A DNA stretch of 36,539 nt from a virus. Below are positions 1 to 36,539 of the stretch, in pieces (within the stretch, counting starts at the first letter, position 1; each line of letters opens with the position of its first letter). The stretch lies in the IMG/VR virus record IMGVR_UViG_3300042934_000252, positions 1 to 36,539 of that record; one strand, written 5' to 3'. The notes beneath the pieces are model-generated. The model had not been told where the DNA came from and made no database searches. It saw nothing but the letters and a program-made list of their open reading frames with translations. The position numbers and the translations under genes were made by a program.

Positions 1-33
1 CGATGGATGCCAGTCCATGCGGGGGTATCTCAT
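1..33 (-). CDS. Possible start of a terminase-region gene (partial)
   Basis: An ATG at 33 on the minus strand opens a frame that runs off the window and reads M-R-Y-P-R-M-D-W-H-P-S. It lies just past the HNH gene and the G-rich tract, where a terminase gene is expected in this type of phage. There is no clear ribosome binding site. It cannot be joined directly to the terminase fragment at the other window edge, because the frames and the missing N-terminal length do not fit. It could also be chance. Confidence 0.22.
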   Translation of the reverse strand, partial: MRYPRMDWHPS

Positions 34-93
34 GCATTCAGGGGCCGAAAGTTGCCGTGTGTGAAAAGGCGAAGTACCTCGGGGTAGCCGCGA

Positions 94-120
94 GGGGGGT
101 GGGAGGGGTGGGGGGTTGGG
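94..120. other. G-rich tract, quadruplex-capable, near the expected packaging end
   Basis: Four or more G runs (6, 3, 4 and 6 bases, then GGG) are separated by single T or A residues on the plus strand. The tract lies between the HNH gene and the left edge, where the phage packaging end or cos site would be expected. No cleavage site can be identified from sequence alone. Confidence 0.4.
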
Positions 121-131
121 TGCTTCCGAAG

Positions 132-503
132 TCACCAGATGGGTGACGACTTCACCGGTGCCACAGGGCCAGCCGAGCCGTGGAGCTTTGCTCTTGCTTC
201 GGCCAGCGTCATGTCTGACTTCCACCTGTTGCACTTGCGATGCATGAGACGGCAGTTGTTGCGGTCATACGGTGAGCCACCACGACTGCGTGGCAGGTCT
301 TCGTCAACCTCTGGCCTGAGTGGATGAGGTATGCATCCTGCGCACTGTCCTCCCCCGCACTTGGGGCCATGCTCCCCGGGCTTCATTCCGAGGGTCTTAT
401 CTACGGGCTTGTCACAGAGGGCACAGCGGGTCTCTTCTGAGAGCACCCTCAGTCGGAGTTGTCTGCGCCTGTGTCCGTTGGCGTCTGGTCTTGGGGATGC
501 CAT
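132..503 (-). CDS. HNH endonuclease near the packaging end
   Basis: This 123-residue protein is an HNH-family nuclease. Visible features are a basic N-terminus, a C-x2-C pair at about 28-31 (CALC), a second Cys-rich stretch (C-x8-C), then the D-E-D-L-P-R-S-R-G-G-S-P-Y-D-R-N-N core and the closing M-H-R-K-C-N segment with H and N. In many cos phages a small HNH protein encoded beside the terminase genes is needed for DNA packaging. Its place at the edge of the window fits that role, but this is inferred from position. The start at 503 is preceded by a GGGGGAG ribosome binding site. Confidence 0.8.
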   Translation of the reverse strand: MASPRPDANGHRRRQLRLRVLSEETRCALCDKPVDKTLGMKPGEHGPKCGGGQCAGCIPHPLRPEVDEDLPRSRGGSPYDRNNCRLMHRKCNRWKSDMTLAEARAKLHGSAGPVAPVKSSPIW

Positions 504-562
504 GTGGACTCCCCCTTTGCCACGCCCGTCATGTCCGGTAGATACGTGAAGTAGTTCGCCAT
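449..562 (-). CDS. Possible 37-residue protein overlapping the HNH start
   Basis: An ATG at 562 with AGGGGG six bases upstream opens a 37-codon frame (M-A-N-Y-F-T-Y-L-P-D...D-N-S-D). The last 55 bases overlap the 5' end of the HNH gene in another frame. The spacing to the ribosome binding site is good and the HNH gene follows by translational coupling geometry. I recognise no family. It may be a coupling leader ORF or chance. Confidence 0.35.
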   Translation of the reverse strand: MANYFTYLPDMTGVAKGESTWHPQDQTPTDTGADNSD

Positions 563-613
563 GTCATGCCCCCTTGCCGTTAGGCTTCGCTAATCCGACC
601 AATGGAGGGGACC

Positions 614-775
614 ATGAGGGGTTTCAAGGGGACCGATCTGAACTTGAGCGCTAGTGATGCTGCGCTTGCTAAGCGGATTGGGGAGCAGTTCAGGGCGGCT
701 CTTGCGGAGGATCGTATGATTCGTGCCGGGTTGATCCCTGAGCCGTTTACACCCGAGGATGTCGCCCGTAGCTGA
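614..775 (+). CDS. Small hypothetical protein, isolated on the plus strand
   Basis: A 53-residue frame starts at ATG 614 behind the strong ribosome binding site GGAGGGG. The product begins M-R-G-F-K-G-T-D-L-N and ends with a Pro-rich acidic tail (P-E-P-F-T-P-E-D-V-A-R-S). The middle is a predicted amphipathic helix rich in Ala, Arg and Glu. It is the only plus-strand gene in the first 16 kb and lies divergently next to the HNH gene, so it must have its own promoter. I recognise no family. Codon use and the ribosome binding site make it a convincing gene. Confidence 0.7.
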   Translation: MRGFKGTDLNLSASDAALAKRIGEQFRAALAEDRMIRAGLIPEPFTPEDVARS

Positions 776-823
776 GCACACGCGCATGGTGTACCTCGGA
801 GGTTCAGGTGTCGAAGGGAATGT

Positions 824-881
824 GTGGTCAGCCGGGACTCGAACCCGGACGCGTGGCCTTACGCGGTTCCCACTCTGACCA
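824..881 (-). ncRNA. tRNA-like RNA lacking a D-arm
   Basis: On the minus strand a perfect 7-bp acceptor stem (TGGTCAG with CTGACCA) encloses a perfect 5-bp T-arm with the standard loop TTCGAGT and a 5-bp hairpin (CGCGT with ACGCG) in the anticodon-arm position. Only about nine bases lie between the acceptor stem and that hairpin, so there is no D-arm. The hairpin loop is six bases, or eight with a 4-bp stem. The total is 58 bases. No CCA is encoded. It is probably a degenerate or minimal tRNA-like RNA; an amino acid identity cannot be assigned. Confidence 0.45.
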
Positions 882-960
882 GCCTTCTGCGAGGGTTGCA
901 ACTCCCGGGATTTATGGCTGAGCGTCGGCGAACCGGCTTGCACAACCCAGGCACTCGCAT

Positions 961-1047
961 TGTGGAGCTGCGCGGAGTCGAACCGCGTGTATCCGACCAC
1001 CGAAAGGCGAGATGTTCCTTCGGGTGTCGGGCTTTCCTGTCAGCCCC
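961..1047 (-). ncRNA. tRNA-like RNA with a tmRNA/alanine acceptor stem
   Basis: The minus-strand RNA begins GGGGCTGAC and ends CAGCTCCACA, giving a 7-bp acceptor stem with a G3-U70 wobble and discriminator A73, the known identity signals for alanyl-tRNA synthetase. The T-arm is perfect (CGCGG, loop TTCGACT, CCGCG). The 51 bases between hold no normal D-arm or 7-base anticodon loop. Instead they form a long hairpin around CCGAA with TTCGG. The acceptor stem matches bacterial tmRNA exactly, yet the RNA is only 87 bases, with no room for a tag-coding region. It may be a tmRNA or tRNA-Ala mimic, or a decayed tRNA. Confidence 0.45.
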
Positions 1048-1099
1048 GTGGTGTGGTTTGCGTCGTCACCGCGACGAGATAGACGAGAACCCCCTCAGA

Positions 1100-1345
1100 T
1101 CAGTCGTCATCTTCCGGGACTGTTGCTGATGCCCGGTCCTCAGTGAGCGCCACATCCAACAGGCCACGTTTCATCACCCATGACATTTCGGGGGACGACA
1201 ACACACCCACTGTGGATTGCCCGTCTTGCTCGAGCTCTGGGCTGAGCCGGTGCGAGATGAGGCACCACGCTTCTACATACGAGTCGGGTTCAACCTTCTC
1301 GTAGTAGGTGCGGACCGCAGTACACAGGTCTTCGTATGCGCTCAT
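1100..1345 (-). CDS. Hypothetical acidic protein, 81 aa
   Basis: The product begins M-S-A-Y-E-D-L-C-T-A and ends in an acidic run (P-E-D-D-D). The middle looks helical (S-Y-V-E-A-W-C-L-I-S-H-R-L). I recognise no family. The start at 1345 was chosen because its ATGA overlaps the stop of the upstream 44-residue gene, the pattern used throughout this operon. It is the last protein gene of the early operon before the tRNA-like RNAs. Confidence 0.75.
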   Translation of the reverse strand: MSAYEDLCTAVRTYYEKVEPDSYVEAWCLISHRLSPELEQDGQSTVGVLSSPEMSWVMKRGLLDVALTEDRASATVPEDDD

Positions 1346-1476
1346 CGCTCGTAGGCCCAAAAGAACCGGCCACCCTCACCAACACCCTTATGCGGGCCGG
1401 CGTGACCCGCGGGGAGGTAGCAGTCAAGTGAGTCGTAATCGAGGACGAGTGTGACCGTGCAGGTTTCCTCGGGCAT
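1342..1476 (-). CDS. Hypothetical protein, 44 aa
   Basis: This ORF starts at ATG 1476, five bases after a GGAGG ribosome binding site. The product begins M-P-E-E-T-C-T-V-T-L-V-L-D-Y-D and contains Gly- and His-rich central residues. It ends by ATGA overlap with the next gene. The predicted beta-strand start is seen in many small phage proteins but I assign no function. Confidence 0.65.
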   Translation of the reverse strand: MPEETCTVTLVLDYDSLDCYLPAGHAGPHKGVGEGGRFFWAYER

Positions 1477-1513
1477 GTCGCCTCCGTTAGTTCCCAGGCT
1501 TATAAGCCGCGAC

Positions 1514-1609
1514 TTAAGGGTCGGCTTGTTCGGCTACCAGCGCCCCGATACGCGAATCAATGAACTCCGCCACCGCAGCGCCGCACTCGTCCGTGTCACA
1601 CCGGCACAT
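1514..1609 (-). CDS. Very small Cys-containing protein, 31 aa
   Basis: A 31-codon frame starts at ATG 1609 inside a TGATG overlap with the upstream gene. The product is M-C-R-C-D-T-D-E-C-G-A-A followed by a short helix (V-A-E-F-I-D-S-R). Three Cys residues at 2, 4 and 9 could bind metal. The overlap geometry supports translation; the function is unknown. Confidence 0.5.
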   Translation of the reverse strand: MCRCDTDECGAAVAEFIDSRIGALVAEQADP

Positions 1610-1791
1610 CAGTCAGCCACCGGATACAGGTCAATGAACTGTCCGTGGTGTGGGAGCCACTGCCAACGACGGAAGATCCCATTGCGTCGGACCAGCCAGT
1701 AGTGGCCGTCGTGGCTTACCGCTTTCCGGCGCCCGTCCCACGTGACCGTCCCGTCAGGCCATGACTCGACGCACAGGATGCGGTCGTTCAT
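1609..1791 (-). CDS. Hypothetical protein, 60 aa
   Basis: The product begins M-N-D-R-I-L-C-V-E-S-W-P-D-G-T-V-T-W and is rich in Trp and His (D-G-H-Y-W-L-V-R-R, R-R-W-Q-W-L-P-H-H). It is probably a small beta-rich fold. A GGAGGAG ribosome binding site lies just before the start, and the gene is joined to its neighbours by ATGA upstream and TGATG downstream. I recognise no family. Confidence 0.7.
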   Translation of the reverse strand: MNDRILCVESWPDGTVTWDGRRKAVSHDGHYWLVRRNGIFRRWQWLPHHGQFIDLYPVAD

Positions 1792-1985
1792 GACTCCTCC
1801 AGCAGAAACGAGTAGTCATGGAGCTCAGTCACGGCCGGCAACAGCTTCTCTTCGCCCTTATGCCAGTGATGAACACACCAGCGCATCAGGGTTCCGAATG
1901 CACGGCAGATCACCCATGCTTGGGCTCCGCACCCGTCGCATCGGTCGGACGCGTCAGGGCGTAGCTTGTCCCACACTTCGTCCAT
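1788..1985 (-). CDS. DUF7455-like zinc-binding protein
   Basis: This 65-residue protein carries C-D-G-C-G-A-Q-A-W-V followed by W-C-V-H-H-W-H-K-G-E-E. That matches the DUF7455 pattern of small actinobacterial zinc-ribbon proteins, in which one CxxC pair and a C-x-x-H group coordinate metal. The role of the family is unknown. The gene is first of a short overlapping cluster downstream of a strong hairpin (2011-2047). A GAAGGCGG-type ribosome binding site precedes the ATG. Confidence 0.7.
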   Translation of the reverse strand: MDEVWDKLRPDASDRCDGCGAQAWVICRAFGTLMRWCVHHWHKGEEKLLPAVTELHDYSFLLEES

Positions 1986-2010
1986 GACGCACCGCCTTCA
2001 CGCGGTTAGT

Positions 2011-2047
2011 GCAGTCCCACCAGACGTTGAGTATCTGGTGGGACTGC
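2011..2047 (-). terminator. Perfect 13-bp hairpin between metallophosphoesterase and DUF7455-like gene
   Basis: GCAGTCCCACCAG and CTGGTGGGACTGC form a perfect 13-bp stem with an 11-base loop. It lies in the 152-base gap downstream of the metallophosphoesterase gene. No U-run follows on the minus strand, so it could be a terminator, a processing site or an mRNA 3'-end stabiliser. Confidence 0.5.
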
Positions 2048-2137
2048 GGGAAGTTTCCGATCCGCCGCGCTCGCTGCACGGTTTCCTACATCAGGCTCAA
2101 AGCCCATCGCTTGTTTTGCAGGGTTGGCGGATGGAAG

Positions 2138-3322
2138 TTAGAGGAAGGCCAGGTCTGACCATCCGAGGCGGTGATGCTCGCCCACGAGGAACGACAGGAC
2201 ACCAGACCGCGAGAACCGGCCAGAGATGTCGCGCAGCCACTTACTGCCGCCGTCACATGAGGGGCAAGAGAACCCGAACGTTGACCCGAGATCCCATGCC
2301 TGGAAGTTGTGCCGGTGTGCCGTAACCCAGATGCGGGCTTCGTGAGCTCTCGAGTCGCCGCGCACCTGACCGTCCAACCACTTCGTGAACCCCGCGGCGT
2401 CGCTGCCGGGGATCTTGTGTCCGTGGTTGAATCCCATCGGGACGTTCGCGGCCGTGTAGTACACGTTCATCTCGTCGTGCGGGATGGTGAACCCCACATG
2501 GTCGAAACCGGGTGTCACGGTCAGCACTCGTTGGAGGGTTTCTGCGAGGAAAGCGCCGCCGTTGTCCGAGTCGGACGTGATCGACTTACCCGCGCCACCC
2601 TGCCGACCGAACTCGGTGTGGTTGCAGAGCACAGAAACGAACTGGCCTTTGTCGAACTGGGGAAACAGTTCCCGGGAGTACGACGACCACACGTCCAGCA
2701 CGAGGTTCATTTGGGATCGAAGGCCACCCTGAACGGTGTGTGTCTGTGATGCGTAGTTTCCGGCGATGCCCTCGAACGGGTCACCGTTGTTCACGATGAC
2801 CAGTTCGGAGACGTTGTACCGTTTCCGCTGGTGGGCTAGTTCCTGCTGGAAGTTCTCGAGCCCGTCGTACAGCCGGTCAAGGGTGGCTTCGTAACCGCCA
2901 CCCTCACTCTTCATCAGCTGCATGTCGGAGAGGTTCAGGACGGCCGCTACGGGCTCACCCATGCCGGTGCCGGGGATGCGGCGGGGAAGCTTCCACTTCC
3001 GCGCCCGCTTCTGCGCCCCCGTGACATCAGCCTCAGTGATCGCGTTCTGGGTCTTGCGGCGGAACTGTGCCCGGTACGAGTACAACTGAACAACGTCACG
3101 ATCGCCCGTGTCTGTGCGCTTCGACTGCTGCCACGTGGACATGCGAACCGTGTCACCCAGGATCTCGAACACCTCGGGGTCCAACTGGAACTGCCGAAAC
3201 ACGGCCGACCAGTCAGTGATCGGCTCCGTCGACGGGATGTCTAGGAACTCGCCACCGTCCGGACCAATGTCTGCGCGACCTGTGGACTGCTCGCGGGGCT
3301 GTTCCCGTTCAGCGAGCGCCAT
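2138..3322 (-). CDS. Calcineurin-like metallophosphoesterase
   Basis: This 394-residue protein has the ordered motifs of the metallophosphoesterase superfamily: L-S-D-M-Q near 131-135, N-G-D-P-F-E-G at 179-185, C-N-H-T-E at 233-237, F-N-H-G-H at 298-302 and T-A-H-R-H-N at 334-339. These Asp, Asn and His residues would bind two metal ions. The N-terminal 120 residues are an extra domain (L-D-P-E-V-F-E-I-L-G-D-T-V-R). The substrate is unknown; related proteins occur in many actinobacteriophages. The start at 3322 overlaps the upstream stop and has GGAGGT seven bases before it. Confidence 0.8.
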   Translation of the reverse strand: MALAEREQPREQSTGRADIGPDGGEFLDIPSTEPITDWSAVFRQFQLDPEVFEILGDTVRMSTWQQSKRTDTGDRDVVQLYSYRAQFRRKTQNAITEADVTGAQKRARKWKLPRRIPGTGMGEPVAAVLNLSDMQLMKSEGGGYEATLDRLYDGLENFQQELAHQRKRYNVSELVIVNNGDPFEGIAGNYASQTHTVQGGLRSQMNLVLDVWSSYSRELFPQFDKGQFVSVLCNHTEFGRQGGAGKSITSDSDNGGAFLAETLQRVLTVTPGFDHVGFTIPHDEMNVYYTAANVPMGFNHGHKIPGSDAAGFTKWLDGQVRGDSRAHEARIWVTAHRHNFQAWDLGSTFGFSCPSCDGGSKWLRDISGRFSRSGVLSFLVGEHHRLGWSDLAFL

Positions 3323-3545
3323 TCTCTGACCTCCAAATGGAGATCGTGTCCTTAGCCGCACGATAACCCTTGAAGTCGTCGTCGGGGTCATCGTCACGAA
3401 TCATCCGCATGATGTCGGCGTTCGTGTAGTAGGGGTCCATGAGCCAGCCGTAGACGATCTGGCGGTTCCGGTCAGACAGGCAGTAGAGCCACATCTCAAA
3501 GCTGGACTTCTTGGGCGTCTTCACGCCGCGTTCTGCAATGCCCAT
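3309..3545 (-). CDS. Small HTH-like protein preceding the metallophosphoesterase
   Basis: The 78-residue product begins M-G-I-A-E-R-G-V-K-T-P-K-K. It contains a Trp-rich helical middle (F-E-M-W-L-Y-C-L-S-D-R-N) and a segment that could be a helix-turn-helix (Y-T-N-A-D-I-M-R-M-I). It is the first gene behind the promoter at 3830-3858, with GGGAG before the start, and overlaps the metallophosphoesterase by 14 bases. A DNA-binding role, possibly terminase-related, is a guess. Confidence 0.65.
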   Translation of the reverse strand: MGIAERGVKTPKKSSFEMWLYCLSDRNRQIVYGWLMDPYYTNADIMRMIRDDDPDDDFKGYRAAKDTISIWRSENGAR

Positions 3546-3823
3546 GGTCGCTCCCAATGGGTTGGGTGCACACTCCCCCCGGATTACGCAGGGGCGCGTG
3601 CACAGGGAAAGTGAAAGGCCCGACCGCACCGTTACGTGGCTTCGGGTTTTGGCGTGCGTCGGTAGCGAAGCAACGTACGCGTTTGTTGATGCGGCCGGCT
3701 GCTACGTCGGCCTTCTCGAACCCGTTTCGGCGGTGGTCTCGCTCAGCGGGGAGATGCGAAACGCCACCGGAACCGGATCGGTTGGTGGCGTTGGGACGGG
3801 ATGAACGCAGTTCACCACCATCA
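3546..3823 (-). other. Long structured 5' leader without a gene
   Basis: About 280 bases separate the predicted transcription start (near 3823) from the first start codon at 3545. No convincing ORF lies here. The sequence 3760-3792 forms a nested hairpin: AACGCCACC pairs with GGTGGCGTT (9 bp), with AACCG and CGGTT inside. The long leader suggests regulation at the RNA level, but no known riboswitch class is recognisable. Confidence 0.45.
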
Positions 3824-3829
3824 GTACGA

Positions 3830-3858
3830 ACAGTACAGGGTTTCCGGGGTTTTGTCAA
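3830..3858 (-). promoter_or_regulatory. Sigma70-type promoter with overlapping CAGTAC repeats
   Basis: Reading on minus, TTGACA (3853-3858) and TACTGT (3830-3835) are separated by exactly 17 bases, with TG directly before the -10. The plus-strand repeat CAGTAC-GAA-CAGTAC (3822-3836) overlaps the -10 and is a likely repressor site. It drives the gene pair 3309-3545 and 2138-3322. Confidence 0.65.
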
Positions 3859-3872
3859 CCAACCCTTGACAT

Positions 3873-4067
3873 TTAGTCTCGCTTCTTCTTTGGTCGCCCT
3901 GGTCGGGTCGTGGCGTCGGCGGTGAGAAGATCCGGGAGATTGACCCACAAGACCCGCAACGGCCGCATGGTCCGCACCTTCCCCCCGTCGATCCACTGGT
4001 AGATGGTGCTACGCGATCGCCTCACTCGTGCCATCGCCTGTTTGATCGTCACCCAGTCGTCCCGCAA
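3873..4067 (-). CDS. Excisionase-like helix-turn-helix protein
   Basis: This 64-residue protein reads V-T-I-K-Q-A-M-A-R-V-R-R-S-R-S-T-I-Y-Q-W-I-D-G-G-K-V then R-V-L-W-V, the MerR/Xis-type winged helix pattern (HTH_17), with a basic tail. Such proteins bind DNA as regulators or excisionases. The start is TTG at 4067, with AGGAG seven bases upstream; it overlaps the end of the preceding gene by 59 bases. A second Xis-like protein is encoded at 16165-16365, so this one may be a transcription factor. Confidence 0.75.
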   Translation of the reverse strand: MRDDWVTIKQAMARVRRSRSTIYQWIDGGKVRTMRPLRVLWVNLPDLLTADATTRPGRPKKKRD

Positions 4068-4566
4068 GTTCCATCTCCTGAAGCATGGCCGCGGCAGAGA
4101 AGGTGTCCTCTTCGGCGACGTGTTGGCAGAGCATGCACTTCACGGTGATCCGGTCCCCGTCGAACCTGGGCGGGTGGTATCGGAGTGACATGTGTGAGCA
4201 TGCGGGGCAGCGAATCCACTGCACGTAGTGGGCGCGGTCTTCGTAGGGCCACCGTGCACGTGCGGTTTCCACCTCGCGGGTGAACACGCTGGCGAGGTCG
4301 GCGCCGTGGATGTCGTTGGCGGCGTCCTCGAGCTCCCGAAACCCGTTCAGTTCGTACAGGAGCCTCGAGATGGCGTCTGCGGCCAACCATGTGGGCGGGA
4401 GACCGATGTGACCGTCACGCGTGGTGGCGACGGTCACATCAGCGTCAGCGGACTTGATGTACCCGGCGACCCGCAGCCAGGACACGAGGTCACGGGAGTG
4501 GTGCATCGCCCAACCGAACCTGTTGAACTGCTCCGCGCTCAGATAGCCGACATCGCCCTCGCTCAC
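4009..4566 (-). CDS. Zinc-ribbon protein, 185 aa
   Basis: The N-terminal 110 residues are helical, with A-D-A-I-S-R-L-L-Y-E-L-N-G-F near 80. The C-terminal third holds a zinc ribbon (C-P-A-C-S-H then C-M-L-C-Q-H). The start is GTG at 4566, with GGAGGAGGA upstream and a GTGA overlap with the previous stop. It resembles the small helical-plus-zinc proteins common in actinobacteriophage early operons, function unknown. Confidence 0.75.
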   Translation of the reverse strand: MSEGDVGYLSAEQFNRFGWAMHHSRDLVSWLRVAGYIKSADADVTVATTRDGHIGLPPTWLAADAISRLLYELNGFRELEDAANDIHGADLASVFTREVETARARWPYEDRAHYVQWIRCPACSHMSLRYHPPRFDGDRITVKCMLCQHVAEEDTFSAAAMLQEMELAGRLGDDQTGDGTSEAIA

Positions 4567-4868
4567 TCCTCCTCCACCTGTTCCCACTCGCCGGCCTTCC
4601 TGCGCCGGATCTTGACGTCGCCTGGCCGCGCACCGGCTGTCGCCTTGAACCAGATGCAGCCCTTGGCATCACGCACGGCGTATTCCCACTCGTGTTCGTT
4701 GGACAGGGCGCGGATCGCTTCGGCGGCGCGGTCGAGTTTCGTCGCACTGATCGACCGTTCACCGGTCATGCGAATGATCGTGTAGATGGTGTCGGAGTTC
4801 TGCTTGTTCTCGCGCCACCACTGTGCGAACCCTTGGATTTCGTCAGCGAGTTCGGTGAGTTCGGTCAT
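4563..4868 (-). CDS. Hypothetical protein, 101 aa
   Basis: The protein begins M-T-E-L-T-E-L-A-D-E-I-Q-G-F-A-Q-W-W and continues with a helical region and a Lys/Arg-rich segment (K-I-R-R-R-K-A-G-E-W-E-Q). It is linked by ATGA upstream and GTGA downstream. No family is recognised; a small helical DNA- or protein-binding role is possible. Confidence 0.7.
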   Translation of the reverse strand: MTELTELADEIQGFAQWWRENKQNSDTIYTIIRMTGERSISATKLDRAAEAIRALSNEHEWEYAVRDAKGCIWFKATAGARPGDVKIRRRKAGEWEQVEEE

Positions 4869-5194
4869 CTGGCGCCTACTTCCTGCGAAACGGTCACAAT
4901 CTCAACCTCTTCCGAGGGGACGTAACAGAACCCCACACGGTCACCCGACACCCGCCACTCCGACAACGGGTGAATGCACTCCGAAGCGACAGGATGACGA
5001 TCCACCGGACGCAACAGCGCGTCAGCCTCGCCGGCGTGCTGTCCGCAGACGAACATGTTGCACACCGGGTTGTCGTGCAGGTGATGGACCGTCGCGGGGG
5101 CGCCGCATATGCGGACAGCCCATGAGGTGACGAACCCGCAATGCCCCTTCGCTGTCGCCGGAAGGACGGGACCGATCGTCCCCTTACGTTTCAT
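4865..5194 (-). CDS. Cys/His-rich hypothetical protein, 109 aa
   Basis: The central part contains C-G-A-P-A-T-V-H-H-L-H, P-V-C-N-M-F-V-C-G-Q-H and, further on, C-I-H-P-L, a spacing that could bind one or two zinc ions. The start at 5194 lies within the upstream gene's last codons (11-base overlap). No family can be named. It sits in the same run of small overlapping genes as its neighbours. Confidence 0.68.
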   Translation of the reverse strand: MKRKGTIGPVLPATAKGHCGFVTSWAVRICGAPATVHHLHDNPVCNMFVCGQHAGEADALLRPVDRHPVASECIHPLSEWRVSGDRVGFCYVPSEEVEIVTVSQEVGAR

Positions 5195-5456
5195 CGGCCG
5201 CCGCTCCTCCGCGATCTGCGCGACGCCGGTTGTACTCCCGAACGATGGTCCCGATCTGACTTAGCGCCAGGCTCGAGTCCTCGTCCGACCTCGACCGGTA
5301 CGCCCACACCTGGCAGGCGAGGAACGCGACCGCCTGGCGCCATTCGTCGCGGGTGCCGTTCAGGTGGTCCAGCTGCGCCGTTGCCTCCGCCAGGGTGCCT
5401 GCGTGTCCTTGCAGGATGTGCTCAGCCGCCTGGGCAATGTCCAGTCCGCTTGTCAT
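5184..5456 (-). CDS. Hypothetical helical protein, 90 aa
   Basis: The product is almost wholly helical (A-Q-A-A-E-H-I-L-Q-G-H, L-A-E-A-T-A-Q-L-D-H-L, R-Q-A-V-A-F-L-A-C-Q-V-W). It ends with a basic segment and an acidic tail. ATGA overlaps the stop of the upstream 56-residue gene. No function is assigned. Confidence 0.7.
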   Translation of the reverse strand: MTSGLDIAQAAEHILQGHAGTLAEATAQLDHLNGTRDEWRQAVAFLACQVWAYRSRSDEDSSLALSQIGTIVREYNRRRADRGGAAADET

Positions 5457-5623
5457 ATCGGGTTCCTCGTTCCTGGGTCGTTTCGGCAGGGGATGGCGGA
5501 CCGCCCATACGGCCCGAAACAGACCCCGCAGCGGTGTTGTGGGGGTTCGGGTGCAGGGTTCAGGACAGCGTCAATGTGCGCCTGTTCCTTCTTCGACGGG
5601 CGCGACCAATGAGGCTTAGGCAT
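5453..5623 (-). CDS. Small Cys-containing protein downstream of SSB, 56 aa
   Basis: The protein starts M-P-K-P-H-W-S-R-P-S-K-K-E-Q-A-H-I-D-A-V-L-N and carries R-C-G-V-C-F-G-P-Y-G-R followed by I-P-C-R, a possible zinc-binding group. It lies directly after the ssb gene and overlaps the next gene by ATGA. The related pattern of a small zinc protein after SSB suggests a DNA-replication accessory, which is only an inference. Confidence 0.65.
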   Translation of the reverse strand: MPKPHWSRPSKKEQAHIDAVLNPAPEPPQHRCGVCFGPYGRSAIPCRNDPGTRNPI

Positions 5624-5637
5624 GTGGGGTCCGCCTA

Positions 5638-6024
5638 TCAAAAGGGCGTCAGGCTGTCGTCGCCGAAGCCGCCGGGGGTGGACCATGCGTCCACGGGTTC
5701 CGCGACAGCAGTCGGCGCCTGACCTGCGCGGGTGATCGACGTCGCCCACACGACCAGCGAGTAGTGCTTCTTCCCGGTCGCGTCGGTGCGGGTCTCGGTC
5801 TTCTCCGTACCAGTGACGTAAATCCGCTCGTCCTTGACGAACTGCGCGAGTTGGATACCCGCTTCCCGTGACACCTTCACGTCCCTGAATGTGCGTGAGA
5901 CGGTTTCCCACCGTTCCTGGTCGTTCTTCTTCGAGTGGGGTTCGGCGGTCTTCAGGACGAACACGTCGCCCTGCTGGTTCGCTACCGTCTCCTCGATGAA
6001 AGCGGTGAAAGAAATCTCAGCCAT
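5638..6024 (-). CDS. ssb: Single-stranded DNA-binding protein
   Basis: This 128-residue protein shows the OB-fold pattern of phage SSB: an N-terminal strand (I-S-F-T-A-F-I-E-E-T-V), W-E-T-V-S-R-T-F-R-D-V-K-V in the core, then the Lys/Thr turn I-Y-V-T-G-T-E-K-T-E and H-Y-S-L-V-V-W-A. A flexible Pro/Gly linker ends in an acidic tip (G-D-D-S-L-T-P-F), the form used by SSBs to bind partner proteins. It would protect and organise single-stranded DNA during phage replication and recombination. TAATG couples it to the upstream membrane protein gene. Confidence 0.85.
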   Translation of the reverse strand: MAEISFTAFIEETVANQQGDVFVLKTAEPHSKKNDQERWETVSRTFRDVKVSREAGIQLAQFVKDERIYVTGTEKTETRTDATGKKHYSLVVWATSITRAGQAPTAVAEPVDAWSTPGGFGDDSLTPF

Positions 6025-6179
6025 TAGTCGTCGTCTCCTGTTTCGTTGTCGGTTTCGTATTCCCCGCGCGCTTGGCGGAGAAGCATGACGGCCGCGCCTA
6101 CGACCGCCAACAGAAACGCCACCCCGGTCAGGGCGGCGGCGATGATGAGTGGGAGCAACCCGGCGAGTATCGGGCTCAT
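6024..6179 (-). CDS. Small single-pass membrane protein, 51 aa
   Basis: One strongly hydrophobic segment (about residues 4-35, L-A-G-L-L-P-L-I-I-A-A-A-L-T-G-V) is followed by a charged tail rich in Asp and Glu. The start at 6179 has GGAG five bases upstream and overlaps the previous gene by ATGA. The role is unknown; it lies between nucleic-acid genes, so it may be an early host-takeover factor. Confidence 0.7.
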   Translation of the reverse strand: MSPILAGLLPLIIAAALTGVAFLLAVVGAAVMLLRQARGEYETDNETGDDD

Positions 6180-6445
6180 GTCGACTCCGGTTCTCTCGAT
6201 TCGTGGGCGAGTCCCGCATGACCGTTTCCGCCGCACTCGCCGCAAGTGGTGACGATCTGGCGTGTGCTCTGGGGATCGTCGTCAATCAGCACCCCGTCGC
6301 CGCCGCACTCAGTGCAGGCGACTGTGAGGTCACGGACGATGGCGGCGAGACGGTAGGACAACGATGCCCCGCGGCCTTGAAGGGTGGGCTGGATGCGCTC
6401 GTATTCGGCCAGCGCCTCGTCCACTACCCAGCGGCTGACGCTCAT
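6176..6445 (-). CDS. DnaJ-type zinc finger protein, 89 aa
   Basis: The C-terminal half contains C-T-E-C-G-G-D-G-V-L and T-C-G-E-C-G-G-N-G, two copies of the C-x-x-C-G-G-x-G knuckle of DnaJ cysteine-rich domains, which would bind one zinc ion. The N-terminus is helical. Such short proteins are common in actinobacteriophages; no chaperone function is implied because the J domain is absent. Confidence 0.75.
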   Translation of the reverse strand: MSVSRWVVDEALAEYERIQPTLQGRGASLSYRLAAIVRDLTVACTECGGDGVLIDDDPQSTRQIVTTCGECGGNGHAGLAHESREPEST

Positions 6446-6831
6446 GACGGACTCCAGTTCACGTGGTTGGTTCCGGTGAGTAGTGCGGCGACGTCGTCGA
6501 GTGTCATGGTCACGTACGTCCCACCCATCTGTGCGGGACCGTAACCCCGGCGCTTGTGTGCCACGAGACCGACTGCGGCGTCATCGTTGGCGCGTTCGAT
6601 GTCTGCCTCGTCGACCCACCCCGAGAGGTTCAGTCGGGCCACGTCCTTGCATTCGATGACAACCCGCTCGCCTAGCGCGGTGCGAACCCCTGCGATGTCG
6701 CCCCGGTCCTTCGCCCCCGACTTCGCGCGCCGTTCGATCCGGTCATCCCCGAGACGTTCCCGCAGGTACCGGACCACGTCCGACTCGAACTTCGTACCCG
6801 CTTGCTTCGCGGTCGCTCTTGATCTGGTCAT
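6442..6831 (-). CDS. Holliday junction resolvase-like nuclease
   Basis: This 129-residue protein resembles the Hjc/restriction-endonuclease fold: G-T-K-F-E-S-D-V-V-R-Y-L near the start, R-R-A-K-S-G-A-K-D-R-G-D-I-A-G, then V-V-I-E-C-K-D. The conserved E, the D of D-I and the E-x-K pair form the expected metal-binding active site. It would cleave branched DNA made during recombination and replication. It overlaps the upstream HTH gene by ATGA. Other nucleases with the same fold cannot be ruled out. Confidence 0.75.
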   Translation of the reverse strand: MTRSRATAKQAGTKFESDVVRYLRERLGDDRIERRAKSGAKDRGDIAGVRTALGERVVIECKDVARLNLSGWVDEADIERANDDAAVGLVAHKRRGYGPAQMGGTYVTMTLDDVAALLTGTNHVNWSPS

Positions 6832-7751
6832 GCTGCTAGCCGTCCGTTCTTGGGGGTGCTGGAAAGGTAGATCGGCAACCCGAGGTCGGCGCGAACCCGC
6901 TCCACCGTCTTCACGTTGCAGCCAATGTGTTTCGCGATCTTCTTGCCCGACCAACGCCGTTCGTTGAGGATCGTGATGACGTGGCGGCGTTCCAGAGGCG
7001 ACATGACCGGTCGTTCCCCGAACATGGCGGCGTTGATGATGGTTTCGTCGAACCGGTCCACGGACCATGACGATTCGGCAACCTCTTCGGGGACCTCAGC
7101 GATGTCGTCGATGTCATCCCAGTGCATGGGACCGACCCAACCTTTGCGGCGTGCTGCGAGGCGGGTGCGGTGCACGATGGCCCGGTCCTGCGCGGTCGCC
7201 TGTGGTGGTTGGGTGGTCCACGACTCCTGGTACAGGGCGGTCACAGCATCCCGGAACGTTGTGGTGACGAACGGTTTCGCGAGGATGGTTCCGATGGACC
7301 GTTGCCCCACGCCCATGCGGCGTTCAAGCTCGGCACCGGACCAGCCCATGAACATGAGTGCCTGCAACCGGCGTCGGGTGCCGGTCGGTTCGACCCTCCC
7401 CCAGGGGAGCACTGTGGCCGGGGTGAGGGGCATGGCGAGGATCGCGTCACGGGTGCGCGGAAGCACGCTAGGGGTGATGCCGCAACTGATCCGCAACACG
7501 GTGGTGTGCACGACGCCCGTTTCGGCGGCGATGCCCTCGAGCGTCCACCCCAGCTTGCGGAGCGCCCGCAGGTGGTCGCGGGTGGTGTCACCCTCGACCC
7601 GGCCGGGTTCCCACCGCCCGTATGCCTGCTGACGGCGCCGATGGTCCATGCGGGCCGTGTGCGCTCGCCGGCAGATTGTGCACCGGCATCGGTGGCTGCC
7701 GTAGCAGGTGCTGTTGAGTCCGTGCTTGTGATCTGCGGGGCACGTCTTCAT
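6828..7751 (-). CDS. Large HTH protein with N-terminal zinc motif
   Basis: The 307-residue protein starts with M-K-T-C-P-A-D-H and a Cys-rich basic motif (C-R-C-T-I-C-R-R-A-H). It then contains three possible helix-turn-helix units, near 75 (L-E-G-I-A-A-E-T-G-V-V), 145 (A-E-L-E-R-R-M-G-V-G) and 275 (G-K-K-I-A-K-H-I-G-C-N-V). The pattern is that of actinobacteriophage proteins that bind DNA through several HTH modules, perhaps as a regulator. AGGAG lies six bases before the ATG at 7751. An upstream ATG is possible but lacks such a site. Confidence 0.72.
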   Translation of the reverse strand: MKTCPADHKHGLNSTCYGSHRCRCTICRRAHTARMDHRRRQQAYGRWEPGRVEGDTTRDHLRALRKLGWTLEGIAAETGVVHTTVLRISCGITPSVLPRTRDAILAMPLTPATVLPWGRVEPTGTRRRLQALMFMGWSGAELERRMGVGQRSIGTILAKPFVTTTFRDAVTALYQESWTTQPPQATAQDRAIVHRTRLAARRKGWVGPMHWDDIDDIAEVPEEVAESSWSVDRFDETIINAAMFGERPVMSPLERRHVITILNERRWSGKKIAKHIGCNVKTVERVRADLGLPIYLSSTPKNGRLAA

Positions 7752-7772
7752 GTGGGTCTCCTGGTATGCAGT

Positions 7773-7801
7773 GAGGGCCACACCATTACGGTGTGACCCT
7801 C
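7773..7801. repeat. Hairpin in the leader of the large HTH gene
   Basis: GAGGG-c-CACACC and GGTGTG-a-CCCTC form an 11-bp stem with one mismatch and a five-base loop. It lies between the 31-residue membrane gene (7827-7922) and the HTH gene starting at 7751. On the transcribed minus strand the T-run lies before the stem, not after it. It is therefore more likely a leader element than a terminator of this operon. Confidence 0.45.
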
Positions 7802-7826
7802 GAAAAAATGGATGAGTTCGGGTGGC

Positions 7827-7922
7827 TTACCACCAGTTGTCGCGGGCATCGACGACCATCAGAAGCGCGATCACTGCCACGACCACGCCGAAGACCATCC
7901 ATGCGATAACTTCGCCGCTCAT
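7827..7922 (-). CDS. 31-residue single-pass membrane peptide
   Basis: The frame reads M-S-G-E-V-I-A-W-M-V-F-G-V-V-V-A-V then I-A-L-L-M-V-V-D-A-R-D-N-W-W. It is one transmembrane helix with a short charged C-terminus. It is coupled by ATGA to the upstream Cys-rich gene and preceded by GGAA. Function unknown. Confidence 0.6.
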   Translation of the reverse strand: MSGEVIAWMVFGVVVAVIALLMVVDARDNWW

Positions 7923-8056
7923 GTCTTGTTCCGTTCGTTGTGGTCACAGTCGGTGCAGGTACACGACACCCGCCTGCAACCTGTGTGTTCGGGTGTGGTC
8001 GGGTGCTGGCAGTACCCGGACATGGTCATAGGGACACGAACACGAGGGATGTTCAC
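7919..8056 (-). CDS. Small Cys-rich protein, 45 aa
   Basis: A GTG at 8056 overlaps the upstream stop (GTGA). The product contains Y-C-Q-H-P then C-R-R-V-S-C-T-C-T-D-C-D-H, with five Cys and several His that could hold zinc. An internal ATG would give a 36-residue form. I know no family for it. Confidence 0.55.
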   Translation of the reverse strand: MNIPRVRVPMTMSGYCQHPTTPEHTGCRRVSCTCTDCDHNERNKT

Positions 8057-8301
8057 GAGTTCACCGCTCCCCCGTTCGGCGGGGCGGGCTTCGCGCGATG
8101 TACGGTTCCGTCTAGATCGACAGCGATGACCACGCCCTCCTCCGTCTCATACGGAATCGTCGGCGCGGTCAACCGCTCGTACTCAGCGATCAGGCCGCGG
8201 AGAGCGCGAGCGACCTCGAAGTTTCGCGGCGGATGCTCCCACTCGGCGTGCGGTTCGTCGTACGCGGCCAATGCGGCGCGCGCGTCTTCGATAGCGGTCA
8301 T
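8053..8301 (-). CDS. Hypothetical protein, 82 aa
   Basis: The N-terminal half is helical (A-I-E-D-A-R-A-A-L-A-A-Y, A-R-A-L-R-G-L-I-A-E-Y). The C-terminal half holds a beta segment, V-V-I-A-V-D-L-D-G-T-V. That D-x-D-G-T looks like a HAD-family motif I, but the protein is too short to be a complete HAD enzyme. ATG 8301 is in a TGATG overlap with the gene before it; a GTG at 8304 is also possible. Confidence 0.65.
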   Translation of the reverse strand: MTAIEDARAALAAYDEPHAEWEHPPRNFEVARALRGLIAEYERLTAPTIPYETEEGVVIAVDLDGTVHRAKPAPPNGGAVNS

Positions 8302-8528
8302 CACTGCACCTTTCGGTAGTACCTGTTGAAGTTGGTTTCATTGATCCACCTCACCGGGACACGACCGCCCGGTTCCGTGTCGACACGTGCCCACGCGAGG
8401 TAGTTGGGTGTGTTGCGGCGGGGGCGGGCGTCCACAATCCGCACCGGGGTAGTGAACCTGACCCATGTGCCGTCGTACTTCTCCAACAGTTGCCCGCGGG
8501 CGACCATCGTCGCGTCGCTCACTGCCAT
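8301..8528 (-). CDS. Hypothetical protein, 75 aa
   Basis: The product begins M-A-V-S-D-A-T-M-V-A-R and holds a basic, Trp- and Thr-rich core (T-W-V-R-F-T-T-P-V-R-I-V). It ends N-R-Y-Y-R-K-V-Q. The start lies inside the last codons of the helicase gene (10-base overlap). It looks like a small beta protein. No function is assigned. Confidence 0.65.
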   Translation of the reverse strand: MAVSDATMVARGQLLEKYDGTWVRFTTPVRIVDARPRRNTPNYLAWARVDTEPGGRVPVRWINETNFNRYYRKVQ

Positions 8529-9703
8529 TCGTCGTCCACCAGCCACGGCCAATCCCCCATCTCCCAATTTCCCCGCCGCAACGCGGTCGGCCAATCACGT
8601 GTCTCTCGAGCTCCACGCCACGCAACGAACTCGAACCGGCTATCAGGAGCGTCGTCACGGGTGTCCTTGCGGATGCCGTAACCGAACTCGGGCCAACCGA
8701 GCAGTGCCGACGAACCGCGCGGGCGGACGTCACGGATTCCGTTCACCCCGACCGCGTGGCCGGCATGAGCTTCGATCACCAAAGCGACACCCCGGTCGCG
8801 GATCGAGTCGAGCGCCGCGATCACCGGAGAAATCTGCTCATCCGTGTTCATCTGCAACGCCAACCTGTACAGCGGGCCGATGAACACCAACCCCGGTTTG
8901 TGCTGGTCGATGAGCCGGTGAATGTCACCCAACGTCGTCGGGTCCAGCAGATTCAACCGGCCCGACAGGGACATGTGGATGCGGTGTGACGGGTCACGCT
9001 TCGTCGTCCGCATCGCCTGGCCGACCATCCACCGGGTCGCACGCATCCACTGCTTCGCCGTGTTCTCCGCATCCACCACAAGAGCGGTAACGGGTTCGAT
9101 CGGCTCGAACGTGAACGGGTGAATGCCAGCGGCGGGGAGGATGAGCAGTTGACGAACCAGCGTTGTCTTCCCGAGTCCTTCATGGCCGGTGAGGATGAGT
9201 CGATCCTTCGCCTCGAGCAGCCCCGGGACGATCCAGTCCTGTTCATCCGGGGTCAGCAGCACGTCAGCGAGGGTGACGGACGTCAGCTCCCCGCGAGACT
9301 CGGACACAAGATCCCGCTGCACACGCTCGATGACCGTTGCCGGGTCGTTGCCCGTGTCCTTGATGTCCACGAGCGCCCGCGACATGACATCCTCGCCCCG
9401 GCGTCGCAGCGCACCAGCTCGGACGATACGAGCCGCGTTTACGACAACCTGCGGATGCGGTGCGGCATCCAACCAGAGCCACGGGTCAGCCGACGACAGT
9501 CCCCGAACCTCCCATGCAGGGAAGTGGACTTCTACCGTCGTCGCGTCCACGGACTCGCCAGTGGCGACCAACCGCCCGACACCGTCGAACACTGCCCCGA
9601 GGTGAGGGTTGGCGAAGTCGGCGCCCGTGATGAGCTTCGCCGCCTCCCGGTACACACTGTTGCTGCGGAGGATCGCCCCGAGCACTGCTTGTTCCGCGTT
9701 CAC
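8519..9703 (-). CDS. Replicative DNA helicase/RepA-like ATPase
   Basis: This 394-residue protein begins with a DnaB N-terminal-type domain (A-E-Q-A-V-L-G-A-I-L at 3-12). It continues into a RepA/RecA-like ATPase with Walker A G-H-E-G-L-G-K-T-T at 173-181 and Walker B V-T-A-L-V-V-D-A-E at 205-213, and H-A-G-H plus R-G-S-S-A-L-L-G-W motifs later. It probably unwinds DNA at the phage origin as a hexamer or loads the helicase. The GTG at 9703 overlaps the previous stop (GTGA); an earlier GTG at 9715 is possible. It follows the initiator gene, as expected of a replication module. Confidence 0.82.
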   Translation of the reverse strand: MNAEQAVLGAILRSNSVYREAAKLITGADFANPHLGAVFDGVGRLVATGESVDATTVEVHFPAWEVRGLSSADPWLWLDAAPHPQVVVNAARIVRAGALRRRGEDVMSRALVDIKDTGNDPATVIERVQRDLVSESRGELTSVTLADVLLTPDEQDWIVPGLLEAKDRLILTGHEGLGKTTLVRQLLILPAAGIHPFTFEPIEPVTALVVDAENTAKQWMRATRWMVGQAMRTTKRDPSHRIHMSLSGRLNLLDPTTLGDIHRLIDQHKPGLVFIGPLYRLALQMNTDEQISPVIAALDSIRDRGVALVIEAHAGHAVGVNGIRDVRPRGSSALLGWPEFGYGIRKDTRDDAPDSRFEFVAWRGARETRDWPTALRRGNWEMGDWPWLVDDEWQ

Positions 9704-10536
9704 CTGTACATCCACTCGTCGTTGGCGGGAACCCGGCGCGTGCTCGGTTTCGGCGTTGACGGGCGGGCCTTCTTCAGCCACGTCGTAAACGCCGCATTCC
9801 AGTTCGCCGCGTGCCTGTCGTGGGTCTCCGCGTGAAGGCGGAAGTTGTCAGCCTCCGATACGACGTCGACCTTCAGTTCCTTCGCACGCTTGATGTGGTC
9901 TGCGGTTGGTGCCCAGTCCTTCGGGATGCGAAGCTCAGGCTTCTTCGCCGCAGAATGCGAAGCATTCGTAGTAGTAGAAGTAGATGTAGTAGTAGAGGCA
10001 CCCCTAACCGATGTCTTCGTTTTAGGGTCAACCGATGGGTCAGCCCTAGGGTCAACCGATGGGTCAACGCGGATGTCGACCCCAGGGTGCTCGAGAAGAG
10101 TTTCGAGCTTCGGGTTCGACCAGATCGTCCAGTCGGGGAACCGCCCGCGGATCTTCTTCACCTCGAAGGCGACGATGCCACGGAGCCGTTCGGACGCCAC
10201 ACCGGTCCAGTCGTTCACCATCGTGACCGTCATGTTCGGCTGCTTGAGGACACCGTCGTACTTCACGAACGACCGGATGAGAACTTCCTCGGTGACTTCG
10301 TCCACGGCGATGAAGAACTTCGAGATCAGTTCGCGGGCGATCTCACGGACGTCGTCGGCGGACTTGTCGGAGCACATCTGTGAGAGCCGCCCGGGTCGCC
10401 AGTCCGAAACGCCGGCACGGTTCGTCTCCGGGTGCGTCAGCAACAGGAGGTAGAGCCGTTGGGCGTCGGACGTCAGCGCCCGCCAGTCACGGTCGCCCCA
10501 CATGTCGAGTCTGACGTTCGCATGTTCACGGGCCAT
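9700..10536 (-). CDS. Replication initiator-like protein
   Basis: The 278-residue protein has an N-terminal winged-helix region (W-R-A-L-T-S-D-A-Q-R-L-Y-L-L-L-L-T-H), a basic middle, a low-complexity linker of V-D-P-S-V-D-P-R type repeats and a Thr/Ser stretch. Its C-terminal domain ends near N-W-N-A-A-F-T-T-W-L. This layout matches phage initiators that act with a DnaB-type helicase, whose C-terminal N-W-x-x-F-x-x-W-L motif resembles DnaD/DnaT-type domains. The linker is encoded by direct repeats and may vary. TGATG joins it to the small HTH gene upstream. Confidence 0.72.
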   Translation of the reverse strand: MAREHANVRLDMWGDRDWRALTSDAQRLYLLLLTHPETNRAGVSDWRPGRLSQMCSDKSADDVREIARELISKFFIAVDEVTEEVLIRSFVKYDGVLKQPNMTVTMVNDWTGVASERLRGIVAFEVKKIRGRFPDWTIWSNPKLETLLEHPGVDIRVDPSVDPRADPSVDPKTKTSVRGASTTTSTSTTTNASHSAAKKPELRIPKDWAPTADHIKRAKELKVDVVSEADNFRLHAETHDRHAANWNAAFTTWLKKARPSTPKPSTRRVPANDEWMYR

Positions 10537-10742
10537 CAGGCTTCGGCCCCGTGACGCTTCAGCAGCGCCCGAACCGCGGACTCGGAGATACCGAGTGCCG
10601 TCGCGATGTCCTGGTTCGTGGCCCCGTAGGTGCGTGCGTTGCGGATGTAGTTCACGCGCAATGCCGCCACGCGCCGGAGGTCATCTGCGACTCGCGTCAG
10701 GTAGTCGAGGGCGATCAGCCGCCGTTCGCTAACATTGTTCAT
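10536..10742 (-). CDS. Small helix-turn-helix protein heading the replication operon
   Basis: This 68-residue protein begins M-N-N-V-S-E-R-R-L-I-A-L-D-Y-L. Its C-terminal half is a clear HTH (G-A-T-N-Q-D-I-A-T-A-L-G-I-S-E-S-A-V-R-A-L-L). It would bind DNA, perhaps as a regulator of the replication genes. The ATG at 10742 follows AAGGAG in the tandem-hairpin leader, which sets the start; a longer upstream reading has no ribosome binding site. Confidence 0.8.
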   Translation of the reverse strand: MNNVSERRLIALDYLTRVADDLRRVAALRVNYIRNARTYGATNQDIATALGISESAVRALLKRHGAEA

Positions 10743-10798
10743 GTCAACTCCTTCCCGAGTTGGCCATGCCCCCGGCCTGTTACCAGCAGGTGCGGGGG
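10740..10798 (-). promoter_or_regulatory. Tandem-hairpin mRNA leader, copy A
   Basis: Hairpin 1 (10769-10798) has an outer CCCCCG/CGGGGG-type stem and an inner CCTG/CAGG stem around a loop containing TGGTAA. Hairpin 2 has the stem CAACT/AGTTG around CGGGAAGG. The Shine-Dalgarno AAGGAG lies in the loop and 3' arm of hairpin 2, four bases before the ATG. The same pair occurs at 17917-17975, 19388-19446 and 20195-20251. Confidence 0.7.
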
Positions 10799-10820
10799 TC
10801 TGTTCTTTGGTTACCCCTCC

Positions 10821-10847
10821 ATTATCGCACATAGGTGCGACATGCAA
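10821..10847 (-). promoter_or_regulatory. Promoter with SOS-box-like palindrome
   Basis: On minus, TTGCAT (10842-10847) and GATAAT (10821-10826) are 15 bases apart, a little short. Overlapping this, TCGCAC-ATAG-GTGCGA (10825-10840) is a perfect 6-bp inverted repeat. It differs at one base per half-site from the actinobacterial LexA box TCGAAC-N4-GTTCGA. It would control the replication genes through a repressor. Confidence 0.5.
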
Positions 10848-10881
10848 GCGGGCAACACGACCATCTGCACCAGACATTTGT

Positions 10882-11097
10882 TCACGTCTCTTTTCGGGTG
10901 ATTGGGTAGTGGGTGAGCGCGAACCGGATCACGGCAAGGTCAACCGAACACACCTCGTTGATCTCTTCGACGGTCCACCCGTGCTGAATCCACAACGCGC
11001 GGATCGCGACATCCCTTTGGGGACGGGATGGGCCTGACGCGTACTCGATGAGCGTTTGCACCCACACGTCGCCACGCGAATATGACTTAGACGACAT
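10882..11097 (-). CDS. Hypothetical protein, 71 aa
   Basis: The protein begins M-S-S-K-S-Y-S-R-G-D-V-W-V-Q-T-L-I-E-Y. It contains a possible HTH (W-T-V-E-E-I-N-E-V-C-S-V-D-L-A-V-I). A GGAGG lies six bases before the ATG. It is the last gene of the recombination cluster, upstream of the promoter for the replication genes. A DNA-binding role is possible but unproven. Confidence 0.68.
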   Translation of the reverse strand: MSSKSYSRGDVWVQTLIEYASGPSRPQRDVAIRALWIQHGWTVEEINEVCSVDLAVIRFALTHYPITRKET

Positions 11098-11109
11098 AAC
11101 TGGCCTCCC

Positions 11110-11472
11110 TCAGAAATCGGGTTCAGGTTTGACGTCGACCACTCGGCCGTCGTCGACAAGCCACATCAGGGTTCCCCGGTACAGGACCGGGCGGTGTTTC
11201 GGGTTCTCCCACGAGTTGCAGGACCATCCGAGCTCGCCACCCTCAGCGGAGTGCGCTACCCCGTGGCATCCGGAGTGGTTGCCTCCTGAGAAGCCACCGT
11301 CACCCCCGCAGAGCCCGAGAAGATTCGACACCTCATGTCCGCCACCACGGGACTTGTACTTGCGGTGATGCAGGTCCGTGACGGGCCGTTTCCCGCAGCC
11401 CTCACAGAGACCGCCGCACCGTTCCATGACGATGCGGCGGTTGCCGGGAGGGATAGGTTTCGCGCGACTCAC
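11110..11472 (-). CDS. HNH endonuclease with extra zinc ligands
   Basis: The 120-residue protein reads M-E-R-C-G-G-L-C-E-G-C-G then T-D-L-H-H-R-K-Y-K-S-R-G-G, S-N-L-L-G-L-C-G-G and N-H-S-G-C-H-G-V-A-H. These are the HNH core with a structural zinc site. It would cut or nick DNA; within a phage it may be a homing nuclease or a recombination enzyme. The start is GTG at 11472 in a GTGA overlap, so it is part of the operon rather than a free-standing insertion. Confidence 0.8.
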   Translation of the reverse strand: MSRAKPIPPGNRRIVMERCGGLCEGCGKRPVTDLHHRKYKSRGGGHEVSNLLGLCGGDGGFSGGNHSGCHGVAHSAEGGELGWSCNSWENPKHRPVLYRGTLMWLVDDGRVVDVKPEPDF

Positions 11473-11741
11473 AGCGGCACGGTCCTGACGATGGTCTCGA
11501 ACCGGGCGAACCCGAAACAGTGACCGCAGGAACGGCACGTGATGTAGCGGCCGTCCGCTACCTTGCGGGCCTTCGCGAGACACCCAACGCACAGGCAAGA
11601 GGAGTCGCCGCAGCACCGCATCACGCACGACCACTCTGCGGTCTTGTCGCACCCGTATGCGGCCTGACAGGACGGGTCGTCGTCGAGGATGGTTTCGTCG
11701 AGGATGATCGTGTCTACCCGGGGTGTGTCGAGAACAGTCAC
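11469..11741 (-). CDS. Zinc-ribbon protein, 90 aa
   Basis: Eleven Cys residues lie in the C-terminal two thirds, including S-C-V-M-R-C-C-G-D-S-S-C-L-C-V-G-C and T-C-R-S-C-G-H-C-F, which could bind two or three zinc ions. The N-terminus is acidic (L-D-E-T-I-L-D-D-D). The start is GTG at 11741 in a GTGA overlap with GGGGAG before it. The role is unknown, possibly nucleic-acid binding. Confidence 0.72.
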   Translation of the reverse strand: MTVLDTPRVDTIILDETILDDDPSCQAAYGCDKTAEWSCVMRCCGDSSCLCVGCLAKARKVADGRYITCRSCGHCFGFARFETIVRTVPL

Positions 11742-11995
11742 GACTCCCCCCGATACGTCGTCGTCGCCGGAGCGTGAAGGACGTCCATCGCTTCCCGGAG
11801 ACGCTTTGCGCCAGCGATGGAAGCTTCACGGTGGGCGACGTTCAACGCCTCGTCGCGGAGGACGTACTGGTGGATGAGCCCCTTGGAGGGGTAATCACCC
11901 GGCCACCGTGGAGTCCAATCCTCGGGCCACTTCTCTTCCCACACCCCGTACATGCGGCAACCACACGGGCAGAGACGAACAAACGGCTTAGACAT
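11738..11995 (-). CDS. Hypothetical protein, 85 aa
   Basis: The protein begins M-S-K-P-F-V-R-L-C-P-C-G-C-R and has a Trp-rich middle (V-W-E-E-K-W-P-E-D-W-T-P-R-W) followed by a helix (R-R/K-L-R-E-A-M-D-V-L). The C-x-C-G-C group may bind zinc. GGAGGT lies five bases before the ATG. No family is recognised. Confidence 0.7.
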   Translation of the reverse strand: MSKPFVRLCPCGCRMYGVWEEKWPEDWTPRWPGDYPSKGLIHQYVLRDEALNVAHREASIAGAKRLREAMDVLHAPATTTYRGES

Positions 11996-12569
11996 CGGGT
12001 ACCTCCTTCGGGGTGAGTTCGGTTTTGCGTCGTTCCTTCAAGGCCACGACGTCGGGGTGTGCTGCGAGTCCGCGTTTGCCGGCGAGGTCCCATGCAGCCT
12101 TGAGGGTCGGGATGGTGTCGGCGTTTGCGATGTCGACCAGTGCAGCCTCGAGGTTGTTATCGGATTCGATAACGTGTTGCGCGGCGAGCGGCTGGATCAT
12201 GACCTTCTTCGTCTTGCCGCGAGTGATGACATGTTTCGCTTCAAACGCCTTGTCGATGTGGGACATAGCGCGGATGCGGATGCCACCCACAGGCTGTCCC
12301 GCCCATAGGACGTCGGGGTCATTCCACAGCGTGAGCTTGCGTCCAACCCACACGGTGGAGTCTGTGCCCCACGCCTGCACGATGTCGCGCAGCGCCGTCT
12401 TGGATGCCTTGAATGGGCGTGTCGGGCCGTAGACGTCGGTGATGATGTGGACGGGCTGGTCTGCCGGCCCTGGCTTCACGTCTACGACGGTGACTGTGAC
12501 GTCGCGGCCGACAAGGTCGATGGCGTTTAGCTGGTCTGACTTGGCGATGATTGCGTTTGATACGTCCAT
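11988..12569 (-). CDS. OB-like protein partnered with the YqaJ exonuclease
   Basis: The 193-residue protein has an OB-like region (L-V-G-R-D-V-T-V-T-V-V-D-V-K, H-I-I-T-D-V-Y-G, V-W-V-G-R-K-L-T-L-W) followed by a helical C-terminal domain. It directly follows the exonuclease gene, with TGATG coupling and GGAGG before the start. In phages, an exonuclease is normally paired with an annealing or ssDNA-binding protein. This position suggests that role, although no RecT or ERF motif is visible. Confidence 0.65.
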   Translation of the reverse strand: MDVSNAIIAKSDQLNAIDLVGRDVTVTVVDVKPGPADQPVHIITDVYGPTRPFKASKTALRDIVQAWGTDSTVWVGRKLTLWNDPDVLWAGQPVGGIRIRAMSHIDKAFEAKHVITRGKTKKVMIQPLAAQHVIESDNNLEAALVDIANADTIPTLKAAWDLAGKRGLAAHPDVVALKERRKTELTPKEVPDV

Positions 12570-13258
12570 CACAGCCCTCCGGCGAAGCTGATTTCGTTGA
12601 TGTCGGGGCGGCGTTCGGTGAGTGGGAATCGGCCGGATGCTGCGGTGTACCGTGACGCGATGACTTCCACATCCACCTCGAACTTGCGGGCGGTCGCCTC
12701 GATCGCAGCGAACCAACGATCGTCGGGGTACACCCGCTTCACATACAGCGGCATGCCGGCGCTGAACGACACGTAATCGAGCCACTTACGCCCGGTGACG
12801 AACAGTCCCGCCTGAACCTGCGCGACGTTGTAACCGGGGACACGATCGTCGAGGAACGTCCGCATCTGCACGTTCGGTTTCCGAGACTTGATCTCGATGA
12901 GCCCGTCGTCGCCCACGAGCCCGTCCGGGGAGAATCCGAGCTTGTAGTCAGCCTCTTCGCGAACGATGAATCCGACCTCCGTTACGGGCGCGTAATGCTC
13001 CGCGTACACGGCCCGCGCGAACGGTTCGTCGTCGGTTCCCCGCTGCATGTCGAACGTGGGGTGCACGTACTCGACATGCCGGGTGACGCGTTCAGCAGCG
13101 AGGGTCATCGTGGCGGTTCGGGATGTGTCGTTATCGGCGGGCTTCAGAGTTGAGGGGGTGATGAGTTTGCCGATGACAGATGCGGTGAGGAGGCCGCATC
13201 GGGCCTCGAGCCACTCGGGAGATCCCTGTTCGAGCTCGTCGTAGATGGTGACGGTCAT
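12569..13258 (-). CDS. YqaJ-family recombination exonuclease
   Basis: The 229-residue protein shows the YqaJ/lambda-exonuclease pattern: G-S-P-E-W-L-E-A-R-C-G near 12-22, an alpha region, then L-G-F-S-P-D-G-L-V-G-D-D-G-L-I-E-I-K-S with the D...E-x-K catalytic set, and V-A-Q-V-Q-A-G-L further on. It would chew one strand of linear duplex DNA to make 3' tails for annealing, working with the downstream OB-like protein. CAGGAG precedes the ATG. Confidence 0.87.
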   Translation of the reverse strand: MTVTIYDELEQGSPEWLEARCGLLTASVIGKLITPSTLKPADNDTSRTATMTLAAERVTRHVEYVHPTFDMQRGTDDEPFARAVYAEHYAPVTEVGFIVREEADYKLGFSPDGLVGDDGLIEIKSRKPNVQMRTFLDDRVPGYNVAQVQAGLFVTGRKWLDYVSFSAGMPLYVKRVYPDDRWFAAIEATARKFEVDVEVIASRYTAASGRFPLTERRPDINEISFAGGL

Positions 13259-13410
13259 GTCGTCTCCTGGGTGTGGGTGAAGTATTCCCGCAACGCATCC
13301 GTCGTCTCACGGGACAGGTGGATGGTGGGCCATGTGTCGCCTGGGTACTGGTAGGTGATGTAGGTGGGGGTTTCGATGACCGTCACCCCGTTCGACGCGA
13401 CGTATCTCAT
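13255..13410 (-). CDS. Hypothetical protein, 51 aa
   Basis: The product reads M-R-Y-V-A-S-N-G-V-T-V-I-E-T-P and T-W-P-T-I-H-L-S-R-E-T-T-D-A-L-R. It appears to be a small beta-alpha protein. ATGA joins it to both the gene before it and the exonuclease after it. Function unknown. Confidence 0.65.
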   Translation of the reverse strand: MRYVASNGVTVIETPTYITYQYPGDTWPTIHLSRETTDALREYFTHTQETT

Positions 13411-13589
13411 GACTTGTCCTCGCGGTAGAAGAGTCGGCCGTCCGTGAAGTCGGATGCGACCAGTCCGGTGTCGATGTCGGGCACGGGGAAGAATCGGCCG
13501 TCGCGTGCGTGGTAGGCGCGTTTCCCGGCGTACCCGGGGAGTTCGAGCATCCAGATGTCACCGTCGCGTGCTTCGTGCCAGGCGTTCAC
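13407..13589 (-). CDS. Hypothetical protein, 60 aa
   Basis: The start is GTG at 13589, six bases after GGAGGT and overlapping the previous stop (GTGA). The product (V-N-A-W-H-E-A-R-D-G-D-I-W-M-L, A-R-D-G-R-F-F-P-V-P) looks like a small beta barrel or sheet. No family is recognised. Confidence 0.65.
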   Translation of the reverse strand: MNAWHEARDGDIWMLELPGYAGKRAYHARDGRFFPVPDIDTGLVASDFTDGRLFYREDKS

Positions 13590-13705
13590 AGGGTTACCTC
13601 CACGATGATTTGGATGATGACCACGGCGACGAACAGCCACCCGACGGTCACGAGAATGTTCGGGCGGTGCACACCCATAGGGCCAAGATCAGTGGGGCGG
13701 TTCAC
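13586..13705 (-). CDS. Small membrane peptide, 39 aa
   Basis: After a short N-terminus (V-N-R-P-T-D-L-G-P-M-G-V-H-R-P-N) the protein is one hydrophobic helix (I-L-V-T-V-G-W-L-F-V-A-V-V-I-I-Q-I-I-V). GTGA overlaps occur at both ends. An internal ATG would give 30 residues. Function unknown. Confidence 0.55.
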   Translation of the reverse strand: MNRPTDLGPMGVHRPNILVTVGWLFVAVVIIQIIVEVTL

Positions 13706-13863
13706 GGGGCATCCAAGACGGCATCGAGGACCGCGCGGGCGCGACGCTTGAACAACGCACCCTCCCAGTCGTCGGGCAGGTGGCTTTCGCCCAGGTGCTC
13801 GAACGCGTACATCTGCGTGGCTGCGGCCAGAACCTCGGCTTCGCTGAACGGCTCCCGGCTCAT
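13702..13863 (-). CDS. Hypothetical protein, 53 aa
   Basis: The product begins M-S-R-E-P-F-S-E-A-E-V-L-A-A-A-T-Q-M and continues as a helix rich in Ala and Arg. ATGA and GTGA overlaps join it to its neighbours. It is too short for family assignment but coding in pattern. Confidence 0.62.
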   Translation of the reverse strand: MSREPFSEAEVLAAATQMYAFEHLGESHLPDDWEGALFKRRARAVLDAVLDAP

Positions 13864-14078
13864 GGCTTATGTCCCCCGTCGTCTGCGATGGTCATCTCCC
13901 GCAGCACCCGTTCCCGCTGACCAACCCACGCATCCATCGCCGCGTAGTGTCGTTCCGCGAACCCAAGGTTCTGTGCGGCAACATGTGCGGCGTTCTTCGC
14001 ACGTTCAAGGGTGATGGCCGCTTCGTCACGGGCTTTCCGCGCTTCGGTGACTGCATCGTCAGCATCAGCAGCGTTCAT
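13860..14078 (-). CDS. Coiled-coil protein, 72 aa
   Basis: Residues 5-60 are a continuous, strongly charged Ala-rich helix (A-V-T-E-A-R-K-A-R-D-E-A-A, L-E-R-A-K-N-A-A-H-V-A-A) with heptad character. It may form a coiled coil. ATGA overlaps link it to both neighbours. Function unknown. Confidence 0.68.
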   Translation of the reverse strand: MNAADADDAVTEARKARDEAAITLERAKNAAHVAAQNLGFAERHYAAMDAWVGQRERVLREMTIADDGGHKP

Positions 14079-14383
14079 GACAGTGCCTGCTTCCGTCCGT
14101 CGATGTACCGCTTGATGCCTTCGAGTTCGTAGTCGATCCGGTACCCGAACCGCCTGAAGTCCTGCATGGCGGCGACAGCTTCGTCGGCGGTGAATCCGGC
14201 CTTGGCGATCTCAAGCGCGCCCTGCCGAATGTCTGCCCGCTGCTCCTCGTCGTACGTGACCGCGCGGAGGTTCTGTTCGAACTCGTCTGCCGACACGGCT
14301 TCGATCAGCGTGATGCCGTGTTCGATTTCGGAGAGTCTGAGGCGGATCGCGGCGCCGAACGTCGCGAAGAAGTCGCGGATCAT
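14075..14383 (-). CDS. Hypothetical helical protein, 102 aa
   Basis: The protein begins M-I-R-D-F-F-A-T-F-G-A-A-I-R-L-R-L-S-E-I-E. It is predicted to be mostly helical and ends R-Y-I-D-G-R-K-Q-A-L-S. An ATGA overlap precedes it. The N-terminal helix is amphipathic and could lie on a membrane. No family is recognised. Confidence 0.68.
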   Translation of the reverse strand: MIRDFFATFGAAIRLRLSEIEHGITLIEAVSADEFEQNLRAVTYDEEQRADIRQGALEIAKAGFTADEAVAAMQDFRRFGYRIDYELEGIKRYIDGRKQALS

Positions 14384-14538
14384 TTCTGCCTCCTGGGGCT
14401 GAACGCGATGGTGAACGCCGCGTGGGTTATGAGGGCTACGGTGAGCCCGTAGAGGATGGCTACACGGGTGAGGTGGTTCCGTTCACGGCGCATCCACGGG
14501 GGGCGACCGTTCACGTACGCCCACCGGTCACGACGCAT
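14380..14538 (-). CDS. Small membrane protein, 52 aa
   Basis: A basic, Trp-rich N-terminus (M-R-R-D-R-W-A-Y-V-N-G-R-P-P-W) is followed by one transmembrane segment (V-A-I-L-Y-G-L-T-V-A-L-I-T-H-A-A-F-T). The start overlaps the DUF4326 gene by 11 bases. Alternative upstream starts lack support. Confidence 0.6.
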   Translation of the reverse strand: MRRDRWAYVNGRPPWMRRERNHLTRVAILYGLTVALITHAAFTIAFSPRRQK

Positions 14539-14905
14539 GACCGTTGGCCAGTTCCAGCAGCACGTCGGCATGGCAGGGCTGATCCAGCGGGCACCAGCAG
14601 GCGAGGTCACGGCCACCGAGTTCGGTACGCAGGAGTGCGAGCGTTTCGGTGTCGTACTCGTGGGCGCCGAACGGGCCGGTCTGGAGCTCGAACGCCTCGA
14701 CTGCCCATGCCCGCGCCTCGGACGCGTCCGCGCTCACGCCCAGAACATGACTCCCCCGAACGATGTACGCCCTGGTCCCGTCGATGAGACGATCCCTGGT
14801 GATGCGGTACGGGTTGCCCCACTTCGACGGGCGCGACACGATCACCGCGTCCGGGTTCTCCGCCCGCCACGGACGCTGACGGGACATCTGAATCCGCTTA
14901 GGCAT
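14528..14905 (-). CDS. DUF4326 family protein
   Basis: The 125-residue protein contains V-I-V-S-R-P-S-K-W-G-N-P-Y near 20-32, a central helix, L-R-T-E-L-G-G-R-D-L-A-C-W-C and P-C-H-A-D-V-L-L-E-L. This is the DUF4326 signature, with R-P-S-x-W-G-N-P and C-W-C...C-H as conserved parts. The biochemical role is not settled. GGGGAG lies four bases before the ATG, and two strong hairpins lie upstream in its leader. Confidence 0.85.
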   Translation of the reverse strand: MPKRIQMSRQRPWRAENPDAVIVSRPSKWGNPYRITRDRLIDGTRAYIVRGSHVLGVSADASEARAWAVEAFELQTGPFGAHEYDTETLALLRTELGGRDLACWCPLDQPCHADVLLELANGHAS

Positions 14906-14930
14906 CGCTCTCCCCTTTTCGTTTGTGTGT

Positions 14931-14970
14931 TGTGGGGTTCGGTACCCCCATGGCCGAACCGAACCCCACA
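14931..14970 (-). terminator. 13-bp hairpin in the DUF4326 gene leader
   Basis: TGTGGGGTTCGGT (14931-14943) pairs perfectly with ACCGAACCCCACA (14958-14970) across a 14-base loop. It lies 25 bases from the DUF4326 start codon. No U-run follows on minus, so its role as a terminator, attenuator or RNA stabiliser is open. Confidence 0.45.
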
Positions 14971-14979
14971 AGATGGAAG

Positions 14980-15007
14980 GGGGCCAGTCGCGCTAACGAC
15001 TGGCCCC
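14980..15007. terminator. 11-bp GC-rich hairpin with CGCTAA loop
   Basis: GGGGCCAGTCG pairs with CGACTGGCCCC around the loop CGCTAA. The 12-base segment GCCAGTCGCGCT recurs at 15112-15123. A strong stem without a clear U-run on either strand; it could stop or process transcripts arriving from the right. Confidence 0.45.
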
Positions 15008-15087
15008 TGGCTCTGTTGGGTGGACCCGCCGAGCGACGCGGGCTGCAAACCAGGGGTGCACAACTCCCCCGGTCCTCACCGTGCGCG

Positions 15088-15106
15088 CCGGGGACTCGAA
15101 CCCCGG
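15088..15106 (-). ncRNA. T-arm-like hairpin without a complete tRNA
   Basis: On minus, CCGGGG-TTCGAGT-CCCCGG is a perfect T-arm with the standard loop. The 3' flank GCGCGCA would be an acceptor strand, but no complementary 5' strand lies at tRNA distance (CGTGCG about 75 bases upstream matches only out of register). Probably a decayed tRNA or a tRNA-like RNA. Confidence 0.35.
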
Positions 15107-15588
15107 TGTCTGCCAGTCGCGCTGATCCGAGCCGTTCCTGGTCGCCTCCGCACGCCTCTACGCGCTTGACGACCGTGTAGCAGCCACGTCAACCCCAGAA
15201 GGGGCATGAGGGAACGTGACTCCCGTAGCTCTCGAATCCAAAACTTGATGTATCAGCAGCACACAGAGGCTGCTCTCGACTGGCGAACCTCCAAGTTCCC
15301 AGTCATCAATTCCCTTCGATCCTTCTCGGCTTCTCGCCTTCGGACCTCCCCGGCTACTGCGATCGGCACACGCGAACCACCACGTCACCGCTAACAGAAC
15401 CCTTCCGGGTACTTTCTGCTGTTGAGTTGCTCCTGCCTGCCCTCTCCGCGCGGCTGGTCGGCCGGGATCTTGGAGGGTGTGGCATTGGTGTTGCGTGCAT
15501 TGCTCCGCCGTGACGCGGGAGTCCACCTGTGTGGAGGCAATGCGGTAGCCAGGCTTCGACCGTGTGGCTGAAGTTGAGCGGGTTCGGG

Positions 15589-15666
15589 TTACTCGAGCTC
15601 TGGGATGTCCGCTGGCAGGGGCGGGTCGTCGGTAAGGATGTCCGGAACAGGACGAGACACAATCAC
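15589..15666 (-). CDS. 25-residue acidic peptide
   Basis: A GTG at 15666 overlaps the previous stop (GTGA). The product reads V-I-V-S-R-P-V-P-D-I-L-T-D-D-P-P-L-P and ends A-D-I-P-E-L-E. The overlap is the only evidence for translation; it may be the last, coupled gene of this early group. Confidence 0.4.
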   Translation of the reverse strand: MIVSRPVPDILTDDPPLPADIPELE

Positions 15667-15842
15667 GACGCAGCCTCCTCGGACGTGTACCGCAGCGATC
15701 GGCATCCGGGACACGTCCACCGGTACCCGCCGAAGTCGTTGCGGGTCGCGTTCACGTCGCCGTCGAACTCGCAGTGCTCGTTGGTCTCCGCGTCGAGAAG
15801 CTTGTTGCACACGCCGTAGATGACGGTTCCGTGGTTGCTCAT
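15663..15842 (-). CDS. Small zinc-binding-like protein, 59 aa
   Basis: The protein begins M-S-N-H-G-T-V-I-Y-G-V-C-N-K-L and carries H-C-E-F-D and W-T-C-P-G-C-R, giving a Cys/His set that could bind zinc. ATGA joins it to the gene before it. No family is recognised. Confidence 0.62.
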   Translation of the reverse strand: MSNHGTVIYGVCNKLLDAETNEHCEFDGDVNATRNDFGGYRWTCPGCRSLRYTSEEAAS

Positions 15843-15961
15843 CGTCCTGCCTCCCAGTCGGAACCAGCATTGAACGCCGCCTGAAGGTCCACCACGGCCA
15901 GCTCGGACAGTGGACCCAGGGTGGCGAGGAGTTGACCAAACGCAAACTCACGATCGGACAT
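15839..15961 (-). CDS. Hypothetical protein, 40 aa
   Basis: The product begins M-S-D-R-E-F-A-F-G-Q-L-L-A-T-L and is a single helical unit ending S-D-W-E-A-G-R. TGATG couples it to the membrane protein gene and ATGA to the next. Function unknown. Confidence 0.55.
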   Translation of the reverse strand: MSDREFAFGQLLATLGPLSELAVVDLQAAFNAGSDWEAGR

Positions 15962-16164
15962 CACACACCCCCCATGTGGTCAACGTCCGACTCAAACCTG
16001 GGCCGACCCGGCGTCTCGTGCTGCCGGTGCTCAACCAGCAGCACCACCGCAAGCAGACCCGCCCCGATACCGAGCGGCACCCACCCGTCCATCCCGAAAA
16101 ACACAAGGGTCGCGCCGAAGAAGAACAGGAACCCTCCAGCGATCGCATTCAACGCACGGAACAT
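15961..16164 (-). CDS. Two-helix membrane protein, 67 aa
   Basis: Residues 5-25 (L-N-A-I-A-G-G-F-L-F-F-F-G) and 28-46 (V-P-L-G-I-G-A-G-L-L-A-V-V-L-L) are hydrophobic segments, followed by a polar basic tail. It is encoded right after the excisionase-like gene and before small coupled genes. It may act at the host membrane early in infection; this is a guess. Confidence 0.65.
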   Translation of the reverse strand: MFRALNAIAGGFLFFFGATLVFFGMDGWVPLGIGAGLLAVVLLVEHRQHETPGRPRFESDVDHMGGV

Positions 16165-16365
16165 TCAGGCCACCTCCCGCTCAGAATCGGCGGGGATCAG
16201 GCGGGCCTGATTCCAAGCGTCAAGATCCGCCGCATAGAACGCGTTCCGCTTGCCCTGCTTGTAATGCTTCGGGCCGGCGCCCTGCGAGATCAGGTTGTAG
16301 AGCGTCTGCGTTGCCATGCCGCAGTATTCAGCGGCGGCTTTCGACGTCAGGACGGGGCCGCTCAC
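16165..16365 (-). CDS. Excisionase-like HTH protein
   Basis: This 66-residue protein shows the HTH_17/MerR-like pattern: V-L-T-S-K-A-A-A-E-Y-C-G-M-A-T-Q-T-L-Y-N-L-I near the N-terminus, then R-N-A-F-Y-A-A-D-L-D-A-W. Such proteins act as excisionases or transcription factors. Its position directly after the Cro-like gene in the lytic operon favours excision control with the integrase at 18212. The GTG start overlaps the previous stop (GTGA). Confidence 0.8.
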   Translation of the reverse strand: MSGPVLTSKAAAEYCGMATQTLYNLISQGAGPKHYKQGKRNAFYAADLDAWNQARLIPADSEREVA

Positions 16366-16595
16366 GCTGCACGCTCCCCGATAAGGGCCTCAACGGACCG
16401 GTCGAGTGCTGCGGCAATGCGGAGGAAGTTCTTGACGGTCAGCGCTTCAGGCTTGACCTTGAGCTGGTGACGGAGCGTCGACCGTGCGATACCAGACGCT
16501 TCGGCCAACCATGAGAACTTGCGGCCCTCGGTCTCGAGTACCCGCAAGACTCGCGCGGCTGCTTCGCCGTCTGCGAGGGGTGTGTTGGTTGCCAT
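16362..16595 (-). CDS. Cro-like HTH regulator
   Basis: The 77-residue protein has a full Xre-type HTH (F-S-W-L-A-E-A-S-G-I-A-R-S-T-L-R-H-Q-L and L-T-V-K-N-F-L-R-I-A-A-A-L). It is transcribed away from the repressor gene and opens the early lytic operon, the position of Cro. The start at 16595 lies six bases after a likely -10 (TAGACT), which suggests a leaderless mRNA. Confidence 0.82.
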   Translation of the reverse strand: MATNTPLADGEAAARVLRVLETEGRKFSWLAEASGIARSTLRHQLKVKPEALTVKNFLRIAAALDRSVEALIGERAA

Positions 16596-16601
16596 ACCTG
16601 G

Positions 16602-16661
16602 AGTCTAGATACCCATATGGCAATACGTCAACCCTTTTCGGCAATATCACGCAACCTTTTG
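16602..16661 (-). promoter_or_regulatory. Early lytic promoter and tandem operator repeats
   Basis: On minus, TTGACG (16626-16631) and TAGACT (16602-16607) are 18 bases apart and the -10 lies six bases before the Cro-like ATG. Within and behind it are two ~21-bp direct repeats starting GGCAATA and containing CAACC-TTTT (16619-16639 and 16640-16661), probably operators. CCATATGG lies in the spacer. Confidence 0.6.
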
Positions 16662-16759
16662 GCCACACGCATGTATCAGACGGGCACCTGACGTCTCTGA
16701 CGGGACATGAAAGAGACCCAAAAGGCCGCTTCCGCCACGTTTCTCGCAACCGGAACGGC

Positions 16760-16775
16760 TAGTATCGACGCCGTG
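16760..16775 (+). promoter_or_regulatory. Likely -10 of a leaderless repressor transcript
   Basis: TAGTAT (16760-16765) lies seven bases before GTG 16773, the distance expected when transcription begins at the start codon. No good -35 is visible. It supports GTG 16773 as the repressor start. Confidence 0.4.
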
Positions 16776-17027
16776 GATGACGCGCCTCTGACCACCGCTG
16801 ACGTGGTGCGCGAACTAAAGAAGGAAGCCCTCGACGTGTACGGCACTCGAGGGAAGTTCTCCGACGCCATGAACGAGTCCGACAACACTGTTGGGCGGTA
16901 CTTCCGGGGTGAACGCGAGATGCCGGCCGACTTCCTGCTGCGGGCCATCGTTCTTCTCGGGGTCACCCCGGAACAGTTCTTCGCTAATGCACGAGCGACG
17001 CGGTCGGTGCCAACCAAGGGTGACTGA
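16773..17027 (+). CDS. Immunity repressor candidate (HTH)
   Basis: The 84-residue protein holds an HTH-like core (G-K-F-S-D-A-M-N-E-S-D-N-T-V-G-R-Y-F-R-G) followed by P-A-D-F-L-L-R-A-I-V-L-L-G-V-T-P-E-Q-F. It is divergent from the Cro-like gene across the tandem repeats, the normal position of the lysogeny repressor. It has no protease or dimerisation domain, so it would be a small repressor. GTG 16773 is chosen because of the adjacent -10; an ATG at 16707 would add 22 residues without a good ribosome binding site. Confidence 0.72.
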   Translation: MDDAPLTTADVVRELKKEALDVYGTRGKFSDAMNESDNTVGRYFRGEREMPADFLLRAIVLLGVTPEQFFANARATRSVPTKGD

Positions 17028-17190
17028 GCGCTTCGAGCTCTTCCATGAGCTGCATGAGCCCAGGGCATGAGCGCCCCATCTGCATGACTGGGCAGATCGT
17101 CTCGCATGAGACACCAGCGCCGCAGATGATGCGGTCTTGTGTCGTGGGGACGTCTTCGCGTAGCGGTGGGTCGCAGGCGCGCTCGATCAT
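16984..17190 (-). CDS. Small Cys-rich protein convergent with the repressor, 68 aa
   Basis: The frame begins M-I-E-R-A-C-D-P-P-L-R-E-D-V and carries C-G-A-G-V-S-C-E-T-I-C-P-V-M then S-C-P-G-L-M, a possible metal site. Codon use is phage-like. Its 3' end overlaps the repressor gene by 44 bases on the other strand. The ribosome binding site is a G run. It is plausible but less secure than its neighbours. Confidence 0.45.
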   Translation of the reverse strand: MIERACDPPLREDVPTTQDRIICGAGVSCETICPVMQMGRSCPGLMQLMEELEALSHPWLAPTASLVH

Positions 17191-17289
17191 TGGTATTCCC
17201 CCCCGGGGGTTGTGAAGCTTGGACCAGTGGGCTAGCGGCGAGGTGATTCACGGGGTCCAGGTGAATATGAGGGCACTCTAACCCAGGGC

Positions 17290-17345
17290 GGGGACAAGTT
17301 GGACGGCGAAGTCCGGAATCCTTGTCCCCCTTAAGGGGGGTCTTT
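17290..17345 (+). terminator. Attenuator-like pair of alternative hairpins
   Basis: GGGGACAAG (17290-17298) can pair with CTTGTCCCC (17321-17329), enclosing GGAC/GTCC. Its 3' arm overlaps CCCCC-TTAA-GGGGG (17326-17339), followed by TCTTTC. The two stems exclude each other, as in an attenuator. It lies downstream of the repressor and in the direction of the integrase. Confidence 0.5.
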
Positions 17346-17469
17346 CATAACTTTCTGGATACAACGCTAGCCAAGTTGCACCAACCCTTGGGGAAGCACA
17401 TGCAGAGGCTCAGGAATGCCTCTTGACATTGACTTCGGCGACCCGAAAAGATCCCGAGCCTCACGCCCA

Positions 17470-17919
17470 TCACCCAGCGCGTCGCCCACCGCTGTGGCGC
17501 CCCTTGGCGAGCATGTCAGCCATGTTCTCAGCATGGGTGCCCGCGAACAGATGGAGGGGGTTGATACACGGAGGGTTGTCGCACGTGTGGCAGATCTCCA
17601 TGCCGTCAGGAATTGCACCGTGGTGGACCTCGTATGACAGGCGGTGTGCGGAGGCGGTGCCAAGCGCCTTCCCTGCCTTCACCCTGCCGTAGCCATGAGC
17701 AGCCTTCGGGCCGTCGAACTCCCAGCACCCACTGTCGGTGACAGTCCACCCGTAATACTCAAGACGCTGAATCGGCGTGAGATCCTGCCGGTAGACGCGG
17801 ACGCCGGCGCGCTGTAGCTGCTTGCGGTGCTTCCAGCAAAGGCTGAGCTTCTTGGCATCGCTGCCACACTCGGCGATTGCGCATTTCTCGTCAGTCAGAC
17901 GGCCTGTAGGGTTAACCAC
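17470..17919 (-). CDS. HNH homing-type endonuclease
   Basis: The 149-residue protein has an N-terminal zinc-type pair (C-A-I-A-E-C), then [29 protein letters not shown], and [19 protein letters not shown]. This last segment is the HNH active region found in free-standing phage homing nucleases. The gene is on minus between the repressor and the integrase, which are on plus, and has its own leader. That fits a mobile intergenic insertion. Start GTG 17919 follows AAGGAG. Confidence 0.85.
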
Positions 17920-17975
17920 ATCGAACTCCTTGCTAGTTCGGTCAATCCCCGGCCTGTTAGCGCAGGTGCGGGGGC
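17917..17975 (-). promoter_or_regulatory. Tandem-hairpin mRNA leader, copy B
   Basis: Hairpin 1 (17947-17975) is CCCCCG...CGGGG with inner CCTG/CAGG and loop CGCTAA. Hairpin 2 is CGAACT/AGTTCG around AGCAAGG, which carries the Shine-Dalgarno. TAATAT lies six bases before hairpin 1 on minus, so the hairpin is near the mRNA 5' end. Confidence 0.7.
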
Positions 17976-18024
17976 TTCTTCATATTAAGGGGTGCCTCCG
18001 ACATTGCTGTTGGGGTTCGGCGTC

Positions 18025-18053
18025 TTTACAGGTTGTCTTTACAGATGTAGACT
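18025..18053 (+). promoter_or_regulatory. Integrase operon promoter, probably leaderless
   Basis: TTTACA (18025-18030) and TAGACT (18048-18053) are exactly 17 bases apart. TAGACT ends seven bases before ATG 18061. The 10-base repeat GTCTTTACAG occurs at 18022-18031 and 18035-18044, overlapping the -35, and may be bound by the ribbon-helix-helix product. Confidence 0.62.
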
Positions 18054-18060
18054 CGGATGC

Positions 18061-18219
18061 ATGGCTAGGGCTAAGGGTGCTACTCCGGTGTCGAACTTCC
18101 GTATCCCCGCGGAGCTGAAGCAGAAGGCCGTGGAGAAGGCTGAGTCGGAGGGGCGGAGTCTCACCGACGTGATCGTGGATTACCTGCGTGAGTACACCAG
18201 CGGTGACCAAGATGGCTAG
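18061..18219 (+). CDS. Ribbon-helix-helix regulator of the integrase operon
   Basis: The 52-residue protein reads A-T-P-V-S-N-F-R-I-P-A-E-L-K-Q-K-A-V-E-K-A-E then G-R-S-L-T-D-V-I-V-D-Y-L, a ribbon-helix-helix (Arc/CopG) domain in which the first strand contacts DNA and the G-x-S-x-T turn starts helix B. It overlaps integrase by eight bases. A likely role is autoregulation through the GTCTTTACAG repeats, or control of integration direction. Confidence 0.8.
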   Translation: MARAKGATPVSNFRIPAELKQKAVEKAESEGRSLTDVIVDYLREYTSGDQDG

Positions 18220-19447
18220 GCCACCGCTGCCGCTGGAGACTTACGGGAAGATCCGTACGTTCACTCACAACGAGAAGCCGGCCGCTAGCGCTTGGTACCG
18301 CGACAGTGACGGTGAAACACGACGGATGATGCGGACGGGGCGGACGAAGGCCCTAGCGGTGAACGCGCTCAAGGAGGCGCTGCGTGATCGTCTGGCGCCG
18401 GCCGGGGAACTCATCACCCGCGACTCCACCCTCCTCCAGTTGGCTGATGCGTGGAAGGTGGAGATGCTGGCGGACACGAACCTGGCGGACGGGACGAAAC
18501 TCACCTACCAGGAGGCGTTGAAGGCGGTTCTGCGGGGTTTGTCGGGTGTGCGGGTTGGGGAGGCTACCCCCGCGAAGCTGAACCGTTATATCCAGGCTGT
18601 GGCGTTGAAGACTCCTGGGCAGGCGCGGACGGTTCGGATTGTGTTGAAGCACATGATGTCGTTTGCGGTGTATGCGGGTGCGGTGGATTCGAACCCGGTG
18701 CCGGAGACGAAGGCGGTGACGCGGACGAAGCCGAAGGTGAAGGCGTTGCGTGCGGCCGACATTGCTGCGATTCGTGGGTTGTTGGAGGTGTGGGATGCCG
18801 GGTTCGACCGGTACCAGCGTCCACGGAACGGGAGTCTGCGGGACACGATGGACATGTATGCGGCGACGGGTGCGCGCACGTCGGAGGTTCTGGCGTTGCG
18901 GTGGTCGGACTTCAACTTCGATTCGATGCCGCCCACGGTCACGATCAACGGGACTGTCTCTAGGAGCATTGACGGGAAGCTGGTTGTGAAGGACACGTTG
19001 AAGACGGACAAGTCCCGGCGTGAGCTCGAGTTGCCTGTGTTCGTGGTGCCGATGCTCGAGGCCCGCGCCCGCGAGGCGTATTCGGATCTGGTGTTTCCGT
19101 CTGCGGCGGGGACGCCGCGGTGGCCTGACAACCTTCGCAGGGATTGGCGGGCCGCACTGGACGGGTCCGGGTATGCGTCTGTGACTCCTGGGGCGTTCCG
19201 TAAGGCTGTGGCGACGGTGCTTGCTGAGGATCTGGGTGTTGAGGCTGCGCGTGACCAGCTCGGGCATACGGGGTTCGGGAACCTGCGGCATTACGTGGAG
19301 CAGGCTTCGCGTGGGCCGGCGTCCGCGTCGACCGTGCAGAAGTTGCTGTCCCCTGTGTCTGGGGTGGCTGTTAATGTGAACGTAGAAGCCCCCGACCCGA
19401 TTGCGACGGGCCGAGGGCAAGAGCCGACTAATAAGGAGTCGACATGA
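18212..19447 (+). CDS. int: Tyrosine integrase
   Basis: This 411-residue recombinase has an N-terminal arm-binding region, a core-binding domain (near 75-160) and a catalytic domain. Catalytic residues visible are R222 in G-A-R-T-S-E-V-L-A-L, R330 in P-G-A-F-R-K, H352 in L-G-H-T-G and nucleophile Y361 in L-R-H-Y-V. The usual His of the H-x-x-R motif is replaced (G-A-F-R). It would join attP (19966-20015) to a host tRNA gene. The start at 18212 overlaps the previous gene; the C-terminal tail overlaps the leader of the next gene. Confidence 0.93.
   Translation: MARPPLPLETYGKIRTFTHNEKPAASAWYRDSDGETRRMMRTGRTKALAVNALKEALRDRLAPAGELITRDSTLLQLADAWKVEMLADTNLADGTKLTYQEALKAVLRGLSGVRVGEATPAKLNRYIQAVALKTPGQARTVRIVLKHMMSFAVYAGAVDSNPVPETKAVTRTKPKVKALRAADIAAIRGLLEVWDAGFDRYQRPRNGSLRDTMDMYAATGARTSEVLALRWSDFNFDSMPPTVTINGTVSRSIDGKLVVKDTLKTDKSRRELELPVFVVPMLEARAREAYSDLVFPSAAGTPRWPDNLRRDWRAALDGSGYASVTPGAFRKAVATVLAEDLGVEAARDQLGHTGFGNLRHYVEQASRGPASASTVQKLLSPVSGVAVNVNVEAPDPIATGRGQEPTNKEST
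19388..19446 (+). promoter_or_regulatory. Tandem-hairpin mRNA leader, copy D, inside the integrase 3' end
   Basis: Hairpin 1 (19388-19418) is GCCC-c-CG-a-CCCG, loop, CGGG-c-CG-a-GGGC: the same two-stem shape with different bases. Hairpin 2 is CGACT/AGTCG around AATAAGG, holding the Shine-Dalgarno. It lies entirely within integrase codons apart from the final bases. Confidence 0.6.
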
Positions 19448-19596
19448 GCGAGTCTACCGAACGATCTGGTACCAAACCCCGGCGCTGCTACAAGGACGGT
19501 AATCCCGTCCCGCGCTTCGGTGATGCGATCCTCGATCACGAGATTGAGGAATACAGGACTTGGGTCGAAGCGCTGCGCTCGGACGGGGGCGAATGA
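19444..19596 (+). CDS. Hypothetical protein, 50 aa
   Basis: The start ATG overlaps the integrase stop (ATGA). The product begins M-S-E-S-T-E-R-S-G-T-K-P-R-R-C-Y-K-D-G-N and ends in an acidic helix (I-E-E-Y-R-T-W-V-E-A-L). Leader copy D precedes it. No family is recognised. It is coupled to the next gene by TGATG. Confidence 0.68.
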   Translation: MSESTERSGTKPRRCYKDGNPVPRFGDAILDHEIEEYRTWVEALRSDGGE

Positions 19597-19889
19597 TGCA
19601 ATCGGATCTCATCGCGCGGGCGCGCCAGTGGGCAGACGACGCAAAGCGGGCCGGGGACAGCGTGACCGCCGTTCGCATGAGGGCGCTGGCCGACGCTCTT
19701 GATGAACTGAAGACGGCTCAGTTGACGGCGCCCAGGGTTTCGGCTGCGGCGGAAGTCCTCTGGCGCGACTACGACTCCCAGTACGACTCCTCCGGCGTGG
19801 ATGTGGCCGCGTTCGAGCCGTTGGCTCGCGATGTTCTCGCCGCCGCCGCCGCCGCCGATAGGAGTTCGGGCAAAACCGCCACTAAATAG
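19596..19889 (+). CDS. Hypothetical helical protein, 97 aa
   Basis: The protein is a long helical array (L-I-A-R-A-R-Q-W-A-D-D-A-K-R-A, M-R-A-L-A-D-A-L-D-E-L-K) with an Ala-rich C-terminus. Its last codons (T-A-T-K) lie in the left arm repeat of attP, so its end would be separated from the prophage side on integration. No family is recognised. Confidence 0.68.
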   Translation: MQSDLIARARQWADDAKRAGDSVTAVRMRALADALDELKTAQLTAPRVSAAAEVLWRDYDSQYDSSGVDVAAFEPLARDVLAAAAAADRSSGKTATK

Positions 19890-20127
19890 CCACTAGCGCA
19901 GAAAACCGCCCCGTCAGTCCGAAGACTGGCGGGGCGGTTTCGTTGATTTTCCGGGGCTGTGGGCCTGGTGGCGAGTGAGGGATTCGAACCCCCGAATGCT
20001 GAGCAGTCTGGTATGCAGTCGCGGTTACCTGGGCCTACTTCCGTCTACCGTTTCCCGTGTTTTTGCGGGGAAGTAGTCACAGGGAGTCACAGGGAAGCTC
20101 TGAAAACAGCCACTAAACCGCCACCAG
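19872..20127. other. attP with tRNA-derived core and arm repeats
   Basis: The core near 19966-20015, read on minus, ends GGTTCGAATCCC-x-CACTCGCCACCA, the T-arm and acceptor end of a tRNA gene. It is flanked by two 25-bp direct repeats (19872-19896 and 20103-20127, 21 of 25 identical) rich in GCCACTA, and by a tandem AGTCACAGGG pair (20075-20094). These are the expected integrase arm sites. The exact crossover cannot be placed. Confidence 0.72.
19903..19940 (+). terminator. Intrinsic terminator after the integrase operon
   Basis: AAACCGCCCCG-t-CAGT pairs with ACTG-g-CGGGGCGGTTT around a six-base loop, a 16-bp stem with one U-G pair, followed by TTTCG. It lies just after the stop at 19889 and within the attP region. 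Confidence 0.8.
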
Positions 20128-20129
20128 CC

Positions 20130-20154
20130 GATACCAAGGGCCGCTCGTGGTATC
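20130..20154. promoter_or_regulatory. Inverted repeat GATACCA/TGGTATC before the post-att genes
   Basis: A perfect 7-bp inverted repeat with an 11-base spacer lies about 40 bases before leader copy C. It may be a regulator site for the 20249 operon. A -10 candidate TAAGAT lies at 20180-20185. Confidence 0.35.
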
Positions 20155-20194
20155 ACTACCGCATGGCAACCCGAACCGTTAAGATAGAGAAAGA

Positions 20195-20251
20195 GCCCCG
20201 CACCTGCGGTAACAGGCCGGGGCGATGACCGACTAACAAGGAGTCGATATG
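20195..20251 (+). promoter_or_regulatory. Tandem-hairpin mRNA leader, copy C
   Basis: Hairpin 1 (20195-20223) is GCCCCG...CGGGGC with inner CCTG/CAGG and loop CGGTAA. Hairpin 2 is CGACT/AGTCG around AACAAGG, carrying the Shine-Dalgarno before ATG 20249. TAAGAT lies just upstream, putting hairpin 1 near the mRNA 5' end. Confidence 0.72.
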
Positions 20252-20479
20252 ACTGATCTTACCGAAGACGAACCGAAGCGCCCAGTTCCCACGATCCCGG
20301 ACAACCTTGCGAGCATGACCCCCGTCGAGGCGTGGAATGCCGCCGTGTCCCAGTGCCAGGAAATCTCCGGGTTCTCGTCGTTCTGGGACGACGGCAGATA
20401 CGGGGCCATCGACATGGAGAAGTTGCTGATCCGCGATGCAGACGGTTACGTGATCCTCGCCGCCGACAGGAGTGAGTAA
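20249..20479 (+). CDS. Hypothetical protein, 76 aa (post-att cassette)
   Basis: The protein begins M-T-D-L-T-E-D-E-P-K-R-P-V-P and contains W-N-A-A-V-S-Q-C-Q-E-I-S-G-F-S-S-F-W-D. It is acidic and looks like a small mixed fold. TAATG joins it to the next gene. Genes in this location, between attP and the late terminator, are often expressed in lysogens; a role in immunity or defence is possible but not shown. Confidence 0.72.
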   Translation: MTDLTEDEPKRPVPTIPDNLASMTPVEAWNAAVSQCQEISGFSSFWDDGRYGAIDMEKLLIRDADGYVILAADRSE

Positions 20480-20682
20480 TGAGCGAGCAAGGGTTCGTGG
20501 TCACCGAACCCGCCCCCGGCGTCCATCTTTATGAGAATGAGCGCGACGGCTCGTTCGTCGTGGCGGATCACGCAGGCTGGGTGGAGGGCCTATTCGCGGA
20601 CGCCACGGCGGCGCTCGACGCGTCCAGCCCATGCAGCGAAGCGTGCGGTTGGTGCAACACGGAGCAACTATCCAAACCGTGA
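20479..20682 (+). CDS. Hypothetical protein, 67 aa (post-att cassette)
   Basis: The product begins M-S-E-Q-G-F-V-V-T-E-P-A-P-G-V-H-L-Y and ends with C-S-E-A-C-G-W-C-N-T, a Cys group that may bind zinc. It is coupled by TAATG before and TGATG after. No family is recognised. Confidence 0.7.
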   Translation: MSEQGFVVTEPAPGVHLYENERDGSFVVADHAGWVEGLFADATAALDASSPCSEACGWCNTEQLSKP

Positions 20683-20870
20683 TGTATCAGGGGAGCGTTT
20701 ACCGTCCTCCCACGGGTATGGACACGCCCCACACCACCGTCACCCCAACCACCGACGTCACCCCTCCAGGCATCCCATACCATGCTGACGACGACACCCC
20801 CTGCGACTCCCCCGGCCCATGCTCCACCGCACGACTCATCTACTGGCGGACGATACCATTCCAGTACTAA
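20682..20870 (+). CDS. Hypothetical protein, 62 aa, paralogue of the 22661-22807 product
   Basis: The C-terminal half reads A-D-D-D-T-P-C-D-S-P-G-P-C and then L-I-Y-W. The late-operon protein at 22661-22807 has D-D-D-T-E-C-T-S-P-D-V-C and V-Y-W in the same order. The shared Cys pair and acidic run suggest homology. The N-terminus is Thr/Pro-rich. The gene ends at the large bidirectional terminator. Confidence 0.65.
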   Translation: MYQGSVYRPPTGMDTPHTTVTPTTDVTPPGIPYHADDDTPCDSPGPCSTARLIYWRTIPFQY

Positions 20871-20930
20871 CACGAAAGCGCCCCCGAACCTGACACCGAA
20901 GTGTGCAGGCCCGGGGGCGTGAGTGTTAGA
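20868..20930. terminator. Large bidirectional terminator between convergent operons
   Basis: CGCCCCCG pairs with CGGGGGCG, CCTG with CAGG, and ACAC-CGAA-GTGT caps the structure. Outer CTAACAC/GTGTTAG extends it. It separates the plus-strand cassette from the end of the minus-strand late operon. The inner CCCCG...CCTG/CAGG...CGGGG layout matches hairpin 1 of the shared leaders. Confidence 0.8.
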
Positions 20931-20990
20931 ACCAGTGGAACAGGAACCCGAACGCGAGGCGGATCGAGTTCCCCTTGAACGGTGTGCGGA

Positions 20991-21209
20991 TCACTCCGGT
21001 GCGTCCGGGGACTTGTTGCCACGGAACGCAACCGACGTGAGCACCGAGACGGCGCCGGCCAGTCCCGCGACGGAAAGGATCTGTGTCCAGTCGACGTCGA
21101 GGATGCCGGTGACGTTCGCGGTGAGGGTGGCGACACCTGCCTGAGCGACGGTCGCAACGGCACGGTCGAACGTGTCGATCCAGAACTGTTTGTCTGCGTA
21201 CTTGGACAT
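20991..21209 (-). CDS. Holin candidate with two hydrophobic segments
   Basis: The 72-residue protein has an amphipathic N-terminus (M-S-K-Y-A-D-K-Q-F-W-I-D-T-F) and hydrophobic segments at about 17-35 (V-A-T-V-A-Q-A-G-V) and 43-62 (I-L-S-V-A-G-L-A-G-A-V-S-V-L). The tail is short and charged. It lies directly downstream of the endolysin, as holins do, and has AGGAGG before its start. It would form membrane lesions for lysis. Confidence 0.75.
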   Translation of the reverse strand: MSKYADKQFWIDTFDRAVATVAQAGVATLTANVTGILDVDWTQILSVAGLAGAVSVLTSVAFRGNKSPDAPE

Positions 21210-21217
21210 GGTTCCTC

Positions 21218-21445
21218 CTAGGGGATGAGTAGGTCGAGGCCAGCGCCACCGACAGCAGCAATGAGCAACCCGAACCCGACCCACTGGATAGCGGTCTGGA
21301 TCTCGAGCTTCCGGATACGCGCCTCGTGGTCCTTGACGATCTCCGGCACCGGGTTGACCTTCTGGTCGACGTCGAGAAGCTTCTGATAGATCACGTCGAG
21401 GGTGACCTTGACGAACGGGGGCGAGTCCTCCGGGGGTGTGGTCAT
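21218..21445 (-). CDS. Second lysis membrane protein (XhlA/holin-like)
   Basis: The 75-residue protein has a coiled-coil N-terminal half (V-I-Y-Q-K-L-L-D-V-D-Q-K-V, H-E-A-R-I-R-K-L-E-I-Q) and one C-terminal transmembrane segment (W-V-G-F-G-L-L-I-A-A-V-G-G-A-G-L). This is the form of XhlA-like lysis proteins, which assist a holin. ATGA overlaps the endolysin stop. Confidence 0.75.
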   Translation of the reverse strand: MTTPPEDSPPFVKVTLDVIYQKLLDVDQKVNPVPEIVKDHEARIRKLEIQTAIQWVGFGLLIAAVGGAGLDLLIP

Positions 21446-22398
21446 GAGAGGGGACGATTCTTGAACTCGTCGCGGACGGCGCCGGGGATCGCCCCGAACT
21501 CGTCGCGAAGCCGCGCCTCAACCTCGGCCGCTGCGTCCTCGCCGAGGAGCGTGTCAACCTTCGCGTCGATGGAGCGGAGCACGACTTCCTGCGTCGGTCG
21601 CGACGTTCCGTAGTCCAGGGTCGGGTTCGACGTGATCTGGCCCGACACCCAGAGCCCATCCGCGGGCAGAGCAGCAATCTCGGCCGGTGTGATGCCACCG
21701 ATGCCACCGAGCACGGCGTCAAGGTTCCCGTCTGTGACGTCGACACGCTTCACCGCGGCAGGGTTCGCCGCCATGAGGATGTTGAGGACGTTCTGGTTGG
21801 CGATGTGCTTGACGACGCCCGGCTGCACGGCGTAGTCGCCGCGGGCCGTGTTGCGAATGTATAGGGGCATGTCGGCCTCCTCCTCGATGATTGGTTGGGT
21901 GCCCACGAACGGTGTGAAGACACCAGCGAAGGCCGGCACCGCACCCCACGGGTCAAGGTCGATCACGTGCCAAGGTTCGTCGGGGTAGCCGCGGGAACGC
22001 ATAATCATGCCGGGGGTGAGTCCGACCGCGCGGACGTCAGCGAACCATGCCGCCTGATTCCACCCGTAGACCTGACCCCAGTTGTGGTAGTCGATCGCGA
22101 GGGTCTGTCGGCCTTCCCAGAACCCGCCATGCGACGACGTGCCAGGGGTTGCAGCGCCCTTGCCCCACACTTTCTGTGCGATGACTTGCGCCCAGTAGGG
22201 GCGGTAGCAGGAGAACCCTTCCGTGGGGGTGAGCCACACGTCGGGGTTTCGTTTGCGGGCGAGGGCGACGAGGGCCAGGTGTCGGGCGTATGTGGCTGCG
22301 GGGAGTCCCCAGTACCAGTCGCCGTCGATCTTGCTCCAACCCCGTTTGAAGATGACGAGCAGGTTTTCGGGGATGTACCCGTTGCTGTACGTGGGCAT
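21442..22398 (-). CDS. Endolysin, M15-type peptidase
   Basis: The 318-residue protein has an N-terminal M15/VanY-like peptidase with the expected zinc ligands H90 (S-S-H-G-G), D103 (A-I-D-Y-H-N) and H144 (E-P-W-H-V). The C-terminal 150 residues form a separate helical region, perhaps for cell-wall binding or assembly. It would cut the peptidoglycan peptide at lysis. Start 22398 is chosen because GAGG lies six bases before it; an ATG at 22419 falls in the terminator tail upstream. Confidence 0.85.
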   Translation of the reverse strand: MPTYSNGYIPENLLVIFKRGWSKIDGDWYWGLPAATYARHLALVALARKRNPDVWLTPTEGFSCYRPYWAQVIAQKVWGKGAATPGTSSHGGFWEGRQTLAIDYHNWGQVYGWNQAAWFADVRAVGLTPGMIMRSRGYPDEPWHVIDLDPWGAVPAFAGVFTPFVGTQPIIEEEADMPLYIRNTARGDYAVQPGVVKHIANQNVLNILMAANPAAVKRVDVTDGNLDAVLGGIGGITPAEIAALPADGLWVSGQITSNPTLDYGTSRPTQEVVLRSIDAKVDTLLGEDAAAEVEARLRDEFGAIPGAVRDEFKNRPLS

Positions 22399-22425
22399 GA
22401 GTAGCCTCGCTTCGGGCATGAGAAA

Positions 22426-22447
22426 AGCCCCCGACCGTGCGGAGGCT
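22426..22447 (-). terminator. Intrinsic terminator between the moron pair and the endolysin
   Basis: On minus, AGCCTCCG pairs with CGGGGGCT (10 bp if the flanking A/T pairs are counted) around a six-base loop, followed by TTTTC. It should stop or reduce transcription from the two small genes before the lysis genes. Confidence 0.72.
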
Positions 22448-22469
22448 TTAGAGGGGTTCGGGCGGCGGG

Positions 22470-22664
22470 TTAGTTGCCGTCGATGATCTTGCGGATGGTG
22501 TTCGGTGCAAGCCCGGTCAACGCGGCGAGCTCACGGATCGACGCACCGTCGTTCGCGGCAGTGGTGATCGCATCCCGGTACGCCCGGTCAGCACGCACCT
22601 TAGCCGCCTCAGCACGCCGGATAGCGGCCTGATGCTTCTGGGAGACGGTGCCCCGGGCTGTCAC
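22470..22664 (-). CDS. Small HTH protein of the late-operon moron
   Basis: The 64-residue protein is basic and Ala-rich at the N-terminus (A-A-I-R-R-A-E-A-A-K-V-R-A-D-R). It ends with a clear HTH (A-S-I-R-E-L-A-A-L-T-G-L-A-P-N-T-I-R-K-I-I). The GTG start overlaps the previous stop (GTGA). It may regulate its own promoter through the repeats at 22820-22868. Confidence 0.72.
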   Translation of the reverse strand: MTARGTVSQKHQAAIRRAEAAKVRADRAYRDAITTAANDGASIRELAALTGLAPNTIRKIIDGN

Positions 22665-22807
22665 TCGCCCAGTGTAGGGAACTCGTGCAGTGGGGCACCG
22701 CCAACCCAGTAGACGGTTCGACCGCACACGTCGGGTGACGTGCATTCGGTGTCGTCGTCGAGGTGGATTGCGCCGACCGGGTAGGTGGTTGTGGTGGTCA
22801 TTGTCAT
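22661..22807 (-). CDS. Small protein of the late-operon moron, 48 aa
   Basis: The protein reads M-T-M-T-T-T-T-T-Y-P-V-G-A-I-H-L-D-D-D-T-E-C then T-S-P-D-V-C-G-R-T-V-Y-W. It shares the D-D-D-T-x-C-x-S-P-x-x-C...Y-W pattern with the 20682-20870 product. AAGGG precedes the ATG at 22807; an ATG at 22801 is an alternative. Function unknown. Confidence 0.65.
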   Translation of the reverse strand: MTMTTTTTYPVGAIHLDDDTECTSPDVCGRTVYWVGGAPLHEFPTLGE

Positions 22808-22819
22808 GCCCTTCACTGT

Positions 22820-22868
22820 GTCACTGGTTGATACAGTGTGCAAGAGGGACCGCATCAACCGGTGATAC
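22820..22868. promoter_or_regulatory. Operator-like repeats upstream of the moron
   Basis: Two related sites, GTCACTGGTTGATAC (22820-22834) and GCATCAACCGGTGATAC (22852-22868), are in opposite orientation. CACTGT/ACAGTG (22814-22838) frames the first. A weak promoter (TTGATG, 17 bases, TGTATC on minus) lies between them. They fit an independently regulated pair of genes. Confidence 0.45.
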
Positions 22869-22873
22869 ACACC

Positions 22874-23929
22874 TCAACCGGATGTTGCTGCCGCGATCTG
22901 TGCGCCAGTGCCCGCGAGTACGTCGGCCAGGCCGAGCGCCGCCGTGCCCACCGTGTCGTCCGTGGGGACACCCGCTGCAACAGACGCCGGCGGCGGGACG
23001 GCGAGGGTTCCCTCAAGCTGATCTGAGATGCCGTAGATCACTCCCGCGCGCACGTCCTCGATCGCGGGGTTGCTGGTCCCGTATCGAGTCAGCACGGTCT
23101 GTGACCCGTTGTTGCCTGATGGGTAGTTGTCGTCGTTGTAGAGGTGAATCCTGATGTCCTCACCGTCGATGACAGTCCAGTTTCCCTGGATGGGGAAGAA
23201 CCCGTTCGGGCCGGTCGATACCGTCATGCCTCCTGAGTAGACGTCGCCCGAGACTCGGAGAACGCCGAGCGAGACGATAGCGGGAGCCCCCGCACCACCC
23301 GTCGAGTAGGTTCCGGGGCGTGTATCGCCGCGCACTGTCGCCGCTGCGCCGACCGAAACCTGTACGGCAGGGGCGGTGGGGTCCGCTCCTCCCGTCGCTG
23401 ATCCATTGACAGTCGCTTCGCCTGCGCTCACCAGGACACCGTAGGATGTCGAGGCCGACCCGCCCAGGACGTCGCCATTGATCTCGATCGCGCCGCCAGT
23501 GACAACAACGCCGCGCGACTGAGCCGACGCCCCACCCGTCACGTCAGCGGTCACCACATGACTACCGCCAGTGCAGTTGATCGCGGGAGGCTCGGTTCCA
23601 GTCGTGCTTGAATCGCCCGTGATCGTGGAGGCGACCGTGAGCGTGACGGCCCCGGCCGTGAGCTCGAGGACCGCGGTCGATGCGCCCGTGTGCGCTCCGA
23701 CCGCAAGTTCCTGCAACGCGATCGTCCGCGTGGTCGAACAGGTGAACTTGCCACCGGCGACCGCCGTCGAACCCGCGTTGATGCGGAGACTGTTCGCCAC
23801 CACATTCTGGTCGACCGTGACGGTGAAGTTGTTGGCGTAGACGTCATCGCCGGAGGCGGGGAGTGTGCCGCCGTTCCACGTTCCCGTCGCAGACCAGTTG
23901 CCCGTCGCTACAGCCCATCGTTCAGCCAT
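22874..23929 (-). CDS. Beta-structured tail fibre/receptor-binding candidate
   Basis: The 351-residue protein opens W-A-V-A-T-G-N-W-S-A-T-G-T-W-N-G-G-T and continues as Gly/Thr/Val-rich repeats (D-V-T-G-G-A, V-T-G-G-A-I-E-I-N-G-D, V-S-A-G-E-A-T-V), the appearance of a beta-helix or stacked beta repeat. It lies next to the collagen-like gene at the end of the tail module, so it is a likely fibre or host-binding protein. The C-terminus (residues ~310-351) is Ala-rich and helical. Confidence 0.72.
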   Translation of the reverse strand: MAERWAVATGNWSATGTWNGGTLPASGDDVYANNFTVTVDQNVVANSLRINAGSTAVAGGKFTCSTTRTIALQELAVGAHTGASTAVLELTAGAVTLTVASTITGDSSTTGTEPPAINCTGGSHVVTADVTGGASAQSRGVVVTGGAIEINGDVLGGSASTSYGVLVSAGEATVNGSATGGADPTAPAVQVSVGAAATVRGDTRPGTYSTGGAGAPAIVSLGVLRVSGDVYSGGMTVSTGPNGFFPIQGNWTVIDGEDIRIHLYNDDNYPSGNNGSQTVLTRYGTSNPAIEDVRAGVIYGISDQLEGTLAVPPPASVAAGVPTDDTVGTAALGLADVLAGTGAQIAAATSG

Positions 23930-23939
23930 GCTCTGCCCC

Positions 23940-24533
23940 TTACGAGTAGCTCAGGCCCGCGCGGCCCGTCCAAGTCCCCGAACCCGTCTCAACGACGACC
24001 GGGGAGGTGAGTGTGATGCGGGTGACAGTCCAACCGGACGAACCCTCAGCGGTCCCGTTCGCGGCGGTACCGGTGTAGTCGTATGTGCCGTCGTTTGAGT
24101 GACGCACCTCTTGGGCTGCACCGCCACCGCCACCCTCGGGCGGGTCGATCCACTCCGTGTCGTAATCCGTACCGGAGTTCTTCGCGAGCACCTGCCCAGT
24201 CGTACCACCAGCAGCGACACCAGGACCGGTAGCGCCAGTCGCTCCCGTTGCACCAGTCGCCCCAGTAGCCCCGGTAGCGCCAGGGTCACCCTGCGGACCT
24301 TGCGGCCCGGTATCTCCGACAGGCCCAGCAGCACCCGTCGCGCCTGTTTCACCAGCAGGGCCGGTAGCGCCGGCCGCGCCAGTCTCACCCTGTGGACCCG
24401 CGGGACCAGTCTCTCCCTGCGGCCCAGTCGCACCAGTCGCCCCGGCAGGCCCCTGCGGACCCGTAGCGCCTGTCGGAGTAACGCCGACAGTGACAGCCGG
24501 CTCCGCGGTGACCGAAACGGTGATATCACTCAT
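23940..24533 (-). CDS. Tail fibre protein with collagen-like repeats
   Basis: The 197-residue protein has a short N-terminal strand region, about 75 residues of G-x-x repeats ([23 protein letters not shown]) and a C-terminal region with [10 protein letters not shown]. Collagen-like segments in phages form triple helices in tail fibres. The repeats may vary in number between relatives. Confidence 0.85.
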
Positions 24534-24879
24534 CGCGGCTCACCTGCCCCGACAACCGAATCTTCCCCGCCAGGTACGTGCGGTCCAGGTCCGTGTTCTC
24601 CAAATCCCAGAACACCGGCCCCTCAAGCTCCGCCGTATCCGAACCCACAACCGACAGACCGATAACACCCGTCGCAGCATCCGACGCGTCCACCGTCAAC
24701 GAGAACAGAACCTCGCTGGTAACAGCGGTGTCGAGACGCACCTGCGCACGCCAACCCGACGTCGGCAACACCAAAGGGTCACCAGACTCCGTGTCCGTCA
24801 TCGTGACCTGAAAGTTCGAGTCATCACCCCGGTAGATGCGGAGATCCAACACCCCCGGCAGTTGGGCCAGTTCAGCCAT
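24526..24879 (-). CDS. Minor tail protein, BppU/fibre-base like
   Basis: The 117-residue protein begins [20 protein letters not shown] and is predicted to be all beta ([19 protein letters not shown]). It resembles the small immunoglobulin-like or BppU N-terminal domains that link fibres to the baseplate. It lies between S74 and collagen-like fibre genes. The function is inferred from position and fold. Confidence 0.65.
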
Positions 24880-25594
24880 TCGTCAGCCCCTCAATCAGCT
24901 TCTCGAGCACGGTCAGCCGTGCCTGCAACTGCGCGTTCTGCGCAACCAGCAACCCCAGATAATCGATCGCCTCCGGGTTCCCGTCAGCATCAACCTGCAC
25001 AAACCGTTCCGCATCAGTACCCACAAGGTCATCCGCGATATACCCCAGACGCCGCGGCCCGTCACCCTCGATGTACTCGTACTCAACAAGCACGGGAAAC
25101 ACACCAGGAAGGTTCGGTGCCGGGGCAATGTTCTGCTTCAGGTGACGCGCTGACGGGTTGGAGAATGTGCCAGCGACGGTAAGGTTCCCCGGCACCGACA
25201 CGGTCTCAGACGAACGACCAAGCCGGATCTGATTAGCAGCCGTCGTAACCGCCCGATACCCGATCGCCGTAGCGAACGCATGCCCAGCAAACGACAACCA
25301 CCCGAACGCCGACGCATTCTCGTACTGCGCATACGACCTAGCACCGAACGCACACGCACCAAACCCATCCGCAGTCGCAGACGAACCAATCGCAACAGCC
25401 TCATCGGCATCCGGCTGGGTGATCGGTGCAGCCTGCGCACCCACACCAATCTGGATCGACTCGAAGCCAGTACCCGGATGGTCACCGTCCCCGCCACCGA
25501 ACCCACTGCCGTCCGCACCCGACTGCGTCTCAAGAATCCGCACACGACGCATCAGGTCGGCCATCTCACTACCCGGATTGTCGTATGCAACCAT
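24872..25594 (-). CDS. Tail fibre protein with S74 chaperone domain
   Basis: The 240-residue protein has a coiled N-terminus ([12 protein letters not shown]), trimeric adhesin-like repeats ([18 protein letters not shown]), and an S74 intramolecular chaperone with [11 protein letters not shown]. It ends in a coiled coil. The S74 domain trimerises the fibre and then usually cleaves itself off at that Ser. TGATG couples it to the gene before it. Confidence 0.82.
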
Positions 25595-26694
25595 CAGACA
25601 AACTCCTCCTCGATAGTGAGCGTCAGAGTGTCACCCACCCCACCCGCCAACCCGATCAACCGGAAATCAGTCGGCCCATCCAGCAGGAACGGGTCATCCG
25701 AATCCGTCACAGTGATCGTCGAACCCAACACAAGATCCGTAGGCGAAACCTCCGACGCAAGCACAGTGATCTCCGGTTGAACCGTCGCGTACTTGTACTT
25801 CTGGACCCGCGCGAACGCCAGATCACCAGCCGCACCCGGCGTCGGCGCCATCTTCACCGAATACGTCGTATCCCGAGCCGGAATCACATACGGCAACGCG
25901 TTCGCCGTACCACCCACGGCCATCGTCAACCCGTAACCCTGGCCGATGCCGAACACACCCGTAACCTGCTTCAACCCGTCCTCAGACGACTTGTACGACG
26001 ACACCGGCGAATCCGCAGCACTCAAATCAAAGCTGAACGTGCCACCGGTCAACGCGCCCGCCCGCGTCACCCACTCGAGCGTGTCCGACCCAGACCATTG
26101 CGGAACGAACTCCACATCCGGCCCACCATCCAACCCCTGAAGGTCATCGAGGATGTCCGCCACCCGCTGGAAGTTGTAGTTCTCATACACCGCAGAGAAC
26201 GACCCGGACTCCACCAGCGACGGCAACACAATCGGCAGCGGATAGATGGCGTACGGGGCACCAATCGGCCCCTTCAGCCCCGCATCCAACACGAGACCCA
26301 CCGCCGACACCAACGACTTACTCGTGATCGTCAGATTCCCCGGAACCAGCGACACATCCGAATATCCCGCCACACCAAACGGGAACCGGTACGAAAACCA
26401 CGACCGGATATCTGTGTGCCGCACTGTCAACATCTGCGTGGCACGGTCGTAGGTGCGCCCCGTCACAACACCCGCATACACGGGCACGTCATCCCAGCAC
26501 TGCACCAGAACCCGGTTCCACGTCTCCGTGAGCGCACGCCACTCAGCCCGCGTCAGGACGCGGTCACCGAGCGAGAAGTCATGCGACCCCGACTCTGCTG
26601 CATTCAGCCGGCGAGCCCACGAACCCTTCGCGGGCTCCACCTGAAGCTGCTTCTCGCCCGTAAGCGTGTCGCAGAACCACCAAGACCAACTCAC
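25594..26694 (-). CDS. Tail-associated baseplate protein (Gp37-like)
   Basis: The 366-residue protein begins V-S-W-S-W-W-F-C-D-T-L-T-G and contains mixed beta domains typical of baseplate-hub proteins (siphovirus Gp37/ReqiPepy6-like), including W-D-D-V-P-V-Y-A-G-V-V-T-G-R near 60. It follows the Dit-like gene. It would link the distal tail to fibres. GTG 26694 is chosen for its GTGA overlap with the Dit stop; a longer start would run far into the previous gene. Confidence 0.75.
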   Translation of the reverse strand: MSWSWWFCDTLTGEKQLQVEPAKGSWARRLNAAESGSHDFSLGDRVLTRAEWRALTETWNRVLVQCWDDVPVYAGVVTGRTYDRATQMLTVRHTDIRSWFSYRFPFGVAGYSDVSLVPGNLTITSKSLVSAVGLVLDAGLKGPIGAPYAIYPLPIVLPSLVESGSFSAVYENYNFQRVADILDDLQGLDGGPDVEFVPQWSGSDTLEWVTRAGALTGGTFSFDLSAADSPVSSYKSSEDGLKQVTGVFGIGQGYGLTMAVGGTANALPYVIPARDTTYSVKMAPTPGAAGDLAFARVQKYKYATVQPEITVLASEVSPTDLVLGSTITVTDSDDPFLLDGPTDFRLIGLAGGVGDTLTLTIEEEFV

Positions 26695-27119
26695 GGAACG
26701 ATCTCCCTCGCAGGGTTCGGTGCCCAAAGCTGGATCTGGTACTCAGCGCTCGAGCCCCAACGGATCATCTTGAGTTGCGGTTCCCCGTACAGGGACACCG
26801 TTGCCGTCTTCGCACCGCTCGCTGTAGTCACAGTGAGGGTGTCCGAACCGCCGTCCGATAGCAGACCCTCGAGCGCATCCAGCGCCGACTCGAAGTCTTC
26901 CTCGGTGTCAGCGAGCACCTTCCCCGTGAGCTCGACAATTCGGCCAGTAAGGTAGCCCGGAGTCGCAAACTGTCCGTGCTGCGTGGGGCGATCGATGTAC
27001 TCGCGCCGCATAGACGCCCCACCGAGGAACCAGCCCTTTAGCCCGTCCGGGTCGATCGTGTACGGCCCAACACCTGAGCCGGTGAAGGTCAGCCCGCCGA
27101 CCGTGGCAACAACGCTCAT
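26691..27119 (-). CDS. Distal tail protein (Dit-like)
   Basis: The 142-residue protein matches the N-terminal domain of siphovirus Dit: short strands, a middle R-I-V-E-L-T-G-K-V-L-A-D-T-E-E-D-F-E segment and A-L-D-A-L-E-G-L-L. Dit forms a hexameric ring at the tail tip and docks the fibres. It lies between tape measure and baseplate genes, with ATGA overlap to the tape measure. Confidence 0.8.
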   Translation of the reverse strand: MSVVATVGGLTFTGSGVGPYTIDPDGLKGWFLGGASMRREYIDRPTQHGQFATPGYLTGRIVELTGKVLADTEEDFESALDALEGLLSDGGSDTLTVTTASGAKTATVSLYGEPQLKMIRWGSSAEYQIQLWAPNPAREIVP

Positions 27120-28759
27120 GATTGCCTCATCTGGAACTCAAGAGTGCGCGCTGCTGCACGCCCAATCTGCTCCTCGTCCATACCTGGCTGGGGGTACACG
27201 TTCACCTCGACAGAACTGGACGGTCCTGTGCCGGCGCCGCTGATGTCCGGGTCGACCGAAGCACCACGGGGAAGCCGCAGCAGCTCGGGGCCGTTCTCTC
27301 CGACGATGACAGTCCCGGAGCGGGTGATCGTGCCACCCTCAGCGAGCATCGGGATCTTCGGGAGGTCCAACCCCCACGTCTGACCACCGATGATCGGCAC
27401 CCAGTCAGGAATCGTCACACTGAGCTGATTCAGTGCCTCGATCGCACCGTTGATGAGCGCAATGATCCCGTTGATGGGAGCCTTCGCAACCCCGACAATC
27501 CCAGCGAAAACTGTGCCGAGGAAGTCAACCATCCCCTGCCACATCGACTCCCACACACCGGTAATCGTCTCCAGCACCTTGCCGATGATGGCGCTCACGA
27601 AACCAAGCGCCGTCTCGATGCCCTGGACGATGTTGTTCCAGATGTCAGCGAGGAAGTTGCCGAAGCCTTCCCATACGTCGTTCCACCAGCCAACGAACCC
27701 CTCTGTGACGGTGGTGACCCACTCGAGGAATCCCGCCCAGATGTCGGAGATGAACTTCACCACCGTGTCCCAGTTCATAACCAGAGCGACGATGCCCGCG
27801 ATGAGCAGACCGATAGCGATCACGATGCCGGCGATGGCCAGACCGATGGGGGTAACCGAAGCCGCCCACATCGCAACACTGAGCGCAATGAACGCTGCCG
27901 CGAGGATGCCCACACCCACCGCGAGGAGCGGCATGATGCCCTCGTTGTCCTGAATCCAGGTGAACACCGTGCCGAGAACGTCGACAATCCCCATGATCGC
28001 GGGCATGAGCGCTTCCACAGCGACCGCGGCCGTGTTCTCCCACGCGTTGCCGAGCTTGTTCAGGTTGCCCGTCAGTGTTGCGCCGGTCGCCTCAGCCATA
28101 CCGCCATAGGTGCCCTCAAGCGAATCGAGGATGACAGACTGAGCGCCCGCCTTGTCCCCCACAGCCGTGAAGCTATCAATGAGCTTCTGCTGCTCGTCGT
28201 CGAGGATCACACCGGCACGCTTCAACAGCCCCGCAGCCTCAGCCGGCTCAGCGAGCGCCTTACCCAACGCCTCACCAACACCCGAAACATCCTTACCGGC
28301 CGCGCCCATATCGTTGATCGCGCCCACGGCACGCTCAAAGTTCCCCTGACTCACATCACCGAACTTCAGGACACTGTTACCGGCCTCCTGCAACGCCTCT
28401 TCCGAGATGCCGGAGACCTGCGACAGTGCAAGCGTGTAATCCTCCACCCACGAGGTAGAGAACGCCGCGCCCGTGTTAGCGATGAGCTGATCCGTCTGAG
28501 CGCTGATCTGCTCACCGAACTTCAACTCATCCATGCCCGTCTGAAACACCTTGACGATGCCCGCGCCCAATGCGGCCGCGCCCGCGGTGATCGCCACCTT
28601 CGCGCCCGTCGTGAACCGACCACCGCTGCGCTTACCAGCCTCCTCGGCGGCAGAGTCGATCTGACCGTCACCGAAGCCCCTCTTAGCTTCAGCGGCAACC
28701 CCGTCCATTGATGGGACGAGGCTGAAATATGCTGTTGCGAGCTCAACGCCTGCGGCCAT
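27116..28759 (-). CDS. Tape measure protein
   Basis: This 547-residue protein begins with a TP901-type helical region (V-P-S-M-D-G-V-A-A-E-A-K-R-G-F-G), has a long helical middle and two hydrophobic blocks near 280-330 (L-L-A-V-G-V-G-I-L-A-A-A-F-I-A-L). It ends with V-G-E-N-G-P-E-L-L-R-L-P-R-G-A, common at tape measure C-termini. It sets tail length and guides DNA into the cell. At about 0.15 nm per residue the tail would be about 80 nm, fairly short for a siphovirus. It overlaps the chaperone gene by 17 bases. Confidence 0.9.
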   Translation of the reverse strand: MAAGVELATAYFSLVPSMDGVAAEAKRGFGDGQIDSAAEEAGKRSGGRFTTGAKVAITAGAAALGAGIVKVFQTGMDELKFGEQISAQTDQLIANTGAAFSTSWVEDYTLALSQVSGISEEALQEAGNSVLKFGDVSQGNFERAVGAINDMGAAGKDVSGVGEALGKALAEPAEAAGLLKRAGVILDDEQQKLIDSFTAVGDKAGAQSVILDSLEGTYGGMAEATGATLTGNLNKLGNAWENTAAVAVEALMPAIMGIVDVLGTVFTWIQDNEGIMPLLAVGVGILAAAFIALSVAMWAASVTPIGLAIAGIVIAIGLLIAGIVALVMNWDTVVKFISDIWAGFLEWVTTVTEGFVGWWNDVWEGFGNFLADIWNNIVQGIETALGFVSAIIGKVLETITGVWESMWQGMVDFLGTVFAGIVGVAKAPINGIIALINGAIEALNQLSVTIPDWVPIIGGQTWGLDLPKIPMLAEGGTITRSGTVIVGENGPELLRLPRGASVDPDISGAGTGPSSSVEVNVYPQPGMDEEQIGRAAARTLEFQMRQS

Positions 28760-29449
28760 TCTTAGCCTCCAACCAAGACTTCACATCGGACATATCGCGG
28801 GCCGTACCCATTGATCCGGTACGTGCCACACCGCGCCCGAGGTCACGGATCTCATCGGGGCTCAACTTGCGCGCCTGCGTCTTCGGCTTCGGCCGAGGCA
28901 GGGGCTTAGGCTTGCCACCCTTGCCGCCCGCACGCTGCCAATTCGCCGCGCGCACGCTATCGGCCACGATCGCCAACAGCTGCTCCGTATCGGTCCACAC
29001 ATGCCCATAAACGGCACGGAACAGAACCGACGTCGGGTCAGCGAACTTCGCGATGAGCAACAGATCACGCCACGACAACGCCTCAGAGCCAAGCCATTCC
29101 AGCCGCAGCCCGAGGACGATCAGATGAAACTCAACGGCCTCCTCGAACTCGCGAACGAACTCTAGGAGGCCGAGGATTCCCCCACGCTGATGCCGGAATC
29201 GTCACGGTACGCCTGCACGAGCCCCTGGAACTGCTCACTGTCAAGAGTGCGAACCGCGTCCCGCACCGGCCCCTCCGGGAAGGGGAGCAGCATCTTCACC
29301 GACTCCGAAACCTCCGGGTCCGCCAGCTTCTCAGCAGTCCCCACAGGGAGGAACTTCAGCTTGGGGATGACATGCTCCACGCCATCAACCTCGAACTTGA
29401 ACTTGTTCTGATCCTTCGACGCATTCGAAGGGGGAACCTGATACACCAT
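28743..29449 (-). CDS. Tail assembly chaperone fusion by -1 frameshift (G-T type)
   Basis: The full product is made by reading from 29449 and shifting -1 at GGGGGAA (29177-29183), giving about 235 residues. After the slip the frame continues G-G-I-L-G-L-L-E-F-V-R-E-F-E-E-A-V, then L-S-W-R-D-L-L-L-I-A-K-F-A-D, and ends at 28743. The extension has a basic Lys/Pro linker. Such G/G-T proteins bind the tape measure and recruit major tail protein. No start codon is needed for the second part, although a TTG exists at 29078. Confidence 0.82.
29162..29449 (-). CDS. Tail assembly chaperone (short form)
   Basis: This is the unshifted product of 95 residues. It begins M-V-Y-Q-V-P-P-S-N-A-S-K-D-Q-N-K-F and has the small beta N-terminus and acidic helical tail of such chaperones. 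Most ribosomes stop here; a fraction shift to give the longer protein. The conserved ratio of the two forms matters for tail assembly in the lambda-type system. Confidence 0.8.
   Translation of the reverse strand: MVYQVPPSNASKDQNKFKFEVDGVEHVIPKLKFLPVGTAEKLADPEVSESVKMLLPFPEGPVRDAVRTLDSEQFQGLVQAYRDDSGISVGESSAS
29177..29183 (-). other. -1 ribosomal slippery site GGGGGAA
   Basis: In the zero frame the codons are GTG-GGG-GAA. Both tRNAs can slip back one base, to GGG and GGA. The zero-frame stop TAG follows 12 bases later and the -1 frame stays open for 144 codons. Other phages use this heptamer in tail chaperone genes. Confidence 0.82.
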
Positions 29450-29487
29450 TAGCCGTCACCTTTTCTGCCGTCACCTGGGGTACTGCT

Positions 29488-29526
29488 GGGGTGGGTGGCG
29501 TGACGGCGAAGTTCTCCACCCACCCC
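29488..29526 (-). terminator. 11-bp hairpin after the major tail gene
   Basis: GGGGTGGGTGG (29488-29498) and CCACCCACCCC (29516-29526) pair perfectly. It lies between the major tail gene and the chaperone gene. No U-run follows on minus, so it could stabilise the major tail mRNA or lower downstream expression. Two copies of GTGACGGC lie beside it before the chaperone start. Confidence 0.5.
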
Positions 29527-29536
29527 ATGTCTTTGG

Positions 29537-30085
29537 TTAGGCGCCCACGTCCTCGAGGAACCAGTACGCCTTGTTGCCGGCCTCGTCGGGGTAGGCCGAG
29601 ATGGTGATCGGGAACCCGATGGGCTCACCGTCCACGAACGTGATGTCGTCGGTGTTCGTGATCTGCGCGACCGGGAGGTAGACGCGGATCGCGGAGTCCC
29701 CGTCGAGGAGCTCGAAGACGTAAGACCGTCGCGGCAGTTCGGTGCCGTTGACGGAGACCGTCGTGACACCAGTGACCGTCGCCACGTTGTCGGCACCGAA
29801 ATACTCAGCGAGAACCGCGGGGGACGTCTCGATCAGCGTCAGCGAGTACGAAAGCGCGTCGGAAGTCTTCATCACCCGCACCTCGTCACCACCCCAGGCG
29901 ACCATCGTCTCCGTCTCGATCCCCTTCGTCTGGGTCACGCCCTCTTCCGAGACGTACCCAAGCGATGCGAAACCGACATCAAGCGCAGTGGCAGCGTCAT
30001 CCGGGGCGACAGCCGCAAGCGCACCCGCGTACACGCCACCCGTAGACTTCGGCTTGCCAACGCGCACGTTTGCAGCAGTAGGCAT
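29537..30085 (-). CDS. Major tail protein
   Basis: The 182-residue protein reads M-P-T-A-A-N-V-R-V-G-K-P-K-S-T-G-G-V-Y-A and G-Y-V-S-E-E-G-V-T-Q-T-K-G, a pattern of phage tail-tube subunits. It is predicted to be all beta with a Gly/Asp-rich end. It would stack as rings to form the tail tube. Its place before the chaperones is canonical. GGGAG precedes the ATG. Confidence 0.87.
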   Translation of the reverse strand: MPTAANVRVGKPKSTGGVYAGALAAVAPDDAATALDVGFASLGYVSEEGVTQTKGIETETMVAWGGDEVRVMKTSDALSYSLTLIETSPAVLAEYFGADNVATVTGVTTVSVNGTELPRRSYVFELLDGDSAIRVYLPVAQITNTDDITFVDGEPIGFPITISAYPDEAGNKAYWFLEDVGA

Positions 30086-30133
30086 ATCAACTCCCTTATG
30101 GATGAATCGCCGTCACCTTTTGAGGGATGGGTT

Positions 30134-30514
30134 CTAGATGGCGGTGCCGCGAACCCCAACGGACACCAGGCCCGTGTACCTGGCCTGCTGAGTAGCAGGG
30201 TCAGGAAGATTGACCGGGCCAGTCGGATTGATAGGCCCGTAGAACTGGACACCGTCGACAACATCGACGGCACGTAGGTATGCGCGGACGCGCTGCGCGA
30301 GATCCTGCGCGGCCGGCCCGGTTGCCGCCCACGCCTCGAACGTGATGAGTGCTTCATCGGTGACGAGCCCAGTGGTGAACCCGCCCGTGCGGACGATCCG
30401 CACGAACGTCTCAGGGCGAGGAGAAGGAACCTTCGTAGACACCGGCTCCGCAAGCAGCCCGTTCAGGTACCCGACCAGCAGCGCCTCAACATCGGGGAAC
30501 TTGATCGCTTCCAT
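30134..30514 (-). CDS. Tail terminator/completion protein
   Basis: The 126-residue protein begins M-E-A-I-K-F-P-D-V-E-A-L-L-V-G-Y-L and contains R-P-E-T-F-V-R-I-V-R-T-G-G, the form of siphovirus tail terminators that cap the tail tube. It precedes the major tail gene, as in related phages. Confidence 0.75.
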   Translation of the reverse strand: MEAIKFPDVEALLVGYLNGLLAEPVSTKVPSPRPETFVRIVRTGGFTTGLVTDEALITFEAWAATGPAAQDLAQRVRAYLRAVDVVDGVQFYGPINPTGPVNLPDPATQQARYTGLVSVGVRGTAI

Positions 30515-30774
30515 TACTGCCGCCCCGCATCCAACGCTCGTGTCAACGTGCGCGACTGCGCCTCGGCTTCACGCGCCTCGTTAGTGACCGTCCGAACCCG
30601 GACAACCGGTGTCCCGCGACGGCCCGCCTGACGCGGTGTAAGTTCCGCCTCCACGCCATCCCCCGCAGCGGCGGCGATAGCCTCACCACGGGCCAACAGC
30701 GCCTCACCAACAGCGGCCTGACGCTGGAACTCCCAGTAGCCCTTGATGACGTGAAACTTCCACTTGACGTTCAC
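30514..30774 (-). CDS. Head-tail connector/tail completion protein, 86 aa
   Basis: The protein begins M-N-V-K-W-K-F-H-V-I-K-G-Y-W-E-F-Q and continues as Ala-rich helix and basic strands (R-R-G-T-P-V-V-R-V-R-T). It resembles the small HK97-gp10-like proteins of the neck module. Positional evidence is strong, sequence evidence moderate. Confidence 0.68.
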   Translation of the reverse strand: MNVKWKFHVIKGYWEFQRQAAVGEALLARGEAIAAAAGDGVEAELTPRQAGRRGTPVVRVRTVTNEAREAEAQSRTLTRALDAGRQ

Positions 30775-31106
30775 CCGATCACCGCCCGCAGTGTCGCCAC
30801 ATTCGCGGCACGGTCAGCGTCCGTGGGGTGCACGAACTGGCGGGTGACACCTTCCACCTCGTACAGCACGCCTCGAGCGGTCACCCGGTCCCGCGCGCCG
30901 AAGACAACAGTCGACGGAAGGTAGAGCGTCGGGGACGTGTCCACCCGGTCGCGGCCCGGTTCCCGCGGCTCCGAGGTTGCCCCCGGGTCGAACGCATACA
31001 CGCCCACCGACACCGCATCGCCCCACGACTCCACGGGGTTCCCATGCGCGTCCGACTCGCCCTCAACGAACGCCGCGTGAGACACATACTCCGAGATAGC
31101 CCTCAC
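30771..31106 (-). CDS. Head-closure (stopper) protein
   Basis: The 111-residue protein contains strands such as V-G-V-Y-A-F-D-P-G-A-T-S-E and L-Y-L-P-S-T-V-V-F-G-A-R-D-R-V-T, then Y-E-V-E-G-V-T-R-Q-F. This matches the head-tail stopper family, which seals the portal. It overlaps the adaptor gene by ATGA/GTGA geometry. Confidence 0.75.
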   Translation of the reverse strand: MRAISEYVSHAAFVEGESDAHGNPVESWGDAVSVGVYAFDPGATSEPREPGRDRVDTSPTLYLPSTVVFGARDRVTARGVLYEVEGVTRQFVHPTDADRAANVATLRAVIG

Positions 31107-31675
31107 GGGGACTGCACCCAGACAGTCGGCACCTTCACCCGGTAAGAGCGAGCAAGCGCAACGTCATCCGGTGAAAGCCGAGCAGAACCGCCCTGCGCCC
31201 ACCCCGCATAGGTGAACTGGTCCGAGAACGGCCCCGTGGTCACGCCACGCTGCGACACCCCAGTCGCCGCGTAGGGGTCGACGGAGAGCACCTGACGGGC
31301 CGCGTCCGCGACCGCCAGACGCACCAGATCCGGCGCCTTAGCACTGCCGTGTTCATACTCGACCGTGACGAACTCATTCGAGGCCATGTCGACCGTCAGC
31401 CACGAACCCGCAGCGGTGTACTCGACTTCCACGGCATCGTCGTCAACGACTGACACAACCTCCACGAGCGGCACCTGTGGCAGGTACACCCTGCCGGCGT
31501 TCACCTTCAGCCGCACCGTGGACGAACCCGCCGTGAACCGCTGGCCAGACTCGCGCCTGAACAGTTCCGAGAGCTTGTCGAGGATCGCATCGACCCGAGC
31601 CACCTCGTCGGCGGTCAAGCTGCGACCAAAGCTGGCCTCGACATCATCCTGTGATGCCAGTTTTACAACTGCCAT
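31103..31675 (-). CDS. Head-tail adaptor protein
   Basis: The 190-residue protein begins M-A-V-V-K-L-A-S-Q-D-D-V-E-A-S-F-G-R and has a helical core (A-R-V-D-A-I-L-D-K-L-S-E-L), then beta segments with V-P-L-V-E-V-V-S-V. This is the gp6/HK97-type adaptor pattern. It would sit beneath the portal. GGAGG lies four bases before the start. Confidence 0.78.
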   Translation of the reverse strand: MAVVKLASQDDVEASFGRSLTADEVARVDAILDKLSELFRRESGQRFTAGSSTVRLKVNAGRVYLPQVPLVEVVSVVDDDAVEVEYTAAGSWLTVDMASNEFVTVEYEHGSAKAPDLVRLAVADAARQVLSVDPYAATGVSQRGVTTGPFSDQFTYAGWAQGGSARLSPDDVALARSYRVKVPTVWVQSP

Positions 31676-31706
31676 GACGCCTCCGAGAGTTGTGACGGGC
31701 TGGGGA

Positions 31707-31734
31707 GGGGGTGACGGCCGGAGCCGCCACCCCC
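31707..31734 (-). terminator. 11-bp hairpin after the major capsid gene
   Basis: On minus, GGGGGTGGCGG pairs with CCGTCACCCCC around CTCCGG, with one G-U pair. It starts six bases after the capsid stop. No U-run follows. It probably stabilises the capsid transcript or reduces downstream expression. Confidence 0.5.
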
Positions 31735-31740
31735 GATGAC

Positions 31741-32556
31741 TTACGCCGAGACGTAGTGCTGGACAGCGGTGGCGCGGAGAACCTTCGCACCGTAGACGTG
31801 CAGACCGTCGATCTGGTCACCGAACGCGTCGAGCGCCGGGTTTGCGCGCTGCTGGACGAGCTGCTCAGCGAACGCCACGGCACGACCCCAGTAGCCGATG
31901 AAGACCGGCTTCGAGGTGTTCACCAGCGACGCGGAGGGGGTCTCCACGACGGTGAAGCCGCGGTAGCGACCGATGACACCGTTGCGGATCGTCTCGTCCG
32001 AGCCCGACTCGTTCGCCTTGAACAGCGACGTGGACGAATCCATGAGGTACGCCGCCGCCTCCGGGTTGACAGCCAGGAAGCGTCCAGCGGACGGCACCTT
32101 GGCCTTGACCAGCGCGGTACGGATGTTCTTCACCGCAGTGTCAGCGAGTGCTGCCGTGGTGACAGCGGTCGTGCCGGCCGAGGTGCCACCCGACAGCATG
32201 GTCGTGAGCACGAAGTCCTCAGCCGTGTCCGCGAGGCCAGCGCCGGCGTCAGCCTGGAACTGGTCGAACGAACCCGCAGCCTGAACACGGTTCACGTCAT
32301 CCACGAGGTACGCGTAGTAGCGCTTCTGGTCGATGGTGAGCGACTGGCTCGAGTCGGTGAGCGCCTGACGGGTGATCGAACCCGCGTAGGTACCGATCGT
32401 CGGCTGAGTGAAACCGGTGATCTTGACGATTTCACCGCCGTTCTTGATGTCACCCTCGTAGTCGCGGTTCAGCGTCGGGATGACGAACGTGTTCTGGTGC
32501 AGGTTCTCGAGGAGAGACGCGTGCCAGATCGTGGGGATGTAGTTGGTGATCGCCAT
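31741..32556 (-). CDS. Major capsid protein
   Basis: The 271-residue protein begins M-A-I-T-N-Y-I-P-T-I-W-H-A-S-L-L-E-N-L and contains the P22/HK97-fold features of actinophage capsids: E-I-V-K-I-T-G-F, an alpha-helical spine near 95-130 and R-F-L-A-V-N-P-E-A-A-A-Y-L. It forms the icosahedral shell around the scaffold. GGAGGG lies before the start. Its size is normal for this subgroup. Confidence 0.88.
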   Translation of the reverse strand: MAITNYIPTIWHASLLENLHQNTFVIPTLNRDYEGDIKNGGEIVKITGFTQPTIGTYAGSITRQALTDSSQSLTIDQKRYYAYLVDDVNRVQAAGSFDQFQADAGAGLADTAEDFVLTTMLSGGTSAGTTAVTTAALADTAVKNIRTALVKAKVPSAGRFLAVNPEAAAYLMDSSTSLFKANESGSDETIRNGVIGRYRGFTVVETPSASLVNTSKPVFIGYWGRAVAFAEQLVQQRANPALDAFGDQIDGLHVYGAKVLRATAVQHYVSA

Positions 32557-32573
32557 TAGGGATCACCCTCCTT

Positions 32574-33113
32574 TCAAGAGTTGCCGAGAAGGGAGTCCAG
32601 CCGGCCTTCACGGCGGGCCTGGTTCACCTCTGCGGGAGAGAGTTTGCTGAGTTCGTCGAGTGACGTGATCTGCTTCGTCTGACCTGAGATCGGGACACCG
32701 ACAGCGCCCTGCCCGTCCGGTGACGGTGCGGTGGGCTGAGGCCCCTTGAACGCGAGAAGCGCGGTTGCGGCCTGCTCGAGGGCTTCTTCGGTTGAACCGT
32801 TGAGAAGCGCCTCGGGGACGCCGTGCTTCGCCGCAATGGATGCGCGGAGACGAGCAGCTTCCGCTGCAACGAGGGCCTGTTCGGCACGCTCTGCGCGCTC
32901 TACAAGCTTCTGCTGCTCGGTCTTCTGGGCTTCCTCGAACTCGTCAAAGCGTTTCGCCTTGTCCGCGTTCTCTTTCGCCCGCTGCTCGTTCTTCCGTGCG
33001 AGCGCCTTCCACTTCTCCGCCTCTGCGGCGGGGTCCGGCGCATCTGTCGGGGTAGGCGTGTCGACCGTTTCAGCCGGCGCCACTTCAACGACAGGTTCAA
33101 TCTCTTCAGGCAT
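32574..33113 (-). CDS. Capsid scaffolding protein
   Basis: The 179-residue protein has an acidic N-terminus (M-P-E-E-I-E-P-V-V-E-V-A-P-A-E-T), a long highly charged coiled coil (K-W-K-A-L-A-R-K-N-E-Q-R-A-K-E-N-A) and a basic-polar C-terminal helix. This is the standard phage scaffold. ATG 33113 is used because the terminator lies just upstream of it, so the longer 191-residue reading is unlikely. Confidence 0.85.
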   Translation of the reverse strand: MPEEIEPVVEVAPAETVDTPTPTDAPDPAAEAEKWKALARKNEQRAKENADKAKRFDEFEEAQKTEQQKLVERAERAEQALVAAEAARLRASIAAKHGVPEALLNGSTEEALEQAATALLAFKGPQPTAPSPDGQGAVGVPISGQTKQITSLDELSKLSPAEVNQARREGRLDSLLGNS

Positions 33114-33142
33114 TGCAGATCCCCGTTTCGGGCATAGAAAGA

Positions 33143-33163
33143 GCCCCACCGTTGCGGCAGGGC
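33143..33163 (-). terminator. Intrinsic terminator between MuF-like and scaffold genes
   Basis: On minus, GCCCTGCCG pairs over nine positions (two G-U) with CGGTGGGGC around CAA, followed by TCTTTCT. It lies 30 bases before the scaffold start. CCCAC/GTGGG (33167-33180) forms a smaller stem just before it. It suggests partial termination or a new promoter for scaffold and capsid genes. Confidence 0.65.
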
Positions 33164-33185
33164 CAACCCACGGAAGTGGGAAGTG

Positions 33186-33893
33186 TTAGAAGTCGTCCTG
33201 GGTGGTGAAGTTGTCGCCAGCCCAGGCGAGCGTCGGGCCGTACTCGCCGTGCTCGTGCACAGCGGTCTCGCGGGCGCCGTCCACCGGTTCAGCGGCACGC
33301 CCGAAGCCATTCGGGATCACGCCGCAATCGCAGCCGGGATGGATCGGCATCAGGTCGCCCCGGTAGTAAGTCCGGTCAGCGGCTACCGTGCAGAGCTCGC
33401 AGTCCTCCGTGCCAGACAGCACGCGAGAGAACGACTTGAACCCCGAGCTGCCGATGGATGCCGCGGCCTGCCTGTTGCGCGCCTGCTGAATGTCCGTAGA
33501 CGCCAGCGACACAAGCCGGGTGAGCCCCTGCGCCTTCGCGTCCGTGAACGAAACGCCGTTCGACAGGGCCGTGTATAGCGTCACGGCAGGGCGCCGGTAC
33601 ACATCCACCGCAGGGACACCGCGATAGGCCGTCACAGAGGCGTCTACAGCGCCCGGAAGGGCAACCCCAGCCGCGTCAGCAAGCGCCCGCAGGTATGCGA
33701 CCGTCAGAGACGCTGCGCGAGTCTGCCCAGCCGCCACGACAGGGACGACAAGCCTCACCAGCCGGTCAACATCGTCATCCCGGTAGTCAGGCATTCCGTT
33801 CCACGATGCTGTGGCGAACTGGACCACCCGCGAGCGAACATCAGCGACCGCCCTCGCGTATCCGAGGATGATCCGGTCACTGGGTGTCGGCAT
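33186..33893 (-). CDS. MuF-like capsid morphogenesis protein
   Basis: The 235-residue protein has a helical N-terminal two thirds and, near the end, C-E-L-C-T-V-A-A-D-R-T-Y-Y-R-G-D-L-M-P-I-H-P-G-C-D-C. That Cys/His pattern is the signature of Mu gpF-like minor head proteins, which attach inside the capsid near the portal. It overlaps the portal gene by 17 bases. Confidence 0.83.
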   Translation of the reverse strand: MPTPSDRIILGYARAVADVRSRVVQFATASWNGMPDYRDDDVDRLVRLVVPVVAAGQTRAASLTVAYLRALADAAGVALPGAVDASVTAYRGVPAVDVYRRPAVTLYTALSNGVSFTDAKAQGLTRLVSLASTDIQQARNRQAAASIGSSGFKSFSRVLSGTEDCELCTVAADRTYYRGDLMPIHPGCDCGVIPNGFGRAAEPVDGARETAVHEHGEYGPTLAWAGDNFTTQDDF

Positions 33894-35220
33894 CCGCCCC
33901 GCCCGTCAACGTGAACGCCTGCAACTGCTCCGCCGCACGGTTCACCTCGTCCTCAGCGATAGCCGCCTGAGACATGCCGAGAATCTGTCGCTGAATCGTG
34001 CGGATCGCGAGAAGCCCGGAAGCCTGCGCTGCCGCCGCATACTTCTCCGAAAGAGTCACGTAAGCCGCGGGCTCGAACAGAACCTCCACGTCATCGACAT
34101 CCTTGATGCCTTCGATGCGGAGTGCGTACACGAGAGCCAGAGCAAGCGCCGGCTTGAACCGGTCCACCCGATCCTCAGCCTTCAGCACCAAGCCCTCGCG
34201 GGAGAACTGAGCGCCCTCCGCAGACTGGTTCGCACCGTCAGGCATCAGCATAGGGAGAGGTGTCTGAGTCACCGCGGCGAACGCGCGAAGATCCGCGTCC
34301 TCAGCCTGAAGCATCGCCATAATCCCAGCGGAACCGTCCGCGAGCTCACTGACCTTGACGCCCTCGGGGAGATCCCACAGCGCACCGGGCGAAGGCTCGA
34401 ACACCTGAGCCCAGTTCATCGCGTTACCGGCACCGTCAGTCTCAGGCAACCCGCCCTCAACCATGCGCTGTTTGAACGCCTGCATCGCCACCGTCGTAAG
34501 ACGCTGGAGCAGGTTGCGGTTGATGCGGTTCAGGATGTCAATGTGAGGCTCGAACTCGCCCACGCCACCCTTGTTCTCAAGCGCGAAGACAGGAACGTTG
34601 CCCGCGTAGGGCTGAGGTGCACCGATAGGAGTCCACGCGCCATCGGCGGCGCTCCGCCACGGCCGCATGTTCTGGTCATTGACCGGGCGGGCAAACTTCT
34701 GCCGCTCACCATTCGCCCAAACAAACGCGAAATCGAACCGCAGATCCTCATCACGCCACACCTTGATCGCCGCACGAGAAACCCACGGGCGCAGCGGGTC
34801 CGGTGCCGTCGTAACGTACTCCGGAGACTCCGCCGTGATGACCGCCTTACCGGCATCCTCACCCACGATCAGATACCCGACAGAGCATGTGAAAGCATCA
34901 CGAGCAGCATCAGGGAACACCACCGAAAGGCGGTTATCGCGGAAGATCCGACGCGCGGCAACCGTCGCCTCAGACACGTCATCGCCGCCGACCCGCACAC
35001 CGTTCGGCACAAACCGATCAGTCAACGCCTCAACCACGAGAAGCCCAAACGACGTCCGAGCCTCACGCTGAAACCTCTGCCACGCCTCCCTGGTCGCCCG
35101 ATTCATCTCCGGCAGTGGTGCATCGCCCGTCACATACGACATCAGCAGATCGAAACGGGCACGCCGGTCATCGAGCCGCTTAGCCAATACCGGGAGCCAT
35201 TCAGCAGGCGTAACAGCCAT
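33877..35220 (-). CDS. Portal protein
   Basis: The 447-residue protein matches SPP1 gp6-type portals: M-A-V-T-P-A-E-W-L-P-V-L-A, N-R-I-N-R-N-L-L-Q-R-L near 255, P-L-P-M-L-M-P-D-G near 320 and a C-terminal helical crown (A-L-A-L-V-Y-A-L-R). It forms a dodecamer ring through which DNA enters. It follows the terminase gene, 10 bases away. Confidence 0.9.
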   Translation of the reverse strand: MAVTPAEWLPVLAKRLDDRRARFDLLMSYVTGDAPLPEMNRATREAWQRFQREARTSFGLLVVEALTDRFVPNGVRVGGDDVSEATVAARRIFRDNRLSVVFPDAARDAFTCSVGYLIVGEDAGKAVITAESPEYVTTAPDPLRPWVSRAAIKVWRDEDLRFDFAFVWANGERQKFARPVNDQNMRPWRSAADGAWTPIGAPQPYAGNVPVFALENKGGVGEFEPHIDILNRINRNLLQRLTTVAMQAFKQRMVEGGLPETDGAGNAMNWAQVFEPSPGALWDLPEGVKVSELADGSAGIMAMLQAEDADLRAFAAVTQTPLPMLMPDGANQSAEGAQFSREGLVLKAEDRVDRFKPALALALVYALRIEGIKDVDDVEVLFEPAAYVTLSEKYAAAAQASGLLAIRTIQRQILGMSQAAIAEDEVNRAAEQLQAFTLTGGADADTQ

Positions 35221-35230
35221 GCAAACCCCC

Positions 35231-36539
35231 TTAGTAGATGCGACGAGGCGAACCCCGCCGCGGAGTCCGAGCGCCCAGCAGCGCGAGACTCACAGCTTCA
35301 ACCGGCGTCTCATCGCCACCGGGTACATCCCAACCCCACGCACCATCGCGGGTGCGCTGTTTCTGAACCGCACCTAGCACGGACTCGTCTAGTCGGTCTT
35401 GACCGCTCCGCAGATGCGACAGCGTGCCTTGCCTGCACCGCTCGAGCAGCGCGCCACACGCCTCGAAATACTGAGACGTAGACGGGAGCGTGATCTTCCG
35501 CTCCGGCACACCACGATCCCGAAGCAACTGCGCGAGGACACTCGCGCCAGAGCGACCGGAGATCACAATCGACCCGACACGACGCCAACGAGACATCCCG
35601 TTCACCCGCTCCGTGAACCAGTCCGCGAGAGGCGCAAGCCCAGCCTCCACCGACCCCACGTCAGCACTGATGAGCTCCACATGAGCGTCCTCACCATGCG
35701 TCAACGCACCGGCAACCGAATACCGCATCCCGTCAGCCGAGAACGCCACGGCAAACGCGCCAAGCTCACCTGCGGGAGCCTCGTCAACAGCCAGGTCGCC
35801 CCACACTGCCGACGAGATCGCCCCGGAGATTTCGAGCTCGGTGGCCCAGATGCCCAGGCGGTCCATCGCAAACCGGATAGCCGGGTATGTCTCAAACTCG
35901 CCCTGCACTACATCGTGATTGATGCGCGTATGCCAGGCCGGGTTCGCCTTCGCCCGCGTCTCAACCAACGCCGGGTCATCGTCAGGTTCCGCCGACCACT
36001 CAAGGTACGCGAGGGCAGAGGAACGCCCAGCCATCGCGGCATCACGGATGAACGTGAACACCTCGCCGTTATCCTCCGGCGTAGGCGGAGTGCCGAGAAG
36101 CCAAATCTGCGGATTAGGTCGGGCCGACATCGTCGAGTTGATCGACACCCACGCCGGCATCCCAAGGATCTGCGCCTCATCCAACAACAGCAGATCCGAC
36201 GAGAAGCCACGACCACCAGCAGTCGACCGGGCCTTGAACCGAATCTCAGCACCGTTCGTGAACTTGATGAACTCCCGGTTGAGGGCGTTCATCACCTGCT
36301 TCACCTTCGACCGCAGCAGGTCGTTAGCGTCGAACATCTCGAGGAACTTCGCGAACGTCTCCCGCGCCGTGTCCTGCTGATGAGCAGAGATGATGATCTT
36401 CTTCTCACCCAGCACCAGCGCGCCGGCCAACGCTCGAGCCACAATCAGTTGCGACTTGCCGTTCTGCCGCGGCGCCGAAACACCAATCTGCTTCGCCGCC
36501 CACGTGCCATCCGAACGGACACCCATCGCAGCGCGAAGC
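35231..36539 (-). CDS. Terminase large subunit (5' end missing)
   Basis: The visible 435 residues run from inside the ATPase domain. Walker A is S-A-P-R-Q-N-G-K-S-Q-L near 17-27 of the fragment, Walker B L-L-L-L-D-E-A-Q near 100, followed by the nuclease domain with acidic residues (A-F-S-A-D-G-M, E-L-I-S-A-D-V). It packages DNA into the prohead. The frame is open to the window edge (L-R-A-A-M-G-V-R); relatives have about 60-80 further residues upstream. Confidence 0.92.
   Translation of the reverse strand, partial: LRAAMGVRSDGTWAAKQIGVSAPRQNGKSQLIVARALAGALVLGEKKIIISAHQQDTARETFAKFLEMFDANDLLRSKVKQVMNALNREFIKFTNGAEIRFKARSTAGGRGFSSDLLLLDEAQILGMPAWVSINSTMSARPNPQIWLLGTPPTPEDNGEVFTFIRDAAMAGRSSALAYLEWSAEPDDDPALVETRAKANPAWHTRINHDVVQGEFETYPAIRFAMDRLGIWATELEISGAISSAVWGDLAVDEAPAGELGAFAVAFSADGMRYSVAGALTHGEDAHVELISADVGSVEAGLAPLADWFTERVNGMSRWRRVGSIVISGRSGASVLAQLLRDRGVPERKITLPSTSQYFEACGALLERCRQGTLSHLRSGQDRLDESVLGAVQKQRTRDGAWGWDVPGGDETPVEAVSLALLGARTPRRGSPRRIY

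What the first reader, a model, noticed from the sequence alone, without database searches (positions are those of the whole stretch)
961..1047. 87-base RNA with a tmRNA-identical acceptor stem but no anticodon arm
GGGGCTG...CAGCTCCA carries G3-U70 and A73, the alanine identity set used by tRNA-Ala and tmRNA, and the 7-bp stem matches the tmRNA acceptor exactly. The T-arm is perfect. The body is a single long hairpin with no 7-base anticodon loop, and the RNA is far too short for a tag reading frame. It could be charged with alanine without decoding: a decoy for alanyl-tRNA synthetase, SmpB or trans-translation, or a decayed tRNA.
Basis: partly seen in the sequence, partly recalled or inferred. 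Interest (0 to 1): 0.65.

Follow-up and report, generated by a model that had tools for sequence, protein, structure and literature searches.

The report
Tag-less mini-tmRNA of an actinobacterial phage
This phage encodes a short RNA that keeps only the tRNA-like part of tmRNA (the RNA that rescues stalled bacterial ribosomes) and has lost the part that codes the degradation tag; many other phages carry similar RNAs, all with the alanine-charging signal intact, which suggests they interfere with, or replace without a tag, the host's ribosome rescue.

Summary
On the minus strand, 1047-963 encodes an 85-nt RNA plus C74: a tmRNA-type acceptor stem with G3-U70 and A73, a D-loop-like linker, one long hairpin in place of the anticodon arm and mRNA-like domain, and a perfect T-arm. 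It is not a decayed tRNA. Rfam's tmRNA model is its best family match. It belongs to a large group of 67-108-nt tRNA-like-domain-only (TLD-only) tmRNAs in phage contigs (98 loci from one pattern, over 120 from another) and in isolate phages of Streptomyces, Microbacterium, Pontimonas and Stenotrophomonas. An acceptor-blind search gave 42 sequence clusters with 22 acceptor stems; all 42 keep G3-U70 and A73. No carrier tested encodes SmpB. The RNA is essentially absent from bacterial chromosomes. One precedent is published: mycobacteriophage DS6A's TLD-only tmRNA. Papers citing Mao et al. 2009 say that RNA, or a similar one, strongly inhibits tmRNA in E. coli. Most likely mechanism: host AlaRS charges it, host SmpB and EF-Tu bind it, and it competes with tmRNA for stalled ribosomes while adding no tag. 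What is new here is the breadth and the strict conservation of alanine identity. Expression, charging and function are inferred, not shown.

The parts
963..1047 (-). TLD-only (tag-less) tmRNA, 85 nt to the discriminator A73; 962 is C74
   Evidence: fold z = -3.16; RF00023 best family; family model R1 E = 2.9e-7
1041..1047 (-). acceptor stem 5' strand GGGGCUG, with G3 of the G3-U70 pair
   Evidence: invariant in the 11 RNAs of the clade
1031..1040 (-). D-loop-like single strand ACAGGAAAGC (GG available for elbow contacts with the T-loop)
   Evidence: nearly invariant in the window clade; GGAAAGC also in canonical member L013
993..1030 (-). variable hairpin replacing anticodon arm and mRNA-like domain (5 bp CCGAC/GUCGG, 2x2 mismatch, 7 bp, 10-nt loop)
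   Evidence: hypervariable in the clade: 28% column identity against 92% in the TLD
971..987 (-). T-arm CGCGG-UUCGACU-CCGCG
964..970 (-). acceptor stem 3' strand CAGCUCC, with U70
962..963 (-). A73 discriminator and encoded C74 (the rest of CCA would be added by the host)
   Evidence: A73 in 42 of 42 and C74 in 39 of 42 clusters of the family
132..503 (-). HNH endonuclease downstream; same order RNA - tRNA slot - HNH as in Microbacterium phages Dismas and Armstrong
   Evidence: phrog_338 E = 1e-19

Best explanation
The locus encodes a TLD-only, tag-less tmRNA. Proposed mechanism: (1) the phage transcript is trimmed by host tRNA-processing enzymes and CCA is completed; (2) host alanyl-tRNA synthetase charges it through G3-U70/A73; (3) host SmpB, which takes the place of the missing anticodon arm, and EF-Tu bind it; (4) the complex occupies stalled ribosomes (and ties up SmpB) in competition with host tmRNA; (5) with no resume codon and no tag frame, no degradation tag is added. 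The net effect is to block or bypass SsrA tagging during infection. Shown here: anatomy, family, conservation of the alanine identity, absence of a phage SmpB. Inferred from the cited precedent: inhibition of tmRNA. Inferred only: charging, expression, and what happens on the ribosome.
For: tmRNA-type acceptor, discriminator, T-arm and no anticodon arm. Best Rfam family is tmRNA, ahead of tRNA. Many phage relatives score over Rfam's tmRNA cut-off with the mRNA-like domain deleted. Structure covariation 0.381 against 0.113 in shuffles and at most 0.127 in slid controls. Acceptor-blind pattern: 42 clusters, 22 acceptor stems, G3-U70 in 42/42, A73 in 42/42, C74 in 39/42. SmpB absent in 30/30 carriers. 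No second tmRNA hit over cut-off in those carriers. Window clade: TLD part 92% identical, hairpin 28%. Same synteny in isolate Microbacterium phages, which keep G3-U70 with a compensatory change at the fourth pair. DS6A precedent: a TLD-only tmRNA, with inhibition of tmRNA reported (PMC4131195; PMC11915505).
Against: No RNA or charging data. The window RNA itself scores below Rfam's gathering score, and no better than a tRNA-Ala with the family model (38.5 against 38.1 bits). Its D-loop lacks the UUCGAC of canonical tmRNA. According to PMC4131195, chargeability was not needed for inhibition in the Mao et al. test, so inhibition alone does not explain why G3-U70 is conserved. One close relative (L110) has an altered acceptor. 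No sigma-70-like promoter or terminator was found at the locus.
Confidence: 0.68

Rival explanations
1. Tag-free rescue rather than inhibition: the charged RNA accepts the nascent chain on stalled ribosomes, leaves it with a single added alanine, and the ribosome is recycled without tagging, so phage proteins escape proteolysis.
For: Strict G3-U70/A73 conservation implies that charging matters, which plain SmpB titration would not need; mitochondrial tag-less tmRNAs are retained together with SmpB (PMC11915505).
Against: No known step frees a peptidyl-TLD without a stop codon. A GCN...stop frame in the hairpin is no commoner than in shuffles (13 against 11.0 of 42).
Confidence: 0.2
2. Alanyl-tRNA synthetase decoy: a competitor for AlaRS that lowers charging of tRNA-Ala or tmRNA.
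For: Alanine identity set conserved.
Against: AlaRS recognises mainly the acceptor stem, so conservation of the tmRNA-type D-loop and the GGAC linker would be unexplained.
Confidence: 0.06
3. attP remnant of a phage that integrates in the host tmRNA gene.
For: tmRNA genes are common integration sites; Gordonia and Tsukamurella phages found here carry a tmRNA 3' end as attP beside the integrase. The window phage has an integrase.
Against: In the one read in full (Yeezy) the site has no 5' acceptor half, and all lie next to the integrase. Here the RNA is complete and 17 kb from the integrase (18188-19447), which has its own tRNA 3' piece at about 19977-20000. Relatives keep the whole TLD with a different hairpin.
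Confidence: 0.02
4. Decayed tRNA-Ala, or chance tRNA-like sequence.
For: The model scores a tRNA-Ala equally; the locus lies in a tRNA cassette.
Against: A large phage family with the same architecture and covarying stems; 11 RNAs of one clade with a 92% conserved TLD but no anticodon arm; Rfam prefers tmRNA over tRNA.
Confidence: 0.04

Closest known systems
TLD-only tmRNA of mycobacteriophage DS6A (tmID 11587; Mao et al. 2009, RNA Biol 6:355, known here only through PMC4131195 and PMC11915505)
   Same: Phage-encoded tmRNA reduced to little more than the tRNA-like domain, no tag frame.
   Different: The DS6A sequence could not be fetched, so its hairpin and D-loop were not compared. Here the hairpin is long and hypervariable and the D-loop is GGAAAGC. 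The cited reports describe only the one phage.
Standard bacterial tmRNA (ssrA, Rfam RF00023)
   Same: Acceptor stem, G3-U70, A73, T-arm, no anticodon arm, helix between D-loop and T-arm.
   Different: No resume codon, tag frame or pseudoknots; 85 nt against about 366-369 nt in actinobacterial tmRNAs seen here.
Tag-less tmRNAs of mitochondria (jakobids and others) and of some plastids
   Same: TLD without a coding region.
   Different: Organellar genes thought to serve the organelle's own ribosomes; this one is a phage gene acting in a host that has its own tmRNA (inferred).
Full-length phage tmRNAs (e.g. Bxz1-type mycobacteriophages, Melnitz)
   Same: Phage-borne tmRNA gene, presumably using host SmpB.
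   Different: Those keep the tag frame and can tag; this cannot.

Membership tests
tmRNA (ssrA, full-length) | tRNA-like domain with 7-bp acceptor, G3-U70, A73, T-arm, no anticodon arm | tested here: met
tmRNA (ssrA, full-length) | mRNA-like domain: resume codon and tag reading frame ending in a stop | tested here: not met
   85 nt, hairpin of 38 nt; family hairpins show no excess of GCN...stop frames
tmRNA (ssrA, full-length) | pseudoknots between TLD halves | tested here: not met
   only 38 nt lie between the D-loop-like strand and the T-arm linker, folded as a single hairpin
TLD-only (CDS-less) phage tmRNA, DS6A type | phage-encoded TLD without coding region | tested here: met
   viral record, no tag frame
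TLD-only (CDS-less) phage tmRNA, DS6A type | sequence or structure homology to DS6A RNA | not testable with these tools
   DS6A record not held
TLD-only (CDS-less) phage tmRNA, DS6A type | inhibits host tmRNA | not testable with these tools
   reported for the DS6A type in E. coli (PMC11915505, PMC4131195); needs experiment here
   window D-loop is ACAGGAAAGC and linker AUACA; L013 is intermediate (GGAAAGC with canonical hairpin)
   R1 match over positions 1-80, E = 2.9e-7; not specific against tRNA-Ala
tRNA-Ala | D stem-loop and 7-nt anticodon loop on a 5-bp stem | tested here: not met
   fold; ARAGORN none
attP of ssrA-integrating phage | 3' half only, beside the integrase | tested here: not met
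   both acceptor strands present; integrase 17 kb away; contrast

The most novel reading that the evidence does not exclude
Phages of many lineages carry a dedicated, aminoacylated, tag-less tmRNA that is more than an SmpB sponge: because alanine identity is kept invariant while the rest of the acceptor stem covaries, the charged form must act, capturing nascent chains on stalled ribosomes so that infection proceeds without SsrA tagging.
Probability: 0.35. Interest if true: 0.82.

Novelty: new member of a known kind. Interest (0 to 1): 0.64.

Why it matters
A tag-less phage tmRNA was known, as far as the papers held show, from one phage (DS6A). Here it appears as a widespread class that ARAGORN misses and that is unannotated, or overlapped by a called protein gene, in the isolate phages examined. 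If it works as proposed, blocking or replacing trans-translation is a common phage strategy. The invariant G3-U70 raises a sharp question: why keep chargeability if the uncharged form already inhibits? Candidate RNAs in phages of Microbacterium foliorum and Streptomyces, laboratory hosts, make this directly testable.

Tried and rejected
Chance: rejected by fold z-score, tmRNA-model E-value and the size of the family. Decayed tRNA: rejected by conserved architecture and covariation. attP: rejected by completeness and distance from the integrase, with true attP cases as contrast. Permuted two-piece tmRNA: the partial cyano_tmRNA and tmRNA_permuted matches cover mainly the T-arm and 3' acceptor; the matching 5' half lies upstream in ordinary order. 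Residual micro-tag: GCN...stop frames not above shuffles. Cellular origin: 69 genome-contig hits turned out to be 40 chance matches inside full-length tmRNAs plus, mostly, tRNA-Ala with a chance upstream GGGGCTG; L176 and L134 look genuine and a few others are unclear. The acceptor-blind pattern gave 0 in 395 genomes of one class. DS6A record not held. Mao et al. 2009 not held. No isolate match to the window RNA itself by BLAST. The 57-nt neighbour 825-881 gave no 57-nt relatives: the 27 pattern hits are 71-72 nt, the size of ordinary tRNAs.

Full report
WHAT IS THERE. The window is a 36.5-kb viral record of a tailed phage with terminase, portal, tape measure and tyrosine integrase. Its nearest named terminase relatives are actinobacterial phages. 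On the minus strand, 1047-963 reads GGGGCUG-ACAGGAAAGC-[38-nt hairpin]-AUACA-CGCGG-UUCGACU-CCGCG-CAGCUCC-A. It folds as a 7-bp acceptor, a 10-nt D-loop-like strand, one interrupted hairpin and a T-arm, at -36.9 kcal/mol, z = -3.16. G3-U70 and A73 are present. There is no D stem and no anticodon arm. ARAGORN calls nothing.

IS IT tmRNA-DERIVED? On the isolated stretch the best Rfam family is RF00023 tmRNA, E = 5e-8, spanning model positions 1-374 with the mRNA-like domain skipped; the same family gives 31.5 bits, E = 8e-13 in a record-level search. Both are under the 47-bit curated cut-off, and the whole-window cmscan did not list it. A covariance model built only from other phage RNAs finds it at E = 2.9e-7. 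That model scores a true tRNA-Ala at 38.1 bits against 38.5 for the window RNA, so membership rests on architecture and relatives, not on this score.

THE FAMILY. The pattern GGGGCTG-N50-80-T-arm-CAGCTCCA found 98 loci in viral contigs. Most are 79-108-nt RNAs with the tmRNA D-loop GGUUUCGAC, a capped hairpin and the GGAC linker that precedes the T-arm in tmRNA. Many score over Rfam's tmRNA cut-off with the mRNA-like domain deleted. On 32 dereplicated sequences the four-helix structure pairs in 87.7% of cells against 72.7% in shuffles, with covariation 0.381 against 0.113 shuffled and at most 0.127 in slid controls.

ALANINE IDENTITY IS SELECTED. It yielded 84 unique RNAs; 83 have a perfect 7-bp acceptor, drawn from 24 different stems, yet G3-U70 and A73 occur in all 83. 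After clustering at 85% identity: 42 clusters, 22 stems, G3-U70 42/42, A73 42/42, C74 39/42. Positions 4-6 vary by compensatory change, so the stem is not simply inherited unchanged. Inference: the RNA is recognised by AlaRS and its charging matters.

PHAGE, NOT HOST. The first pattern in 84,980 bacterial and archaeal genomes gave 69 hits. Forty lie inside full-length tmRNAs and most of the rest are tRNA-Ala with a chance upstream GGGGCTG; L176 and L134 look genuine and a few others are unclear. The acceptor-blind pattern gave 0 of 395 genomes of one class, the class of Isoptericola. None of 30 carrier records encodes SmpB (control genomes ring), and none has a second tmRNA match over cut-off. 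Many carriers are fragments, so this absence is partial. Tag frames: a GCN...stop frame in the hairpin is no commoner than chance.

ISOLATES. Unannotated examples, or examples overlapped by a called protein gene, occur in Streptomyces phages LuckySocke, GiJojo, pSt2308 and BRock, Pontimonas phage phiPsal1 and Stenotrophomonas virus Jojan60 (acceptor GGGGCAU/AUGCUCC, CCA encoded). Microbacterium phages Dismas, Armstrong, Quenya and Franklin22 carry a version with acceptor GGGCCUG/CAGGUCC, next to tRNA genes and an HNH gene at the right genome end. That is the order seen in the window. About 20 further Microbacterium records match only in the T-arm and acceptor region and were not opened.

THE WINDOW'S OWN CLADE. 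The window and ten relatives, most of them from two related metagenomes, keep the TLD part at 92% mean column identity while the hairpin is 28% and its length makes the RNA 81-105 nt. The RNA sits in a cassette between conserved flanks whose other contents change: tRNA-Asp, tRNA-Asn, tRNA-Trp or tRNA-Gln genes (the Trp and Gln calls are from reading the sequence). Two relatives lack it (L004, L109), and L110 has an altered acceptor with the wobble at position 4. L013 joins the two groups: GGAAAGC D-loop like the window, hairpin like the canonical family.

MECHANISM. The direct precedent is mycobacteriophage DS6A. PMC11915505 says its CDS-less tmRNA was reported and shown to inhibit endogenous tmRNA when expressed in E. 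coli. PMC4131195 says DS6A's RNA is little more than the TLD and that a similar molecule, chargeable or not, strongly inhibits tmRNA, perhaps by titrating SmpB. The primary paper (Mao et al. 2009) was not available. I therefore favour a trans-translation competitor charged by host AlaRS and carried by host SmpB and EF-Tu. Because uncharged RNA reportedly also inhibits, the invariant G3-U70 suggests that the charged form does something more, such as occupying the ribosomal A site or accepting the nascent chain. This last step is inference.

ALTERNATIVES. attP is excluded by the complete TLD, by distance from the integrase, and by a separate tRNA 3' piece near the integrase at about 19977-20000; tmRNA 3' ends that look like genuine attP sites in Gordonia and Tsukamurella phages lie beside the integrase, and the one read in full (Yeezy) has only the 3' half. 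A decayed tRNA does not explain the family. An AlaRS-only decoy leaves the conserved D-loop unexplained.

NOVELTY. The kind is known (DS6A, and organellar tag-less tmRNAs). New, as far as the papers held show: its breadth in phages, the strict alanine identity across covarying acceptors, the hypervariable-hairpin clade of this window, and named isolate phages for testing. No expression or charging evidence exists here.

Noticed in passing
window 825-881, minus strand: 57-nt D-armless tRNA-like sequence (UGGUCAG...CUGACCA, perfect T-arm), matching mascRNA weakly (E = 0.0012 on the short stretch), at the slot where relatives have ordinary tRNAs; no 57-nt relatives found.
   Followed up: partly
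window 887-958, minus strand: 72-nt element (TGCGAGTGCCTGGG...TTGCAACCCTCGCA) conserved in L071 and L078, with a tetraloop swap UUCG to GAAA on a kept stem; no known family.
   Followed up: partly
window about 780-1070 and relatives L004, L025, L045, L071, L078, L109, L110: RNA cassette between conserved flanks with interchangeable contents (TLD RNA; tRNA-Asp, -Asn, -Trp, -Gln), suggesting a swap site for tRNA-like genes.
   Followed up: partly
L063, L086, L109 (about 110-150 nt upstream of the 3' flank): Long odd tRNA-like sequence containing GATCGTCTAATGGAATGGCC (one or two bases differ in L086) and ending in a T-arm (GATCCGGGTTCGAATCCCGCAAGCCGAC) with a large insertion; possibly an intron-bearing or expanded tRNA.
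   Followed up: no
window 19977-20000 (minus): T-arm and 3' acceptor of a tRNA beside the integrase gene, probably the attP core.
   Followed up: partly
L314 (Streptomyces phage GiJojo 17023-17265): A protein-coding gene is annotated over the TLD-only RNA; the RNA is unannotated in LuckySocke, pSt2308, BRock and phiPsal1.
   Followed up: yes
L134:5188-5272 (Chloroflexota MAG) and L084:588-695: TLD-only RNAs with a long near-perfect hairpin, unlike the canonical 8+3-bp hairpin; possibly a further subgroup.
   Followed up: no
L136, L143 and other Nocardioidaceae and Promicromonosporaceae tmRNAs: The 3' part of the normal tmRNA contains a second GGGGCTG about 87 nt before the 3' end, a trap for pattern searches for short TLDs.
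   Followed up: yes
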